A DNA stretch of 64,000 bases, from positions 434,001-498,000 of the forward strand of contig NZ_JAFKCU010000003.1 in NCBI RefSeq assembly GCF_017254845.1, read 5' to 3'. The translations under genes and the position numbers were made by a program. Shown piece by piece: positions 1 to 64,000 of this stretch. How positions within the stretch are numbered: the first letter of the stretch is position 1; the number at the start of each line of letters is the position of its first letter. Under the pieces are notes generated by a model. It did no database searches. It saw only the letters and a program-made list of their open reading frames with translations, and was not told where the DNA came from. The stretch is from Algoriphagus pacificus. GTDB taxonomy: Bacteria > Bacteroidota > Bacteroidia > Cytophagales > Cyclobacteriaceae.

Positions 1-51
1 TTTTGATCCAGAAACCTATAGAATGGAAATAAATCAACCAGGATTCCTAAT

Positions 52-81
52 GATTAGAACCACAGATATGTGGTTCTAATC
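52..81. terminator. perfect hairpin overlapping the stop of the TonB receptor gene
   Basis: A perfect 13-bp inverted repeat (52-64 and 69-81) with a 4-nt loop overlaps the stop codon at 80-82 of the minus-strand receptor gene. No T-run follows on either strand, so it may stabilise the 3' end of the mRNA rather than act as an intrinsic terminator. Confidence 0.5.
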
Positions 82-2434
82 AGAAATTATACCTCGCAGA
101 AAGCAACACGATTCTAGTTTCCAGCTTGGAGTAATAATCCTGAATGAAGGTATTGGTAATGGAATTTCCTGCATACCTTCTTGTATCAAAAACATCTCTT
201 ACAGCCAAGGTCACACTTCCTTTGTTCTTCAAAAAGGACTTTTGAATGCTGGTATCTACATAATAAACTGATAAACTCTTCCCTTGGGCTTGAATTTCCG
301 GAGATTCATAATTTGCTGCGATCTGGAAATTGATGTCCCAAGGCAACTTAAAGTCCTGATTTAATTTAGCATTCCAAGTGAATCCATCGTTGGTGAATTC
401 CTCGCTGATATTCGAAGCATCAACTTTGATTCTGGTGAAAGTCAAACCTCCATTTAAGGAATACCAGTCTGCGATTTCTGCAGTACCGATGAATTCCACT
501 CCGGCCAACTGGGCAAAGTTCAAATTATCCGGTTGGGAATAGGAGATGCCATCTTCTACAATCGTGATAAAGTCAATTTGATTATTGATTCTTCTGTAGA
601 AGAGATTGGTGGTCAAACTCACTTTTTCAAAATTTGCCAAATGTCCCAATTCGAATGAATTGATCATTTCAGGAATCAGATTGGGATTTCCTCTTCTTAC
701 ATTTAAGCTATCTGTGATATTAGGAAAGGGATTCAATCTCCAAGCTCTAGGACGGTCAATTCTTCGACTATAAGTCAACTTGATTCCATGTATAGCATTG
801 ATGTTATAAAGGCCCTGAAGGCTTGGAAATAGGTTGAAATACTGCTGCTGGTTTTCCTCCTCCGTGTTATACAGATAGGTATCCACTTTAGTGAATTCTC
901 CACGTAATCCAAGTCCATATTCCAACTTCGATTTACTGCCCGAAAAGATCGCATAACCAGCATGAACCTGGTCTTGGTATAGAAATCTATTGCTGACACT
1001 TGGATCTTCTACAAAACTCTGGGAAGTCTCATCAAATCGCTGATAAAGAAAATCATTATCAAACTCTCTGATATTTGATTTCAGGCCAGCTTCAAACTTG
1101 CCTTTCTCTAGTGGTTGGATATAATCCGCCTGAAACACAGTGATGTTTCTTACTTCGTCAGTGAATGCTCTTTGTCTTCCTGTCAGATTCTCAGCAAGTG
1201 GCTCAAGCGTGTTATTGAAGATTTCAATATTCTGGGTTTTGAATTGATTTCTATAGGAATTACTGGCAGTAGCCCGGAATAAATGACCCTTCGTTTTAAA
1301 ATTATGCTCGAAGATCAAGGCATTATCAAAGCCATCGTCTGATTCTCCTTCATTGTTTCTTCTTACATACTGAAAATCCTCTCCATTGCGATTCTGCTCC
1401 GCAAATAGCGTGTTGATGTTCAAGGTCTCGTTTGCTTGAAAAACACCTTCATAACTCAGCGTATTATTTCCGAAATAGTAATCTCCACCAAAATTCAGGT
1501 TGTTTCCGATGTCCGAATCAGTACTGAAGGTGTTTTGCTCCAGTTTTTCATTGTCTTCCAAAATTGTTCGGGTAGACTGGCGTTCGCCTACTTGCTTCCA
1601 ATTTCTATAATTGTATCCCGCGTAAAAGTTGAACTTGAGATTTCTATGATTGATTCTTCCACCTAGGTTGGTTCGGTTTCTCGTGCCATAAGTAGCCTCC
1701 AAACCTCCATGGGTTCCTAGCTCAATTCCTTTCTTTAACACAATATCGATTACACCGCCCTCAGCTTCTGCATCATATCGTGCATTGGGATTATTGATAA
1801 TTTTTATCTCTTCCACAATGGAAGCAGGTAATTGATCGAGATTCTGTGTCAGAGATGAATTTCGGCCATTGATCAGAATATTGGTATTCGAACTCCCTCT
1901 TAAAGAAACACCACCATCTTCACTAACAGATACAGAAGGCGTGTTTCGCAGGATATCCAGAAGTGTTCCTCCAGCATTTGCCAGATTGTTTTCCGGAGTA
2001 ATTATCAAACCTTCAAGCGTGGATCTTACAGGGAGTTTAGAGGTTTCAATGACCACTTCATCCAAGTTTTGGCTTTCGCTTTCAAAGCTCAAATCACCCA
2101 GGTCCATACTGCCATTGACTTGAATATCATCTATTACCAAATCCTTATATCCGATGAAAAAAGCTTTCAACAGGTACTTTCCTGAAGCAATCGAAAGCGT
2201 AAACTCACCGGATTCGTTGGTATCAGAGAATATGATAGGACTACTGTCTTCCTCAGAGGCAAACAATGCTACTTGTGCAAACCCAACTGGTTCTTGTGTT
2301 TTGGAATCCAAGAGTCTTCCGGAAACTTCACTTGTTTGTGCCAAAGCCGTCAATGGAAAAGCCATCAAAACAAGGAAAGTAAAAGTGAGTGCTCTCCAAA
2401 CTGCACTGAAAGGGAGGGTAGAAATCTTCTTCAC
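80..2434 (-). CDS. TonB-dependent outer-membrane receptor (outer membrane beta-barrel family)
   Basis: 784 aa. Residues 1-32 form a signal peptide ending ALAQ. Residues about 36-115 resemble a carboxypeptidase-regulatory-like domain (GRLLDSKTQEPVGFAQVAL). Residues about 130-240 are a plug domain (SVSEDGGVSLRGSSNTNILI, then ARYDAEAEGGVIDIVLKKG). The rest is a beta-barrel ending in an aromatic residue (ARYNF), as expected for an outer-membrane protein. The layout matches the OMP_b-brl_3 family rather than SusC, and no SusD partner lies beside it, so the substrate cannot be told. It probably imports a ligand with TonB/ExbBD energy. It appears to be monocistronic, with 171 bp to the divergent upstream gene. 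Confidence 0.88.
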   Translation of the reverse strand: MKKISTLPFSAVWRALTFTFLVLMAFPLTALAQTSEVSGRLLDSKTQEPVGFAQVALFASEEDSSPIIFSDTNESGEFTLSIASGKYLLKAFFIGYKDLVIDDIQVNGSMDLGDLSFESESQNLDEVVIETSKLPVRSTLEGLIITPENNLANAGGTLLDILRNTPSVSVSEDGGVSLRGSSNTNILINGRNSSLTQNLDQLPASIVEEIKIINNPNARYDAEAEGGVIDIVLKKGIELGTHGGLEATYGTRNRTNLGGRINHRNLKFNFYAGYNYRNWKQVGERQSTRTILEDNEKLEQNTFSTDSDIGNNLNFGGDYYFGNNTLSYEGVFQANETLNINTLFAEQNRNGEDFQYVRRNNEGESDDGFDNALIFEHNFKTKGHLFRATASNSYRNQFKTQNIEIFNNTLEPLAENLTGRQRAFTDEVRNITVFQADYIQPLEKGKFEAGLKSNIREFDNDFLYQRFDETSQSFVEDPSVSNRFLYQDQVHAGYAIFSGSKSKLEYGLGLRGEFTKVDTYLYNTEEENQQQYFNLFPSLQGLYNINAIHGIKLTYSRRIDRPRAWRLNPFPNITDSLNVRRGNPNLIPEMINSFELGHLANFEKVSLTTNLFYRRINNQIDFITIVEDGISYSQPDNLNFAQLAGVEFIGTAEIADWYSLNGGLTFTRIKVDASNISEEFTNDGFTWNAKLNQDFKLPWDINFQIAANYESPEIQAQGKSLSVYYVDTSIQKSFLKNKGSVTLAVRDVFDTRRYAGNSITNTFIQDYYSKLETRIVLLSARYNF

Positions 2435-2605
2435 AGGGCTGTAAAAATAAAGGTTAACATACTGATTTAGTTGTTATTACTTGATAACTAAGTACTAGTG
2501 GAGATGTTTACCTCTTTTTGACCAATGGACTTTATTCCGTAAATATGGTAGCAAGGAAATTCTTGTTCCTTATCTTGATTTCTAATTCATAAATCCAAAA
2601 TCCCT

Positions 2606-3382
2606 GTGCGACAGAATCTTTACTATTTGATTTTGCTTTGTTTGTTTCAGTTTGCTTGCAAAGAACCCATCGCAAAAGAGGACTTTGACTTGTATTCCCA
2701 GCCTAAAACCATCTTAGCCACTGATGGAGCAGCGGAGTTTTTCTATTGGGAGTTTGAGGACAGTGAAAGTATCTGGGAAGCCAACACGAAAGAACTGGGA
2801 GGGATTGTAAGTTTTCAGGATACCTTAAAGCTTTTGCTTGGCCCAGATCGCTATGCTCAAGTAGTCCAGAAAGAAGCAACTCAAAGCTATCATCCAGACA
2901 GCCTGTTGAATATCAGTAATGGGGATAAGAAAAATGCCATGCTTACGCATACCGGCACAGTAGGGGAGATCAGACCTATCAATGCCCTGGAAGCTCAGAT
3001 CTTGAATTATCAGCTGCTTAAATACAATTACATAGGTCACCCTACAGAATTCCATGGCTTTATTGCCTTCCATGCGGAGCAAAAGAAATATCGAGTTTAT
3101 TTTGCTGCAAGTGATCAGCCTTGGCCACCCAAACCCAATCCATTGATCAAACAATTGGAGGAGGACATAAAAAACGGGTGGAAACTACGCTATCATTTAC
3201 ACAATCACTATGAACCGCCAAGCAATGATTACTTGGGCATTTTGGCACCCAGCATGTCTGATGCGCAATATTTTAAAATGCTTGCGGAGAACTACCAAGT
3301 AGAGCAGGCTAAGATCACCAATGGCATCCATACAGTCGTGATAGATGCTGCTGATTTCCCTGCTTTTGAAGCTTATGAATAG
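2606..3382 (+). CDS. hypothetical lipoprotein
   Basis: 258 aa from a GTG start; no ATG lies close enough to keep the signal sequence. The N-terminus MRQNLYYLILLCLFQFAC is a lipoprotein signal with the cysteine at about residue 18. The mature part has no family I recognise. It contains a His/Asn-rich stretch (LRYHLHNHYEP, about residue 195) that could bind metal, and aromatic segments (HGFIAFHAEQKKYRVYFAAS). It is likely periplasmic or anchored to a membrane. Divergent from the TonB receptor; a functional link is not shown. Confidence 0.7.
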   Translation: MRQNLYYLILLCLFQFACKEPIAKEDFDLYSQPKTILATDGAAEFFYWEFEDSESIWEANTKELGGIVSFQDTLKLLLGPDRYAQVVQKEATQSYHPDSLLNISNGDKKNAMLTHTGTVGEIRPINALEAQILNYQLLKYNYIGHPTEFHGFIAFHAEQKKYRVYFAASDQPWPPKPNPLIKQLEEDIKNGWKLRYHLHNHYEPPSNDYLGILAPSMSDAQYFKMLAENYQVEQAKITNGIHTVVIDAADFPAFEAYE

Positions 3383-3501
3383 CAGAAGAATGCCAAGTTC
3401 TCAGTCTTAAGGCAGACCTAAAGAAGCCTAACTATTTTTATGGGCACGATTATTATCGTATTTTAAGGAAACATAAGTTTCACAAACCCAATAAGATAAC
3501 C

Positions 3502-3780
3502 ATGGATAAATTAGAGAAATTGGACATGATGGATAAAATCCTGCGTGAATTCGAGGATTTGAAGAATAGTCAGACTTCCGTATTGAAGAAGATTTCCAAG
3601 ATCGAGGCAGACAACATCAATTTGGGAGTTGGGCTTTTAGAGAAAAAGCTCCCCGATATGTGGCAAAATGTAAACAACAACCTGACTTTGGTAACTGAGC
3701 TCGAAGAAGAGTTTCAGGAATTCAGGGAACAGTTTTATTCCAAAAACAACCTGAAAGCACTTCAGGAAGAAAGGTCTTAA
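3502..3780 (+). CDS. small coiled-coil protein of unknown function
   Basis: 92 aa, no signal peptide, very rich in Glu/Lys/Leu/Asp. Residues about 3-50 and 62-90 read as amphipathic helices, probably a coiled coil (MDKLEKLDMMDKILREFEDL). ATG start and a strong terminator right after the stop make it a self-contained single-gene unit. Function unknown. Confidence 0.6.
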   Translation: MDKLEKLDMMDKILREFEDLKNSQTSVLKKISKIEADNINLGVGLLEKKLPDMWQNVNNNLTLVTELEEEFQEFREQFYSKNNLKALQEERS

Positions 3781-3798
3781 ATTTAATTCCTATAAACG

Positions 3799-3837
3799 AG
3801 GGAGTATTCGCTTAGCTGTGGATACTCCCTTTTTTTA
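3799..3837 (+). terminator. intrinsic terminator
   Basis: Stem AGGGAGTAT (3799-3807) pairs with ATACTCCCT (3822-3830), followed directly by a run of seven T. It lies 18 bp past the stop of the coiled-coil gene. Confidence 0.85.
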
Positions 3838-3916
3838 TTACTTCCGTATCTAAACTGTTGCTATTGCTTGGATTTCCGCGTTTAGGTAATGACTTTTAAT
3901 TTCAGCTTTATCCGAT

Positions 3917-4300
3917 ATGTCTAAATATTTCTCTCTTTCCATATCAGTGTTTCTAATCCTTTTCAGCAGTTTTTCCTGCTTGGATGAGGATGAAATTTCC
4001 TTTTTTATTGAAGGTGATTATTCTGGGACTTTCGAAAGAAACGGTGAGCAGGGTAAAGTAGAAATTACTTTTTCTAATGGGACATTTGAAGGAACAAGTG
4101 AAAAGGTCAAATTCCCAGCACTATGTAACGGAACTTATACCTTGACTCCAAAAGAGATTACTTTTCAGAATGAATGCCCTTGGACCGCGGAGTTTGATTG
4201 GACTTTGATCCTAAATGGCAAATGGGAATATCAGCAAAATGCCAATGAATTGGTATTAGAGAATGAGTTGGGGGATCGTTACGAACTTTCAAAAAAATAA
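3917..4300 (+). CDS. small hypothetical lipoprotein
   Basis: 127 aa. Signal MSKYFSLSISVFLILFSSFSC with lipobox cysteine at about residue 21. The mature domain of about 105 aa alternates short beta-like segments (YSGTFERNGEQGKVEITFSN, then GTYTLTPKEITFQNECPW, then LVLENELGDRYEL). The pattern resembles small lipocalin-like or META-like beta domains common in Bacteroidota lipoproteins, but no family can be assigned. It stands alone between intergenic regions. Confidence 0.65.
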   Translation: MSKYFSLSISVFLILFSSFSCLDEDEISFFIEGDYSGTFERNGEQGKVEITFSNGTFEGTSEKVKFPALCNGTYTLTPKEITFQNECPWTAEFDWTLILNGKWEYQQNANELVLENELGDRYELSKK

Positions 4301-4515
4301 AGGAGCATCTAGCCTTTGAGTGTGTGTTTTTCTTGAGAATGAACTTTTCCAATTAGGCATTTAAAGAAGATTAACCAAAACTCACCTAAGAATTCCTGTG
4401 AAGCTCCGATATTTTACTAATTTAATAGTGTAGTTTTCCTTTGCAGCATCTTTTTGCAGAGGAGATTGCAGTAAGTTTTTATTCCTTTTCTTTTATCGAT
4501 CTACCTCATTTCGCC

Positions 4516-5757
4516 ATGCTTCCAAAGCTTTCAGATTCCTATTCTTCAAGTCCTCAAAAAGGTTTTTCAATTCCTGATTCTTCATTTCCTAATCAACCAG
4601 ATACAAAGAGAAAATACTGGCTAATCCTTGTCATTCCGGTTTTGATTTCCCTGCTTTTTTCCTGTAGTGAGTCTAGCAATGTATCGGAAACTGAAGTCGA
4701 AGCTTACCAACTAGATACTGTCAAAATTGACTCAAAAGACAGAAACCTAGACATACGAATGAATCTGATGTTTTCAGGAGTTGATCCTAATAGGAAGTTT
4801 CTGCTAAATTTCAACCAATTCGATATGTCCATTGATGAAATAGATCTGGAAGCTGAAACCTTTGCCAAATCCTATCCTTTGGAAGCAGAAGGACCCAATG
4901 GAGTAGGGCCTATGGTAGTCGGAGTTCAGGTTTTGAATGACAGCCTATTTTTCACCAAATCCTTTGTCATCTCTTCCATTCTCAATAAACAAGGGCAGGT
5001 CAAAGAGCGAATCGCTTGGGAGGAAGCCAAGGATGCCGAAGGCAACAACTTGCCGCAATATCCAAGAAGGTATGAATGGGTTTCAGAATCTGATCCTGAT
5101 AAGATCGCTGCTTTGAGCTATGATATTCAAAACAAAAAAGTCTACCTAGATATTCTGAACAGATCCACTGGTACTGTCAAACGAGTCGATGCAGATCCTG
5201 AAAACACTTATAATAAGTACCTTCTACTCTCTGATGATCAGATAAATTTCAGAGATCCTGCCATTAAACTTAGTGGCAATGGAGATCATTTTTTGGTTTC
5301 TCATGAGTATTCCAATGAAATCCTGGTTGTAGATCTGAATGGAGATGTGAAGCAATTGGCACAACCTGAATCACAACTTATCCCAGCAAAGGCAGAAGTA
5401 CCCGGAGAGCCTCTCTATAAAACCAGTGAACAGTCGCGAGATGCATATATGAATCTTGTGGGACAGGTACGTTACGAGCCTGTGGTGTGGGATGGACAGA
5501 CAGAGCGATACTACCGATTAGCTGCCCAGAAAGTCTTTGAGGAAATAAAAGAGGAGGGTTCAGAAGAAATCCAAACCATCACCAAAACGAAAGTATTTGT
5601 TACTGTATTAGATGCCAATTTCAAACTGCTTTCAGTAATCCCTGTAAAGGAATTGTCAAAAGAAGAAGTGAAATACTTCGCAAAGGATGGCAAACTTTGG
5701 GTTGCACAGAATCTGGACGATGAACTGAGTTTTATTGTTATTTCTATTCCCAAGTAA
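4516..5757 (+). CDS. DUF4221-like lipoprotein, predicted beta-propeller
   Basis: About 413 aa from the ATG at 4516; an upstream in-frame TTG at 4441 gives an unlikely N-extension. A hydrophilic stretch of about 33 residues precedes the hydrophobic segment WLILVIPVLISLLFSC, whose cysteine is a plausible lipobox, which is unusually late. The mature part has the features I associate with DUF4221 (EGPNGVG; repeated short beta-strands typical of six-bladed propellers; LSGNGDHFLVSHEYSNEILV). Role unknown. The family is frequent in Cyclobacteriaceae. A later start may also be possible. Confidence 0.68.
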   Translation: MLPKLSDSYSSSPQKGFSIPDSSFPNQPDTKRKYWLILVIPVLISLLFSCSESSNVSETEVEAYQLDTVKIDSKDRNLDIRMNLMFSGVDPNRKFLLNFNQFDMSIDEIDLEAETFAKSYPLEAEGPNGVGPMVVGVQVLNDSLFFTKSFVISSILNKQGQVKERIAWEEAKDAEGNNLPQYPRRYEWVSESDPDKIAALSYDIQNKKVYLDILNRSTGTVKRVDADPENTYNKYLLLSDDQINFRDPAIKLSGNGDHFLVSHEYSNEILVVDLNGDVKQLAQPESQLIPAKAEVPGEPLYKTSEQSRDAYMNLVGQVRYEPVVWDGQTERYYRLAAQKVFEEIKEEGSEEIQTITKTKVFVTVLDANFKLLSVIPVKELSKEEVKYFAKDGKLWVAQNLDDELSFIVISIPK

Positions 5758-5990
5758 AAATGGTGGCAATTGATGAGTTCCAAATCCAAATTATGGTCTT
5801 TTTCTAATTCAATAGAAATGTGGCTTTAGCCCATTTTATTAGAAGATTATTAAATAGATCGGGCTTTAGCCAAAATATGAAATGAGTTCGGCTAAAGCCG
5901 GGAAAGGTCTATCTGAATTAATTATCCACTTTCTAAAGAGGGTGGCAATTGATGCGGTCCGATTACAAATTTTCAATTTCAAATCATGAA
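5758..5990. repeat. solitary copy of the 180-bp GGCTTTAGCC-type intergenic repeat
   Basis: This stretch repeats, out of phase, the unit tandemly arrayed at 6945-7655. It carries GTGGCAATTGATG (twice), GGCTTTAGCC (twice) and its complement GGCTAAAGCC. The inverted pairs can form a long hairpin around GGGCTTTAGCC...GGCTAAAGCC (about 5869-5900). Nothing coding is visible. Confidence 0.75.
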
Positions 5991-6016
5991 TTTCCTATTC
6001 TAAATCACAACTGTTT

Positions 6017-6757
6017 TTAGCCTATAGCAGCGATAGACTTGCTGCGCCCAAATTCTGATTCATATAATTTGAGACTGATGATGGGTTTGGCACTGACTCT
6101 TATACTCGTAGTACAACCATTTTTTGCCAATAAATGAATCAGGGTTTTTTCATAATGATCCGTATTTGCACTCCATAAATCCTCTTCCTCTTTATTTATT
6201 TCCATAAAATCAAAATTATCAATCAAGCGGAACTTGATCAATCGGTTTACCCATTCAAAATCCTTTGTTTGAATATTGCCCAAAATAACTTTGATACCCA
6301 TGGATTTAGCCCAAATCGCACCAAACACCAAAGGGTCAGAAAAAAGATTATTCGGGCTATGGTAAAAAGCACTTCTCCTTAATTCTATTGTATCAAAAAA
6401 GCTGTTCTTACCCATCGTAAAGTGCTCAATCATTTCAAAAAAACTATAGTAGCAAGAGGACTTTTTCCCTGGGTTTTCAAAATCAGCCTCAAAAGTCAGG
6501 ATAAGATCAAACTGCTTTCCCAGAAAAGGGATTAACCAGTCATACCAAGCTTTACCTTCAGCATCATGGAAATTTTTGCAGTTGATTCCGACTCGGATTC
6601 GACGGATTTCCTGGGATTTCAAACTGGCTGCTTTTTCGATGACTTTGTCTTTTTGATGGATAGGAAGCCATAGGACTCCTTCGGAAGGAGAATTTCTCTT
6701 GAGAGAATCGGTAGAATTTATAGAACGACTAATCATAATGGGAAGAATTTGGATCAA
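6017..6757 (-). CDS. hypothetical protein flanked by intergenic repeats
   Basis: 246 aa, with a second possible start (MISRSINSTD) at 6736. No signal peptide or membrane segment. Alternating hydrophobic strands and helices (FDLILTFEADFENPG, VFGAIWAKSMGIKVILGN) hint at an alpha/beta or TIM-barrel-like fold. No catalytic motif can be assigned and I do not recognise the family. It sits alone between two blocks of the same intergenic repeat, so it may be a strain-specific insertion. Confidence 0.55.
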   Translation of the reverse strand: MIQILPIMISRSINSTDSLKRNSPSEGVLWLPIHQKDKVIEKAASLKSQEIRRIRVGINCKNFHDAEGKAWYDWLIPFLGKQFDLILTFEADFENPGKKSSCYYSFFEMIEHFTMGKNSFFDTIELRRSAFYHSPNNLFSDPLVFGAIWAKSMGIKVILGNIQTKDFEWVNRLIKFRLIDNFDFMEINKEEEDLWSANTDHYEKTLIHLLAKNGCTTSIRVSAKPIISLKLYESEFGRSKSIAAIG

Positions 6758-6944
6758 TGAACTAGAAAGCCCTTATACAAATGAGCAGCCATGATTCTTT
6801 TCCTGCTTATCTAGTTGAAAAAGAGTCAATTAAACTTTGTTGAATAAAATCAGGATCCGAAAAAATGTAACAATCGCCCCAAAATGAGTAATTATAACCT
6901 AATCGCTTAATAGTTTAAAATGCGGAAAGCAATTTATAATATCA

Positions 6945-7655
6945 ATGAGTTCGGCTAAAGCCTGGAAAGGTCTATCGGATTTAAGTATCCACCATCTAAA
7001 GATGGTGGCAATTGATTAGTTCCAAATCCAAATTGTGTTCTTTTTCTAATTCAATTGAAATGTGGCTTTAGCCCATTTTTTTAGAAGATCATTATTTAGA
7101 TCAGGCTTTAGCCTAAATATGAAATGAGTTCGGCTGATTTCGGGAATGCTTTATTAGATTTACGTATCCACTATCTAAAAATGGCGGCAATTGATGCTGT
7201 CTGATTTCCAATTTCTATATATCAAATCATGAATAGGAATGGCGCTTTAGCCCATTCCGATAGATAGATCATCAAATAGATCAGGCTTTAGCCAAAATAT
7301 GAATTGAGTTTGGCTGATGTCGGGGATGCTTTATTGGATTTAAGTATCCACTATCTAAAAACGGCGGCAATTGATGCAGTCTGATTTCCAAATTCTATAT
7401 ATCAAATCTTGAATAGGAATGACGCTTTAGCCCATTCCGATAGATAGATAGATTATTAAATAGATCAGGCTTTAGCCAAAATATGGAATGAGTTCGGCTG
7501 ATGTCGGAAAGGCTTTATTGGTTTAAAGTATCCACTATCTAAAAACGGCGGCAATTGATGCAGTCTGATTTCCAATTTTTCTATAACAAATCTTGAATAG
7601 GAATGGCGCTTTAGCCCATTCCTATAAATAGATTATTATTTAGATCAGGCTTTGG
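6945..7655. repeat. tandem array of four complex units of about 180 bp
   Basis: Units begin near 6945, 7124, 7304 and 7488 at the motif ATGAGTTCGGCT and are 168-184 bp long. Each holds a GGCAATTGAT box, a GCTTTAGCCCATT box and an AGATCAGGCTTTAGCC box. Unit 1 has the perfect hairpin CCACCATC-TAAA-GATGGTGG (6989-7008), degraded to CCACTATC...CGGCGG-type versions in later units. The first unit matches the solitary copy at 5758-5990 best. The stretch 6758-6944 before it holds no recognisable gene. Confidence 0.85.
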
Positions 7656-7761
7656 ACCAAGGAGGCTATTTAGTTAAATGATTTTAAATGGGATTGTAGG
7701 TGTTATCGAATTCTCTAGTTTAGAGACGATTCCCGATTTTTATCATTCTTTTTAAAAGCAT

Positions 7762-9534
7762 ATGCGAGTTCCAAAATTCCGCCTTCTTCTCTTTTTATTT
7801 GGGGCTCTCCCAATCCTATGCTTTTCCCAAAACAAGTTCAATCTAAACTTTGATGAGTTGGACTCAATGAATCAGACCATGCCTAAAGGGTGGTATAAAT
7901 ATGGTGGTTTCGAGATCATAAAAGGGGAGAAAGATAGCATGGGGAATAATGTTGGGAAAGTTGTCTCGGATGATAATGGGAAGTTCGGGTTCATTATGAA
8001 TAGGTTTCCAGCCAATTATAATGGCGATACCATTGAATTGTCAGGTAGGGTGAAATATGAAAAAGTAAAAGACTATGTTGGTTTGATTATGTGGATTGAT
8101 GGCGAAAAAAGAGGCCATCATTTAGTTTTTGAAAGTATGCAAAACCGTCATATTAGAGGAAGTAGTGATTGGACGGAATATTCAATAAAAGTACCCTATC
8201 CACCCAATTCAAAATATATCTATATAGGTGGGATTTTGGGTAAGGGAGGAACGGCTTGGTTTGATGATTTTAGAGTAACAATTGATGGCAAAGACATTCA
8301 GACATTAGAAGAGACCAAAAGACTAACTTTAAAAGACTTTACACCCGAAGCACTGACTTCAGCATTATCAAAATCCTCTGTCCCCATGGACCTCAGCAAC
8401 CAGGATACCTGGAACAAAAGTTTGGATCAATTGATAGATGAAGTAGGAGACAAAAAGATTGTGGCAATTGGAGAAAGTACCCATGGCACCTCTGAGTTTT
8501 ACCAAGTCCGGGAAATGATCACAAAAAGATTGGTCGAAGAGAAAGGCTTCAACTTGGTGGTTTTGGAAAGCCCATACGATGATATAGAATTATTAAATCA
8601 GAGTTTGGATAGCAAGCCATTAGATAGTTTGATGCGAAAGCACCTATTTTCTATTTATCAGACTGAGGAGATGAGATCCTTCCTTCAATGGTATAAGGAA
8701 AAACGATCTGATTATTCTGTGGAATTTAAGGGAAACGATGATTCATATTGGGCATTTATTGATTTATTAAAAAGCCAGATTTATCCAATCAATGACCCAC
8801 AATTAAATCAGCTTTTGGATAGGCTCGATGAGTCAATTGAAAACAGGTTATCTGATAACCTTAAGAACAGAATCAAGGAAGGAAAAAAAGTTTACGATAA
8901 TATTCTGGCTATTGAAAATCATTTGAAATCAACAGGAAAACTGACTGGTGTTTTGGAAGAAATGATACTCAATGGAAAAACCTCCTATATCAATTATGTT
9001 TTACTTGATAATGAGCAACCAATACGGACCAGGGATGAGGTAATGGCAGAGAGAATTTCCTATTTAGCCAAACAAAGTGATCGTAAAATCATCGTTTGGG
9101 CTCACAATGCACATATCTCAAATGAAGTAATAGTAGATGCGGAAATCGGATTGATGGGCTATTATCTGGATAAAGAATTTAAGGATGATTACTATGCTGT
9201 GGGACTCATGACACTCAATGGAACTTATTCCTACATGGACGAGAAGTTCATAAATGGTGACCACAACTACAATGAAGAACTCAAAGCTGAAACTTTGCAA
9301 TCAAGTGAAGAGGAACTCTGGGAAACTAAGCTTGCCAAACTGGGAAAAGCAGCTATTATCAATACTGAAATGCTTAGCAAGGAGCTGAATTCCGATGCAG
9401 TCATTGGACCAACCAAGTTAATCGGCTATGGAAAAGAAGACAGTATGGATATTTATTACATACCTCTTACAAAGCATTACGATTGTCTGATTTTTATAGA
9501 GAATACCAATGCCACTAGGCCTATTTTTAATTAG
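7762..9534 (+). CDS. secreted erythromycin esterase family protein with N-terminal beta domain
   Basis: 590 aa. Signal peptide MRVPKFRLLLFLFGALPILCFSQ. Residues about 25-180 form a beta-rich module resembling a carbohydrate-binding/jelly-roll domain (GWYKYGGFEII...AWFDDFRVTIDG). Residues about 215-590 match the erythromycin-esterase/succinoglycan-biosynthesis fold: KIVAIGESTHGTSEFYQVRE, then LVVLESPYDD and IIVWAHNAHIS, which supply the conserved Glu/His residues. Secretion and the extra domain suggest it acts on something other than a macrolide; calling it a resistance gene would be unsafe. Its upstream region is the tandem repeat array. Confidence 0.82.
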   Translation: MRVPKFRLLLFLFGALPILCFSQNKFNLNFDELDSMNQTMPKGWYKYGGFEIIKGEKDSMGNNVGKVVSDDNGKFGFIMNRFPANYNGDTIELSGRVKYEKVKDYVGLIMWIDGEKRGHHLVFESMQNRHIRGSSDWTEYSIKVPYPPNSKYIYIGGILGKGGTAWFDDFRVTIDGKDIQTLEETKRLTLKDFTPEALTSALSKSSVPMDLSNQDTWNKSLDQLIDEVGDKKIVAIGESTHGTSEFYQVREMITKRLVEEKGFNLVVLESPYDDIELLNQSLDSKPLDSLMRKHLFSIYQTEEMRSFLQWYKEKRSDYSVEFKGNDDSYWAFIDLLKSQIYPINDPQLNQLLDRLDESIENRLSDNLKNRIKEGKKVYDNILAIENHLKSTGKLTGVLEEMILNGKTSYINYVLLDNEQPIRTRDEVMAERISYLAKQSDRKIIVWAHNAHISNEVIVDAEIGLMGYYLDKEFKDDYYAVGLMTLNGTYSYMDEKFINGDHNYNEELKAETLQSSEEELWETKLAKLGKAAIINTEMLSKELNSDAVIGPTKLIGYGKEDSMDIYYIPLTKHYDCLIFIENTNATRPIFN

Positions 9535-9617
9535 ATTTTGGATATTTACCTAAGCCGCATTCTTTTATCAAAAGCTAATTGCGAACAGATCCAAAGAAAT
9601 CTGCTTTTACCAATTCA

Positions 9618-10307
9618 ATGGAATATTCAGAAACAACCAGACTTTCCCGCCTAACCGCAATTTTAACCCAATTACAGACCAAACGATTGATCACTGCCAA
9701 AGATCTGGCGGATAAGTTTGAAGTAAGCAAACGGACCATTTACAGGGATATTAAGGCATTGGAGCAATCCGGAGTTCCTGTCATCACAGAGGAAGGGAAG
9801 GGTTATACTCTGATGGAAGGGTATAGGATTCCTCCTGTTATGTTCACCGAAAAACAAGCCAATGCACTGATTTTAGCTGAGCAACTGGTTCTGAAAAACA
9901 AAGACGCCTCCTTTGTCAAAGATTATTCCGAGGCTATTGATAAAATCAAATCCATTCTTAGATACACGGTCCAAGACAAAGCCAATTTACTGGCTGAAAG
10001 AACTCGATACGATGAAGCAATCCACCAAGAAAGGAACAGCAACAATCTGTCTGACTTACAATTTGCCCTAACCAATTACATACTGGTTAGCATTCAATAC
10101 CTCAACAAGGAAGGCTCCTTCTCAGAGAGAATCATTGAACCCTTTGCACTTTTGAGTGCCGAAAACTGGTATTTGATAGCTTACTGCCGATTACGAAAAG
10201 AATTTCGATTTTTCCGCTTGGACAGAATTCAAAAAATCGAGCTTAAAGCTGAAAACTTTGAACCCCATAAAATGACTTTGCAGGAATATTTTGACAAATT
10301 CCAATAA
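9618..10307 (+). CDS. YafY-type HTH_11/WYL transcriptional regulator
   Basis: About 229 aa from ATG 9618; an in-frame TTG at 9579 gives a less likely start. Residues about 6-60 are a DeoR/HTH_11 winged helix (ITAKDLADKFEVSKRTIYRD). Residues about 130-220 are a WYL domain (NWYLIAYCRLRKEFRFFRLD). Such proteins bind DNA and sense a small ligand through the WYL domain. The next gene begins 73 bp later behind a TGACA/TGTCA inverted repeat, so this is probably the local regulator of that hydrolase gene. Confidence 0.88.
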   Translation: MEYSETTRLSRLTAILTQLQTKRLITAKDLADKFEVSKRTIYRDIKALEQSGVPVITEEGKGYTLMEGYRIPPVMFTEKQANALILAEQLVLKNKDASFVKDYSEAIDKIKSILRYTVQDKANLLAERTRYDEAIHQERNSNNLSDLQFALTNYILVSIQYLNKEGSFSERIIEPFALLSAENWYLIAYCRLRKEFRFFRLDRIQKIELKAENFEPHKMTLQEYFDKFQ

Positions 10308-10321
10308 GCCTTCCTGACCCT

Positions 10322-10356
10322 TGACAATAGGCTGTCACAGCCATCCTTTACGTTTG
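10322..10356 (+). promoter_or_regulatory. putative operator plus -7 promoter element of the alpha/beta-hydrolase gene
   Basis: TGACA (10322-10326) and TGTCA (10333-10337) form an inverted repeat with a 6-bp spacer. It overlaps a second palindrome GGCTGT-C-ACAGCC (10330-10342). A consensus Bacteroidota -7 box TACGTTTG lies at 10349-10356, 24 bp before the ATG. The palindromes fall where the -33/-7 spacer should be, so a protein bound there would block RNA polymerase. The upstream WYL protein is the obvious candidate; this is inference. Confidence 0.55.
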
Positions 10357-10380
10357 CGTCATACTCTTAATTTTAAAAAA

Positions 10381-11340
10381 ATGACGAACGTAATTCATTC
10401 AGGATTCAATCCAGTTGATTTTCCAAACCCTACCATGATTTCAGTAAATGGGATAAACCTTGAAGTATTTGAAGCAGGTTCAGAGAATGCCGGAAATCCG
10501 ATAATCCTCTGTCATGGTTTTCCGGAACATGCTTTTTCATGGCGCTTCCAAATTCCTGCGCTGGTCCAAGCGGGATACCATGTTATCGTTCCCAATCAGC
10601 GAGGCTATGGCAATTCTTCCAGCCCATCTGATGTAACCAAATATGATATTCAGCACCTGACGGGCGACTTGGTAGCGCTGCTCGATCATTATGGATATCA
10701 AGAAGCAATCTTTATAGGCCATGATTGGGGAGCTAATGTGGTTTGGAATCTTGCCCTATTACATCCAAAACGGGTCTCTAAGGTCATCAATCTGGCTTTG
10801 CCTTACCAAGATCGGGGAAATAGACCCTGGATCGAGATGATGGAGGAATTTTTTGGTCCCGATTTCTATTTTGTTCATTTCAACAAGCAACCTGGGGTAG
10901 CGGATGCTATCTTGGAAGATAACACAAGCCAATTTCTGCGAAATATCTTCCGCAAAAACGTACCGCCTACACCTCCTGAGCCAGGAATGATCATGATTAA
11001 CTTGGCTAAAGCAGATAAACCCATGGGGGAAGCTTTGATGAGCGAGGAAGAACTGGCTGTTTACAGCACTGCTTTCGAATCATCAGGTTTTACAGGAAGT
11101 ATCAACTGGTATAGAAACCTGGATCGAAACTGGCATTTGATGGCTGAGGTAAAGCCAAGGATCGAACAACCAACTTTGATGATTTATGGAGATCGGGATA
11201 TGATTCCAAAATCTCCTAGCTTAAAGGAATTCGCACCCAATTTAGATGTGCTTAGCTTGGATTGTGGGCATTGCATCCAGCAAGAACTTCCAGAAGAAAC
11301 GAATCAGGCAATTTTAAACTGGCTGGAAAAACAATCCTAA
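10381..11340 (+). CDS. alpha/beta-fold hydrolase, epoxide hydrolase-like
   Basis: 319 aa from the ATG at 10381; an upstream in-frame TTG at 10321 would overlap the promoter. Oxyanion motif HGFPEHAFSW (about residue 44), nucleophile motif GHDWGAN with Asp rather than Ser, acid in YGDRDMIP, and catalytic His in DCGHCIQQE. Asp at the nucleophile elbow is typical of epoxide hydrolases and haloalkane dehalogenases. The length and cap region fit soluble epoxide hydrolases. Cytoplasmic. Likely controlled by the upstream WYL regulator. Confidence 0.88.
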   Translation: MTNVIHSGFNPVDFPNPTMISVNGINLEVFEAGSENAGNPIILCHGFPEHAFSWRFQIPALVQAGYHVIVPNQRGYGNSSSPSDVTKYDIQHLTGDLVALLDHYGYQEAIFIGHDWGANVVWNLALLHPKRVSKVINLALPYQDRGNRPWIEMMEEFFGPDFYFVHFNKQPGVADAILEDNTSQFLRNIFRKNVPPTPPEPGMIMINLAKADKPMGEALMSEEELAVYSTAFESSGFTGSINWYRNLDRNWHLMAEVKPRIEQPTLMIYGDRDMIPKSPSLKEFAPNLDVLSLDCGHCIQQELPEETNQAILNWLEKQS

Positions 11341-11390
11341 ACTGATTAAAAAAAAATAGAGAAAGCTTCTGAATTAAGATTCTTCGATAG

Positions 11391-11424
11391 GAGCAGTTTG
11401 GGTTTTTACTCAAGCTGCTTTTTC
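11391..11424 (+). terminator. intrinsic terminator
   Basis: AGCAGTTTGGG (11392-11402) pairs, with two G-U pairs, to CTCAAGCTGCT (11409-11419), followed by a T-rich run. It lies between the convergent hydrolase and GlxA-like genes. Confidence 0.65.
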
Positions 11425-11448
11425 ATTTATTTATAAAACCCTCAGCAC

Positions 11449-12432
11449 TTATTTCCCCATAAACAGGTAATTGTATTTATCCCTGTAATCCAAAGGCGAA
11501 ATGCCGGTGATTTTTCTGAAGATGTCTCTAAATGCTTTTGCATCACTATAGCCGACATCATACATGACTTCATTCACATTCAGTCTAGTATTCTCAAATG
11601 ACTTTTTTGCCACTTCCACTTTAATCCGCTGCAAATATTCCAAAGGAGTAAAATTAGTAGCCTTTTTAAAGCGCCTATCAAAATTTCTTCTACCAACATT
11701 CAAGGATTTCGCCAGCTCCTCAACTGAGAGTTGCTTTTGATAATTCTCTTCCAAATAAGCCTGTGCTTTTAAAATGGCCTCATCTTCATGTTTTTTATGA
11801 CCATTAAAAATGGAAAATTCAGATTGCAGGTTTCTAGCCACATCTATCTGAAACACTTTGGAACAAAAAATCGCTGTTTCCCTATCATAGAACTTTTCAA
11901 CCAAATAAATCATCAGGTTGAGAAAGGAATACGCACCTCCATTTGTATAGATACCTCCTTCATCCGTAATCAATTGGTCGGGTTCAAGTTTTACATCAGG
12001 AAACATGCGTTGGAAATTCTCAGAAGCAGCCCAATGGGTTGAGCATCTTTTACCTTTTAGCACACCGCTGGCAGCCAGCAAAAAAGCCCCCGTACAAATG
12101 CTTGCAATCTCTGTACCTGATTTATAGTGATCACGAAGCCAATTTATCATGACTTCATTCCCCTTAATGGCCTCCTCATATTGATGGTTTAATGAAGGGA
12201 TAATAATCAAATCAGTCTTTTGAATTTCGCGAATATCCTTTTGTGGATTTACGCTGAATAATCCCTCATAAAAATCAACTTGGCTATTGGTCCCGGCCAG
12301 CTCAATATGAAATACCTGACGCTTGGTCTTTTCTAAAAAATAGCTGTTTGCCCGATTAAAAATCTTGAATGGACCAACGATACTACTCAGGTTATTTTGC
12401 CCATTTGGCACCAAAATAGTCAAGTGCTTCAT
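11449..12432 (-). CDS. GlxA-type transcriptional regulator (DJ-1/PfpI + AraC HTH)
   Basis: 327 aa. Residues 1-185 form a DJ-1/PfpI-like amidotransferase domain (MKHLTILVPNG; GTEIASICTGAFLLAASG, with the family's conserved nucleophile-elbow Cys). Residues about 220-320 are a paired AraC helix-turn-helix (LSVEELAKSLNVGRRNFDRR; NVNEVMYDVGYSDAKAFRDI). The DJ-1 part in these regulators senses ligands rather than acting as an enzyme. It is divergent, by 125 bp, from two SRPBCC genes, which are plausible targets. Confidence 0.9.
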   Translation of the reverse strand: MKHLTILVPNGQNNLSSIVGPFKIFNRANSYFLEKTKRQVFHIELAGTNSQVDFYEGLFSVNPQKDIREIQKTDLIIIPSLNHQYEEAIKGNEVMINWLRDHYKSGTEIASICTGAFLLAASGVLKGKRCSTHWAASENFQRMFPDVKLEPDQLITDEGGIYTNGGAYSFLNLMIYLVEKFYDRETAIFCSKVFQIDVARNLQSEFSIFNGHKKHEDEAILKAQAYLEENYQKQLSVEELAKSLNVGRRNFDRRFKKATNFTPLEYLQRIKVEVAKKSFENTRLNVNEVMYDVGYSDAKAFRDIFRKITGISPLDYRDKYNYLFMGK

Positions 12433-12557
12433 TTTTTTTTCTTGTAAAGCTAAAGATTAACCTTGTCCAAATCAACCCGTAGGATTGGCTAAATCACCCC
12501 ATTTATTTTGTGTTCCAGTCAATAAATTTGTTGAAATAAACTTTTAAAAGGATCAGA

Positions 12558-13025
12558 ATGGACACAAAAACAATTCAACAGGAAGCTCAGCAAAAGGGTA
12601 ATTTGGAAGATTTCACATACAGTTTTCAATCCCCAAAGTCCTCCAAAGAAATTTATGAGATGCTTTTGCAACTCGATAAATGGTGGTCGGGATTGTATGA
12701 AGAAACCATAACTGGACAGAGCAAAAAGCTAGGTGACGAGTTTGATTTCCAAGCTGGAGGCGGAATGCACTATACCAAACAAAAATTGGTAGAGCTTACT
12801 CCATCTAAAAAAGTGACCTGGGAAGTAACTGATTGCAATCTGCAATTTGTCAAAAAACAAGATGAATGGGTGGGAACACAAATTAGTTTCGAAATAGAGG
12901 ACCTGGGAACTAATCGGAGGATCACCTTTAGGCATCTTGGGTTGACACCAAAATTTGAATGCTATGGAAACTGTGCAGGTGCCTGGACAGAATATATGAA
13001 TGAACTAGAAAGAAAATTAAGCTAA
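12558..13025 (+). CDS. SRPBCC (AHSA1/START-like) domain protein, first of a tandem pair
   Basis: 155 aa, a single SRPBCC domain. The pattern is PKSSKEIYEMLLQLDKWWSG near the N-terminus, strand LVELTPSKKVTWEVTD, then GTQISFEIEDLGTNRRITF, ending with the C-terminal helix CAGAWTEYMNELERKL. This is the helix-grip fold that binds hydrophobic ligands. Only 2 bp separate it from the next gene, which encodes a paralogue. Probably driven by the 12433-12557 intergenic region, where TAAATTTG fits a -7 box. Confidence 0.85.
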   Translation: MDTKTIQQEAQQKGNLEDFTYSFQSPKSSKEIYEMLLQLDKWWSGLYEETITGQSKKLGDEFDFQAGGGMHYTKQKLVELTPSKKVTWEVTDCNLQFVKKQDEWVGTQISFEIEDLGTNRRITFRHLGLTPKFECYGNCAGAWTEYMNELERKLS

Positions 13026-13027
13026 AC

Positions 13028-13522
13028 ATGGAAAAGACAGATTTTACAACCAGCATTGAGGTAGATAATAGTCCAAAAGAAGTTTATGAAGCCATCAACA
13101 ATGTTTGTGATTGGTGGTCAGAACAAATTGAAGGTCCGACAGATCAGTTGAATAAAGAATGGTTTTATCATTACAAGGATATTCACCTTTGTAAAATGAA
13201 AGTTATAGCCCTTGAACCTGGAAAAAGAGTGGTTTGGGAAGTCATGGAGAACAGCTTCAACTTTATAAAAGACCCAGCCGAGTGGGTTGGAAATCGTCTG
13301 ATTTTTGAGATTCAAAAGCAGGGAAATAAGACCAAGCTTACGTTTACCCAAGAAGGCCTGACTTCATTTTATGAATGCTATGATATTTGCCAAGAAGCTT
13401 GGACCAATTACATCCAAAATAGCCTTTACAAATTAATCACAATAGGCAAGGGGGAACCGAATCCAAAAGAAGAGGAAGATGGATACAATAAAGAACTTGC
13501 CGATAAGTGGAAATTGGGTTAA
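13028..13522 (+). CDS. SRPBCC (AHSA1/START-like) domain protein, second of a tandem pair
   Basis: 164 aa, same fold and same order of motifs as the preceding protein (NSPKEVYEAINNVCDWWSEQ; KVIALEPGKRVVWEVMENSF; WVGNRLIFEIQKQGNKTKLT; YECYDICQEAWTNYIQNSL). It has an extra charged C-terminal tail of about 20 aa. Shared WW, WEV, FIKDPAEWVG/FVKKQDEWVG and ECY motifs show an old local duplication. Cotranscribed with the first copy. Ligand unknown. Confidence 0.85.
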   Translation: MEKTDFTTSIEVDNSPKEVYEAINNVCDWWSEQIEGPTDQLNKEWFYHYKDIHLCKMKVIALEPGKRVVWEVMENSFNFIKDPAEWVGNRLIFEIQKQGNKTKLTFTQEGLTSFYECYDICQEAWTNYIQNSLYKLITIGKGEPNPKEEEDGYNKELADKWKLG

Positions 13523-13541
13523 AACTCGAATTGTGTTTTAA

Positions 13542-13700
13542 TTAACCGCAAAGCCGCAAAGGTTTAATAGAACCTTTTAACAAAATCAGCTATATAGTAT
13601 TACCCGGTCGATTGCAGTAATTGATTTATAGACCATGGGGCCTTCCATTCCTTTTTCGTATTGAAAATGATCTCATCCAAAGGTCGGGATCGAGACCTTT
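13542..13700. repeat. short dispersed repeat and hairpin in intergenic DNA
   Basis: TTAACCGCAAAGCCGCAAAG (13542-13562) recurs identically at 16185-16204. It is followed by a small inverted repeat (AAAGGTT/AACCTTT). A further hairpin AAAGGTC...GACCTTT lies at 13679-13700. No gene is apparent in 13523-13810. Confidence 0.6.
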
Positions 13701-13754
13701 CGAATAGTAAAAAACTAGGGCAGATGTCGTATGTTCCAAAGTTTAGTTAGAAGA

Positions 13755-13762
13755 TAATTTTG
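13755..13762 (+). promoter_or_regulatory. candidate -7 promoter element
   Basis: TAATTTTG fits the Bacteroidota TAnnTTTG -7 consensus and lies 48 bp before the next start codon. No clear TTTG box is seen at the expected -33 distance, so support is limited. Confidence 0.35.
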
Positions 13763-13810
13763 AAGAGAATTTAAACCTGGTCAATCAGGAAGACTCAAAA
13801 AATTATTTCT

Positions 13811-15943
13811 ATGAAACGACATCTTTTAGTAAGCTCTATTTTGGCAATGCTTTTTCTCGGTTCCTGTGAAGACGATCCAGGTTCTCAGCAGCCAATAAAT
13901 AAATTTCAAACAGACCTAAAGGGAGAAATAAACAGCAATTCTTTAGATCTCACAGCCAACTCAATTGTTCCGGTCTTTTTTCAGGATGAGAATGAAAGCA
14001 CTGGCGCATTGGAAGTAACTGCCCAATTGCCCAACAGTGAAAAACTGACCTTTTTTATTGACGAATTAAAACCAGGAACGGTCAACCTTACTCAGGTCTT
14101 TCCAGCTGTGATGGGATTTTCCTCTGATGGGCTCAGATTGGAGGCAAATGAATCCAATGGGCCTGATAACAAAAGAATGACAGCAAGCCTGCCAAGTTTT
14201 GTCAAGTATCTCAGTGGTGAAAACACATATTTTGCGATCTCAGGTACGCTGGAAATTAAAGTAGATGGAGCCAATCTCACGGTGATTTGGGACTTGATTT
14301 TTAAAGATAAAGAGGGAAATAATTTCACCTCCAAGGGTACATTTAAAGTAGCCGATTATAAGAAAAACACTAAGCCAAGATCACAGATCAATAATCCTAC
14401 TTCTACCTTGTCAATTGTAAGCATTACTCCGGATTATGGCAGTGCCGGTACTGAGTTGACTATGAAAGGGACAGGTTTCAGCGCATTGAAGGCTGAGAAT
14501 AAGCTGATGCTAAACGATCTAGCGATTGAAGCAATTTCAGCTACGGCCACGGAGATTAAGATCAGCATTCCTGAGGCAGGGGAGCATGGCAAATATTCAT
14601 TGACGGTTTTAGGTGCAACAGCAGAAAGCGGGATGTTCTATTACGCTCCTGTTATCACTTCAATAAATAAGGAATCAGCCAAAGTGGGTGAAGAGCTACT
14701 GATTACTGGACTTCATTTTGATACAGATAAGAGCTTATTGGAAGTGAAAATCGGAGATAAGCAAATGGAAATAATAGCTGCTTCTTTAACTTCATTGACC
14801 GTAAAAATTCCAGAAGGTGCAAAGACAGGAAAGATCAATGTTGCTAGAATTGGTAAAGCGCCTGTACAAGGATCTGAATTACAGATTGTGGAAAAACAAG
14901 CAACTCAAGGACTTCCTGTGGATCAGATATTTGAGGTAGTCAGTGGCAATCTTAGCTTCGAGGAAGTCTTGAGCAATGCCAACGAATATGGGGCAATTTG
15001 GAATATTCAAATCGATGCAGAAAAAAACGTGATGTATGCAGTCACCGCGAGTGCGCTTTTGTCCATAGATCTTTCTACAAATGCCGTTACCAACCTTGCA
15101 GGGCAGGAAAGTGCTATATATAAGAATGATTTGAACCTATATAATCTATTGACTTTGCCAATGGCATTATATCCAAAAGGGGAAGTTTTGTACGGATTGA
15201 AGAACCATACCTTTATGATAAGTGAGGTTAAGAATGGCTTCAGATTTAATGTCTCTACCAAAACTCCAGAGATGCTTGGCGATCACAAAATCAACAACGG
15301 AGCAGATCCATATGGAATGTTTGTGGGTGACAATAACAGAATTTATATGCCTGAGTTTATTTCTCCGGGTCCTGGTTATGCTTTGGTTAGCTATAATCTT
15401 GATTTCACTGACCGAAAAATCCTTCATGAGGATGCTGGGAATTTTACCTTTATGTTGGGTATGGAAGGGAGTAAATTCCGATATGTTTCCAAAAGGACGA
15501 TCAACGATGCAAAGTATATCGAAGGAAATGGAGACAATATCAGTGACTTTATCAGTTGGAAAGATCAATTGAAGCCAATCGAATTTGATACCTACACGAG
15601 GTTAATCGGGATGGATTATCGAAACTCCAATTTCTATGTATTGGCCGCAACTGCTAAAGATGGAGCAAATGTGGGTTCCACCAGCTATCCAAAACTCCAC
15701 TATAATCTAGGCAAGCAGACAAATGGAAGCGGAAATTTTCAAAAGATGGGGGAGTTTTCCATTAAGCAGACCTTTGAATTTAATGGAACAACTTATTATG
15801 TGAGGTCACAGGAGAGTGCTTACAAGAGTTTTGTAGCGGATAAAAATGGAGATGTTTATGTATTGCTCCAAACTCCTTTCCATCCAAGCACTGGCGAAGA
15901 ACTTGCGCCTGGAGCAGGAGGGATCTATAAAATCAAATTCTGA
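13811..15943 (+). CDS. IPT/TIG-domain lipoprotein with C-terminal beta-propeller-like region
   Basis: 710 aa. Signal MKRHLLVSSILAMLFLGSC, cysteine about residue 19. Residues about 30-180 are an unassigned beta domain. Residues about 198-280 and 281-360 are two IPT/TIG immunoglobulin-like domains (SITPDYGSAGTELTMKGTGF; SINKESAKVGEELLITGLHF). Residues 370-710 show repeated strand patterns of a propeller (YGAIWNIQIDAEKNVMYAVT; YGMFVGDNNRIYMPEF; FVADKNGDVYVLLQTPF). Surface or periplasmic binding role inferred. Monocistronic with its own terminator. Confidence 0.8.
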   Translation: MKRHLLVSSILAMLFLGSCEDDPGSQQPINKFQTDLKGEINSNSLDLTANSIVPVFFQDENESTGALEVTAQLPNSEKLTFFIDELKPGTVNLTQVFPAVMGFSSDGLRLEANESNGPDNKRMTASLPSFVKYLSGENTYFAISGTLEIKVDGANLTVIWDLIFKDKEGNNFTSKGTFKVADYKKNTKPRSQINNPTSTLSIVSITPDYGSAGTELTMKGTGFSALKAENKLMLNDLAIEAISATATEIKISIPEAGEHGKYSLTVLGATAESGMFYYAPVITSINKESAKVGEELLITGLHFDTDKSLLEVKIGDKQMEIIAASLTSLTVKIPEGAKTGKINVARIGKAPVQGSELQIVEKQATQGLPVDQIFEVVSGNLSFEEVLSNANEYGAIWNIQIDAEKNVMYAVTASALLSIDLSTNAVTNLAGQESAIYKNDLNLYNLLTLPMALYPKGEVLYGLKNHTFMISEVKNGFRFNVSTKTPEMLGDHKINNGADPYGMFVGDNNRIYMPEFISPGPGYALVSYNLDFTDRKILHEDAGNFTFMLGMEGSKFRYVSKRTINDAKYIEGNGDNISDFISWKDQLKPIEFDTYTRLIGMDYRNSNFYVLAATAKDGANVGSTSYPKLHYNLGKQTNGSGNFQKMGEFSIKQTFEFNGTTYYVRSQESAYKSFVADKNGDVYVLLQTPFHPSTGEELAPGAGGIYKIKF

Positions 15944-15963
15944 TCGATAAAATAAAAGCTTAG

Positions 15964-15999
15964 AAAGGCTGTCTAACCTAGTAGGACAGCCTTTTATTT
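15964..15999 (+). terminator. intrinsic terminator
   Basis: AAAGGCTGTC (15964-15973) pairs perfectly with GACAGCCTTT (15985-15994), followed by T-rich sequence, 20 bp after the IPT/TIG gene. Confidence 0.85.
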
Positions 16000-16123
16000 A
16001 ATCTATCTATTTTTTAAAGGGATGTTTTTAGGGCTTTTCAATCACTAATTGTTAATAAATAGCAAGTGCTTTAGAGATTTAAGATAAATTATTCTCCCAT
16101 CAAAATTTCGAGTTGATTCCACT

Positions 16124-16222
16124 CGCTGGAGGATTACTCCTAGCGGTTGGGCAGGGGAATACGATTTATTGAATTGAATATTCTTTAACCGCAAAGCCGC
16201 AAAGATCGCAAAGGCTTTACGG
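16124..16222. repeat. REP-like intergenic hairpin and dispersed 20-mer
   Basis: CGCTGGAG...CTCCTAGCG (16124-16146) is an imperfect inverted repeat. At 16185-16204 lies a second exact copy of TTAACCGCAAAGCCGCAAAG (first at 13542), extended by GATCGCAAAGGC. The rest of 15999-16391 shows no gene; a 77-codon frame on the minus strand here overlaps these repeats and is not credible. Confidence 0.55.
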
Positions 16223-16391
16223 AGAATCTTATTAAAAGCCCAGCTCAAGGGGAGTGAAAGCTTGGTTTTAGAAGCCAAGAACTAAACTCCCTGACTCTCT
16301 TAAAAAAATAATACTAATCCCTTGGTTTTCAGAAAATAAAACCTAAATTACTTTTAGTTAATTTTTACTTTTCACTTAAATATTTTTCAAC

Positions 16392-16865
16392 ATGGCGATA
16401 GAAAACCGTATCTCCATTGAGATCCCCGACGCGGATCTCTCCGCAGCTTTAGATCATATCAATGCTGCTCGAGCTATTTTAGCTCCATTTTTAATTGCTT
16501 TGACACCGGATGATAGAAGGACTATCCCGAAGATGTCAGATGGTACCAGGCCTTTTGTAGAAAAGGTCATGGATTATGTGGTTTCCGAACCTCAGTTTTT
16601 GCCTCCTTTTCTTCCTGTAGCCGAAATGCAAAAGGACTGGAAAGCTGTCAATGGCTTGGAACCTCTGCTGAAAGCTGCAAATCTCTTGTGTGACAATCTC
16701 AGTGATACCGTGATGCTGGCGGGATCAGAAACTCTGGAAGGAGGCCTGGGTTATTACAACACGACGAAGTATGCCGCTAGATTAAATGCTCCCAATGCCA
16801 AGGGGATTTATGAAGACCTCAAGAAAAGGTTTAATAAAAAGCCAAGTGCCAGTAAAACGGAGTAA
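16392..16865 (+). CDS. hypothetical protein next to 21-bp repeat array
   Basis: 157 aa, no signal peptide or membrane segment. Mostly helical pattern: ISIEIPDADLSAALDHINAA at the N-terminus, a Pro-rich linker (SEPQFLPPFLPVAEMQ), then two helices with a GLGYYNTTKYAARL motif and a basic Lys/Ser tail. I do not recognise the family. Good codon structure, an A/T-rich leader and its own terminator support a real gene. The degenerate 21-bp repeat block begins about 120 bp after its stop. Confidence 0.65.
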   Translation: MAIENRISIEIPDADLSAALDHINAARAILAPFLIALTPDDRRTIPKMSDGTRPFVEKVMDYVVSEPQFLPPFLPVAEMQKDWKAVNGLEPLLKAANLLCDNLSDTVMLAGSETLEGGLGYYNTTKYAARLNAPNAKGIYEDLKKRFNKKPSASKTE

Positions 16866-16909
16866 AAAGAAAAGTTGCTTAGTATATGATTTATAAATAC
16901 TTAACGCGA

Positions 16910-16950
16910 AACAGCGAGCCAGGTCCTTCCGGCTCGCTGTTATTTTTTTA
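16910..16950 (+). terminator. strong intrinsic terminator
   Basis: Perfect 11-bp stem AACAGCGAGCC (16910-16920) / GGCTCGCTGTT (16931-16941) followed by ATTTTTTTA. Confidence 0.9.
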
Positions 16951-16970
16951 TAGGGATCAGTCACCCAGTT

Positions 16971-17255
16971 CGGAGCTGCAAGCTCGGAGCATAAAGGCGC
17001 AAGCATGAAGCAAAAAGGTCCAATGCTGCAGCAAAAAGGTGGAAACGTGAACCTAAAAGGTGCAAGCAAGCAGTAAAAAGGTGCATGCTCGGACAAAAAA
17101 GGTGGACGCTTGGAGCAAAAAGCCTCAAGCGTGGAGCAAATAGGTGCATGCATGCAGCAAAAAGGTCCAAGAACGGAGCAAAAAGGTGCAAGCGAGGAGC
17201 AATGAAGTGGGAGGGGGTACTTCCGAAGTGGGGAGGGGTACTTCGGAGGTACCCC
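16971..17255. repeat. degenerate 21-bp tandem repeat array with terminal inverted repeat
   Basis: A partial unit (16971-16984) is followed by ten contiguous 21-bp units from 16985 to 17194 and one decayed unit to 17215. Approximate consensus: TGGAGCAAAAAGGTGCAAGCG. The AGCAAAAAGGTG core is conserved and the outer positions vary. Because the period is a multiple of three, frames stay open; the minus strand would read a 7-residue HLFAPxL repeat. An inverted repeat GGGGTACTTCCGAAG (17214-17228) / CTTCGGAGGTACCCC (17241-17255), one mismatch, closes the array. 17256-17458 holds nothing recognisable. Confidence 0.85.
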
Positions 17256-17458
17256 TATTCATTTGCTAAGTAAGCTGCCGGAGCTTTATATTTTAGTAAT
17301 TTAAAGCCCCGTGAAATCAAAACCTTACATAAGACCCAAAGTTGCGGTTCCTAAGTTTTCTGAGATTTTTTTTATTGATTACTAACCTGTTAGGTTTATG
17401 GTAAAAAAAGGTATTGCATATATTTATTTTTCTTCACTTTTTCGTAAAACTAAAAGAT

Positions 17459-18403
17459 ATGGCAAAATTTTTAACAGGAGAGGATTTAGAAAATGCTATT
17501 TGTGAAGTAATTCACTCCGCTAAGGAATCCTTAATAATCGTTTCCCCTTACATTAAACTGGATGAATATTTCAAAAATGTTTTTTTAAGCAAAATGAAGG
17601 ACCACAAACTTCACTTGCTATTAATTTTTGGAAAAAATGAAAACGAATATGGGAAAAGCCTATCTATAAATGATTTTGAGTTTTTTAAAGCTTTTCCAAA
17701 TGTTACTATAATTTTTTCTAAAAACTTACACGGTAAATATTATGGAAACGAAAAAATGGGGATTCTTACATCTATAAATTTATATGATTATTCATTTAAG
17801 AATAATGTTGAATTTGGAGTTTACTCGGAGATCTCCATTTTGGATAGATTCAAACCAAGCTATGATAATGATGTGTTTAATTATTGCTATACTCTAGCAG
17901 AGAATAATCCATCCATTTATATAAAAAGACCAATAGTGGAAAAGAAGCTTCTTGGTCTTGCCGCAAATTATCATGGATCAGAAGTCCTTTTGGATTGTAC
18001 AGTAGAATTAATAAATAATAGAAAATTTAAAGATCAATTTATTCAAAATTATCCATCATTTTTAGAATATAATGATCACATAAATAATCCTATAAAAACA
18101 AGAAAGGAGTTTGAAAAAGAAAATAAAAAATTAGTAGAAAATCCGATTTTATTGAATCGCAATTTTAATGATTTTGAGGAGTTTGGTTTTTGTATTCGAA
18201 CTGGAGAAAAAATACCTTTCAATCCTGAAAAACCCTTTTCTTATTCTGCTTATTTGAGTTGGGCATATTACGAAAACATAGATTTTGAAGAGAATTATTG
18301 CCATTTTTCAGGTGAACCTTCAAATGGAAAAACTTCTATGGCGAAACCAATTTTAAGGAAAAATTGGATCAAAGCTCAAAAATTTATTAATAGAATTTAT
18401 TAA
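17459..18403 (+). CDS. phospholipase D-like (HKD-type) nuclease family protein with degenerate zinc ribbon
   Basis: 314 aa from the ATG at 17459; an in-frame upstream start at 17414 is less likely. The N-terminal half has a PLD-like fold (AKESLIIVSPYIKLDEYFKN) and a single HxK motif at His91/Lys93 (NLHGKYYGNEKMGILTSINL). PLD nucleases with one motif work as dimers. The C-terminus (about 243-300, GFCIRTGEKIPFNPEKPFS...NYCHFSGE) has the spacing of a double zinc ribbon, but most expected Cys are replaced. AT-rich. It converges on the McrC-like gene with 16 bp between stops. Confidence 0.75.
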   Translation: MAKFLTGEDLENAICEVIHSAKESLIIVSPYIKLDEYFKNVFLSKMKDHKLHLLLIFGKNENEYGKSLSINDFEFFKAFPNVTIIFSKNLHGKYYGNEKMGILTSINLYDYSFKNNVEFGVYSEISILDRFKPSYDNDVFNYCYTLAENNPSIYIKRPIVEKKLLGLAANYHGSEVLLDCTVELINNRKFKDQFIQNYPSFLEYNDHINNPIKTRKEFEKENKKLVENPILLNRNFNDFEEFGFCIRTGEKIPFNPEKPFSYSAYLSWAYYENIDFEENYCHFSGEPSNGKTSMAKPILRKNWIKAQKFINRIY

Positions 18404-18419
18404 ACAATTTTGAAATTAA

Positions 18420-20720
18420 TTATTTAGAATTTACTGCTAATTCTGCTAAACTAGCAGTAAATGGAATTGCTGATGCATTGCCATTTAGATACTTATTTAA
18501 CTTTTTAAATTCCCAAACCTTTCCTTTTAATTCTAATTCCTTTACAGGTTTTAAATTTAATACCAAATAATAATCGTGATTTGGATTTGGGTATTTTGCT
18601 TTTTTTCCATCTAATTGTTTCTTTGAATATATTCTAGGGCCTCCTTTTTTAATTTCCCATAGACGACTGGAGTTTTTATCACCTTTAGTGTGAAGAAGTA
18701 AATATTTAGCGCTAACCGTTTCTAAATCTAGATTTAAAGAACCATTTCCGGTACCAGTTCTAAAATTGTATTTCTTTTCTTTTATTATCCAATTTAGATG
18801 CTCTTCAGATTTGTAATAACCAATTAGCACATAAGTCTCATCGGGAATCATATGTCTATTAGCTCCAAAAGCTTCGGGTAATAAATCATCCACTCTGCCT
18901 TCCTTTAAGGGAGGATTTTGATAAACCTGAAATGATTTCAAAGCCATTTTCTCACGTTGTGTTGCACGATCTATAAAATGATTTATCACCTCAAGAATAA
19001 AGCCTTTAAGATCTTCTGTTCCATCTTCACTCTTAGATGGCCTCACCGGAAATGCTCCTAATCCCGGAATTATTTCATGGAACCCAGCTCGACTTATTTT
19101 TTCAGTCCCCGGATAAAGTACATAAGCACCAGCAGACCTTCTAATTGCATCTTTGTAGGCATGCATCTTTAATAGATCCGCATTTTTATAATTTCCTTTT
19201 CGGTTCGCTGTTTTCTCTTCATTTAAATCAGCTTCATTATCCTGATCAGTAAACTCAATGATATTATCCACCTTGTATTTTGCATCAAAATGAATATGAA
19301 CAATCAATTCTTCTTTCTCTGCTTGGGTTTCATCGATTCCAAATGGCCAAATGGACAAGGTATAATCTGGTCTTAGTGTTGTGGTCCAACTACCAGATGA
19401 TGGGTAATCATTTTTTCCTCGGAATGATCGGTTATAATTGAACTGAATATTGAATTTTCTTGAATTCGAATTATAAACTCCTTTTAAAGGTGTGAATTTC
19501 CCTTGCCTCAATTTTAGATTTAAACCATTATCAGTTAATACGATTAGATTATGGATATCTTCTGGTTCAATGGCAAACAAGGATTGTAGAAGCTCTAATA
19601 ATTTGAAGAATAACCAGTATTCATATAGCGTTGCAATATCCTTCTTTCCACCATCATAAATATCCTCTCCACCTTCCCAGATAAGTTTTGCGGCAAGGTC
19701 AAAGATCAACCAAACCCGTAGTACTTCTCGATAGCCTTCTTTTCTCTGCAGTCCTGGGCTGTTTAATTTAAGAGTAATGGGTTTTGAAATTTCAATAAAC
19801 AAAGAGTGTTGCAAATAGGATTCTAGCTGCTGAATTAATTGAAATGATTCCTTTTCAAGCTGATTACCGTCCTTTAGTTTTTGGGCTTTAGCATTAATCT
19901 CTACGCTCAATTTTAAAAAAGTCTCTAATGCATGTTTTATAAATCTGTTCTCGGGAGTGTCTACTGAATCAGTTTTACGCGCACTTTTAATCTTCACAGG
20001 TACTGATTTTAGCCCATATTGCCTAAACGAATGATTTAAAGGTAAAGCAGTTCTGTTATTCCCTTTGACCAGTTCTTGAATTGAGGCTCTACTAAATCGT
20101 TTAATTTTTCGGATATCAGTGGGTTCCTCTTCCTCACACCATGTGGTCACAGGATTTGTAACTATTCGATGCACAGCTTCTGTAAAGTCACTTGATCCAA
20201 TAATCGAATTAATAAATACAAATCTCTGATATAGAACCTCAGGACTAGTGTTTTTTGTATAGTCTGGTTCAAATTTTTGAAATATTGGAGAGTTGATTTG
20301 TAATAAAAGGTCTGTTGTCTGTTCAGTGATGAACTCTAACATATCTCGATAATCATCCCGGTAGTTAGATTTTCTTGATCTTACTTCAAGTTCTAAGGTA
20401 TGAACTTTTTTACCACTGGTTTTTTCAACTATTGGAATCTTTAATGTTCCTACATAGATATTAGGCACAATTGTTCCTAAATGAATCGATTTTCTATGTG
20501 ATTGAATAATGTTGCCAGAAATCTGACCCAAATAATAATTTATGTCATTCAATTCATAATCATAAAAACACCCTTCTAATAGTTGATACCTAGCTTCATT
20601 ATTTAAGTTTGAATCAATTTCTTGGTCAAATAGAGTTCCTACTTGGCGTTCATAGATTTCTAAGACAAGCCCCTCATTAATCTGAGAAAGATCAATCGCT
20701 ATTTTGGGAAATGCTGACAT
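18420..20720 (-). CDS. McrC-like nuclease subunit (DUF2357 + PD-(D/E)XK)
   Basis: 766 aa. The N-terminal and middle parts fit DUF2357 (TPENRFIKHALE at about 255; YEYWLFFKLLELL at about 366). The nuclease core appears as RPDYTLSIWP (Asp452) followed by VHIHFDAKYKV (Asp479-Ala-Lys481), the PD-(D/E)XK pattern of McrC/DUF524 proteins. It starts 3 bp after the AAA+ gene, so the two are translationally coupled. Expected to be the DNA-cleaving half of a modification-dependent (type IV) restriction system. Longer than E. coli McrC (about 350 aa). Confidence 0.82.
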   Translation of the reverse strand: MSAFPKIAIDLSQINEGLVLEIYERQVGTLFDQEIDSNLNNEARYQLLEGCFYDYELNDINYYLGQISGNIIQSHRKSIHLGTIVPNIYVGTLKIPIVEKTSGKKVHTLELEVRSRKSNYRDDYRDMLEFITEQTTDLLLQINSPIFQKFEPDYTKNTSPEVLYQRFVFINSIIGSSDFTEAVHRIVTNPVTTWCEEEEPTDIRKIKRFSRASIQELVKGNNRTALPLNHSFRQYGLKSVPVKIKSARKTDSVDTPENRFIKHALETFLKLSVEINAKAQKLKDGNQLEKESFQLIQQLESYLQHSLFIEISKPITLKLNSPGLQRKEGYREVLRVWLIFDLAAKLIWEGGEDIYDGGKKDIATLYEYWLFFKLLELLQSLFAIEPEDIHNLIVLTDNGLNLKLRQGKFTPLKGVYNSNSRKFNIQFNYNRSFRGKNDYPSSGSWTTTLRPDYTLSIWPFGIDETQAEKEELIVHIHFDAKYKVDNIIEFTDQDNEADLNEEKTANRKGNYKNADLLKMHAYKDAIRRSAGAYVLYPGTEKISRAGFHEIIPGLGAFPVRPSKSEDGTEDLKGFILEVINHFIDRATQREKMALKSFQVYQNPPLKEGRVDDLLPEAFGANRHMIPDETYVLIGYYKSEEHLNWIIKEKKYNFRTGTGNGSLNLDLETVSAKYLLLHTKGDKNSSRLWEIKKGGPRIYSKKQLDGKKAKYPNPNHDYYLVLNLKPVKELELKGKVWEFKKLNKYLNGNASAIPFTASLAELAVNSK

Positions 20721-20723
20721 GAT

Positions 20724-22601
20724 TTAAGCTTCTGCAAAACTCGCGAAACCATTCTCTATGGCACTTCGGTACATTCTGGCAATTTTTTCTAAGGATAGCG
20801 GATATTTCACCTGATCAGAATTAAAATCAAAATCCTCTTTATTTAAGATCTCACTTTCAATTTTGAAATCACCGACTAAGCAAAGTGGTGCTAATTTCAC
20901 AAGCACCTTATTCAACTTATTTCTTGAACCGTGAAGCTTAGGAAGCAATTTCTGAATAATTGCAATATCTAGTTTCTCATCCAAAGTAAGAGTCGGATCT
21001 ATAACGGAAAGGTTTTTAATCAACCTTAGAATTTCTGTTGCACTTCTATAGCCAAATTCAGCTCCTGCCTTTTTTAATTCTACAAAAAACTTTCCTAGTT
21101 CAGGATATATTTTTTCAGTGTCTTCATTTAAAGTAGAATTATCTTTAGATAATTGAACAAAACTCTTTGCCATCCCTGCTCCTTTAGAAATTAGTGCCTC
21201 TATGTAGACTTCACCGATGTTTTTTAAAAAGTGTTTCATTTCATCAAGACCAATTCGGAATTCTATTGTGTTTCCTCGATCCAGAACCTTTGGGCTAAAC
21301 ATATGAGTAGTTTCATCAATATTTACAGTACCAATTATGAAAAGGTTTTTTGGCAATTTGATACTCGATGGAACTTCGTTTATGGGATTAGATTCTTTGT
21401 GCAAAAGTATTTCCTCATTCGATTCCATAGCACTAAGGAAATCAGCAAAATACCTTTCTACATGGCTTAGATTCATTTCATCTAAGATCAGAAAATAGGG
21501 AAGCTCTGGATTATTTGATGCAGAAATAAGCAAATCCAAAACACCATTATCAGGCCTTACATATTTTTCTTCATTTAAAGCATTTGGATAACCTAATAAT
21601 GGTTCTCGATTAGTCCAATCAGCTCCAACTGGGACAACCTTATATTGATGCTCAGATTGACAAATCCATTTAACAAAAGCTTGAACTAATTTTGTTTTTC
21701 CCGAACCAGAAAGGCCTGTTAGAATCAAGAATGGTTTAGCCATTAAAGAGCCAACGAATCTAGTTAACAGTTCTTTTTCAAAAATTAAATTTGCTTCCTT
21801 TAGGCTAGAATGAAATGAATTTGTATTTAGCTCCTCTTGCGGTATTTCGTTTTTTGTTTCAAAATTGACTTTCAATCCTTTTATTAGGCGAAAGAGTTTT
21901 TCTGGACAAGGAGTCAAATATGCTCCTTGTCTCAAGGCTAGATTTGAGGTGTAAAAAACCTCTGATTCATTAGATATTTCTTGTAAAATATTTGCATTTT
22001 CCTCGTTAAGAACACGGCTTCGATGAATTTGATTTTCAAAATACCTGAACTCTTTTAATGGAATCAAGTATGCCGGACCATCCCAATTAGTCCCTTGAAT
22101 TCCTTCAGCTTCAATAAAGCTTGAACCTGCAACACTTTGACCAATAAAAGCCTTATTATCAACTAAATGGAGTATGATATCTCCTTCCTTAACTAGCCTC
22201 ATATTTTTATAAATGTCGGCTCCTCGTTGATCTTTGGTTGGTGACCATAAAGCTTTACCAAGTGATCGGTCCCCTTTTGTCCGGTCAGGACGACCATGTA
22301 CAATCGTTTTTTCAATCCAAATATTCATGGCTTCTGGCTTAAAATGTTTTTTTTGTATTAAAAAATCATTCTTTTTAAGAATATTAAATGGGATATCAAC
22401 ATTATTTCCAAAGTCTTCTAATGTCAAATCTTTCCCACCCTTTAATTGATTCGCAATCGAAAGAACTAAAATTGGGGGGTAATTCTTCCCTTCATAAATC
22501 AAATCATAAGTAGATGAATGTCTTCCCTTTTTAAGTGAGGGATTTTTGTTTATTTTTTTTATGGCATTAATTAATTCTGCTCTAGAAAAAGAATATTCCA
22601 T
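20724..22601 (-). CDS. McrB-like AAA+ motor with ScoMcrA-N-like and EVE-like N-terminal domains
   Basis: 625 aa. Residues about 1-85 resemble the N-terminal head of ScoMcrA-type proteins (YDLIYEGKNYPPILVLSIAN). Residues about 92-200 resemble an EVE/PUA-like reader domain (NIWIEKTIVHGRPDRTKGDR; VKEGDIILHLVDNKAFIGQS). Residues about 270-600 are an AAA_5/McrB ATPase: Walker A GLSGSGKT (296-303), Walker B LILDEMN (371-377), and TVNIDETTH (425-433), equivalent to the McrB signature. The reader would recognise modified bases and the motor would drive the downstream nuclease. GTP or ATP use cannot be told. Confidence 0.85.
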   Translation of the reverse strand: MEYSFSRAELINAIKKINKNPSLKKGRHSSTYDLIYEGKNYPPILVLSIANQLKGGKDLTLEDFGNNVDIPFNILKKNDFLIQKKHFKPEAMNIWIEKTIVHGRPDRTKGDRSLGKALWSPTKDQRGADIYKNMRLVKEGDIILHLVDNKAFIGQSVAGSSFIEAEGIQGTNWDGPAYLIPLKEFRYFENQIHRSRVLNEENANILQEISNESEVFYTSNLALRQGAYLTPCPEKLFRLIKGLKVNFETKNEIPQEELNTNSFHSSLKEANLIFEKELLTRFVGSLMAKPFLILTGLSGSGKTKLVQAFVKWICQSEHQYKVVPVGADWTNREPLLGYPNALNEEKYVRPDNGVLDLLISASNNPELPYFLILDEMNLSHVERYFADFLSAMESNEEILLHKESNPINEVPSSIKLPKNLFIIGTVNIDETTHMFSPKVLDRGNTIEFRIGLDEMKHFLKNIGEVYIEALISKGAGMAKSFVQLSKDNSTLNEDTEKIYPELGKFFVELKKAGAEFGYRSATEILRLIKNLSVIDPTLTLDEKLDIAIIQKLLPKLHGSRNKLNKVLVKLAPLCLVGDFKIESEILNKEDFDFNSDQVKYPLSLEKIARMYRSAIENGFASFAEA

Positions 22602-22645
22602 AATATTTTATAAAAGTTTTTAAAAATTGGATTACCCCATACCAT

Positions 22646-22762
22646 CTATCTTAAATCCATTGGCTATCCTTGAAAAACTCTTGCTTCAATCAAGGAAATG
22701 CCATAGAAAAGATCTTTACTGACTAGTGTATCTTTATGTTGACAGATGATAAAATTTATCTC
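22646..22762 (-). pseudogene. decayed remnant of the 3' end of smc
   Basis: Read on the minus strand this encodes a degraded version of the last residues of the intact SMC protein: NFIICQHKDT and YGISLIEARVF, then a stop, then PMDLR, against QFIIVTHNKRT, YGITMIEAGVS and PVDLREL. On the plus strand CTTAAATCCA, TGCTTCAATCA and CCATAGA occur at relative offsets 0, +32 and +51, exactly as in smc (25615, 25647, 25666). There is an internal stop and a one-codon deletion. Homology is not detectable further upstream. Confidence 0.75.
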
Positions 22763-23203
22763 TCTTTTTCTAATAGCTTAAAGATATATGGAAAGCTAAA
22801 AACTTAAGGTCCATTTATCAGAAAAACTAAAATTTAGTTTTTAAATCAAACTCCATTACCTGGATTGATCTTAATCCAACTTTCCCCGCTCCAAAACCTC
22901 CAATATCTACTAATTTGGAAATTTGAGGTTCATTCTTTCTAATCAGCTAAGCAGGTATGTTTTTGAAAATGATGCATTTAAATACGCTTAGAGGGTGAAG
23001 ATTCTCTTATTTTTTTCTTTCTTGTAAGTAGCATTTTGCCAAGGGAAGTCTAGCATTTTTTTGTTCCAAGGACTGAATCCTGATTTTGTACCGATTAAGA
23101 ATTTATCAGCCAGTACCAAACAATAAACCGTGGAATGCACCCACCACTCAAAGAAACGGGGCAAAACCTAAATTTTTTAATCATAAAACAACTAACAATA
23201 ACC
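22763..23203. other. intergenic stretch without recognisable gene
   Basis: AT-rich sequence between the smc remnant and the NmrA-like gene. No frame with coding character, no clear terminator and no consensus promoter were seen. Confidence 0.5.
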
Positions 23204-24154
23204 ATGGAAAAATCTAAGATCATTACAGTATTTGGTGCCACAGGAGCACAGGGCGGAGGGCTTGCAAGAGCAATTTTATCCGATTCAAACTCAGAATTTA
23301 AAGTTAGGGCAGTTACCAGAAATGCCGATTCTGAAAAAGCAAAAGCTTTGGCACAATTAGGTGCCGAAATAGTAGAAGCAGATATTGATGATGCTGGGAG
23401 CATTAAAAAGGCGGTTGAGGGAGCTTATGGAGCCTTCTTTGTTACTTTTTTCTGGGAACATTTTTCAGCCGAAAAGGAATATCAAGAAGTAGCTGATTTC
23501 GCCAAAGCGGCCAAGGAAGCTAATTTGAAGCATGTCATTTGGTCAACTCTGGAAGATACCAGAAACTGGGTGCCTTTGGATGATGACAGAATGCCTACGC
23601 TGCAAGGCAAATACAAAGTGCCACATTTTGATGGAAAAGGTGCTGCGGATAAACTCCTGGTAGATGCCGGCTTGCCCGTTACATTATTAAGAACATCTTT
23701 CTTCTGGGATAATTTTATCCATTTCGGGATGGGCCCGCAAAAAGGTGAGGATGGAAACTATTACATCGCTTTCCCATTGGATGACAAAAAGCTATGCGGT
23801 ATGGGTGCTGAAGATATTGGCAAATGTGCCTATGGTATTTTCAAAAATGGCAATGGATCTGTTGGCGAAATAATCGGTATTGTAGGGGAGAAGTTAAGTG
23901 GCGGTGAGATGGCTGCAAAACTTTCAAAAGCTTTAAATATCAATGTGATTTATAATAATGTAAGTCCAGATACCTATCGCAGCTTTGGCTTCCCAGGAGC
24001 AGATGATTTGGGCAATATGTTCCAGTTTAAAAGAGATTTTAATGAGGATTTTAATGCGGTTCGTAGCGAAGAAGTGTCTAAGGAGCTGAATCCGGAATTG
24101 CAAAACTTCGACGAATGGCTTGCTGTAAATGCTTCAAGTATTCCGATTGATTAA
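23204..24154 (+). CDS. NmrA-like NAD(P)-binding protein
   Basis: 316 aa from the ATG at 23204; upstream in-frame codons add an improbable 23 aa. The Rossmann motif is ITVFGATGAQGGGLARAIL near the N-terminus, followed by VRAVTRNADSEKA and GAEIVEADIDD. This is the atypical short-chain dehydrogenase pattern of NmrA/HSCARG proteins. It lacks an obvious YxxxK catalytic pair, so it may sense NAD(P) state or be a redox enzyme of unknown substrate. It stands alone between intergenic DNA and the REP-like cluster. Confidence 0.85.
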   Translation: MEKSKIITVFGATGAQGGGLARAILSDSNSEFKVRAVTRNADSEKAKALAQLGAEIVEADIDDAGSIKKAVEGAYGAFFVTFFWEHFSAEKEYQEVADFAKAAKEANLKHVIWSTLEDTRNWVPLDDDRMPTLQGKYKVPHFDGKGAADKLLVDAGLPVTLLRTSFFWDNFIHFGMGPQKGEDGNYYIAFPLDDKKLCGMGAEDIGKCAYGIFKNGNGSVGEIIGIVGEKLSGGEMAAKLSKALNINVIYNNVSPDTYRSFGFPGADDLGNMFQFKRDFNEDFNAVRSEEVSKELNPELQNFDEWLAVNASSIPID

Positions 24155-24225
24155 TTGTTTGATAAAATTAAAGGCTGGCAAGGCTATACCTATACTTCAT
24201 AGTTAGGGTGGTTCTTGCCAGTCCT

Positions 24226-25020
24226 TTAATCCCGAAGGGATTTCATGTTTATAGGAAATAGTGCGGGAAATGGGATCCGACCCTGATGGGGTCGCATATT
24301 CCAGAATTGACATTAGCTATAAACATTGGACCCATTCTGGTTCATGGGAGATGTTTGATTGTTATGTTTCTTGGATCAATTCTGGTCCATTAAATCCTTT
24401 TGATTATTATAAATATTGGATCCTATCTGGTTGAATTGATGAATTTCCTTTTTAGTCTTTTAATCCCGAAGGGATTACATGTTTATAGGAAATAGGGTGA
24501 GAAATGGGATCCGACCCCATCGGGGTCACATTTTTTAGGATTGACAATAACTATAAACATTGGACCCATTCTGGGTCAAATAAATACACGTTCCTTTTTG
24601 AAATAAATAGTTTTCACATTCATGATTATTTGTGAGAATGATTTTGGAAGGCCCAAAAATCCCGAAGGGATTTCATGTTTATAGGAAATAGGGTGGGGAA
24701 TAGGATTCGACCCCAACGGGGTCGCACTTACTAGAATTGACATTAGCTATAAACATTGGACCCATTCTGGGTCATGGGAGATGTTTGATTGTTATGTTTC
24801 TTGGATCAATTCTAGTCCATAGCATCCTTTTGATTTTTATAAAGATTGGATCCTATCAGGGTGGAATTGATGGTTTTTCATTTTGGTTTTTGTTTCCTTT
24901 TAATCCCGAAGGGATTTCATGTTTATAGAAAATAAGGCTCTAAATAGTATTCGACCCCAGCGGGGTCGCACCTCCTAGAATTGACATTAGCTATAAACAT
25001 TGGACCCATTCTGGGTCTTT
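24226..25020. repeat. REP-like palindrome cluster (four composite units)
   Basis: Each unit carries AATCCCGAAGGGATT (24228, 24462, 24658, 24902) and GACCCC-NNN-GGGGTC (24279, 24513, 24709, 24953, the first with one mismatch). Each then carries a third palindrome GACCCATTCTGGGTC, which in the first copy is imperfect. Stems are conserved while the loop triplet changes (TGA, ATC, AAC, AGC). Units 1 and 3 share an extra segment containing TTGGATCAATTCTGGTCC-like palindromes. The cluster ends about 57 bp from the stop of a HUH transposase gene. Confidence 0.85.
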
Positions 25021-25076
25021 TTGGTCGAAACTATTTTATTGATTCAATGCGATAATTATCACACCTATTCTGAACA

Positions 25077-25538
25077 TTATTCGATCCACTCAAACAAATA
25101 TTCCTCCTTGTGATCGATTTGGAAATAGGATAAAAATTCTTTGTACTCCTCTCGAAATGATTTTTTTCGATGATGTTCCTTCTGCTTTTGGATATATGCA
25201 ATCACATTATTCAACGATGATTGGGAATAGGAAAATGCACCATACCCTTCTTGCCATTGAAATTTGATTTTATTTGGAACTTTACCATTTACCCAATCAT
25301 TGGTGGATTTTTTAATTTCTCTTACCAAATCCGATAAACAACAATTAGGCTTCATGCCTATTAGAAAATGGATGTGATCAGGCATTCCATTTATGGCGAG
25401 CATTTTCTGACCTTTATTAGAAACTATTCCAGTGATGTATCGATACAATTCCTCCTCTAAACTTTCAGAAATTAGAGAATTTCGCCCTTTAACTGCGAAT
25501 ACAATCTGAATATATATTTGTGAAAAAGTACCAGCCAT
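25077..25538 (-). CDS. IS200/RAYT-like Y1 (HUH) transposase
   Basis: 153 aa from MAGTFSQIYI; an in-frame start 11 codons upstream is possible. HUH motif in GMPDHIHFLIG (His55, His57); catalytic tyrosine in AYIQKQKEHH (Tyr115). The length and the EHHRKKSFREEY motif are typical of single-domain TnpA/REP-associated tyrosine transposases. No flanking IS ends or tnpB are present. Its position beside a cluster of REP-like palindromes suggests it is a RAYT that spreads those repeats rather than a free IS200 element. Confidence 0.85.
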   Translation of the reverse strand: MAGTFSQIYIQIVFAVKGRNSLISESLEEELYRYITGIVSNKGQKMLAINGMPDHIHFLIGMKPNCCLSDLVREIKKSTNDWVNGKVPNKIKFQWQEGYGAFSYSQSSLNNVIAYIQKQKEHHRKKSFREEYKEFLSYFQIDHKEEYLFEWIE

Positions 25539-25601
25539 ATTTCTAAAAAATCTAAAGTTCGAAAAAATCAAAAATTCCTTATTTACAATATCCTTTTACA
25601 T

Positions 25602-28600
25602 TTAAGCCAACTCCCTTAAATCCACTGGAACCACTCTTGAAACTCCTGCTTCAATCATCGTAATACCATAGATAATATCTGTGCTGGCCATGGTTCGCTT
25701 ATTATGGGTGACAATAATAAACTGGGACTCTCCGCTAAAGCGCTGGATAATCTGGTTGAACTTATCAATATTGGCATCATCCAGCGGCGCATCCACCTCA
25801 TCAAAAATACAGAAAGGCGCAGGCTTCAGCAGGTAGATCGAAAAGAGTAGGGAAGTGGCTGTCAAGGTCTTTTCCCCTCCGGAAAGCTGATTGATAGTCA
25901 ATGGTCGCTTGCCCTTTGGCTTAGCCATAATCTCGATAGCAGATTCCAGCGGATTATCAGGATCCACCAAGGTTAGATCGCAATCATCCTGCTCGGTAAA
26001 GAGGGAACGGAAGACCTTGATAAAGTTCTCCTTGATCTTTGCAAAAGCTTCCAAGAAGGTTTCTTTGGCCACCTGATCGATTTCTTTGATCGTACTCAGC
26101 AAGGATTCCTTGGCTTTGATCAAATCGTCTTTTTGTGTGGTGATAAAATCATAGCGAACCTTGATCTCATCATAAGCCTCCATTGCCATCGGGTTGATCG
26201 GCCCGATTTTCTCCAATTTATCTTTTTGCTTGCGCACCAGCTCCCGTAAATCATCCTCTTTGAAGTCCTGAAACTCCTCATCCAGATTTGGATTTTCCTC
26301 CATCAACTGATCCAGATCCAGTTCGAATTCCACCGAGAGACGTTCCTTCATCCCGGTCATTTTCAACTTGGTCTCATTGATGCTGTTTTGCAGTTCATGC
26401 AAGAGTTCATCATGCATTTCCTTGCTCTTCTGCAGGCTGCGGATCTTTTGATCTGTTTCATCGATCAATCCACGGGATGAATAATATTCTTTCTCCGCTT
26501 CCTGAACGCCCTTTTCTATGCCTTCCTTCTCTGCATAAAGCTCGATTAATTCATCGTCTTTGACCTCGTTGTTTTCCAACAAGGACTTGATTTCTGTATC
26601 CAGGTTGCTGAGTTCGGCCTGAGACTTCTCGATTCTTTCCTTCGAACTCTCATAAGCATTTTGCTTGAACTCGATCTCCTGATCCAGGCTATTAACGCGA
26701 TTGAGTTGCTGATGGTACAGGATATTTTCCTGGTTGAAAGCCTGGGACTTTTCAGAAAGCTTGGCAGATTCCTCTTCCAAAGTTTCATTAAGTACTTCCA
26801 GATCTTCATGAGCGGATTCGTATTCTGCTTTCTCCTCAAAAAGTCTTGGTTGAATCTCAGTCAGACTTTCCTCCAAGCTGGCAATTCTATCTAAAATATC
26901 CTCCCGCTTGTTGGCATTACTGCTGAGAAGTTCAGCCAGCTGTTCCTTTTTCGTGCGGACAGATACATAGTTCTGATTGATCTCGTTGATCTGTTTTTGA
27001 CTTTCTTCCAAGGCCTTTTTATAGCTGACTTCCTTTAACTTCATTAGATCCGAAAGCTTCTGATCCAGGTTGTTTCGGGTGGCAGAAACCTTCTTATTAA
27101 GGTCTTTGATCTCCTTGTCAAGCTTCTCCAGATTCTTAGCCCTACCGATTCTTTTTCCTTCGAAAAGTCCCACAGAACCACCGGAAAGGCTGAATTTACG
27201 CTTGGTGAATTTGCCGCTTTCCGAAATGAAGATGGATTCGTTATCCTCTGGAAAGTCCTTATGATCTCCCTGCACGATGTAGACATTATCCAGGATAAAG
27301 TTGATCAGACGGGAGTATTTCACGTCAAACTCGATAATTTCCGTAGCAGCAATAGCATTGGAAAAGAGTTTGGTCTGAGAAGGCTTGAAACGCTCAAAAT
27401 GCTCCAGTACGAAGAAATTGGCTTTGCCTCGGGCAGTATCAGAAAGCAGGTTGATCGCAGTGATGGCCTGTAGTTCAGTCTCCACCACATAATAATTCAT
27501 ATAACCCTCCAAGTAATTCTCGATCGTCACCCGGTATTTTTCATCCGTGGTCAGAAGGTCGGATAGGAGTGGCACATCCTTGCCCCAGGAGTTGTTTTTC
27601 TTCAGGAATTTGATGGCTTCAGGGAAACCTTCCAGATTCTCTACAAGGGACTTGGTGAGGTTGTATTCGTTTTGCTTGGAGTCCAGCTTACGGGAAGAGG
27701 TGGTGAGTTCCTCGCGGATCATTTCGATCACACGATTGGTCTCCTCGATCTTTTGATCCAGATCCTCCTGCTTGGCTTTCATTACTTCGAAAGCTTGGGT
27801 AGCTGTATCCAATTCGGCTTTCAGTTCGATCAGCTTTTCCTCAAAATCCACCAAAGAAGCTTCTTGAGAGGAATCATCGGAAGAAGTTCTTTCCAGTTCC
27901 TGCTTCAGCGTGGAAAGCTGGATTTGCTTGATTTCCTGCTCCTTTCCGAGTTGATAAACCTTTTCCTTCAGTTGCTCAAAGGAAGCGGTTAAAGTCTTTT
28001 GTTTGAGTTGATGCTCCGAATGAACCTGCTTTTGACTTTCGTAGGCATCCCGAAGTTCACCGACGATCAGTTCCTTTTCTGCCAACATTTTGGCGGCAGA
28101 TTCCTGCTCGTGCTTTAAGGAACGAATTGAAAAACCCGCACGATCATTGGATTTACGATCAGCATCGATTTGCTCACGAAGCTTTTGGGAACGATCTTCC
28201 AAGAAGCGCAAACGCTCGTTTTTGATTTTCTTTTCCGACTCAAAGGTTCGGATTTTATTCACATGATCGTTGAGTGTCTTTTGGCGAGAAGCCAGAAGTT
28301 TTTCCTTTGTGATCAAGTCGGCTTTCAACTGATTTAGCAAAGCCTCCTTATCCGTCATCTGCGTTTGGATTTGCAGCTTTCGATCACTTTCCTCTTGGAT
28401 CTTCTGGTTAGTAGCCAGTAGAGCAGCGGTATATTTTTCTATGCTTTTCTTGGCCAGATTGATACTGGCAACTTTGTATTCCTTCTTGATTTCGAAGTAT
28501 TTGGCAGCCTGCTTAGCTTGCTTTTCCAGACTCTTCAGGTTCTTCTCGATCTCATAAAGTAGATCTTCCACTCTTGCCAAATCCCCATCTGTATCCTCAA

Positions 28601-29141
28601 GCTTTCGCAGGGTTTCTTTCTTGCGGTTTTTGAATTTGGAGATACCTGCTGCTTCTTCGAAAAGATCCCTTCTGGAGTTGTTTTTATCATTCAGCAACTC
28701 GTCAATCATCTTGAGTTCGATGATGGCGTAGGAGTTGGAATTGATCCCCGTATCCATAAAGAGGTTGGTGATATCCTTCAGACGGCAGGTGACTCCATTG
28801 ATTTGGTATTCACTTTCTCCCGAGCGATAGTAGCGACGGGTGATGGTAACATGGGTGTATTCAGTAGGAAGGAGGTTTTTGGTGTTTTCGAAAGTAAGGG
28901 AAACCTCGGCCAGATTGGATGGTTTACGGTTTTTGGTACCGTTGAAAATCACGTTTTCCATCTTGTCCGAGCGGAGCATCCGGGTTTTCTGTTCACCCAA
29001 AACCCAGCGGATTGCATCGACGACATTGGACTTACCGCAACCATTTGGACCGACCACACCTGTGATTCCTTTGTCAAAATGAATCACCATTTTATCCCCA
29101 AAACTCTTAAACCCTTTGATCTCCAGCTTACTGAGCAGCAT
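25602..29141 (-). CDS. smc: chromosome segregation protein SMC
   Basis: 1179 aa, the usual full length. Walker A GVVGPNGCGKSNVVDAIRWV near residue 30. Two long coiled coils (about 170-500 and 670-1010) flank a hinge at about 510-640. Signature LSGGEKTLTATSLLF and Walker B PAPFCIFDEVDAPLDDANI near the C-terminus. Forms the dimeric ATPase that compacts and segregates the chromosome with ScpA/ScpB. Monocistronic here; scpAB are not in the window. A decayed copy of its last codons lies 3 kb downstream. Confidence 0.98.
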   Translation of the reverse strand: MLLSKLEIKGFKSFGDKMVIHFDKGITGVVGPNGCGKSNVVDAIRWVLGEQKTRMLRSDKMENVIFNGTKNRKPSNLAEVSLTFENTKNLLPTEYTHVTITRRYYRSGESEYQINGVTCRLKDITNLFMDTGINSNSYAIIELKMIDELLNDKNNSRRDLFEEAAGISKFKNRKKETLRKLEDTDGDLARVEDLLYEIEKNLKSLEKQAKQAAKYFEIKKEYKVASINLAKKSIEKYTAALLATNQKIQEESDRKLQIQTQMTDKEALLNQLKADLITKEKLLASRQKTLNDHVNKIRTFESEKKIKNERLRFLEDRSQKLREQIDADRKSNDRAGFSIRSLKHEQESAAKMLAEKELIVGELRDAYESQKQVHSEHQLKQKTLTASFEQLKEKVYQLGKEQEIKQIQLSTLKQELERTSSDDSSQEASLVDFEEKLIELKAELDTATQAFEVMKAKQEDLDQKIEETNRVIEMIREELTTSSRKLDSKQNEYNLTKSLVENLEGFPEAIKFLKKNNSWGKDVPLLSDLLTTDEKYRVTIENYLEGYMNYYVVETELQAITAINLLSDTARGKANFFVLEHFERFKPSQTKLFSNAIAATEIIEFDVKYSRLINFILDNVYIVQGDHKDFPEDNESIFISESGKFTKRKFSLSGGSVGLFEGKRIGRAKNLEKLDKEIKDLNKKVSATRNNLDQKLSDLMKLKEVSYKKALEESQKQINEINQNYVSVRTKKEQLAELLSSNANKREDILDRIASLEESLTEIQPRLFEEKAEYESAHEDLEVLNETLEEESAKLSEKSQAFNQENILYHQQLNRVNSLDQEIEFKQNAYESSKERIEKSQAELSNLDTEIKSLLENNEVKDDELIELYAEKEGIEKGVQEAEKEYYSSRGLIDETDQKIRSLQKSKEMHDELLHELQNSINETKLKMTGMKERLSVEFELDLDQLMEENPNLDEEFQDFKEDDLRELVRKQKDKLEKIGPINPMAMEAYDEIKVRYDFITTQKDDLIKAKESLLSTIKEIDQVAKETFLEAFAKIKENFIKVFRSLFTEQDDCDLTLVDPDNPLESAIEIMAKPKGKRPLTINQLSGGEKTLTATSLLFSIYLLKPAPFCIFDEVDAPLDDANIDKFNQIIQRFSGESQFIIVTHNKRTMASTDIIYGITMIEAGVSRVVPVDLRELA

Positions 29142-29302
29142 TCTATTTTGTTAATCTGAAATAAGGAACAAAATAAGATCATTTGGCAGATTGTCCAAGG
29201 ATTTGCACAATCTAAGGGCATTAAAATTGAAGAGTAACTAATTCAATTGAATTCAAATTATTCTAATTAGAGAAGTATTGTTTTTTGAAGGTGCGGGAGG
29301 AG

Positions 29303-29612
29303 GACACAGCAGCGAGGTGTGCGTGAGGTAAGTGCGGATGTAGCTTTGCTGTGTCTTGATTTTTTGGTCCTTTTGTATCAAGACAAAAGGACATGAAATA
29401 AAATTAAACAAAGGCATTATCTATCTAATGATCTTTATTTATCTGTCACTTTTGAAACCAAAAGTAACCAAAAGTTTTCTCCCTAAACTCTCCTTCAAAT
29501 CGGCCAGGTATTTGGGTTGAAATTTCATTCCGTTTCGATTTGATTTTTTCACTTTTGAAAATCCTAAAAATCAATGGATCCCCGAAACAAGTTCGGGGCT
29601 AATTGATTTTCT
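29303..29612. repeat. composite inverted-repeat element in long intergenic region
   Basis: GACACAGCA (29303-29311) pairs with TGCTGTGTC (29347-29355). GTCCTTTTG (29367-29375) pairs with CAAAAGGAC (29384-29392). CCCCGAA (29580-29586) pairs with TTCGGGG (29592-29598), inside an outer ATCAAT/ATTGAT pair. Direct copies of ACCAAAAGTAACCAAAAG occur near 29460. Nothing coding is visible in 29142-29824. Such blocks recur across Bacteroidota intergenic regions, from memory. Confidence 0.6.
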
Positions 29613-29824
29613 TAACGGATTTCCATGCAGTTCATAAACCGGATAGTTTAAGGGAGTTACTCCAAAAAACGAATGTGATTCAATTGAAATTGAAAAATTT
29701 CTTAAACCACTTCTAGACTTCGTCTTCTCTCAGTCCGACAAAGAATCCTTAACCAACAAATTCAACAAACAACTAACAAGCTTCCAACCTCCTTCTTTTC
29801 AAAAAAATCACGTAACTTCCCTAT

Positions 29825-30322
29825 ATGGATTTAGGAAACATACTTTACCTGGTGGCAGTCATTGGATACTTCATTTACCAAATGACCAAAAAGAAAAATC
29901 CTGTTGATGCTGATCAATCAGGGGATCTACCGGAGCAGAAAAAGGAGCGTCCTGTGACTTTTGAAGACCTGATGCGGGAAATCCGTGAAGCGCAGAAGCC
30001 TCAAAAACCAAGAGCTCAGCCACTTCCTCCTAAGCCTGAACCAATCAAAGAAGAGTATACGCGCCCAGATCCGGTTTTTCAGAGAAGATCAGAAAAGCGG
30101 GATGATGATGAGATTTCATATTATGATGGAGCATATGAAAAAGCCAAAACAGCTGCAGAAAAGGCTGTTCCGATTTCTGAATTGGAGTTTACCGATATCG
30201 GTCTAAAAGCTTATGGAAAGCGGGAAGTTCAGGAAAACCGCTATGCAAAATTGATGAAGGATCCGCAGTCTGTGAAAGATGCTATTGTGCTTTCTGAAAT
30301 CCTCAATAGGAAGCATTTTTAA
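29825..30322 (+). CDS. hypothetical membrane-anchored protein
   Basis: 165 aa. One N-terminal transmembrane segment (NILYLVAVIGYFIYQMT), then a long charged, Pro/Lys/Glu-rich cytoplasmic region (KPQKPRAQPLPPKPEPIKEE), then a short C-terminal helix-rich block that looks conserved (YAKLMKDPQSVKDAIVLSEI). That ending resembles small proteins of unknown function frequent in Cytophagales. No partner is evident; the next gene starts 84 bp later. Confidence 0.65.
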   Translation: MDLGNILYLVAVIGYFIYQMTKKKNPVDADQSGDLPEQKKERPVTFEDLMREIREAQKPQKPRAQPLPPKPEPIKEEYTRPDPVFQRRSEKRDDDEISYYDGAYEKAKTAAEKAVPISELEFTDIGLKAYGKREVQENRYAKLMKDPQSVKDAIVLSEILNRKHF

Positions 30323-30406
30323 GAGAATTGGATTTTTTTCCAATTCTTTGCATCCAATAGATTCCTTTCTTTCGTATTTCTTTTTAACCTACTTAATTAC
30401 AGAGCC

Positions 30407-30919
30407 ATGACAAATTTTTCATCTATCCAATCTGGAAAACTCACTAAATCTAGAAGAGAATTTATTGAGAGAGCTGGTGTATCAGTTGCCCTTTCTGTAT
30501 TCGGAATTGGCTTTTTTACTTCCTGTGCTAACTCATCAGAAGACATGCAGCCCACTGGATCTAGCGGTACTCCTACAGTGCCATCAGGTGGCGGAGGAAC
30601 CGGTATTGTGGTTTCGGGTTCAACGATTACAATTGACCTAAGTATTCAGACTAGCTTGAATGCAAGTGGGGGATGGCTTTTGATTACTGGAGGAAAAACA
30701 TTGGTGTCCAAAGTCGGATCTGGCTTTGTGGCCTTAACCTCAGTATGTACCCATTCTGGTTGTGATACGAATTGGAGTTTTTCGAATTCCGTTTACAACT
30801 GCTCCTGTCATGGATCTAAATTTGATTCCCAAGGAAATGTGATTCAAGGACCGGCAACTCAGCCTTTGAAAGCTTATTCTACTTCAGTATCAGGAAATAC
30901 TCTAACAATTACTAAATAG
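30407..30919 (+). CDS. Rieske [2Fe-2S] lipoprotein with Tat-like signal
   Basis: 170 aa. N-terminus KSRREFIERAGVSVALS with a twin-arginine SRREFI motif, then a lipobox ending FFTSC (about residue 40) and a Ser/Gly/Pro linker. The Rieske domain has CTHSGC and CSCHGS, which supply two Cys and two His ligands, followed by GNVIQGPATQPL. The cluster would be assembled in the cytoplasm and exported folded. Not beside cytochrome b genes, so it is a stand-alone small Rieske protein rather than a bc1 subunit. Its stop is 3 bp from a convergent gene. Confidence 0.88.
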   Translation: MTNFSSIQSGKLTKSRREFIERAGVSVALSVFGIGFFTSCANSSEDMQPTGSSGTPTVPSGGGGTGIVVSGSTITIDLSIQTSLNASGGWLLITGGKTLVSKVGSGFVALTSVCTHSGCDTNWSFSNSVYNCSCHGSKFDSQGNVIQGPATQPLKAYSTSVSGNTLTITK

Positions 30920-30922
30920 GTA

Positions 30923-32524
30923 TTAAGGTAGGTGAAAATGCCGAATCCAAAGGTTGCCAGTCTCTATTTCTGAATCCAATACATAGTTATTTTTCTTCAA
31001 CCATGTTTCCAGACGATCCACGTCTTCCTGTTCTTTTGGATAGGCATGTTGATAGTATTGGTAAATCAAAATAGTCAGTTGCTCAGGCAAATCTTGATTC
31101 ATTTCATAGATTGATTCTATTGGTACTAATTGATCTTGATACCGTTTTGGATCTCCGCTTTCATCGTATGGTAAAATAACTTCCCTTGAAAAATGAATAA
31201 AGTTATTCGTTAGGATAGGTCCCTGTCTTTCAGTATCATGAGTTAATTCATCGATAGTAGAAATCAAAGCCTCGTATTGTTTTAATTCCTTCTGATAATG
31301 AATGGAATAAAGCGCAGGAAAAATAAGTAAAAGAGCTAGGATAGGTATTTTCAAAGACTTTTTATCCAACCAAATCACCGACGTAAATGCCATTAGAAAT
31401 ACGACTTGTTTGAAGTCTCCTTGAAACACTGAGATTAGTGACCCTGCTAAAATCAAGATTGATAAGTTGATTTTCCATTTTCTAGAGCTAGCCCAAACAT
31501 TCCATCCTATTGAAATCAGAAAAGACAAAATTGGAATTAAAATAATGAGATGTCTCGGATTCAGGTAAATAGGATTATAGAACTCCAGCGTGGAACTCAT
31601 AAACCAAAAGCCTAGCAAAAGCAATAAAAAAGCCAAAGAAAACTCAAAAACAGGAGCCTCCTTTGACTTGAATCCTTCATAAATACCTGGAATTGCAAAA
31701 ACCATCCATGGCCAATAGACACGTTCCACGAAGGTGATTAAAGGTGTAATTGTCAATCGCTTTAGAATTGACCAAATGCCTTTGTCAGCATAAGTGAATT
31801 CCGAGATATAATGCCCAGCATTAATAGATGTGACCCTATAAAGCGGATCTCCAAATTGGATCCAGAAATAGCCTAAATAAAGCAAGCTGAAAATAAGTCC
31901 TGTTGCCAAAATACTGTAATAAAAAATTGGATTGAGGGATCTGTTTTTCCAGTCCCAGAGAAATAAAAGAATTGGGAATGGAGCCAAAAAGATGATAGTT
32001 TCCTTTGTTAGAAATCCCCCAAAAAGTGCCAAAACGAGAATTATACCTGACATAAAAGGCCTGTGTTGACGGAAATTTGCTGCAAAAGGGACTAAAGTAA
32101 CCCAAAATACCAAGGGAGCATCGGGATAAACTTTTGTGATAAAATGCATGAAATAAACCTGTGTGCTAAACCAGAGCACCAATATCCAAGGGGAACAGGA
32201 ATTAGGCAGGATTTTGTAAAGCAGGACCAGACTAAGGAGGTAACAAACTGCTGAAAATCCTGCGATTACATGGGGATTGAAGCCGAATAGGTATCCAAAA
32301 AAACCTGAAGGAACATAGGCTCCCCATCGACTGGAGAAGTGATAGGAATTCACTTCCATGGTTCCTTGCCAGAAGCTTTTTCCGGCAAGCAAATAATAGA
32401 CATCATCGCTGAAAGTGATTCCGTCAAAGCCAAAAACCCAGAACAAAACCAAAAAAAACATACCTGCTATCAGGGCATTTTTAGAATGAGGTTTATGTCG
32501 AATAGATGATAAATGGGTTTTCAT
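30923..32524 (-). CDS. ArnT/PMT-like (GT39 family) membrane glycosyltransferase
   Basis: 533 aa with about 10-12 transmembrane helices. An acidic pair occurs in the first periplasmic loop (FDGITFSDDVYYLLAGKSFW), as in the GT-C family, followed by FSSRWGAYVPSGFF. GT39/ArnT-like proteins move a sugar from a polyprenyl-phosphate donor to lipid or protein outside the inner membrane. The acceptor cannot be told from context. A short soluble C-terminal domain (residues 420-533) follows the last helix. Confidence 0.75.
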   Translation of the reverse strand: MKTHLSSIRHKPHSKNALIAGMFFLVLFWVFGFDGITFSDDVYYLLAGKSFWQGTMEVNSYHFSSRWGAYVPSGFFGYLFGFNPHVIAGFSAVCYLLSLVLLYKILPNSCSPWILVLWFSTQVYFMHFITKVYPDAPLVFWVTLVPFAANFRQHRPFMSGIILVLALFGGFLTKETIIFLAPFPILLFLWDWKNRSLNPIFYYSILATGLIFSLLYLGYFWIQFGDPLYRVTSINAGHYISEFTYADKGIWSILKRLTITPLITFVERVYWPWMVFAIPGIYEGFKSKEAPVFEFSLAFLLLLLGFWFMSSTLEFYNPIYLNPRHLIILIPILSFLISIGWNVWASSRKWKINLSILILAGSLISVFQGDFKQVVFLMAFTSVIWLDKKSLKIPILALLLIFPALYSIHYQKELKQYEALISTIDELTHDTERQGPILTNNFIHFSREVILPYDESGDPKRYQDQLVPIESIYEMNQDLPEQLTILIYQYYQHAYPKEQEDVDRLETWLKKNNYVLDSEIETGNLWIRHFHLP

Positions 32525-32677
32525 GTAGTAGGTAAAAATAGGTAATTTTAAATCCTCTTAACCCTCTTTTGTCTTCAATACTTATCAGCGAGGGAGTTGG
32601 TTTTTCAATACAGATAGGATCTTTGGTAAAAGGTATTTCTAAAGAATCTTAAAAATGATTTTATTAAGCACAATCGA

Positions 32678-33169
32678 TTCCCCCTTTACAAAGGGGGCAG
32701 GGGGATTTTTCAAAATTTTCTAAATATTAAGTATGTATTTTTTACCCTATAACCGCTCTTTGAAGGAATATTCTAGAGAATTAAGATCTCATTCAACTTT
32801 ATCGGAAATTTTACTTTGGCAAAAGCTAAATGCTAAACAGTTTCGAGGTTATACTTTTAATAGACAAAAGCCAATAGGAAATTACATAGTAGACTTTTTT
32901 TGCAAAAAATTAGACTTAGTGATTGAAATAGATGGTAGTTCCCATTTTGAAGATGATAAAATCATAAAGGATGAAGAAAGACAGATGATTTTGGAGAAAA
33001 TGGGACTTAGTTTTTTTAGAGTTTTGGACAATGAAGTTAAAAGGCAAATGCCTTTTGTATTAAATTCTTTAAATGAAGTAATTAATCTGATAGAAGATCA
33101 AAAAGGGATAGAAAGGACAAAATTCAAATGAGATTTAATCCCCCTTGCCCCCTTTTAAAAGGGGGAGTT
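32678..33169. mobile_element. candidate miniature element: DUF559 nuclease gene between hairpin-forming inverted repeats
   Basis: Left end TTCCCCCTTTACAAAGGGGG followed by CAGGGGGATT (32678-32707). Right end AATCCCCCTTG followed by CCCCCTTTTAAAAGGGGGAG (33138-33169). The right end is the reverse complement of the left apart from one 1-bp indel and about two or three substitutions. Each end can also fold on itself (CCCCCTTT/AAAGGGGG). Only the 399-bp DUF559 gene lies between, leaving 25 bp and 6 bp of spacer. Whether the unit moves is inference. Confidence 0.6.
32733..33131 (+). CDS. DUF559 (Vsr-like) endonuclease
   Basis: 132 aa. A short helical lead is followed by the PD-(D/E)XK-like core typical of DUF559: FRGYTFNRQKPIGNYIVDFF (Asp54) and LDLVIEIDGSSHF (Glu65, Asp67), then LSFFRVLDNEV. 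A Glu in TLSEILLW (Glu25) completes the usual set. Related to very-short-patch repair nucleases; most DUF559 proteins have no defined role. Enclosed by the inverted repeats described for 32678-33169. The surrounding bases are AT-rich. Confidence 0.85.
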   Translation: MYFLPYNRSLKEYSRELRSHSTLSEILLWQKLNAKQFRGYTFNRQKPIGNYIVDFFCKKLDLVIEIDGSSHFEDDKIIKDEERQMILEKMGLSFFRVLDNEVKRQMPFVLNSLNEVINLIEDQKGIERTKFK

Positions 33170-33384
33170 GGTTTTACTTTCAAAAATGGATCTCTAGAAA
33201 AAAGTAAAATCTAAGAATCCCAGGATTGTTTTTTTTAATAGACTCACACTTCTGAAAATTTGTATTTGGTCTTTTGGAGGATCATGTATACTAAGCAAGG
33301 GGAATTAATGAAAATGACAATAACCGTCAAAAACTTTTCTGTCAACTTCTCTTTCTTTAGCTTTAAACTCTAATTTTTGATGGT

Positions 33385-34296
33385 ATGGCTCAAGCAGGAA
33401 AAATCGAACAACAAAAGATCTTACGGGTTTTTAAACTCATCAATTTACTTCAGGGAAATATCGGTAAACCAGTTCATAGGCTTGCTGAGCTTTTGGAAAC
33501 TGACGAACGCACGATTTACCGATATTTTAAGCTGTTGGAAGCTTTGGGTTTTGAAGTGGTTAAGGAGTTTAGCAAATACAAAATCCAGCAAAGACCTGGC
33601 ACTGATCAAACCCTGAGTTATGGGACTTTTTCACAGGAAGAAAGCCAATGGTTGAAATCCATGATTGAGAGTCAAGGAAAGGGAAATCTACTTCATGACT
33701 CTATCCTTCAAAAACTTCAAGTTCGCTCAGAAGTAAAAAAAGGCTCCGATCAGCTATTTAAAGCAAATTTGGGGAGGTTTGTCGATGAACTGGGTAAAGG
33801 TATTCAAGATAAAAAGCAGGTTTGGCTAAAGGAGTATTACTCGCTAAGCAGTGATACTACCAGTGATCGATTGGTGGAGCCGGTAGCTTTTTCGGCCAAT
33901 TATGAATCCATCCATGCCTTTGAGCCGGAAAGTAAAACTATGAAGGTTTTCAAAATCGAACGGATAGGGGAAGTGGTGCTATCTTCTTTGCCATGGAAAT
34001 TCGAATCCAAACATCAGCTTCCGGGTACCCAACTTTTTGGTTTCACAGGGAAAAGTAGATTCAAAGTAAAATTAAAACTCTCCAAAAAAGCCTATCAGCT
34101 GATGATGGAAGAGCATCCAAATGCCCGACCTTTTATGGAAATCAAAAACCGAAACCAATACTATTTTCAGGGTGAAGTTCCTCAGCTTCCAGGATTAGCC
34201 CGCTTTATTTTGGGTCTGCCAGGAGAGATCAAAATCGAAGAAGGAGAGGAGCTAAAGTCCTATATCGCTGAGCAATTAAAAAGAGCTGAATTTTGA
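33385..34296 (+). CDS. HTH/WYL-domain transcriptional regulator
   Basis: 303 aa. N-terminal winged helix (PVHRLAELLETDERTIYRYF) followed by a linker, a WYL domain about residues 135-210 (DRLVEPVAFSANYESIHAFE; MKVFKIERIGEVV) and a C-terminal WCX-like part. Probably a ligand-sensing DNA-binding protein. A TAGCTTTA box about 22 bp before the start resembles a -7 element. It stands alone upstream of the subtilase gene (102 bp apart); targets unknown. Confidence 0.85.
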   Translation: MAQAGKIEQQKILRVFKLINLLQGNIGKPVHRLAELLETDERTIYRYFKLLEALGFEVVKEFSKYKIQQRPGTDQTLSYGTFSQEESQWLKSMIESQGKGNLLHDSILQKLQVRSEVKKGSDQLFKANLGRFVDELGKGIQDKKQVWLKEYYSLSSDTTSDRLVEPVAFSANYESIHAFEPESKTMKVFKIERIGEVVLSSLPWKFESKHQLPGTQLFGFTGKSRFKVKLKLSKKAYQLMMEEHPNARPFMEIKNRNQYYFQGEVPQLPGLARFILGLPGEIKIEEGEELKSYIAEQLKRAEF

Positions 34297-34398
34297 GGCT
34301 TAAGAGATTTTAGTCTTCTGATTTTTTAAAGATAGAGAAAGGTTTAAGTAATATTTTTTTTAACTTATTGATAATCAAATAACCTAAACTTTTTTCAA

Positions 34399-35964
34399 AT
34401 GATTAAACTACAAAAAATGACATTAGGGCTACTTTTTTTAGCCCTAGGTACTTTTTCCTGTAAGCAGGAAGAAACGCCATTGGTTCCTCAGGCAACTCTA
34501 GAGGAAGAGCAACAAAAATTAATTCCAAGTAATGAAATTGATCAATTGATTCTCCAGTCTTTGAGAGAAACAGGAGATTTTCTTTGGATGGGGCAGAGTG
34601 ATCAAGTCATTTGGTCAGCTTTGATGCAAAGTGATTCGGTGCTGACTATTGGTTATAGCCCGGCAAATTTGGAAACTCCCAATGCAAGAATTGGGATTGA
34701 ATCGGTTCAAGATCCTGTTTGGCAAGCTTCTGCTCAGAAGATCTTGGGAATGATTACCGAAACAGTGGAACGATCTGGTGGGTCTCAGTTGAGATTGGGA
34801 AATGAACTCGCTGAAATCCATGCCGATCTGCCTTATCTGGAAGTCAAGGTAAACAGTTTGGAAGTACTTCAGAACCTGAGGAGTATGCCAGAGGTTCGAT
34901 ACTTTGAGCCTTTGAGCTATGAGTTTGATTACTCATTATTGAACCAAGGGCAGAATGCCAGATATTTTTCAGATTCTGGTTGCTCGAATGATCCGGAAGC
35001 CAATCTTTCTACTAATGATTACTCCGTGATTTCTCCAAATGCAAAAGCCTCTTGGAATTATGCGCAAATGGGTATTTCCCAAGCTTGGTCCCAGAGTACC
35101 GGAGATAATATCACTGTGGGACTGATTGATACAGGAGTAAGTCCTAATCAACAGCTATTGGGTAGTGGATTTCAAAGCGGAGAGTCTACTAGCCGATCCA
35201 TTTCAAAATTTGGAACCTACCAGACTGGGTATTGGTGGTGGAAGAAATATGACGGACCTAATGATCAATGTGGTCATGGAACAGCCATGGCGGGTGTAAT
35301 TGCTTCACCTAGGAATTCTGTTGGGAATACCGTTGGAGTGGCGTATAATGCAGATTTAATATCTGTCCGTGGAACAAGTGATGTGATCGTGAATTCCGGG
35401 AATGAAAAAGACGGGGTGGCGGAAGCTTTGGTTTTATTGGGAAAAAGATCAGATGTGAAAATCATCAGCATGTCAATTGGAGATGTTTTCTCTAATTCCA
35501 AGGTGGCAGATGCTGTTCGCTATGCTTATAACAGAGGTAAATTGATTTTCGCTGCTGCTGGAACATCAACTTCTTTTACCAATTGGTATGGGGTAATTTT
35601 CCCTGCTACCATGGCAGAAACAGTTGCTGTCACTGGAGTGAAAGAAGGAAATGGATATCAGCGTTGCAATACCTGTCACTCAGGTGGAAAAGTTGATTTT
35701 ACGGTCATCATGGAAAGAGGAGGAACAGAAACGAAACCATTGAGTTTGGCATTTTCTGGAAATAATCCTTCCACTGTTGGTGGTTCTTCAGTAGCCACTG
35801 CTACTGCTTCCGGCATTGCTGCTTTGCTTTGGTCCAAAAACCCAAATTGGAATAGAGAACAAATCTTGGATCGGCTGAAAACTACTTCTGATTTATATCC
35901 TAGCCGAAATTCAGAATACGGTTGGGGTAATCTAGACGCTGGAGCTGCTTTAGGGATATATTGA
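34399..35964 (+). CDS. S8 (subtilisin-like) serine peptidase lipoprotein
   Basis: 521 aa. Lipoprotein signal LLFLALGTFSC (Cys21). Residues about 25-210 form a prodomain-like region. The catalytic triad is visible: Asp244 in VGLIDTGVS, His293 in CGHGTAMAGV, Ser464 in GGSSVATATA. The residue corresponding to the oxyanion Asn (normally AAGN) is Thr389 in FAAAGTS. An inserted CNTCHSGG motif precedes the Ser block. Likely cell-surface or periplasmic protease. No family inhibitor or partner lies nearby. Confidence 0.88.
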   Translation: MIKLQKMTLGLLFLALGTFSCKQEETPLVPQATLEEEQQKLIPSNEIDQLILQSLRETGDFLWMGQSDQVIWSALMQSDSVLTIGYSPANLETPNARIGIESVQDPVWQASAQKILGMITETVERSGGSQLRLGNELAEIHADLPYLEVKVNSLEVLQNLRSMPEVRYFEPLSYEFDYSLLNQGQNARYFSDSGCSNDPEANLSTNDYSVISPNAKASWNYAQMGISQAWSQSTGDNITVGLIDTGVSPNQQLLGSGFQSGESTSRSISKFGTYQTGYWWWKKYDGPNDQCGHGTAMAGVIASPRNSVGNTVGVAYNADLISVRGTSDVIVNSGNEKDGVAEALVLLGKRSDVKIISMSIGDVFSNSKVADAVRYAYNRGKLIFAAAGTSTSFTNWYGVIFPATMAETVAVTGVKEGNGYQRCNTCHSGGKVDFTVIMERGGTETKPLSLAFSGNNPSTVGGSSVATATASGIAALLWSKNPNWNREQILDRLKTTSDLYPSRNSEYGWGNLDAGAALGIY

Positions 35965-35966
35965 TA

Positions 35967-36060
35967 AGTTCTCGACTTCGCTCGAACTGACAATGGGTTT
36001 ATATCTCGCCGACGGAGTATTTCAGCGCAGCGTATTTCGCAAAGTTTGATTCAGCGAAAT
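35967..36060. repeat. short intergenic palindromic repeats
   Basis: GTTCTCGACTTCGCTCGAAC near 35967-35986 is an imperfect palindrome. CGGAGTATTTCAGCGCAGCG and ATTCAGCGAAAT follow. I recall similar sequences in intergenic DNA of other Bacteroidota; no coding content. Confidence 0.4.
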
Positions 36061-36090
36061 TGTACTTCCAATAATTTACTTTAAAACAAA

Positions 36091-36125
36091 AAGCCCTGAA
36101 TTAAGATATAATTCAGGGCTTTTTT
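36091..36125. terminator. bidirectional intrinsic terminator
   Basis: Stem AGCCCTGAATT (36092-36102) / AATTCAGGGCT (36110-36120) with a T-run on the right and an A-run on the left. It serves the convergent S8 and M28 peptidase genes. Confidence 0.9.
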
Positions 36126-36139
36126 ACTGATTGAAGCTC

Positions 36140-38245
36140 TTAGAGAGCCTTAGTAATCTTATCGATTTTGCTAGCTAAAGAAGAAATTGCTTTCGCATAG
36201 CGTGTATCCCATTCTTCCAGTTTTTCTGTACGGTCGATTGCAACTTCGTATTGAATACCAGGAAGGATCCAGGAAGCATATCCAGAGAAAGGATCATTAC
36301 ATACATACAAAGACTTGTACCATTCTCCGTAGTACATTCCTTTCGGATCGATCCAGCTTTTCTCGAGGCTTATCAATTCTTCATTGATTTTCTCCAATGT
36401 CTTTTCAGAAACAGTTCCAGCTTGCATCGCAGCGTCTAAAGCTGTTTGGTAAGCTTTCGAACTTGCCTCCAATTTTGCCAAAGCACTTTCTGCCTGATCA
36501 AATTCCTTGAAATCAGGAGCTATGGTTTTTACACTTTTCACTGCATTTTCGAAGTGCCCTTTTAAGTCCTGAGCATAGCGAGGAACATCGTAAGGAATCA
36601 CATCTCCGTTTGCCAATCGCAAAGCCACCAAACCAAATACCTGAGCAACCATGCCACCCATTTTAAAGCTTGGATCTACAAACTTGCTGTAGTAGTGAAA
36701 ATTATCATAGTTGGAGTGATAGGGGGTCAAACCTCCTGTGCCACCACCCAAACTTGGAACCCCCACGTGCATGTAAAAAGCAATATGGTCGGATCCACCA
36801 CCTAGATTTCCCATTCTAGGTTCTTCATTTTTACCGGCCCAAACTTGGTAGACCGTTTTTGAGGAATCCGGAAAACTTACATCTTTTGCAGCTTCCATGA
36901 TGATTTTCTTCAAAGTAGGAGCTGCAGATGCACCGAAGTTCCTACCATTTGCACCACCATCAAAGTTCATATATGCCACTGCGTTTGCTTTGAGCTCATC
37001 TCTCATATCTTCCACCCATTCGGTAGATCCTATGACTCCTTGTTCCTCTGCATCCCAGTGACCAATCATAATGGATCTTTCTGGAGCTTTGCCTTCCTTC
37101 ACCAATTTCCCTAGGGCTTCAGACAAAGTCAATAACATGGCTGTTCCTGAATTTGGATCTGTAGCACCAAAACTCCAAGCATCAAAGTGAGCTCCTAGAA
37201 TGATCCATTCGTCAGGATATTTAGAACCTTTGAAAGTACCCACCACATTGTTTGCGCGGATAAAATCAACTGGCTGATCAACCATGACACGAACTTTTAA
37301 ATCCTCGCCACCTTCGATTTTATAGTCAAATTCTAATCCACCTTGCCACGCTTCTGGAACTGCCTGACCTTTCATTCTTGATAAAATTTCTTTCGCAGCT
37401 CCATAACCAATAGGAGTTACCGGAATCGTGTGAAAAGCCACGTCTTTTGGATCCAGTCTTTTTACTTTCTTATCTCCATCTAGAGGCAAAGCAGGCTCAT
37501 TTGGAGTCAAAGGATCACCTGTCCAATCTAAAGTCAACATAGAACCACGTTGAATAGTGGTTTCATTGTAATAAGGTCCATCAGGATAGACCCCACCTCT
37601 GACGAAACCATTGTCTTTAGGATCTGTGTAAACTACCAGACCAATTGCTCCTGCAGCTTCTGCATACTTAGCCTTGTAGCCTCTGAAATTACCTCCATAC
37701 CGAGCAATGGCAACTTTTCCGGTCAAGTCAACACCCATTTCTTTGAGCTTCGCAAAATCCTCACGTGTCCCATAATTCACATAAACCACTTCTGCTGTAA
37801 CATCTCCAGAACCGGAAAATGCATTGAATCCCAAGTACAAGCGATCATCTGCAGAAAAAGGATCTTCATCGAGAATCGCTTCTTGCTGGGAAAGTGTCAT
37901 CTGGACAGGAGAAACTATCTCCAAATGGGACTCTCCCGGATGATTTGGGAGGTATACATCATAAGGATACAATTTCACATCCATGCCGGCATCAGACATG
38001 ACCTTCTTCATGTATTGCTGCACCAACTCATTCTCTGGAGTACCAGCAATGTGAGGGTTTTTGGTGATCTCTCTTAGGTGCTCCTTGAAGCTCCCAAAAT
38101 CAACTGCCTGAAGAAATTCTTTTTCCAATGCTTGTTGCTTGGCTTGATGACTTTGGAAAAAGCCATCCTGAGCCTGGGCGGATAATGCCAAAGCTAAAGT
38201 CCCAATTAGCAGAGACTTTTTAGGGGTAAATTGAAGTTTACTCAT
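36140..38245 (-). CDS. secreted M28-family metallopeptidase (PSMA-like, with PA domain)
   Basis: 701 aa. Signal peptide ending ALSAQAQ. A protease-associated domain is inserted about residues 120-290. The M28 zinc ligands are visible: GAHFDAWSFGATDPNSG (His, Asp), WDAEEQGVIGS (Glu-Glu), NFDGGANG (Asp) and HSNYDNFHYY (His). The C-terminal helical domain (about 560-690) matches transferrin-receptor/glutamate-carboxypeptidase-II dimerisation domains. Probably releases glutamate or C-terminal residues from peptides in the periplasm. Its start overlaps the upstream C40 gene by 8 bp, so the two are cotranslated. Confidence 0.92.
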   Translation of the reverse strand: MSKLQFTPKKSLLIGTLALALSAQAQDGFFQSHQAKQQALEKEFLQAVDFGSFKEHLREITKNPHIAGTPENELVQQYMKKVMSDAGMDVKLYPYDVYLPNHPGESHLEIVSPVQMTLSQQEAILDEDPFSADDRLYLGFNAFSGSGDVTAEVVYVNYGTREDFAKLKEMGVDLTGKVAIARYGGNFRGYKAKYAEAAGAIGLVVYTDPKDNGFVRGGVYPDGPYYNETTIQRGSMLTLDWTGDPLTPNEPALPLDGDKKVKRLDPKDVAFHTIPVTPIGYGAAKEILSRMKGQAVPEAWQGGLEFDYKIEGGEDLKVRVMVDQPVDFIRANNVVGTFKGSKYPDEWIILGAHFDAWSFGATDPNSGTAMLLTLSEALGKLVKEGKAPERSIMIGHWDAEEQGVIGSTEWVEDMRDELKANAVAYMNFDGGANGRNFGASAAPTLKKIIMEAAKDVSFPDSSKTVYQVWAGKNEEPRMGNLGGGSDHIAFYMHVGVPSLGGGTGGLTPYHSNYDNFHYYSKFVDPSFKMGGMVAQVFGLVALRLANGDVIPYDVPRYAQDLKGHFENAVKSVKTIAPDFKEFDQAESALAKLEASSKAYQTALDAAMQAGTVSEKTLEKINEELISLEKSWIDPKGMYYGEWYKSLYVCNDPFSGYASWILPGIQYEVAIDRTEKLEEWDTRYAKAISSLASKIDKITKAL

Positions 38246-39401
38246 TTGTTAAAAGTTCAGAGACGGCAATCACTCCGTCAGATTGATGGTTGATTATTCT
38301 TTTGGTTCTTAGGTAGCGATTGAGTTCGTAATCATCGTAATTTGGGCTATTTGGGTCAAAACTGGAAATTCTTACTCTTCCTCTGGAATGGATAAATTCT
38401 CCATTACCAATCCACATGCCCACATGAACGACTCTTTCTTTCTTATCTTCTGTAGCTTTTTCGCCGAAAAACAACAAGTCGCCAACTTCAAGTTTTTCCC
38501 AATTCTTTTCGGTATCAATTTCTTCTCCCTCTTTTACCTGTTGAGAGGCATCGCGAGGAATAATTTGTCCATTTAGGAAATAGATCGTTTTGGTAAAACC
38601 ACTACAATCAACTCCTTTGATGGATGTGCCTCCCCAGAGATAGGGGACACCCATCATTTGTTTGGCTGTGGAAATCAGACTTTCAGGATTGGTATTCCGG
38701 GTAGCAATCCAATGCTCCCAAGTATCTAATTGATCTACTTCCACAAATCCTGATCTTCCGTCTGGAAGGCTTACTTCCAACATTTCTGATTCGTCTTTTT
38801 GTGCTACTAAAATATCTCCGGCAACTAAATCCGAAACCATTTCAGTTTTGGAAGCATCTTTCCAGACATGTCCAGTAAGTTCGGTGAAAACAACTTTGGG
38901 TAAAGTATACCAAGTTTCCAATTCTGCTTCAGTCATCTGATGAATTCCTGCTCTATCCACCCAAGCTAAATAACCGTCAGGAGTTTGCACCAAAAACCAA
39001 CCATCATCTTCTTTTAGCACATTGAGGGGAGTTCCCATCAAGGCTTGAGTAGCCAATTCTGCTGAATGCTTTGGGTTACTGCGGATATTTGCCACAGAAA
39101 TGGTAACAAGAGCTTTGGTTTGCTCACCTAAAGCTGCATCTGGAAGTTGATTCACGGCATTGGTAAACTCAATCCCTTTTTGATTCAGTTCGGCCACTAA
39201 ATTCGCTAAACCCTCGATTTGATCAGTTTCACCTTTAAGTGAATCATTCTCAAATTTGAGGTCCCACAGAGCCACTCTTTTATCTGGAGCCAATTCAGCT
39301 CTATAATTTTCAATGAGGTTTGATACTTCTTCTTGGTTCTGGTTTTGACAGCCAAAAGCCAATGCAAAAAGAGGAAGTAAAAGGGCAATTCTATTCTTCA
39401 T
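38238..39401 (-). CDS. NlpC/P60 (C40) peptidase lipoprotein with SH3 domains
   Basis: 387 aa from ATG 39401; the in-frame start ten codons earlier would spoil the signal. Signal LLPLFALAFGC. Residues about 110-260 contain bacterial SH3 modules (NIRSNPKHSAELATQ; GYLAWVDRAGIHQM). The C-terminal NlpC/P60 domain has catalytic Cys in GVDCSGFTKT, His in VVHVGMWIGN and a downstream FIHSRGRVRI. Cleaves the D-Glu to diamino-acid bond in cell-wall stem peptides. Forms an operon with the M28 peptidase, which could digest the liberated dipeptides further. Confidence 0.92.
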   Translation of the reverse strand: MKNRIALLLPLFALAFGCQNQNQEEVSNLIENYRAELAPDKRVALWDLKFENDSLKGETDQIEGLANLVAELNQKGIEFTNAVNQLPDAALGEQTKALVTISVANIRSNPKHSAELATQALMGTPLNVLKEDDGWFLVQTPDGYLAWVDRAGIHQMTEAELETWYTLPKVVFTELTGHVWKDASKTEMVSDLVAGDILVAQKDESEMLEVSLPDGRSGFVEVDQLDTWEHWIATRNTNPESLISTAKQMMGVPYLWGGTSIKGVDCSGFTKTIYFLNGQIIPRDASQQVKEGEEIDTEKNWEKLEVGDLLFFGEKATEDKKERVVHVGMWIGNGEFIHSRGRVRISSFDPNSPNYDDYELNRYLRTKRIINHQSDGVIAVSELLTNE

Positions 39402-39489
39402 GCGGGAATATACAGCAAAAGAAAACCACAAGAAACCCCAACATGACTGCTGGAGTTTAATGTGGTTTAAATGGGTTTACTCGGTTAAA

Positions 39490-40791
39490 TTAATTTGCTT
39501 TCAGGCCTGGAGATCTTTCCAAGAATTCCTGATACAATCTGATATGTCTGTTGGACAATGGGATTCTATAACCAGAGATAAATACATGCATGATTTCAGA
39601 TCTGGTTTCGAAAGGGTCTTCAGTAGCCACGATCAAATTGGCAACTTTTCCAACTTCAATTGATCCATACATATCTGCTACGCCAAAGATTTCAGCTGGA
39701 TTTATTGTAACAGCTTTCCAAGCTTCTTCTTTACCCATTCCATATGCAGCAGCAAAACCAGCGTGGAAAGGCAGATTTCTTACGTTTTCCTCTTCGTTGG
39801 TACGAATTGCTACTTTCACACCTGCTTTGGCTAATTTGCCTGGGTTGGAGTAAGCTGCATCGTAACGATCAGAATCACGTGTTGGAAGTTCTTGAACAGG
39901 ACCAGTTACAACAGGTACTCCGGATTTAGCAATTTCATCCGCTACTCTCCAACCTTCTGCTACTCCGGATAGGATGAATTTGGCATCTTTTCCTTCGATC
40001 CATTTCAATGCATTTTGAATGTCTCCAGCAGCATTTACTTCGATTAGCAATGGAATTTCACCGGCAATTACTTTTGCCATTTGCTCCATTTCAGGATAAT
40101 ATTCCAGTTCAGCACCATTGGCTTTCAATTCACCGTAGGTTTTTGCCTTATCCCAGATTTCATTCGCATTTTTCAATGCTTTCTCATTATCCTTTTTGAT
40201 ATCATCATCAGATCTTCTGTCGAATCTTCCTCTTCTTGCGGAAGAAGGGAAGTTCATTACTACAGCTTTGAAACCAGCATACATCTGGTCCGGAGTATAA
40301 CCTACCAAGTTGATCAATGCTGCAGTTCCAGGGAATAAACCTCCAGATGGAACAGTCAATACTGTAGTCACACCAGAAACCCTAGTTACAGGAATTGCTT
40401 CCGAATTTGGGTTAACCGCTGTCAAAGCCTGCATATTTGGAGTTACATTACCCACTTCTGCATAGTCAGTGGTTTCAGCTACAGAGCTAACTTCCACAAG
40501 ACCCAAACGTGTACCACCATCAATCATACCTGGATAAATTACCAATCCGGTACAATCAATTACTTCCGCATCAGCAGCTGAGATACTAGTACCTACTTGT
40601 GCGATTTTTCCATTTTCTATTAAGATGGATGTATTGTTCAAAGTGCCTTTGGTTATCGTAACCACGGTTGCATTTTGAAGCAAAAACTTTCCTGTTCGAG
40701 GTTTTACAAATTCCCCGTCAATTTGGGCCATTGCCATCATTGGCAACAACGCAATCAGGAAGGCGAAAAAGGCTTTAGTCATTCTTTTCAT
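39490..40791 (-). CDS. amidohydrolase-fold protein lacking metal ligands
   Basis: 433 aa, signal peptide ending MAMAQ. It has the frame of imidazolonepropionase-like amidohydrolases (NATVVTITKGTLNNTSILIE; VIYPGMIDGGTRLG; AVTINPAEIFGV; GKVANLIVATEDPFE). The expected HxH after the first strand is GGT, and the expected His positions read PLLIEVNAAGD and ILSGVAEGW. So the enzyme seems unable to hold a catalytic metal and may be a structural subunit for its neighbour. Third gene of the minus-strand operon. Confidence 0.85.
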   Translation of the reverse strand: MKRMTKAFFAFLIALLPMMAMAQIDGEFVKPRTGKFLLQNATVVTITKGTLNNTSILIENGKIAQVGTSISAADAEVIDCTGLVIYPGMIDGGTRLGLVEVSSVAETTDYAEVGNVTPNMQALTAVNPNSEAIPVTRVSGVTTVLTVPSGGLFPGTAALINLVGYTPDQMYAGFKAVVMNFPSSARRGRFDRRSDDDIKKDNEKALKNANEIWDKAKTYGELKANGAELEYYPEMEQMAKVIAGEIPLLIEVNAAGDIQNALKWIEGKDAKFILSGVAEGWRVADEIAKSGVPVVTGPVQELPTRDSDRYDAAYSNPGKLAKAGVKVAIRTNEEENVRNLPFHAGFAAAYGMGKEEAWKAVTINPAEIFGVADMYGSIEVGKVANLIVATEDPFETRSEIMHVFISGYRIPLSNRHIRLYQEFLERSPGLKAN

Positions 40792-40813
40792 GTCTTCTTT
40801 TGATTTTAGGGAA

Positions 40814-42199
40814 TTAATAATTGGTGTTGAATAGGGACTTGGAGATATCTGAGAAACTCAACTCCACATCCTGTAAACATCTATGATCTTCCTGAGTCAT
40901 ATAAATAGGCTCCACCATTTCAGTTGGGCTAACTCGAAGTCTCTGATCATCCGCATCTTCTTTGATGTCGAAATATTTGATTCCGTCCACATAAGTCTGC
41001 TGCGGAACAGCATAAACAGAAAGTGGATGACCTTCAAAAATCACAAGATCAGCCTGCTTTCCAACTTCGATAGAACCCACTTTATCGGAGATGCCAAGTT
41101 GTTTAGCTGGGTTGATAGTAATCATAGAAAGTGCCTCATCATCTGTCATGCCACCATAACGCTGTGTTTTAGCAGCTTCATGGTATAAGTGACGGATCAA
41201 CTCAGCTGAATCAGAGTTGATGGATGTGATTGCACCGTTTTTCTGCAAGATGGCCGCGTTGAAAGCTGTTGAGTAGTAAACCTCAAATTTATAAGCCCAC
41301 CAATCAGCAAAAACAGAAGCACCCATGGTGTATTCCGCAATTTCCGGAGCAACTTTAAAACCTTCATTGGTATGTTGGAAAACAAGCTTCGTGATACCGA
41401 AGTCACGGGCAACATTGATAAGCATGTAGATTTCATCAGCTCTGTAAGAGTGACAATGGATGATGATTTTACCATCCAAAATATCTACTAAAGTCTGAAG
41501 TCTTTCATCATATTCTGGTGCCAGTGTAGTATTTCCTTTTTGAGAAGCAGCAGCATTGTACTCTTCCCAAGCTTTCTTGTATTGCAAGGCTTCGTTGAAA
41601 CCGTTTCTCAAGATTGCTTCCACACCCATTCTGGTTCGAGGTTGAATTCCTCTTCCTCTTCCATGAACTCGAGTGGGGTTTTCACCTAGTGCAAACTTGA
41701 TCGTACGAGGAGCATCTTGCATGATGATTCCTGCTGGATCTTCTGCACCCCATCTGTGCTTCAAGGTTACATTTTGACCACCGACTACGTTTGCAGATCC
41801 GTGCATTGCGTGGGAGATTGTCACTCCACCAGCCAAAGCACGATAGATTCCTACTTCAAATGGATTGACAACGTCTCTCATTCTAACCTCAGCCACAATA
41901 GGAGCAGTGGCTTCATTGACTACATCCAATGCTACGTGAGAGTGGGCATCGATGATTCCTGGAATTAGGTATTTACCAGTTGCGTCTATGGTTTCTACTC
42001 CTGAAGGAGCAGAAAGATTTTGACCTACTTTTTTGATGATTCCATCCTGTACCAAAACATCAGAGTTTTCAAGGGTACCTTTGGTCACAGTCAAAACAGT
42101 GGCATTCTTTATCAATACGCTACCTTTTGGTGTTTGAGCAGAAGCAAAGCTGAAACTCAGACCCATCAAAGCAGCAAGAAAATAATTGATCTTTTTCAT
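40814..42199 (-). CDS. periplasmic amidohydrolase (imidazolonepropionase-like), metal site intact
   Basis: 461 aa, signal peptide ending SFASAQ. HxH at His86/His88 in IIDAHSHVALD; further His in IIHCHSYRADE and VFQHTNEGF; catalytic Asp in SINSDSAEL. C-terminal typical YLIPGII / GKQADLVIFEGHPLS pattern. Probably hydrolyses an amide such as a dipeptide, cyclic amide or similar; the substrate is unknown. It is the only member of the three-gene series with a complete metal site. Gap of 22 bp to the next gene and 4 bp to the previous one. Confidence 0.9.
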   Translation of the reverse strand: MKKINYFLAALMGLSFSFASAQTPKGSVLIKNATVLTVTKGTLENSDVLVQDGIIKKVGQNLSAPSGVETIDATGKYLIPGIIDAHSHVALDVVNEATAPIVAEVRMRDVVNPFEVGIYRALAGGVTISHAMHGSANVVGGQNVTLKHRWGAEDPAGIIMQDAPRTIKFALGENPTRVHGRGRGIQPRTRMGVEAILRNGFNEALQYKKAWEEYNAAASQKGNTTLAPEYDERLQTLVDILDGKIIIHCHSYRADEIYMLINVARDFGITKLVFQHTNEGFKVAPEIAEYTMGASVFADWWAYKFEVYYSTAFNAAILQKNGAITSINSDSAELIRHLYHEAAKTQRYGGMTDDEALSMITINPAKQLGISDKVGSIEVGKQADLVIFEGHPLSVYAVPQQTYVDGIKYFDIKEDADDQRLRVSPTEMVEPIYMTQEDHRCLQDVELSFSDISKSLFNTNY

Positions 42200-42203
42200 G
42201 GCT

Positions 42204-43904
42204 TTATTTGGTTGCGATTAGGGTTGGATTAAGGGTAGCTTTGAATGGAAAAGATCCAAATTGTGCTACGGACATGGTGCCATCGAAAGATTCTCCTTCT
42301 ACTTCACCTGAAACAGAAACTGTCAGGTTCATACCTCCAGCAGCTACATCGAATTTGAATGAAAGAGTCTTTCCTTCCAAACTCACATCTTTGATATCGG
42401 ATTTGATTTTTCCAGAACCTGAAGGATCATCCAAGGTGATGGAACCAGTGTAATCACTTCCATCTTTTACGATTTCCAAAACACCCCCAGAGCTTCCAGC
42501 CGGAGTTTCAGAAGTATAATCCCAAGTACCTGCTACTTTCACGTCGCCAGTCGCAGATACATCAGAACTACCTTTTTTCTTTTTTGCTTTGGTTTCGTAA
42601 TCAAAAATATAACCGTCAACCACCACATGCTTGATCTGGCTATCCTCAGCAAACAAAGAATCTGTGCTGATCACCATATTAGCTAACTTTCCTTTTTCGA
42701 TTGTTCCAGCGATTCTGCTGATTCCTAAAATTGAAGCAGTATTGGTTGTCAATGCAGCTAGTGCAGCATCTTCACTCAATCCATTTTCAATCATGGTATT
42801 GATTGCTTTCATCACATCACCAGCTTTCACACCAACAGTAGTGAAACCAAATGCAACACCAGCGTCTTCCAATAGAGCAGCTTGTTTCAGCGCATTTTCG
42901 TAAGCTTCCTTAACTCTTGAATATTGAGCTTTAGCAGATTCAGAAGCATCATCTTTCTGAGCTTTGATAGCTTTATCATCTGGCACTTCCAAGCTGATCA
43001 AAACCGGCACGTTGGCAGCTTTGATTACATCAACTACAGTCGCATAATCATCCAATCCTGTCAGAATCAATTTGAAACCTAGTTCTTTCTGAAGGGCCAA
43101 AGCTCTTCTCACTTCCAATTCGGAAGTAGCAGTATACATAACAGGAATCTGACCGTCAATTACTTCCATCATGGCATCGTAAGTAGGAGTGACCTCTGGT
43201 CTACTTACTCCGGAAGTTGATTGAAACAGGCCGCTATTTTTCTGAGTCAGTTTTGTGTTTTGATAAATGTCTCTGAATTTAGCCATCACACCTACCGCAG
43301 TTCCAGGATACATTCCTCTCGCTCCACGGAAACTAGCTGCCAAAGCAGTATTTGACTTTAATACGTTGGTTGAATATTCGGATCCCAATAAGACAATGGC
43401 TGATTTACCAGCAATCATACCGCCATCCGGTACAATCTGGGCGATTGTAAATCCAGCTTTTCTTAAATCCTCAACTTGACTTGCAGCTCCGGAAAACTGG
43501 TCGGTAGCAGATCTCCAAGGAGTAATCCCTGCGAATTCATCTCCTGGCTTAGAGGAATCAAAGTCTTGAGGTCTTTCTGGATCAGCAGGTCTTGTAATCC
43601 CTGCATCCGTGCCTCCTGTGATAAATCCAGGATAAATGAAAAGAGAATCACCGGCTATTACCTGGGCCTCTTTTGGTAGGTTAAGACTTGCACCTACTCC
43701 CTGAATGACTCCATCTTTGATCAAGACGGTAGCTTTCGTACCCGCTTTTCCAGGCGCAGTGAAAACTGTTGCGTTCGTAATGGCATATTGACTGGTTACG
43801 CGTTTCTTGCCACTTGGATCACTTTGAGCCCAAAGCGAATTGTTGACAATCAACCCAGTAAGCAATAAGCCAAGAACACTTGCTTTCAGTAGTGTTTTTT
43901 TCAT
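42204..43904 (-). CDS. amidohydrolase-fold protein lacking HxH, with C-terminal lipocalin-like domain
   Basis: 566 aa, signal peptide ending NSLWAQ. Residues about 40-450 follow the amidohydrolase layout (ATVLIKDGVIQGVGASL; IYPGFITGGTDAGI; LTTNTASILGISRIAGTIEK) but HxH is replaced by GGT, and later His/Asp ligands are missing. Residues about 460-566 add a beta domain with a VAGTWDYTSETPAGSSGGVL start, as in small lipocalin-like modules. First gene of the operon with the active paralogue. Probably non-catalytic; this is inference. Confidence 0.85.
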   Translation of the reverse strand: MKKTLLKASVLGLLLTGLIVNNSLWAQSDPSGKKRVTSQYAITNATVFTAPGKAGTKATVLIKDGVIQGVGASLNLPKEAQVIAGDSLFIYPGFITGGTDAGITRPADPERPQDFDSSKPGDEFAGITPWRSATDQFSGAASQVEDLRKAGFTIAQIVPDGGMIAGKSAIVLLGSEYSTNVLKSNTALAASFRGARGMYPGTAVGVMAKFRDIYQNTKLTQKNSGLFQSTSGVSRPEVTPTYDAMMEVIDGQIPVMYTATSELEVRRALALQKELGFKLILTGLDDYATVVDVIKAANVPVLISLEVPDDKAIKAQKDDASESAKAQYSRVKEAYENALKQAALLEDAGVAFGFTTVGVKAGDVMKAINTMIENGLSEDAALAALTTNTASILGISRIAGTIEKGKLANMVISTDSLFAEDSQIKHVVVDGYIFDYETKAKKKKGSSDVSATGDVKVAGTWDYTSETPAGSSGGVLEIVKDGSDYTGSITLDDPSGSGKIKSDIKDVSLEGKTLSFKFDVAAGGMNLTVSVSGEVEGESFDGTMSVAQFGSFPFKATLNPTLIATK

Positions 43905-44081
43905 ATTGATTGATGGTTAAACTTATGTAGCAAGCTAATAAAAGGGTTTACAGAATCCTTTTAGAATTATTTTTTCATGTTATTTTTTTGATCAGTGGTG
44001 TTGAATAAGTGTCGAAATACCAATTTGATATATTAAAATACAGTACCTAGATTAAAATTTTACTTGATTGGTAAATCTGTA

Positions 44082-44110
44082 TTGTAATTAGTTATAGTAT
44101 ATTAACTTTA
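44082..44110 (+). promoter_or_regulatory. candidate promoter of the exopolysaccharide operon
   Basis: ATTG (44081-44084) followed after 18 nt by TAACTTTA (44103-44110), one mismatch from the TAnnTTTG consensus, 22 bp before the response-regulator ATG. The 43905-44132 gap is divergent and must also hold the amidohydrolase promoter. Confidence 0.45.
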
Positions 44111-44132
44111 TGCACGAGTTCACCCTTGTATT

Positions 44133-44492
44133 ATGAAAAAAATCCTGATTATCGAGGATGATTTATTGATTTCTAGCCTAGTACAGTTTCGTCTAAAAAA
44201 GGATGGGTATGAAACCCATTTGGTAAAAGATGGAAATGAAGGAACGAAAGCTATTGATTCATTTGATCCTGATTTAATTATTACCGATGTAATGATGCCA
44301 TTTAAAAGTGGAATTGAGATCATTCATTATGCCCGTAAGACAAAACCGGATACACCTATTATTGTCTTGAGTTCTTTAGGAGAAGAAGAGAAAGTTGTTT
44401 TGGAAGCTTTCAATCTAGGAGTAGCAGATTTTATTCCCAAGCCATTCAATCCTAACGAATTGGCAATTAGAGTTAAACGCGTTTTGAGGTAA
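44133..44492 (+). CDS. single-domain response regulator (REC)
   Basis: 119 aa, receiver domain only. Acidic pair Asp9/Asp10, phospho-acceptor Asp52 in LIITDVMMPFKSG, Ser/Thr switch in IIVLSSLG, Lys in FIPKPFNPNEL. No output domain, so it must act by protein contact. The next gene begins 7 bp after its stop. Position at the head of the synthase operon suggests it adjusts polymer synthesis or docks on one of the encoded proteins. No histidine kinase lies nearby. Confidence 0.92.
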   Translation: MKKILIIEDDLLISSLVQFRLKKDGYETHLVKDGNEGTKAIDSFDPDLIITDVMMPFKSGIEIIHYARKTKPDTPIIVLSSLGEEEKVVLEAFNLGVADFIPKPFNPNELAIRVKRVLR

Positions 44493-44499
44493 TTATTGA

Positions 44500-46089
44500 A
44501 TGGAGAAAACCTTTACCCGATTTTGTGTCCTCTTCCTAATTGTTTTTAGCTGCGCAAAAGTTGGTTTTGCCCAGGACACTCTGCCCTTTACTGATTCTAC
44601 TAGTTTTTTTCAGTTTCTGGAAAAACAGCAGCAAATCCCATCCTTCAAATACAGATACAAGGCCGTTCCCAAAGCTGGTGAAAACACCCTTTTAGAAGAT
44701 TCTGTATTGAGTTTTTCAGAAGGAGCGGGAGATACTTTGGTCTCCAAATCTTTCGATGATTACAGCTCTTGGTTCCAAGCTGGCAATGCCTATTTAAGTC
44801 AGGATTCGTTAGGATTTCAACCTGCTTTTTTGATTTACGATGTTCCCTCTGATCTAACTGCCGCACAAGCTTATGTGGCAAATCTTTGGAGGAATAAGGA
44901 TATATTTTTGCCGGAAGAAACCCCTGAAGTGGGAGAGGATCTAGTAATTCTCGCCAATCTGGTGCCTTATGAATCGGGAAATAATGGACGATTTAGATTT
45001 TTTTCAGATTATAAATTAGTGATTGTAGTAAGCCTTATTGGGTTCTTCTTGGTGATGGCGATCGGAATGATTCTGTTTATGGTTTATATCAAATCGAGCC
45101 ATTCCAGAAGAGAAGCACTTAAAGAAGAATATGAAAATCAAATAATTGGTCCTCTTTCTGAATTGTTGTTTGAAAAATCAGAAGAGGAGATTGATGCATT
45201 GAAACAAGCCGATATTTATGCCATTTTCCCTGAAAAAGACTTTAAGAAGGAGCTTTTTAAATTTGTTTTGATTGAAAAAATTATCTCGCTTAACAAGCAG
45301 ATGAAAGGTGATTTCAAAGATAAATTGAAAAGGCTCTATAAGAAGTTCAAATTGGATGAGATTTCAATTGGTAAGCTTAAAAGCAAGCGATGGGATAAGG
45401 TGACCAATGGTTTGGTCCATATCAATGAAATGGATTTGGTGGAAGCGCTTCCTTTGGTTAGAGAGCTTACTGATTCCTCCAACTTTTACATTCGATCTCA
45501 ATCTATCGCGACGCTTTTGAACCTTTCGGAAAAGGTAGATTTGACGACCATTAAAAAACAGCCGTACCCACTTTCCAGATGGCAGCAGATGAATTATCTG
45601 AGAATCATCAAATACTTACATATTCAAAAATCCCTGAAAATTGACACTTTATTCAGTGCCCAAAACCAATCAATCAGGCTATTTGGATACAAATTGGTAA
45701 GAATGCTTGGGAGGGTTGATTTGTTGGAACAGCTTTCTGAATTGGCGCCAGAGGTAGAGGATATTGAAAAAATTGAAATCCTGAAAACCTATCAAATCAT
45801 TGGTGTACATACTGAGGCTGCTTTTGTCAATACTTGTCTAAGATCTGATAATATAGCCTTGGTAAAAGCTGCTGCAAGAGCGGCTGGAGCCATTGGAGAT
45901 CAAGCTTCTGCACATATTCTGATAGAATTATTGGAAGAGAAGCCAAGTTTTGAATTGAAAATGATCTACATGGATACCTTGAATAAATTGGATCAGAGCA
46001 TGTATGAAGCTTTTGTTTCGCAATCAGAGGACCAAGACTTGAGCCAAATCAACGATCACCTACAAGACCCCCTTTTACAAAATGTATAG
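44500..46089 (+). CDS. transmembrane protein with cytoplasmic HEAT-like repeats
   Basis: 529 aa. Signal-like N-terminus (FCVLFLIVFSCAKVGFAQ), a periplasmic segment of about 135 aa, one transmembrane helix (VIVVSLIGFFLVMAIGMILF, about 170-190), then about 330 cytoplasmic residues. The cytoplasmic part is helical with HEAT-like pairs (DSSNFYIRSQSIATLLNLSE; DNIALVKAAARAAGAIGDQA). No catalytic motif. Overlaps the GT2 gene by 8 bp. It may couple the response regulator to the synthase; this is inference. Confidence 0.7.
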   Translation: MEKTFTRFCVLFLIVFSCAKVGFAQDTLPFTDSTSFFQFLEKQQQIPSFKYRYKAVPKAGENTLLEDSVLSFSEGAGDTLVSKSFDDYSSWFQAGNAYLSQDSLGFQPAFLIYDVPSDLTAAQAYVANLWRNKDIFLPEETPEVGEDLVILANLVPYESGNNGRFRFFSDYKLVIVVSLIGFFLVMAIGMILFMVYIKSSHSRREALKEEYENQIIGPLSELLFEKSEEEIDALKQADIYAIFPEKDFKKELFKFVLIEKIISLNKQMKGDFKDKLKRLYKKFKLDEISIGKLKSKRWDKVTNGLVHINEMDLVEALPLVRELTDSSNFYIRSQSIATLLNLSEKVDLTTIKKQPYPLSRWQQMNYLRIIKYLHIQKSLKIDTLFSAQNQSIRLFGYKLVRMLGRVDLLEQLSELAPEVEDIEKIEILKTYQIIGVHTEAAFVNTCLRSDNIALVKAAARAAGAIGDQASAHILIELLEEKPSFELKMIYMDTLNKLDQSMYEAFVSQSEDQDLSQINDHLQDPLLQNV

Positions 46090-47548
46090 CTTCTTATTTT
46101 ATTTTGTACTTGAGTTGTTGGGGATTTTCTTTCTCATCATCAGTTTTTCGGTTATCGTCATTTACTTGACGACCATGTTTTTGAGCGCCTTGGAATTGAG
46201 AGATCATTTGAGGAGAAACCGATTTGCAGATTATCAGGATATTATTACTTCACCTATTGCTCCCGGAGTTTCCATTATAGCACCAGCCTATAATGAAGGA
46301 CAAAACATTGTGCAGAATGCCAAAAGCCTTATGTCACTTCATTATGGAAAATTTGAAGTGGTGATTATTAATGATGGCTCGAAGGACGATACATTAGAAA
46401 AACTGATTGAGGCTTTTGAATTGGAGAAGACCAATTACGCCTATAATTATCAAATCGACTGTAAGCCAGTTAGAGGAGTCTATAAATCCAGAAATAGATC
46501 ATACAGCAAATTACTGATCATAGATAAAGAAAATGGAGGAAAGGCTGATGCCCTAAATGCAGGTATCAATGTGTCTTCCATGGAAATTATCGCATGTATT
46601 GATGTGGATTGTATCCTTTCTCATGAATCAATCACAAGGATGGTTCGTCCATTTATGGAGGAAACTAATAGAAAGGTAATTGCCGTAGGTGGAGTAATCG
46701 GGATCGCCAATAACTGCGATGTACAAGACGGAACTGTAACAAAATATAGAATCCCAACCAGTCTCTTGGGAAGATTTCAAGTCATTGAATACTTCCGTGC
46801 CTTTTTGATGGGCAGGATGGCCTGGACTCGTGTCAATGGTTTGATGTTAATTTCCGGAGCTTTCGGTTTTTTCAATCGAGACCTGGTTTTGGCAGTTGGG
46901 GGATATTTCCCGAAAACTGTCGGGGAAGATATGGAGCTCGTCGTGAGAATGCGAAGATACATGGAGGAGCAAGGAATAGCCTATAAAGTTGGCTTTGTAC
47001 CAGATCCATTGTGCTGGACAGAAGTACCTGAAGATGAAGCCGTTCTTAAGCGTCAGAGAAATAGATGGATTAGGGGAACTATCGAGACATTGCAGCTACA
47101 TAAAGCCATGCGTTTTAATCCAAAATATGGCGTTTTAGGGATGCTTTCTTATCCTTATTGGAGTGCTTTTGAGAAGTTCGCACCAATCATTGAGTTGGTT
47201 GGGGCTTTGTATACTTTTACTTTAATAGTGATTGGGGATTTCAGTGCATTTTATTTTATCGCACTGTATTCTATGCTTTACCTTCTGACACTTTTGGTTT
47301 CATCATTTAGCATTCTATATGAGCAAGTCGCATATAATAATTACAAGGATAAAAAAGACTTGAGAAAGCTGATTCTTACTGTACTTATTGAGCCATTTAT
47401 CATTCACCCCAAAGTGGTTATGTGGGGTCTCCAAGGACATATTGATTTTATCAAAGGTAAAGGTGGCTGGGGACAGATGATCCGAACTGGATTTAAAAAA
47501 TCTGAAGACAGAAAACATGTTGAAACCAATTTGAATACCGAATCATGA
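46082..47548 (+). CDS. processive family 2 glycosyltransferase (polysaccharide synthase)
   Basis: 488 aa. N-terminal transmembrane helix, then a GT2 domain: SIIAPAYNEGQNI, VVIINDGSKDDT, DxD in IACIDVDC, acceptor-site GEDMELVVRMR, and QRNRW (QxxRW). At least three C-terminal transmembrane helices follow. This set of motifs is that of membrane polymer synthases such as PgaC/BcsA-type enzymes, which make and extrude a polysaccharide from nucleotide sugars. No PilZ domain is visible. Overlaps the downstream gene by 4 bp (ATGA). Confidence 0.9.
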   Translation: MYSFLFYFVLELLGIFFLIISFSVIVIYLTTMFLSALELRDHLRRNRFADYQDIITSPIAPGVSIIAPAYNEGQNIVQNAKSLMSLHYGKFEVVIINDGSKDDTLEKLIEAFELEKTNYAYNYQIDCKPVRGVYKSRNRSYSKLLIIDKENGGKADALNAGINVSSMEIIACIDVDCILSHESITRMVRPFMEETNRKVIAVGGVIGIANNCDVQDGTVTKYRIPTSLLGRFQVIEYFRAFLMGRMAWTRVNGLMLISGAFGFFNRDLVLAVGGYFPKTVGEDMELVVRMRRYMEEQGIAYKVGFVPDPLCWTEVPEDEAVLKRQRNRWIRGTIETLQLHKAMRFNPKYGVLGMLSYPYWSAFEKFAPIIELVGALYTFTLIVIGDFSAFYFIALYSMLYLLTLLVSSFSILYEQVAYNNYKDKKDLRKLILTVLIEPFIIHPKVVMWGLQGHIDFIKGKGGWGQMIRTGFKKSEDRKHVETNLNTES

Positions 47549-48771
47549 AAAAAATCTTAGTTTTTGTTTTTATTGGTTTCGCATACTTGAGTTCTGTCAA
47601 GGCACAGGACTCCTTTGACCCAGATGAATTGCTGGTTCAGGCTAGGGAATTGATTTTTGATGACAAATACCAAGAAGGTAGAAAAATCGCTTTTCGTGCA
47701 TTAGATAAATACCCCAACTACGCAGATATTTTAATTCTGGTAGGGCGAAGCTACGCATGGGAAGGAAAAAATGATTCAGCTTCAATCTATTTAGAAAGAG
47801 CTATTGTGGCCTCTCCGGATTATGAAGACGGTTATATTGCTTACCTAGATAACCTAATGTGGTCAGATCAATACGAGCAGGCAAATGAAGTTTTAGCCCG
47901 AGCCAAGACCAATTTTGGAACCCCATTACCTAATGCCATCCGATACAAGGAATCTAGATTGTATTATTATCAAGATGATTATGATCAGGCCTATGAGATA
48001 GCTGAGGAGCTATTTGATAAAGATTATAATGAAGAAGGATTGTTGGGCTATATCCAAAACCTTCAAAGATTGAAAAGAACCAATGCCATTGGTGTCACCT
48101 ATGATTATGATAATTTTCAGGGAGATCTGGAACCATGGCATACTTATTCCCTTTACGGTAGAACCCAAACTAAAGTGACTGGATCACTGATCGCCAGAGT
48201 AACACAAGCTTATAGATTTGACACACAAGGCACTTTATTCGAATTGGATGCTTATCCTTCTTTAGGAGAGAATATGTATGCTTATGTGAATATTGGAGGA
48301 TCTGGTGCTGGATTTTTCCCTAAACTCAGATTTGGTACCTCTTTATACTACAGTTTGGAAAAAGCTTGGGAAGTAGAGGCTGGCTATAGATACTTAGGCT
48401 TCGGAGAAGCAACACATATCTTCACTTCATCCTTAGGAAAATATGTTGGAAACTGGTGGTTGAATCTACGTGCCAACGTGATACCTGATAATGGAAAAGT
48501 AAGTACTTCTGCAAACTTTCAGGCTCGCTATTATTTCAAAACTGCTGAGGATTTCTTCAGTATTCAGTTGAGTTCTGGGGTATCTCCAGATGAGGAAAAC
48601 CGGGATCAGACTCAGCTTTTAAATTCCTACAGAGCGAGAGTGGGCTACCAACAATTGGTTACTTCGAGATTTATGATTTATGGTTATACTGGATATAGCA
48701 GAGATGAACTTTCTGCAGATACTTTCCGAAATGACCTGAATTTCACTTTAGGAGTTGAGTACAGATTTTAA
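47545..48771 (+). CDS. YaiO-like outer-membrane beta-barrel with TPR N-terminus
   Basis: 408 aa, signal peptide ending SSVKAQ. Residues about 25-180 hold TPR-like helical pairs (EGRKIAFRALDKYPNYADIL; DSASIYLERAIVASPDYEDG). Residues about 195-408 form alternating strands of a beta-barrel ending in YRF (NDLNFTLGVEYRF). This domain order matches YaiO-family proteins and recalls the TPR + barrel design of exopolysaccharide export proteins such as PgaA and BcsC. Directly follows the synthase gene, so it is the likely outer-membrane export component. Confidence 0.85.
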   Translation: MKKILVFVFIGFAYLSSVKAQDSFDPDELLVQARELIFDDKYQEGRKIAFRALDKYPNYADILILVGRSYAWEGKNDSASIYLERAIVASPDYEDGYIAYLDNLMWSDQYEQANEVLARAKTNFGTPLPNAIRYKESRLYYYQDDYDQAYEIAEELFDKDYNEEGLLGYIQNLQRLKRTNAIGVTYDYDNFQGDLEPWHTYSLYGRTQTKVTGSLIARVTQAYRFDTQGTLFELDAYPSLGENMYAYVNIGGSGAGFFPKLRFGTSLYYSLEKAWEVEAGYRYLGFGEATHIFTSSLGKYVGNWWLNLRANVIPDNGKVSTSANFQARYYFKTAEDFFSIQLSSGVSPDEENRDQTQLLNSYRARVGYQQLVTSRFMIYGYTGYSRDELSADTFRNDLNFTLGVEYRF

Positions 48772-48782
48772 AACCCACCGAT

Positions 48783-49961
48783 ATGATCTCTGAAGAGTTA
48801 AAAATCTTACTTCGGCGCCTATTTCCTTTTCTTGCCTTTTTTATCCTGATTCCACTCTTGAGCTATGGGGTTTGGGTTATTTACCCCAATAAAAACCTCT
48901 CGATCGTAGCTATTGACAAAACAGTTTTAGGTCCAGGTTTGGTGGAGCATAGTTCATTTTTCTGGGTTTTGGATCATTTAAAAATCACCAAAAAGAACCA
49001 GGAGTTTTACAACAGAAAGACAGACTATTTCGGTTATTATCCAGCTGGTGAAAAACCGAAACCAGAGATCAAGGACTTGTCTAAGCTGACCAGCCAAATG
49101 ATCAAGGATAAGGTCACCAATACTGATTTGATCTTTATTACAGACACTTATGGTGTTATGGCATCTGCCGATGAATTAGCAGAAATGCAATCCCTAAAGC
49201 CACGAGTAATTTATGGTGGATTGGATACTAAAGATTTGGAATTGATTCGTGAGGCTAAAGCTCAGGAGAAAACCATCATAGCTGAATTCAATACTATGGC
49301 TAGCCCAACCAGTAAGGCCAATCGCACTGAATTTGAAAATCTGATGGGTATCAAATGGACTGGATGGATCGGAAGGTACTTCGATGAAATGGATACTTTG
49401 ATCAATAATGATATTCCAACATGGCTTAGGTATCAATACAAGCTTCAACACGAGGGAAACTGGATGAGTAATGGTCCGGGTTTGATTTTCATCCATGAAG
49501 ATGGAAAAGTTGAAGGAATGACATTTGAAGAAGATTATTTGAATAAGATTCCTTTTATCCGAACACAGAAGAGAAATCCTATTGCTGAAAATTTGCCAGA
49601 ATTGGTTCCTTACCCGGATTGGTTTGATGTGGTATTGATCGAGAGAGATTATCAGGTAATTTCCTATTATGATATCAATCCAACTGCTGAAGGTTTGGAG
49701 AAGTTAAGAAGTATGGGACTGCCAAGATTCTTTCCTGCTGCTGTCTCAAAACAAAACGGGAAGGGAAATATGTACTATTTCGCAGGTGATTTTTCTGATC
49801 TTAGGACAAATCTTGGATCGGCTAAATTCGCAGGGCTTCCCTTCCTTTGGAAAGGTTTACACCTCGTAACAGATCACACAGACAGAGAAAGTTTTTTCTG
49901 GAATTACTACTATCCATTGACTTCCAAAATACTCGAAACAGCTTATTTGGAAAAAAATTAA
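48783..49961 (+). CDS. membrane-anchored periplasmic protein of unknown function, exopolysaccharide locus
   Basis: 392 aa. One N-terminal helix (FPFLAFFILIPLLSYGVWVI), then a periplasmic domain of about 355 aa. Alternating strands and helices (LSIVAIDKTV; DLIFITDTYGVM; PRVIYGGLD; KTIIAEFNTMASPTSKANR) suggest a Rossmann-like or amidotransferase-like fold. The region LMGIKWTGWIGRYFDEMD looks well conserved in style, but I cannot name the family. Last gene of the operon (11 bp after the barrel gene). A polymer-modifying role is a guess. Confidence 0.65.
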   Translation: MISEELKILLRRLFPFLAFFILIPLLSYGVWVIYPNKNLSIVAIDKTVLGPGLVEHSSFFWVLDHLKITKKNQEFYNRKTDYFGYYPAGEKPKPEIKDLSKLTSQMIKDKVTNTDLIFITDTYGVMASADELAEMQSLKPRVIYGGLDTKDLELIREAKAQEKTIIAEFNTMASPTSKANRTEFENLMGIKWTGWIGRYFDEMDTLINNDIPTWLRYQYKLQHEGNWMSNGPGLIFIHEDGKVEGMTFEEDYLNKIPFIRTQKRNPIAENLPELVPYPDWFDVVLIERDYQVISYYDINPTAEGLEKLRSMGLPRFFPAAVSKQNGKGNMYYFAGDFSDLRTNLGSAKFAGLPFLWKGLHLVTDHTDRESFFWNYYYPLTSKILETAYLEKN

Positions 49962-51967
49962 TCCTGCTCTTCTGGAAGTAATTTGTGGGTTTGGATGATG
50001 TAATTATTCCTGTTTTTGAATTCCTCAAACTCGCCGATCATACGGGTTAGGTTATCAGGATCATTGATTGGATCGATATTTAGGTTTTCACCGACAAGGA
50101 ACAACTGACCGTCAGACAGGAAGTATTCCCCGTGGATATAGTCTACCAATTGATTTTTATTTCGCATCAGAGGCATGGCAATTTTAGACTGAAATAGCCT
50201 GGTGGTATCAAACACCTGACCCTGCCAAGTCACTTCTTCTGGTAGGCTGATATCAACTTGCTTATTAAGAAATGAAAGGAGAGATGGTGTAATCTCGAAA
50301 TGAGAAGTTACTCCCTTAAATCTGGCACTTCGATTCAATAAAGGAGAATAAATGATTAATGGAACGTGAAACCTATCCAATCTGGAAGACATTGGAACTT
50401 CCGGTAATCTATGATCTCCGGTTATTATGAAAATTGTGTTTTCAAATTCCGGTCTCTTACTGTAGGCATCCATAAATTCTTTCACGGCATCATCCGCATA
50501 AAGAATCGTCATGTAGATGTCTTCGTAGGACAGGTAATCGTTTACTTTACTTTCATCAAATCCTAGGGTGTTTCGAAGGTGATCTCGAAGCTTGGGCTCA
50601 TAATATTCTGGATTTGGAACGATATAAGGATCGTGAGAAGTTTGCGTCTGAAATATCCTTATTTGAGGTAAGGTGTCGGAAGGAGGCAATTTATCCAGTC
50701 CATTTGAAAACATATTCTTATCAGGGTAACCCCATGAGAAGCCTGTTGAGGTAGGAGTTTTCTGGTATTGAGGGCCGTAATCCCTTTGATCCACAATTAC
50801 GTCTACATTCTGATAATTAAGGAAATCTCCCTCATTATCGAAGTTTTTATCTGAACCGATAAAAAAGTCTATTTCGTAATTATTGTTTTTTAGGACACTC
50901 AAAAATGAGTCATGATGAGGGAAGTCCGGAGAAAATTCCAAGAATCCATTCTGTCCAAAAGGCAAACCTCCAAATACTCCAGGAAGTAATCCGAAAGTTC
51001 TACCAGTAGAGGAAACAGCATTATCCCAAACTAGGCTGTAGTTAGCCAAAGAATCCAGATAAGGCGTAAAACTGCCTAAATAAGCTCCTTGACCAGAATA
51101 AGCTCTTCCTAAACTTTCGATGAGAATAAAAACTACATCAGGTTTTCTTTCCAAGCTATCAAAATAAGGACTTAATACATCCGGATAATTGGCGGTATGC
51201 AGAAATGGATAATTATCGTCCGGGAATTCTTTTTGAACCGTAAGATCATTTCCAGAGGGTCTCAGATAAAAATCAAAGTAAAAATCATCCGAGTACATGA
51301 AATAGGTAAAAGATTGCTGAACAAGGAAATTAGTCTTGTTCGTTTCGATATTGAATTTATTTTCATCCATACCTGTGGAACCTGCAGGAGGGAAAATGAC
51401 AAAAGTGATGATCAGAATTAGCCCAATTCCTGTCATCCATAAATAAGTTTTTAGATTCAGCTTTATAATCGTAGCCCCAAACCAAAGGATTGCAGCGATA
51501 AGTAAAATACCGATACTTCCAGCAACCAAGATGGAGGGAGTAAGGACTCCTGAACCTTGGACAGTAATCATCAAATCCTCATAACTATATGCAAAAAGGT
51601 CACTGCCGAGTGGAAGCAAGGTTTTGACAAAATACATGATCAAGGAAATCTGAAGAAAGATGGCTATCAAAAAGACCATCATTAAGGAGACTCTTGCAAT
51701 CTTCACAGAGATCAAACTCATGAGTAGGTAGCCTATCATCAACAGGCCGAAAAAGTAAAGCAGCCAATTAATATCTTTCAAAAGTCCTGTAAAAAACACG
51801 TCGCCAAAAGAAAATTCAAGCACATGTTGATCAAAGACCATGTAGAGTTCCAGAACTCTTAAAAGAAACATTATACCACTAAAAATGAGGGCCATTCCCC
51901 AGAAATTTCCAAGGATCGTTTTTATCTTATCGGGTAGGGCAGACCTGATTTCGGCTTTTTGGGCCAT
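49958..51967 (-). CDS. LTA synthase/sulfatase-family membrane phosphotransferase
   Basis: 669 aa from the ATG at 51967; a start 15 codons upstream would overlap the divergent gene. Five or so N-terminal transmembrane helices (to about residue 215) precede an extracytoplasmic alkaline-phosphatase-fold domain. That domain has VVFILIESLGRAYSGQGAYL (metal Glu), the Thr nucleophile in SSTGRTFGLLPG, and TGDHRLPEVPM (Asp-His). LtaS-like enzymes transfer phosphoglycerol or similar groups, so it may decorate a surface glycan. Its 3' end overlaps the exopolysaccharide operon by 4 bp (convergent). Confidence 0.88.
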   Translation of the reverse strand: MAQKAEIRSALPDKIKTILGNFWGMALIFSGIMFLLRVLELYMVFDQHVLEFSFGDVFFTGLLKDINWLLYFFGLLMIGYLLMSLISVKIARVSLMMVFLIAIFLQISLIMYFVKTLLPLGSDLFAYSYEDLMITVQGSGVLTPSILVAGSIGILLIAAILWFGATIIKLNLKTYLWMTGIGLILIITFVIFPPAGSTGMDENKFNIETNKTNFLVQQSFTYFMYSDDFYFDFYLRPSGNDLTVQKEFPDDNYPFLHTANYPDVLSPYFDSLERKPDVVFILIESLGRAYSGQGAYLGSFTPYLDSLANYSLVWDNAVSSTGRTFGLLPGVFGGLPFGQNGFLEFSPDFPHHDSFLSVLKNNNYEIDFFIGSDKNFDNEGDFLNYQNVDVIVDQRDYGPQYQKTPTSTGFSWGYPDKNMFSNGLDKLPPSDTLPQIRIFQTQTSHDPYIVPNPEYYEPKLRDHLRNTLGFDESKVNDYLSYEDIYMTILYADDAVKEFMDAYSKRPEFENTIFIITGDHRLPEVPMSSRLDRFHVPLIIYSPLLNRSARFKGVTSHFEITPSLLSFLNKQVDISLPEEVTWQGQVFDTTRLFQSKIAMPLMRNKNQLVDYIHGEYFLSDGQLFLVGENLNIDPINDPDNLTRMIGEFEEFKNRNNYIIQTHKLLPEEQD

Positions 51968-52045
51968 AGGTAATGAGTAACTTTTTGATTTATGGCTGAA
52001 AAGATAGGGCAAAATCGGGTATCTTCAACCAGTCAAATTAAATAT

Positions 52046-52588
52046 ATGGGTAAATCAGATCTCTTATTTGAGCTTTATAGTAACCTTAGCACAACTGGGG
52101 CACTAACTTTTAGTTCTAAATCACTAGTCAATAAAATGCTGTCCTATTCAGACTTGTCAAAAGCAAAGCTGATTGTTGAATTGGGAGGGGGAGACGGAAG
52201 TATTACGCAGGGAATTGTAGATAAATTGAAGCCAGATGCAGAGTTATTGGTATTTGAAATCAGCAGTTCTTTTTGTGAAGCTATGGAAAAACAATTTCCG
52301 CAGGATAATGTGAGAATCATCAACGATTCTGCTGAAAACATCCATTTGTATCTTGAGAATAAGAAGGTTGATTATATTTTCTCATCCTTGCCATTTAGTT
52401 TCATTGCCCCAGAAATCAGGGATGAAATTTTAAACCAAAGTAGAGTTGCTTTGGAAAACGGAGGATATTTTATTCAGATTTGTTATTCCTTCCTTTTAAA
52501 GAACCTCTTTAAAAAGTACTTCAAAACAGTCAGTTCAAGTTTTACGCTGAAGAATTTACCACCGGCTTTTGTGATGGTATGTAAATAA
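52046..52588 (+). CDS. class I SAM-dependent methyltransferase (PmtA/KsgA-like)
   Basis: 180 aa if translated from ATG 52046; an in-frame ATG at 51992 adds 18 aa but lies only 24 bp from the divergent start, leaving no room for promoters. Motif I is LIVELGGGDGSITQGIV; LLVFEISSSFCEAME, NVRIINDSAENIH and VDYIFSSLPFSFI follow. These are the layout of phospholipid N-methyltransferase and rRNA adenine dimethylase-like enzymes (the N/S-L-P-F motif). Substrate not determined. Confidence 0.8.
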   Translation: MGKSDLLFELYSNLSTTGALTFSSKSLVNKMLSYSDLSKAKLIVELGGGDGSITQGIVDKLKPDAELLVFEISSSFCEAMEKQFPQDNVRIINDSAENIHLYLENKKVDYIFSSLPFSFIAPEIRDEILNQSRVALENGGYFIQICYSFLLKNLFKKYFKTVSSSFTLKNLPPAFVMVCK

Positions 52589-52592
52589 ACAA

Positions 52593-52850
52593 ATGATGAA
52601 TATCCTGGAAATAGCCCTAAAGGATATGTGCCGAAAAAGGAAAAATGAGTTCTTTTTTCCAGAGGATATTTTACGTCAGATGTACCCAGAAGACTGGGAA
52701 GAATTTTTAGAGGATTTGGAAGAATTACTGATTCAATTAAAAGAATCAGATAAGATTGAAATTTTGGCTTATCCCAGTGGAACTGTCTATGAAAAGCTCA
52801 ATGAGTCCCCAATTAAAATAAGGTGCCAAAACAAACCTAAATCAACCTAA
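52593..52850 (+). CDS. DUF3253-like small winged-helix protein
   Basis: 85 aa, starts 4 bp after the methyltransferase stop. The pattern FFFPEDILRQMYPEDWEEFL, then LLIQLKESDKIEILAYPSGT and SPIKIRC, matches what I know of DUF3253 (small helix-turn-helix-like proteins with a P-E-D-W motif and a C-terminal P-I-R/K strand). Cotranscription with the methyltransferase is probable. Function unknown. Confidence 0.7.
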   Translation: MMNILEIALKDMCRKRKNEFFFPEDILRQMYPEDWEEFLEDLEELLIQLKESDKIEILAYPSGTVYEKLNESPIKIRCQNKPKST

Positions 52851-52881
52851 AACTGTTGAACAGGCAAACAATAGAACCAAC

Positions 52882-53463
52882 ATGACAAACGAAAATAAAT
52901 TGCCGCAGACAACAGTCTCTATTCCAGAAGGATTGGATTTGATTACGCTTGGAGCAGGTTGTTTCTGGTGTACAGAAGCTGTATTTCAACGATTGGACGG
53001 AGTGAAAAAAGTCGTTTCCGGTTATTCCAATGGATTGGTTGAAAATCCTACTTACAAGGAAATTTGTACTGGAACAACAGGTCATGCAGAAGTTGTACAG
53101 GTCTATTTTGATTCAAAAAAAATTAGCCTTCATAAACTATTAGAAGTGTTTTTTGCCACTCATGATCCTACCACTTTAAATAAGCAAGGAGCTGACATCG
53201 GACCTCAATATAGATCAGGAATCTATTTTGTAAATGATAAACAGAGGCAAATTGCCACGGATCTGATCAATCAACTGAATGAATCAGGCGTATTTGGGAA
53301 GAAGATTGTGACAGAAGTAGCACCTTTGATCAGTTTTTACCCAGCAGAGAATTATCATCAGGATTATTACAATCTCAACGGGCATCAACCCTATTGTCAA
53401 TTTGTAATCAAACCAAAAGTCAACAAGCTGGAAAAGTTCTTTAAGGAGGAGATGAAGTCTTAA
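52882..53463 (+). CDS. msrA: peptide-methionine (S)-S-oxide reductase
   Basis: 193 aa. Catalytic motif GAGCFWCTEAVF near residue 30, then KKVVSGYSNG, GHAEVVQVYFD and YRSGIYF. The C-terminal YHQDYYNLNGHQPYC includes a Cys that could resolve the catalytic disulfide. Reduces methionine-S-sulfoxide in oxidised proteins using thioredoxin. No signal peptide, so it is cytoplasmic. Starts 31 bp after the DUF3253-like gene and may share its transcript. Confidence 0.96.
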   Translation: MTNENKLPQTTVSIPEGLDLITLGAGCFWCTEAVFQRLDGVKKVVSGYSNGLVENPTYKEICTGTTGHAEVVQVYFDSKKISLHKLLEVFFATHDPTTLNKQGADIGPQYRSGIYFVNDKQRQIATDLINQLNESGVFGKKIVTEVAPLISFYPAENYHQDYYNLNGHQPYCQFVIKPKVNKLEKFFKEEMKS

Positions 53464-53477
53464 ATTATATTTTATTT

Positions 53478-55154
53478 ATGCTAACAATGAAGCGAACCAG
53501 AGCACAGGAATCCAGAGCTGCTATTGAGCGCATGTACATTACAATGCGCCATTTATTTACAAGAGGTAGTTATAAACCAATGGGAATCTCCGGAGAAAGC
53601 TTGGTTAGTGCCTTAATGGTTTTGAGTCCTGAGATCTATGGTACAGTTACAGATCCAGAAAAGCTAGAGCTGGATGGTTTGCTTTATGTGATGGAGCGAC
53701 TTCCCAGAGGAATTGAGGAATGTCGGTTCGTAAGATTAATCAGCAGAGAAGGATACGAAACTTCCCATTTGCAACCTTTAGTTCCTGCCAAAAGGAAAAG
53801 AAACTGCTACCGATTGGATGAGCAGGTAATGTATGTGGAAATGACACGTGGTAGGTCCGATATTTATGATATTCTGACCCATTTGACTTTTCTTTACATT
53901 GAATCACGTAAGATCCTTCGCAACAGCACTGACCCGAAAGGAAAGATTTCCCAAAACTGGATCATGCTGGAAGAATTGGTGAAAAAAGAAGCGTCGGGAG
54001 AGACCTTTGAAAAAGAAGCTGCAAGTGCTTACCTGAGCCATTTAATCGGCAGAACCTATGAGGAAACCATAGCAGCCGTTGATAAATTTGAGAAATCCGC
54101 CAATTCAAATAGCCTTTTCTCCATCGTCTATCACATGGGTCGTTTGGCTTTGGATGAAAGTGCAAAGAATCTAGACAGAGAGATTTCTTTTTCCGCTACC
54201 CTTCGGGAAAGAGTGGGTCACCATGTTTACGGAGAACTCTGGGCTAGAAGAATCAAATTGGTCTTGGATGAACATCAACTGATCAAGAGGCCTATTCATG
54301 TGATTTCTGCCAATCTGCATTCTGTGCTCAATACCATTTATGCACCTCAGTTATTAGGAGTAAAAGACTATGAGTCCTTGGAGAAAATCGTCATGGATAT
54401 CAGTGTCAAAGCAAAAGGAAATAAAGGAAAGGCTATTTATGATTATGCCTTAAAGCATGGCTTTATTGACTTGCCTGATGAGTCAGGAACCAATATCGGA
54501 GCTCAGATCATCGATACTGCCTTGTTGGAAAAAGATGAGTTGATTCCGGGAATCAAGCTTCCAAAAGAAAAAGAGAAAAGACCTGTTTTTGTGGTAATGG
54601 ATTATGCCTTTGGGGAACAAGCCTATGAATGTTTTGATGAGTTATTGAAGCCTTTTAAAGGAAGTAATAAAGATATTCCGCTAAATGTAGTTTCCACAAG
54701 CATCATGGGGAAAGCTGGGATTCTCTATGGAGGAAAAGGAGATCTGATGATTCCTAATTCGCATATTTTCGAAGGAACTGCAGACAATTACCCATTCAAA
54801 AACGAACTGAAAAAGTCAGACTTTGAAGGTTATGGATTGGGAGTTTACCAAGGATCCATGATTACGGTTTTGGGCACTTCCCTTCAAAACAGGGATATTC
54901 TAACTTATTTCATGGAGTCTAGCTGGAATGCAGTAGGCCTGGAAATGGAAGGAGCACATTATCAAAAAGCGATTCAATCAGCTTCAAAAATCAGAAGAAG
55001 TATCAGACCAAATGTAAAAGTTTTGTATGCCTATTACGCTTCAGATAATCCTTTGGAAACTGGAAGTACCTTGGCCTCTGGAGCATTGGGAATGGAAGGA
55101 GTAAGACCAACTTACTTAATCACTTATAAGATTCTGGAAAAGCTATTTAAATAA
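53478..55154 (+). CDS. conserved Bacteroidota protein with nucleoside-phosphorylase-like C-terminus
   Basis: 558 aa, cytoplasmic; start 53478 or 53487 are both possible. The N-terminal 330 residues are helical (IERMYITMRHLFTRGSYKPM; YDILTHLTFLYIESRKILRN). The C-terminal part (about 370-558) has VFVVMDYAFGEQAYECFDEL, IMGKAGILYGGKGDLMIP and VGLEMEGAHYQKAI. The last resembles the E-M-E-G-A motif of nucleosidases and purine nucleoside phosphorylases, as in AMP nucleosidase. I believe the family is annotated as DUF6909, from memory. Precedes a strong terminator. Confidence 0.75.
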   Translation: MLTMKRTRAQESRAAIERMYITMRHLFTRGSYKPMGISGESLVSALMVLSPEIYGTVTDPEKLELDGLLYVMERLPRGIEECRFVRLISREGYETSHLQPLVPAKRKRNCYRLDEQVMYVEMTRGRSDIYDILTHLTFLYIESRKILRNSTDPKGKISQNWIMLEELVKKEASGETFEKEAASAYLSHLIGRTYEETIAAVDKFEKSANSNSLFSIVYHMGRLALDESAKNLDREISFSATLRERVGHHVYGELWARRIKLVLDEHQLIKRPIHVISANLHSVLNTIYAPQLLGVKDYESLEKIVMDISVKAKGNKGKAIYDYALKHGFIDLPDESGTNIGAQIIDTALLEKDELIPGIKLPKEKEKRPVFVVMDYAFGEQAYECFDELLKPFKGSNKDIPLNVVSTSIMGKAGILYGGKGDLMIPNSHIFEGTADNYPFKNELKKSDFEGYGLGVYQGSMITVLGTSLQNRDILTYFMESSWNAVGLEMEGAHYQKAIQSASKIRRSIRPNVKVLYAYYASDNPLETGSTLASGALGMEGVRPTYLITYKILEKLFK

Positions 55155-55160
55155 TTTTGA

Positions 55161-55189
55161 AGCCGGTTGTTAACAGCCGGCTTTTTTTT
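55161..55189 (+). terminator. intrinsic terminator
   Basis: GC-rich inverted repeat AGCCGGTTGTT / AACAGCCGGCT followed by eight T, 6 bp past the preceding stop codon. Confidence 0.9.
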
Positions 55190-55226
55190 GCGTCTTTTTA
55201 TTAGATTCAATTCTACTGTTATTCCA

Positions 55227-55571
55227 ATGGCAAAACTCAGATTTCTTATCCTACTAGGTTTTTTATTGACTTTTAGTCAAAGTTGTATCAATGGTCTTAA
55301 TCCCAATTACATAGAATTCTATTGGGAGCAGACTGGTTGCGCAGATCCCTGGGCTGGGGAATCAATAAATTCGGAAGCAAAAATCAGTGAGGCTTTGGTT
55401 GCTTACCTTAAAGATGAAGGGATCAGAGGAGCTAAAGTGAAAGATTTTAAATCTGATGGTGTTGAAGCAGTTTGCTTGGCATGTACTTGTACTACGGGAG
55501 TTAAAATCTATGTTGAAGTACCTAAAACCTCTAAAAATAAAATGCTGGAGCTAGGTTTTAAAGAAGCCTAA
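55227..55571 (+). CDS. small cysteine-containing lipoprotein
   Basis: 114 aa from the ATG at 55227; the longer frame from 55167 runs into the terminator. Lipoprotein signal FLILLGFLLTFSQSC. The mature part holds WEQTGCADPW and a CLACTC motif (three Cys in six residues) near residue 90, then a beta-strand GVKIYVEVP. The cysteines could form disulfides or bind metal. Family not recognised. Confidence 0.68.
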   Translation: MAKLRFLILLGFLLTFSQSCINGLNPNYIEFYWEQTGCADPWAGESINSEAKISEALVAYLKDEGIRGAKVKDFKSDGVEAVCLACTCTTGVKIYVEVPKTSKNKMLELGFKEA

Positions 55572-55590
55572 AAGTTCAGCCATTAAATTT

Positions 55591-55627
55591 AAAAAGCCTT
55601 CCAATTTATTTTTTGGAAGGCTTTTTT
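55591..55627. terminator. bidirectional intrinsic terminator
   Basis: Stem AAAGCCTTCCAA / TTGGAAGGCTTT with A-run before and T-run after, between the convergent lipoprotein and M20 genes. Confidence 0.9.
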
Positions 55628-55634
55628 GTTTCTG

Positions 55635-57092
55635 TTACTGTAAGTTGGAATTGATCGGAGGTGGTCCTGGAGGAACCATTCCCTGATATACATAATCCCC
55701 TTTATTCGCTTTGAAATCAGCTTTAACTGCTTCTACCAATTCTGGATTTTGAAATAAATCTACCATGGTCATAGACAAAGCTTTGGCAGCATAAGCCATT
55801 CCCTTGTGACCGATAGACATCCCGCCAGCAGCAACTACAGCCCAAGAATGCCAAGGCGTCCCGTTTGGAGCTGTTGTAGCTGAAAGTCTGATTGTTGGTA
55901 CTACATAACTCACGTCACCCACGTCTGTACTTCCACCCATGCTATGTTCAGCAGTTTCTTCCATCGGTTCAATCACTGAAACCAATCCAATTTGTGGTTT
56001 ATCAGTTGCCTCCTGAATCTTTTTTGCAAACTCCTGCTCTTCGGCTGAATAGGAAATAGGACCAAGTGTTTCCAGATTCTTTTGAAGCGCAGCTGATCCA
56101 GTTCTGTTGACCAGAACTTCATGGATACCTGAAATCAAATTCACTTTGTAATCAACATTAGCCAAAATAGCCGCCCCCTGAGCCATTTTCTCTACTTGCT
56201 CATAAACAGGCATCAAGCCTTCTCTGCTGCTATCTCTTACTCTGACCCAAATCCTACTATAATCAGGAACCACATTGACTACCTGGCCAGCATCTTGGAT
56301 ATGATAATGAATTCGTACTGTTGGTTTGATATGCTCTCTGTAATAATTGATTCCTGTGGTGTACAATTCCAAGGCATCAGAGGCACTTCTACCATTCCAA
56401 GGGTCTGCAGCAGCATGAGCAGCCTGACCAAAAAATTCTACTTGAAAGTCAACCAGTGCTAATCCTTTTTGTACAGCAGCTTTGGTTTCTGCTGCAGGAT
56501 GCCAATCCATCACTACATCCACGTCTTCAAAAAGACCTGCTCTAATCATCCAGAGTTTGCCGAAAAACTTTTCTTCTGCTGGAGTTCCATAGAATCTAAC
56601 TGTGCCTTTGATTTTTCCTTCTTCAATCAAATCCTTTATCGCTGCTGCAGCACCCAGAGATGCCACACCAAACAAGTTATGACCACATCCATGTCCTGGA
56701 GCATCTTCATGCAGAGGACTCTTGTAAGGGACTTTATTCTGGGATAAACCAGGAAGCGCATCAAATTCCCCCAAAATGCCAATAACCGGTGAACCGGACC
56801 CATATTCTGCTACAAAGGCAGTAGGAATCTCTGCAACTCCTCGTGTCACCTTAAAACCAAGACTTTCTGCATAATCAGATAAAGCCGCAGCAGATTGTGT
56901 TTCCTTAAAAGCGATTTCCTCAAATGACCAGATTTTATCACTCAAGTCTGTCAAATTGGAATAACGCTCATCTACTGATTGGATAACTTCTTCTTTTAAA
57001 GGATTGGGCTTTGCTTTCTTCTGAGCAAGCAGAGGAAAACTGGCGCTCATTCCCAAAGCTAAAAGCAGGAGGGAAGTATAGATTTTTCTCAT
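55635..57092 (-). CDS. secreted M20-family amidohydrolase (AbgB-like)
   Basis: 485 aa, signal peptide ending FPLLAQ. Metal-binding motif PGHGCGHNLFG (Cys/His), then GTPAEEKFFGKLWM (Glu-Glu), DWHPAA (His) and a dimerisation domain of about 100 aa with FGQAAHAAADPWNGRSA. This is the pattern of p-aminobenzoyl-glutamate/indole-acetyl-amino-acid hydrolases. It probably removes acyl groups from amino acids or short peptides in the periplasm. Likely an independent transcript, as 142 bp and a hairpin separate it from the gene upstream. Confidence 0.9.
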   Translation of the reverse strand: MRKIYTSLLLLALGMSASFPLLAQKKAKPNPLKEEVIQSVDERYSNLTDLSDKIWSFEEIAFKETQSAAALSDYAESLGFKVTRGVAEIPTAFVAEYGSGSPVIGILGEFDALPGLSQNKVPYKSPLHEDAPGHGCGHNLFGVASLGAAAAIKDLIEEGKIKGTVRFYGTPAEEKFFGKLWMIRAGLFEDVDVVMDWHPAAETKAAVQKGLALVDFQVEFFGQAAHAAADPWNGRSASDALELYTTGINYYREHIKPTVRIHYHIQDAGQVVNVVPDYSRIWVRVRDSSREGLMPVYEQVEKMAQGAAILANVDYKVNLISGIHEVLVNRTGSAALQKNLETLGPISYSAEEQEFAKKIQEATDKPQIGLVSVIEPMEETAEHSMGGSTDVGDVSYVVPTIRLSATTAPNGTPWHSWAVVAAGGMSIGHKGMAYAAKALSMTMVDLFQNPELVEAVKADFKANKGDYVYQGMVPPGPPPINSNLQ

Positions 57093-57183
57093 AGGGTTGA
57101 TGGTTTTTATTTGATTTTAAAGTAAGTAAAAAGATTTGATCTGAATATAGAATACGCCAAGTCTTAAAGGTTTAAATTTAAAA

Positions 57184-57204
57184 TAGCAGCCTTGTGAGCT
57201 GCTC
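57184..57204 (-). terminator. possible terminator
   Basis: AGCAGC...GCTGCT hairpin with an A-rich flank on the left, placed 30 bp past the stop of the minus-strand gamma-glutamyltransferase gene. Confidence 0.5.
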
Positions 57205-57234
57205 TTTTATTAATATTAAATAAGAGGTGACCAA

Positions 57235-59103
57235 TTACCAAGCGATGCCATAATCATCACCATAATCACTTGATCCTCCCCAGAAACTTCCATGCTTCCA
57301 ATCAAACCAAATAGCATTCAAAGGGCCTGAAGTCTTATTCCATAATTCGATTGAATATCCTCTAGAGGCAAGTTCTTTTGTGATCCAAATGGGAGTATCA
57401 TCTCTCAAAACAATTGCTCCAGGTCTGATTTCATGATCTCCGAAAGAACTTTGCATCTGATAAGAGTTGAAATTTGCTGCTTCAGTTGCAGCTTGAATGT
57501 CCATTCCAAATTCAACTACATTCAAGAAAAGCTGTAATAGATTTTGATCTTGGGAATCTCCCCCTTGAACAGCAAAGGCTAAGAATGGCTTTCCATCTTT
57601 CATTGCCAAACTTGGAGTTAGCGTGACTCTTGGTCTTTTTCCTGGTTCGGGAAGGTTAAATGGACTGATCTTTTCATCCAAAACAAAACTTTGCATTCGC
57701 TGGGAAAGTCCAACCCCCGTATTTCCAGCAACCACAGCAGGAATCCAACCGCCACTCGGGGTAACGGAAACAACCCATCCTTCATCATCTGCAGTTTCTA
57801 CTGATGTTGTACCGCTTAGAAAATCCGAAAGAAACTTCTCATCCAAGTTCCTATTAATTTGTTCAGTGCTAAGTTCGGCTAAAGCCATTTGGTTTTTTTT
57901 CAGAAGATCCAAATGGGGATTAGTCTCGCCTTGAAAAGGATAGGGGTCACCTGCCATAATTTTGGGATCATTATTTTCTCCGATCTGTTTTGCACGCTCT
58001 TTTGCATAATCTTTTGAGAGTAAACCTTTCATAGGAGATTTAACAAAAGCTGGGTCTCCGTAATAGAAATCACGGTCAGCAAATGCCAAACTCATTGCCT
58101 GATAAACTGTATTGATGTAGTTCGCGGAATTATAGCCCATGGACTTCAGGTCAAAATTCTCAAGGATATTCAAAGATTGGAGGAGGGCAGGTCCCTGAGT
58201 CCATTCCTGAAGTTTGTAAACATCAATTCCTTTATAGTTTACATGTAGCGGCTCTTCGATTTTGACTTTCCAATTTGCCAAATCCGCTTCGGTGAATAAG
58301 CCTCCTTGTTCACGAGTACCTCTTACTATTTCCTTTGCGATATCCCCCTTATAGAATCTGTCATAGGCTGCATAAATCGCCTCTTTTCTGGATTTTCCTG
58401 CGGACAAAGCTTCTTTCTCTGCTTCTACCAACTTAGAAAGCGTTTTATAAAGGTCTTCCTGTACAAATATTTCTCCCGGAGATGGTGCTTCTCGATCTTC
58501 ACCTAGATGAGGTAAAAATATTTTTTTAGAATAAGGCCATTGCTTGATTCTGGCTTTTTGTGCCTCCATTGCATTGGCTGTTTGGGCTTCGATTGGATAG
58601 CCTTTGGCAAGTTCCATCGATGGTTTCAATACCTGCTCCAAACTCATGGTTCCATATTCCGCTAACATGGTCATGATTCCTCCGGGCGTTCCTGGAGTTG
58701 TCGCTGCCAAAGGTCCGAATTGAGGAGGGTAATCCATTCCCTGAGATTTGTAGAATTCTACAGTTGCACCTGTTGGAGCATAGCCCAAAGCATTGATTGC
58801 AATGACTTTTTTGGTATTTGGATTATAAATTAAGGCTTGGGTTTCTCCTCCCCAAGAGAGCACATCCCACATGGTAGAAGTAGCTGCGATCATAGCACAA
58901 GCAGCATCAACGGCGTTTCCTCCTTGTTGAAAAATCGCTGCGCCAGCTGTTGCACCCAAGGGTTTTCCAGTTATTGCTACCCAGTTTTTGCCATGCAAAA
59001 TGGGTTTGTTATTGGGTGTGGTACCTGCACCAAGGCCGGGAAGCCCTTGTGCAAATCCATTTAGAGAAATGAGGGTAAAAACGAATAAGTAAAACTTTTT
59101 CAT
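57235..59103 (-). CDS. gamma-glutamyltransferase family protein
   Basis: 622 aa, signal peptide ending LNGFAQ. Ntn-hydrolase of the GGT family. The N-terminal part has ATAGAAIFQQGGNAVDAACA. The autocleavage/nucleophile Thr is in GTTSVETADDEGWVVSVT, and GSDYGDD-rich ends follow. Classical GGTs have GTTHxSV; here Ser replaces His after the Thr pair, a modest variation. Would transfer or hydrolyse gamma-glutamyl groups of glutathione-like peptides in the periplasm. Starts 18 bp after the upstream gene, so the two form an operon. Confidence 0.9.
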   Translation of the reverse strand: MKKFYLFVFTLISLNGFAQGLPGLGAGTTPNNKPILHGKNWVAITGKPLGATAGAAIFQQGGNAVDAACAMIAATSTMWDVLSWGGETQALIYNPNTKKVIAINALGYAPTGATVEFYKSQGMDYPPQFGPLAATTPGTPGGIMTMLAEYGTMSLEQVLKPSMELAKGYPIEAQTANAMEAQKARIKQWPYSKKIFLPHLGEDREAPSPGEIFVQEDLYKTLSKLVEAEKEALSAGKSRKEAIYAAYDRFYKGDIAKEIVRGTREQGGLFTEADLANWKVKIEEPLHVNYKGIDVYKLQEWTQGPALLQSLNILENFDLKSMGYNSANYINTVYQAMSLAFADRDFYYGDPAFVKSPMKGLLSKDYAKERAKQIGENNDPKIMAGDPYPFQGETNPHLDLLKKNQMALAELSTEQINRNLDEKFLSDFLSGTTSVETADDEGWVVSVTPSGGWIPAVVAGNTGVGLSQRMQSFVLDEKISPFNLPEPGKRPRVTLTPSLAMKDGKPFLAFAVQGGDSQDQNLLQLFLNVVEFGMDIQAATEAANFNSYQMQSSFGDHEIRPGAIVLRDDTPIWITKELASRGYSIELWNKTSGPLNAIWFDWKHGSFWGGSSDYGDDYGIAW

Positions 59104-59121
59104 AAGATTGGTTTGGTGGTA

Positions 59122-60189
59122 TTAATCAGTTTCATCCAGTAATTGGCTCATGATAGGCCTAAATCCAGGAAATTGAGAATTGTAATGGGTAAATAACTGG
59201 AACAGTCCACTGGGATCTTTTAGGTCTATTCCATTCTTTTCTGCATAATCAGACATGTCCTCTGCTTGGTCTCCAAAAACTGCAAAGATCTTTTTTCTAC
59301 TTGTTGGCATTTGAATTACATTTTTTCCTTCAAGGAAATAATAGACATTTCGCTTGATGATCTGATCATTTCTATTTCCAACCATCAAAGCTGTATTATA
59401 ATTGGATTCCTTAAAAACAGCCATGGTCCTTCTCATCAAGGGTAATTCTCCATCTACCAGCACCTCGAAAAACCCAGCAATTGGAGAACCTTCATCTTTA
59501 AAATCCATTCCGTTGACAAAATACCTAGGTACTTTATAAGTGGAATCCACCCACACAAAATTCTGGATCCGAAGCCCTGGCATCACGGAAACCAAGTTGT
59601 TTTCAGGTTCCATGATTTCAAACATGTTAGATATGATATTATACCTGACACGGAATCCTTCCAATAATTCCTGATCTCTATAAAGGAGGAGAGAGGCTGT
59701 ATTCCATTTTTGATCCAAGTAATTGTTGCCTTCTACTTTTTTGGCTTCAGGAGCAATTCCATAGACAGTATTCCCAATCATATTTGGCCTGTCATTGAAT
59801 AAATTAGTGATGTTATTTGCCCGGATGGTTTTCTGTAATGCTGCCCCGGAACCTTCAGCTCCAAACTTAACCAAGTACAAATCTCCAAGATCTATATCTT
59901 CTGAAAGCCGGACAACCTTTTCTAGTTTGTTGTAACCAGGAAAGCTTAATATCAAGTTATACTTATCTCCCAAGACTTTTTCTATCGCGAAATTCCCTCC
60001 GGAACTGGAGACTTCTCCAAACGCCGTTCCTCTTAAGGTAACACTAACACCGTCCAGGTATTCTTTTGATTCAGAATCGACTACTCTTCCTTTGATCTGA
60101 AAAGTTTGAGCTGCTACAGCAAAAGAAAGAAAGGTGAGAATAGGGATGAATAACACCCTCAAGAAAATAAGTGACTTAAGATGATTCAT
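59122..60189 (-). CDS. carboxypeptidase-regulatory-like domain protein, outer-membrane associated
   Basis: 355 aa, signal peptide ending AVAAQ. Residues about 25-105 are a CarboxypepD_reg-like beta-sandwich (FQIKGRVVDSESKEYLDGVS; LILSFPGYNKLEKVVRL). The remaining 250 residues form an unassigned domain with FVWVDSTYKVPRYFVNGMDF and VLVDGELPLMRRTMAVFK. It lacks a plug or barrel. First gene of the operon with gamma-glutamyltransferase; perhaps a surface or periplasmic binding partner. Confidence 0.7.
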   Translation of the reverse strand: MNHLKSLIFLRVLFIPILTFLSFAVAAQTFQIKGRVVDSESKEYLDGVSVTLRGTAFGEVSSSGGNFAIEKVLGDKYNLILSFPGYNKLEKVVRLSEDIDLGDLYLVKFGAEGSGAALQKTIRANNITNLFNDRPNMIGNTVYGIAPEAKKVEGNNYLDQKWNTASLLLYRDQELLEGFRVRYNIISNMFEIMEPENNLVSVMPGLRIQNFVWVDSTYKVPRYFVNGMDFKDEGSPIAGFFEVLVDGELPLMRRTMAVFKESNYNTALMVGNRNDQIIKRNVYYFLEGKNVIQMPTSRKKIFAVFGDQAEDMSDYAEKNGIDLKDPSGLFQLFTHYNSQFPGFRPIMSQLLDETD

Positions 60190-60313
60190 AATTTGCCCTT
60201 AATTAATAACGATAGATTAGTAATATAACCTAATTGATGTAAGGATTCTAATTTACGAATGGATACTGTCATTAACTTAAAATGGGAATGATAAATTGGC
60301 TAAAAAGCTATTT

Positions 60314-60346
60314 TTTGGGTTTCTGCTTTATTATGGGCTATATTTG
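60314..60346 (+). promoter_or_regulatory. Bacteroidota-type promoter of the DEAD-box gene
   Basis: TTTG (60314-60317), 21-nt spacer, TATATTTG (60339-60346): a full match to the -33 TTTG / -7 TAnnTTTG consensus. Transcription should begin near 60353, giving a 5' leader of about 50 nt before the start at 60403. Confidence 0.75.
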
Positions 60347-60402
60347 GTAAACATGTTGTAATTCAACAAGTTTTTTTACAAACTAGAAAATCACACCAAG
60401 CA

Positions 60403-61797
60403 TTGGATTTCTCCTCTTTTAACTTTGAACCTTCGCTCCAGGAAGGACTTGATGCAATGGGTTACGAACAACCCACTCCAATCCAAGAAAAAGCCATACC
60501 AGTCATACTAGAGAATAAGGATTTAATCGCCTGTGCACAAACAGGCACAGGCAAAACTGCCGCGTTTATTCTTCCAGTATTGAATAAAATTTCCAAATCA
60601 GGAACAGGAAAATTAGACACTCTGGTTTTGGCACCAACTCGTGAATTAGCAATACAAATTGATCAGCAAATTCAGGGCTTTTCATATTTCCTTGGGGTCA
60701 GCTCAATTCCAATTTATGGAGGAGGAGACGGTATCGTATGGGAGCAACAAAAGAAAGCCTTAGAAACCGGGGCTGAAATTGTAGTTGCTACTCCAGGCCG
60801 ATTGATAGCTCTACTTGCAGGTGGTAAAATTGACTTAAGTTCTTTGAACCATCTTATTCTTGATGAGGCAGATCGAATGATGGACATGGGATTCTCTGAT
60901 GATATTCTGAAAATTGTGAATTACCTACCGAAGGACAGACAGACAATCTTATTCTCGGCTACAATGCCTTCAAAAATCCGTCAGTTCAGTATGAAAATCC
61001 TGAACAAGCCGGAAGAGATTTCTATCGCAATCGGTAAAACAGCAGAAGGAGTCACTCAATCCATGTTTTCTGTTCACGATGGACAAAAGGAGGAATTGGT
61101 ACGTCATATTCTTTCTCAGAAACAATATGAGGCAGTAATCATTTTTTGCTCTACTAAAGAGAAAGTAAAAGGGCTTTACAAAGTACTTCGAAAGCAATTT
61201 GAAATTGAAGCTTTCCACTCGGACCTAGAGCAAGTAGATCGTGAAAAGATCATGTCTGCTTTCAAAAATAAAGCAGTTAAAATCCTGATCGGCACAGATA
61301 TTATTTCCAGAGGGATTGATGTGGTCGGAATAGAATTAGTCATCAATTTTGATACACCAAGTGATCCTGAAGATTATGTTCACCGAGTAGGTCGAACAGC
61401 CAGAGCAGATAAAGAAGGAGAGGCTATCACTTTTGTCAACCAAAAGGATCAGCAGAAATTTGCGAGAATAGAGAAACTTATTGGAATGGAAATAACCAGA
61501 AATCCAATGCCAGAAGGATTTGAACCAGGACCAGTTTACCTAGGAGAAAAATCAAAATCAGGCCATGGCGGTGGTAATCATTCTGGTGGATTCAAGAAAA
61601 AAGGAAATTCCAATAATTCGGGTAAAAAGAAAAAATTCCCTCCTAGACAAAAAGCAGAGGGAAGCCAATCTTCTCCAAACACATCATCTAATCCACCAGC
61701 TGAAAAGCCGAAAGCAAAATCAAGCGAACCTCAGACTTCTAATACCGAGTCTTCTAAACCAAGCAAATACGGACAGAGGAAGAACGTAATTGATTAA
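60403..61797 (+). CDS. DEAD-box ATP-dependent RNA helicase (RhlE-like)
   Basis: 464 aa; TTG start, as no ATG precedes the conserved MDFSSFNFEPSLQEGL. Q motif PTPIQEKAIPV, motif I AQTGTGKT, motif Ia PTRELAIQI, motif II DEAD in LILDEADRMMDMGF, motif III SAT, motif VI HRVGRTARA. A basic, Gly/Ser/Asn/Lys-rich tail of about 80 aa binds RNA. Unwinds RNA structures in ribosome biogenesis or decay, and is often cold-induced. Preceded by a canonical promoter; followed by a strong terminator. Confidence 0.96.
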   Translation: MDFSSFNFEPSLQEGLDAMGYEQPTPIQEKAIPVILENKDLIACAQTGTGKTAAFILPVLNKISKSGTGKLDTLVLAPTRELAIQIDQQIQGFSYFLGVSSIPIYGGGDGIVWEQQKKALETGAEIVVATPGRLIALLAGGKIDLSSLNHLILDEADRMMDMGFSDDILKIVNYLPKDRQTILFSATMPSKIRQFSMKILNKPEEISIAIGKTAEGVTQSMFSVHDGQKEELVRHILSQKQYEAVIIFCSTKEKVKGLYKVLRKQFEIEAFHSDLEQVDREKIMSAFKNKAVKILIGTDIISRGIDVVGIELVINFDTPSDPEDYVHRVGRTARADKEGEAITFVNQKDQQKFARIEKLIGMEITRNPMPEGFEPGPVYLGEKSKSGHGGGNHSGGFKKKGNSNNSGKKKKFPPRQKAEGSQSSPNTSSNPPAEKPKAKSSEPQTSNTESSKPSKYGQRKNVID

Positions 61798-61839
61798 ATC
61801 TAAAGGCTTTTCATAAGGGAGCATTTGTATTGTTATTCT

Positions 61840-61873
61840 AAAGTACTTCAGGTAAATTGAAGTACTTTTTATT
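61840..61873 (+). terminator. intrinsic terminator
   Basis: Perfect 11-bp stem AAAGTACTTCA (61840-61850) / TGAAGTACTTT (61858-61868) followed by T-rich sequence. Confidence 0.88.
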
Positions 61874-61888
61874 TTTAAAACTAAGGCA

Positions 61889-62716
61889 ATGCAATATATC
61901 CGGTATAAATCTACAGGATCCTCCGTTTCATTTTTACAGGAGCTATTAGGAGCACTTGGGTATGAAGTCCCCAATTCAGGTTATTTTGACCTGATCACTG
62001 ATGCAGCCGTAAGAGATTTTCAACTCAAAAATAATTTAGTGGTAGATGGGGAAGTAGATGTAAAAACTTGGACAGTTCTTCTGGTTAAAACAAATCCAGG
62101 GGATGCATTCGGAGATAAATTTTTGGGAGAGCAAGATTTAATAGACTTTGCTGAAACATATCAATTAGAGCTTCCTGCGGTCAAAGCTGTAAATGAGGTA
62201 GAAAGCAGTGGAAAAGGTTTTTTAATTGATGGAAGGCCTAAAATTTTATTTGAAGGACATGTCTTTTGGAGAAAGCTCAAAAGTATGGGAATCAAGCCTG
62301 AGGACTTGTCAACCCCAATTAATGAGAGCGTTTTATATCCCAAATGGACTAAAAAGTACTATTTATCTGGTACGAGGGAATATGAAAGATTGGAACTTGC
62401 CTTATCAATTTCAGATGATCCGAGATTGAAAGAAGCTGTACTTGGATCGGCTTCTTGGGGTAGCTTTCAAATCATGGGATACCATGCCACCAATTTAGGA
62501 TATAGCAGCGTTTCAACTTTTGTGGAAGAAATGAAAGTACATGAAAGAAACCATCTTCAGGCTTTCGGCAGATTTATTAAATTCTATGGTTGTCTGGCCT
62601 TTTTAAAATCCCTTGAATGGGCAAAATTCGCCAAATGCTATAATGGTTCGGCTTTTGCAGAAAATAAATACGATTTAAAACTGGCGAAAGCCTATTCAAA
62701 ATATTCACTCATTTAA
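61889..62716 (+). CDS. N-acetylmuramidase family protein with peptidoglycan-binding domain
   Basis: 275 aa, no clear signal peptide. Residues 1-70 are a PG_binding_1 domain (GSSVSFLQELLGALGYEVPN; AAVRDFQLKNNLVVDGEVD). Residues about 85-275 fit the N-acetylmuramidase (DUF3380) fold: VNEVESSGKGFLIDGRP with the catalytic Glu, ILFEGHVFW, and GSASWGSFQIMGYHATNLGY. This is the domain order of phage endolysins, so it could be a prophage-derived or self-acting muramidase. No other phage gene is nearby. The next gene starts 11 bp later. Confidence 0.88.
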   Translation: MQYIRYKSTGSSVSFLQELLGALGYEVPNSGYFDLITDAAVRDFQLKNNLVVDGEVDVKTWTVLLVKTNPGDAFGDKFLGEQDLIDFAETYQLELPAVKAVNEVESSGKGFLIDGRPKILFEGHVFWRKLKSMGIKPEDLSTPINESVLYPKWTKKYYLSGTREYERLELALSISDDPRLKEAVLGSASWGSFQIMGYHATNLGYSSVSTFVEEMKVHERNHLQAFGRFIKFYGCLAFLKSLEWAKFAKCYNGSAFAENKYDLKLAKAYSKYSLI

Positions 62717-62727
62717 CTTAGAAAATT

Positions 62728-63174
62728 ATGCTACTAAGTGAATTAATTGTTCTATTCGAACGAGACCTAGACCGACTATACAAAGAGATTGAACAATATT
62801 CAAGCGAAGAAATACTTTGGAGTACCAGCCATCAAATCAGTAATCCTGCTGGTAACCTTTGTCTTCATCTTTTAGGAAATCTTCAAGCATTCGTTGGGCA
62901 CGAACTTGGAGGATTTGATTATACACGAGATCGAGAGTTTGAATTTGCTGGAAAAGATGTTCCAAAAGCTCAATTGCTGGATGATATCAAAAAAGTAAAA
63001 AGAATAATGGTTAGCAGTTTAGAAGGAATGGATGAAAGTATCCTGACAAAAAATTACCCAAAAGAAGTTTTTGGTAAACCTATGAGTAACGAGTACTTCC
63101 TGATCCATTTATACGGACATTTCAATTACCATCTTGGTCAGATCAATTATCACAGAAGATTATTACATCCTTAA
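62728..63174 (+). CDS. DinB-like four-helix protein
   Basis: 148 aa. Helical, with two metal-ligand His blocks typical of the DinB superfamily: NLCLHLLGNLQAFVG (His52) and LIHLYGHFNYHLGQINYHRR (several His at about 129-145). Related to DinB_2/DUF1572-type proteins that bind a divalent metal; several are thiol-dependent S-transferases. Starts 11 bp after the muramidase gene, probably cotranscribed. Substrate unknown. Confidence 0.8.
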   Translation: MLLSELIVLFERDLDRLYKEIEQYSSEEILWSTSHQISNPAGNLCLHLLGNLQAFVGHELGGFDYTRDREFEFAGKDVPKAQLLDDIKKVKRIMVSSLEGMDESILTKNYPKEVFGKPMSNEYFLIHLYGHFNYHLGQINYHRRLLHP

Positions 63175-63187
63175 GCTTATAAAAGAA

Positions 63188-63222
63188 AAAGGCTGTCTTG
63201 GAATGAGACAGCCTTTAATTTT
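63188..63222. terminator. bidirectional intrinsic terminator
   Basis: Perfect stem AAAGGCTGTCT (63188-63198) / AGACAGCCTTT (63206-63216) with an A-rich flank and a following T-run, between the convergent DinB-like and serA genes. Confidence 0.9.
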
Positions 63223-64000
63223 TTAATATAAGGTTCTAAACCTGATCGTGCCCGGAATAGATTTCAAAGCATCTATGGCATCTGGTGAATAAGCCTTATT
63301 GATATCAGTAATTACATAGCCGATTTTCTCATTGGTCTTCAAGTATTGACCCACGATGTTTATTTCATAATTAGCCAAAACTTGGTTGATTTTTGCCAAT
63401 ACACCCGGCTCATTTAAGTGTATGTGGATCAATCTATGAGCATCATGTAAGAAAGGCAACTGAATATTCGGGAAATTCACTGAATTGTAAGTGTTTCCAG
63501 TATTGATGTATTCCATGATTTTACCCGGAACAAATCGAGCGATATTCTCCTGAGCTTCCAAAGTACTTCCACCAATATGAGGAGTCAAAATCGTATTTGG
63601 CAAGCCAATCAAATCAGAAACAAAAGGTTCAGAGTTGTTTTTAGGTTCTTCAGGGAAGACATCAACAGCACAACCTGCCAAGTGACCTGATAAAATTGCT
63701 TCTTTCAAAGCAGAAATTTCCACAACATGGCCACGGCTCAAATTGACAAGGATCGCACCTTTTTTCATTTTGGCGATCTTTTGCTTGTCGATCAGGTTTT
63801 TGTTGTCTTTTCTTCCGTCCACATGAAGCGAAATCATGTCGCAAGTACTCAATAATTCATCCAAGGAATTAAGCTTGGTTGCATTTCCTAAGGCAAGTCT
63901 CTCGATGACATCATAGTAAAAGACATTCATACCCATATTTTCAGCCAAAACTGAAAGCTGTGCACCGATATTGCCGTAGCCTACAATTCCTAGTTTCTTA
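63223..64000 (-). CDS. serA: D-3-phosphoglycerate dehydrogenase, N-terminal part missing (window edge)
   Basis: The last 259 codons are present; the frame continues without a start to the right edge (KKLGIVGYGNIGAQL at the end of the window is the NAD-binding Rossmann motif). The substrate-binding and catalytic residues are visible: LVNLSRGHVV (Arg), FPEEPKNN (Glu) and LTPHIGGST (His). A C-terminal ACT domain (HIHLNEPGVLAKINQVLANY) suggests serine feedback control. Oxidises 3-phosphoglycerate in the first step of serine synthesis. Confidence 0.93.
   Translation of the reverse strand, partial: KKLGIVGYGNIGAQLSVLAENMGMNVFYYDVIERLALGNATKLNSLDELLSTCDMISLHVDGRKDNKNLIDKQKIAKMKKGAILVNLSRGHVVEISALKEAILSGHLAGCAVDVFPEEPKNNSEPFVSDLIGLPNTILTPHIGGSTLEAQENIARFVPGKIMEYINTGNTYNSVNFPNIQLPFLHDAHRLIHIHLNEPGVLAKINQVLANYEINIVGQYLKTNEKIGYVITDINKAYSPDAIDALKSIPGTIRFRTLY

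Follow-up and report, generated by a model that had tools for sequence, protein, structure and literature searches.

The window analysed here, a stretch of 64,000 nucleotides from Algoriphagus pacificus, carries at 32733..33131 on the forward strand a DUF559 endonuclease-like gene encoding 132 aa, located between two open reading frames (ORFs) that a preliminary description of this DNA had named GT39 and WYL. The protein is assigned to DUF559 by Pfam PF04480 (E 8.6e-29, 100 bits against a curated cut-off of 20.6), and at an E threshold of 0.001 its Pfam matches were DUF559, MTES_1575 and DUF2726; neither the Vsr model PF03852 nor an HUH (Y1) transposase was among them, and a defence-gene library gave weak matches only. 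The protein has a solved homologue, 3hrl, and contains the residues E25, D54, E65, D67 and H71, which we take to be catalytic from the PD-(D/E)XK pattern. On the left of the gene, the hairpin CCCCCTTTACAAAGGGGG (32680..32697, forward strand) is followed by a linker CA (32698-32699) and a foot GGGGGATTT (32700-32708), giving the order CCCCCTTTACAAAGGGGG, CA, GGGGGATT. On the right, the order is AATCCCCC, TTG and then CCCCCTTTTAAAAGGGGG, with the foot GGGGGATTA (33136-33144), the linker CAA (33145-33147) and the hairpin (33148..33165), a perfect palindrome, all assigned to the reverse strand. Both hairpins were recovered by reading the sequence, by pattern matching and by a dedicated finder, and each is the stem of a predicted triplex.

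The preliminary description of a 399-bp DUF559 gene between two inverted hairpins is in agreement with the sequence and with Pfam. Its claim that the ends are near-perfect reverse complements over about 30 bp is right for the inversion and a little generous for the perfection, since the longer ungapped pair covers 47 nt at 77% complementarity and the better one 28 nt at 82%. When up to three mismatches were allowed, the hairpin pattern matched nine times in the window for 0.34 expected, a number reached by none of 100 shuffles, eight of these nine matches coming from the two ends through the counting of both strands and of shifted registers. The stricter finder, based on the stem and its mirror foot, returned both ends and one weak match at 46664, and no match in 20 shuffled windows. 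Farther to the left, the unstranded segment 32550..32600 (AAATCCTCTTAACCCTCTTTTG...AGGGAGTTGG) is by eye a probable decayed outer repeat end, resembling AAATCCCCCTNNCCCCCTT...AAGGGGGAGTTGG in relatives, and the left flank, with the left end included, is probably the relic of a complete inverted pair of about 155 bp.

One feature was missing from the preliminary description: the segment GGGGGATT next to each hairpin mirrors the purine arm and could provide the third strand of a triplex. From the outer side inward, the purine arm reads GGGGGAAA and the foot GGGGGATT, each step placing G on G, or A or T on A, which is the rule of the antiparallel purine-motif triplex. Since the foot mirrors the purine arm (8/8 triplets on the left and 9/9 on the right), each window end follows, as judged from its bases, the rule for an intrastrand purine-motif DNA triplex, that is, a purine-armed hairpin and then a mirror third strand. 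A pyrimidine-motif triplex on the C-rich strand, which would require A in the G-strand foot at each A step, was considered and set aside; at the first tail position a stem A is accompanied in the foot by T 76 times and by A 56 times, and the purine motif therefore fits better. A G-quadruplex is not favoured, as only two G-runs per strand can be read in each end. An RNA element was likewise set aside, no Rfam match having been obtained at gathering thresholds for eight loci, among which L003 represented the window.

The relation between stem and foot was then followed over 157 ends that a script picked mechanically, some wrong picks included, from 95 of 104 DUF559 loci. For the 144 ends used in the covariation test (13 were dropped, their tails being too short), stem and foot covary: 214 of 246 tail positions fit, for a mean of 115.6 and a maximum of 141 over 2,000 permutations of the feet among ends, a permutation that takes no account of relatedness among ends. 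Very different stems still obey the mirror rule across lineages, as seen in strings chosen by hand from Pseudanabaena (12/12 and 10/10), an Algoriphagus-type methylase insert (10/10), Neisseria (9/9), a Nitrospirae element with two differing ends (9/9 at both) and an alphaproteobacterium (7/8). The linker frequently has 2-3 bases; other lineages have a longer linker, with the look of a small hairpin of its own. If the triplex reading is right, the stem-foot covariation across phyla would mean that a DNA triplex has been preserved by natural selection.

The association of such ends with DUF559 is not particular to the window. In a check that the preliminary description had named, inverted ends were found to flank other DUF559 genes: among 556 confirmed DUF559 loci of one genome scan, the 80 most similar to ten proteins of the genus included 64 whose flanks were inverted with a score unreached by 100 shuffles, a test of flank inversion only that does not require a triplex. 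By record labels, these loci belong to at least 11 phyla. Among the neighbouring ORFs of the same 80 loci, inverted flanks were found at 9 of 221, two of these nine sharing a flank with DUF559. An independent draw within the phylum, consisting of 30 loci (the best match of each top genome, out of 296 genomes of the phylum), gave 19/30 for DUF559 against 2/23 for neighbouring ORFs; neighbours lacking 250 bp of flank within the locus were left out of both counts. The pairing is specific to DUF559, Vsr genes of the same 296 genomes having inverted flanks at 0 of 29 loci after the contig-edge locus L278 had been left out of the 30 drawn for all Vsr tests. The flank test failed at 16/80 and 11/30 DUF559 loci. 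In the latter set it failed for two copies in leucyl-tRNA synthetase (LeuRS) genes, L238 and L241, where 49 and 100 of 100 shuffles reached the score, and for L258; the copies L246 (MetH) and L237 failed narrowly (1/100 shuffles).

The stem and mirror-foot finder detected an end on at least one side at 59/80 loci of the scan, 16/22 loci of the genus and 28/29 loci of the phylum draw, and on both sides at 27/80, 8/22 and 22/29, respectively; it detected none at the 29 Vsr loci and none in the shuffled flanks of any set. The locus L251, kept in the flank test of the phylum draw, was left out of the finder and orientation counts, and the 22 genus loci exclude L019, L023, L024, L027, L029 and the partial matches L033-L037. 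A control rule with an unreversed arm passed at 31/80, 9/22 and 27/29 loci. Near-symmetric arms are expected to pass this control, and the phylum set, where the mirror rule is barely better (28/29 against 27/29), therefore does not separate the two rules. Orientation is biased: of 79 free DUF559 genes that have an end on either side, 62 have their two feet directed inward, 7 outward and 10 in mixed directions; among 24 in-frame copies, the feet point inward on both sides in 10 and outward in 6.

The distribution of DUF559 is patchy, with matches in 31/60 genomes of the genus and 170/296 of the phylum, and with its Escherichia coli member ycjD in 3364/5426 genomes. Relatives of the window protein at 1e-5 were present in 39 of 72,556 plasmid records and 2 of 50,697 phage records, and phage or plasmid cargo was rejected as an explanation on these few matches, to which a remote-homology search might add some. 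Chromosome-sized records are filed as plasmids in PLSDB, namely NZ_OL790696.1 (4.8 Mb, E. coli) and NZ_CP119142.1 (2.2 Mb, N. gonorrhoeae).

The type of end is inherited together with the nuclease. On a quick tree of 103 DUF559 proteins (125 columns, 41 of 99 inner branches open), end type required 27 changes against 58.1 for shuffled labels, and none of 200 shuffles was as low; 20 rows without one clear end type were counted here as a label, the typed rows alone giving 16 changes. In one starred clade of 16 rows, the 14 labelled rows are all of the C4TCC type, and according to record labels the clade spans Bacteroidota, Melainabacteria, Cyanobacteriota, Pseudomonadota, Thermodesulfobacteriota, Spirochaetota, Calditrichota and Bacillota. 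The DUF559 gene and its ends appear to travel as a whole. Counter to this co-inheritance, a genus clade of 13 DUF559 rows contains 9 without a clear end type, and L001, found in the window's own genome, belongs to that clade. The DUF559 of L040, from a contig labelled as a Spirosoma fluviale metagenome-assembled genome (CAMCBC010000109.1), is identical over the tree columns to that of the genus genome G007, which suggests a misplaced contig.

Purifying selection acts on the nuclease and on its near-invariant, presumably catalytic residues: E25, D54 and E65 are present in 103/103 DUF559 proteins, D67 and H71 in 102/103, and dN/dS lies between 0.04 and 0.21 in 8 of 10 pairs, dS being saturated in the other two. 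Near-invariant residues and low dN/dS together indicate that the nuclease has been kept working.

The ends also occur without the gene, as the preliminary description had anticipated: non-autonomous copies are found singly, in inverted pairs and in arrays. Of the four full ends in the window's genome, two are at the window locus, and one solo copy is L008. The strict full-end pattern was found in 51 of 73 genomes of the genus, and the reversed pattern in none of the 73. The arrays have a period of about 185 bp (L227), and at several loci, L030 and L227 for example, the DUF559 gene lies between two complete inverted-pair repeats. The proposal of a unit made of the gene and two ends holds for the pairing; it is too simple for these loci. 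The array L227 (G065:C73) comprises eleven ends with a DUF559 gene inside, in the gap before the ORF of G065 that matches the window ORF at 29825; the corresponding gap of the window (29142-29824, between a 1179-aa ORF at 25602-29141 and the ORF at 29825) holds no repeat.

The number of repeats is linked to the presence of DUF559. Over 60 genomes of the genus, the median number of full ends is 8 in those to which we assigned a DUF559 of the window type (n = 13), against 2 in those without any DUF559 match (n = 29; p 1.7e-4), a link that weakens to p 0.004 when the gene's own two ends are subtracted. Full ends persist in 17 of the 29 DUF559-less genomes, with up to 12 in G034.

Presence and absence were compared at orthologous sites, beginning with the window site, which the preliminary description had asked to be checked for empty alleles. 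The WYL gene was found in 70 of 73 genomes of the genus and 30 WYL loci were fetched; the site is not fixed, DUF559 being present in three (G000, G001, G066) and not seen in 27. By eye, G018 has at this site seemingly a decayed lone repeat only, and in G044 (L120), a close relative, the same intergenic site ahead of the WYL gene is occupied by different palindromic repeats in tandem, of the GTGCCGTAGGCAC and GTCCCTATGGGAC types; a clean empty site with a target duplication was not found at these two loci.

Conserved genes have also received the element in frame. A methylase gene of the genus contains DUF559 and translated repeats in 3 of 13 readable orthologues (17 were fetched) and is empty in the other 10. 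Two orthologues of the methylase of L023, L212 and L221, have in the same variable loop another small palindrome, of the CCCTCCAAGGGTT...AACCCTTGGAGGG type, also in frame, which makes this loop a possible hot spot of such insertions. Of the 150 DUF559 matches listed in the phylum draw, 34 fall within open frames that are 600 aa or longer, compared with none of the 90 strongest of the 100 Vsr matches listed; the ten weakest Vsr matches were left out, and one of them (E 5e-6) lies in a 717-aa frame. For ten proteins with an in-frame DUF559, Pfam identified as hosts LeuRS (twice), MetH, HsdR, HsdM, several DNA methylases and a PurL-like C-terminus; one of these ten genes lies on a cyanobacterial plasmid. 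In both LeuRS copies (L238, L241), which belong to two Bacteroidota genera, the DUF559 domain is in frame in this essential enzyme and adjoins the editing domain. The open frame runs continuously through host, repeats and DUF559 at the in-frame loci, and no intron or intein was seen. By eye, L245, L249 and L258 share one HsdR site, a sharing that may reflect descent or homing, and L243 (HsdR by Pfam) is inserted elsewhere. Taken together, the filled and empty sites and the in-frame insertions show that the unit has been mobile in evolutionary time.

The E. coli K-12 DUF559 gene, ycjD, has a full repeat only downstream, and this repeat follows the mirror rule at 10/10 triplets. The 3364 positive E. 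coli genomes given above are those in which one place covers 80% or more of a 561-bp query containing ycjD and the repeat downstream of it; at 80% coverage, ycjD (sapF-ycjD-fabI locus; L155, L154) went undetected in roughly two fifths of the complete E. coli genomes. In one ycjD-less strain the locus is rearranged, efflux (RND) and TetR genes preceding fabI, and does not offer a clean empty site. In a sample of 60 records spread down the ranking, further matching places had a median of 17 with ycjD (n = 37) against 5 without (n = 23; range 1-17), a difference (p 1.2e-8) that is uncorrected for phylogeny and for which the best place of each record was inspected (it was a repeat in the ycjD-less rows) and the other places were assumed to be repeats. 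A coarser search with long exact words showed, by eye, no clear difference between E. coli genomes with and without ycjD. Versions with and without the repeat exist at both yihR-yihS and rhaA-rhaD. The junctions are not clean: at rhaA-rhaD about 17 bp of the empty-site sequence appear by eye to be replaced, the alignment at yihR-yihS is not clean either, and no target-site duplication was found at either place.

Repeats of this kind are the BoxC/PIT/TM repeats described by Holder et al. 2015 (PMC4666352), who trace knowledge of the triplex-forming BoxC/PIT repeats back to the 1990s. In that paper, the E. coli repeat is reported to form a triplex in vitro by CD and NMR, and the triplex was not detected in vivo by DMS footprinting in E. 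coli; MG1655 is given 23 repeats, five inverted pairs among them, and a related pattern is reported in 262 proteobacterial genomes. The same source ties triplex repeats to instability in E. coli, cites an earlier study in which the E. coli repeat had neither promoter nor terminator activity and, in the passages concerned, states that mobility activities were never found near the E. coli repeats. DUF559, which Pfam still lists as a protein of unknown function, is named in a 2026 study as a PD-(D/E)XK, Vsr-like class (PMC12907096). That study describes a Caulobacter DUF559 protein, VsrA, which triggers DNA-damage (SOS) responses in the absence of a cytosine methylase and is proposed to perform VSP mismatch repair; the terms triplex, palindrom and inverted repeat are absent from the main text of that study. 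DUF559 is classed as an EDxHD homing type in a cyanobacterial genome paper (PMC9403480). Among the papers listed for DUF559 together with palindromes or inverted repeats, and for the triplex repeats by name, in literature that was largely outside subscription journals, none was seen that joins DUF559 to these repeats.

The window locus belongs to DUF559 by its gene and, by the base rule of its ends, to the intrastrand-triplex repeats; it is neither a RAYT nor a Vsr locus. The same DUF559-repeat pairing in many phyla suggests that DUF559 is the agent of the repeats, the one missing behind a long-known spreading family. On balance we think it probable that the locus is a copy of a widespread system in which the nuclease spreads its own predicted-triplex repeats, similar to REP/RAYT and built of unrelated parts. 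The self-spreading unit proposed in the preliminary description comes out favourably from every check it had named; that DUF559 itself moves the repeats is what we infer from these comparisons. In a possible scheme, the repeat would turn single-stranded during replication or repair, DUF559 would recognise the folded end and cut at or near it, and repair of the break or nick would install a copy of the repeat, or of the gene that two repeats enclose, at another location. The nuclease would maintain and spread its own repeats in the manner of RAYT transposases acting on REPs, the enzyme being unrelated and the DNA fold a different one. We give about even odds to the broader view that DUF559 and intrastrand-triplex repeats together make up a single class of self-spreading DNA spanning bacterial phyla, whose nuclease would read a three-stranded fold at the element ends, carry its repeats along as non-autonomous copies and be able to insert in frame into conserved genes, even as a passenger domain translated in leucyl-tRNA synthetase, and whose model-organism case would be ycjD and BoxC of E. 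coli.

Several other explanations could be proposed. The most ordinary is that the hairpins on either side of this small gene act as transcription terminators or stabilise mRNA, their inverted symmetry being incidental; GC-rich hairpins are common near gene ends, and some solo copies do lie directly downstream of genes. This terminator or plain-hairpin reading was rejected, and we regard it as very improbable, because neighbouring genes mostly lack such structures (9/221), because the mirror foot, needless for a terminator, covaries with the stem (214/246) and because repeats occur within open frames; the lack of promoter or terminator activity of the E. coli repeat (cited in PMC4666352) also speaks against it. 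It is somewhat less improbable, though we still hold it unlikely, that DUF559 is a housekeeping nuclease for repair or structure processing (VSP-like, or removing triplex blocks), that the repeat regulates it or is its substrate and that the repeats are by-products of instability. The SOS induction by Caulobacter VsrA without the cytosine methylase, the VSP repair proposed for it (PMC12907096) and the tie of triplex repeats to E. coli instability (PMC4666352) agree with such a role, which accounts poorly for Vsr genes without such ends (0/29), for the patchy distribution (31/60, 170/296 and 3364/5426 genomes), for in-frame insertion into unrelated genes and for framing repeats mostly of one orientation (62/79).

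The main rival is homing into repeats spread by other means: the triplex repeats would be the target where DUF559 cuts, its gene would be copied into or between them, and the repeats themselves would spread by another process, for instance replication slippage or recombination. We consider it a real, if rather doubtful, possibility. It would explain why the gene lies between otherwise complete repeat pairs (L030, L227), why repeats are present in genomes without DUF559 and why G018 seemingly has, by eye, only a decayed lone repeat at the window site, and it is in line with the next solved relative of the protein after 3hrl (DUF559-type), the mobile intron protein 3r3p (E 0.0053). End type, however, tracks the nuclease lineage across phyla, DUF559 in conserved genes is often accompanied by its own repeats, and homing alone does not predict the higher copy number in genomes with DUF559. 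Spreading of the repeats by DUF559 is the reading we retain. Joining the spread of the BoxC/PIT repeats and the function of DUF559 supplies each question with its missing half, and both become testable in E. coli K-12 with ycjD.

Among known systems, the EDxHD homing endonucleases resemble the present one by a weak sequence relation to 3r3p (E 0.0053), which we take to be I-Bth0305I, and by nucleases inserted in conserved genes; they differ in that, as read here, the open frame is unbroken, with neither intron nor intein seen. The Vsr endonuclease (PF03852) is similar in size to the window protein, and Vsr and DUF559 share the PD-(D/E)XK fold group, but Vsr genes are without such repeats (0/29) and the window protein does not match PF03852 at E 0.001. 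The Rickettsia palindromic elements, palindromes in frame within protein genes, are like our in-frame copies; they are not known to have an associated nuclease. Closest on the side of DNA structure are the intrastrand triplex repeats (BoxC/PIT/TM-ECO), which share the C-rich stem, the short loop, the G-rich stem, the mirror G-rich third strand and the purine motif, and also the inverted pairs and the presence or absence between strains. The window stem and foot are of the CCCCCTTT type and deviate from the TM-ECO consensus CCCTCNCCC...GGGNGAGGG N3 GGGNGAGGG, and whereas Holder et al. report no mobility activity around the E. coli repeats, here DUF559 is the partner. Closest in organisation is the REP/RAYT family, with its general architecture of a nuclease gene and palindromic repeats. 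REP/REPIN-RAYT (TnpA-REP) likewise has a small nuclease gene between palindromic repeats and non-autonomous inverted pairs and arrays elsewhere, as found here, where repeats frame the gene and also occur as solo copies and as inverted pairs. The nuclease is an HUH Y1 transposase there and DUF559 here, and instead of the GTAG/CGTC tags described for REP sequences, none of which is seen in the window end, the foot mirrors the stem. If our reading is right, DUF559 and its repeats would be a second, independent solution to the REP/RAYT type of symbiosis between a genome and its repeats.
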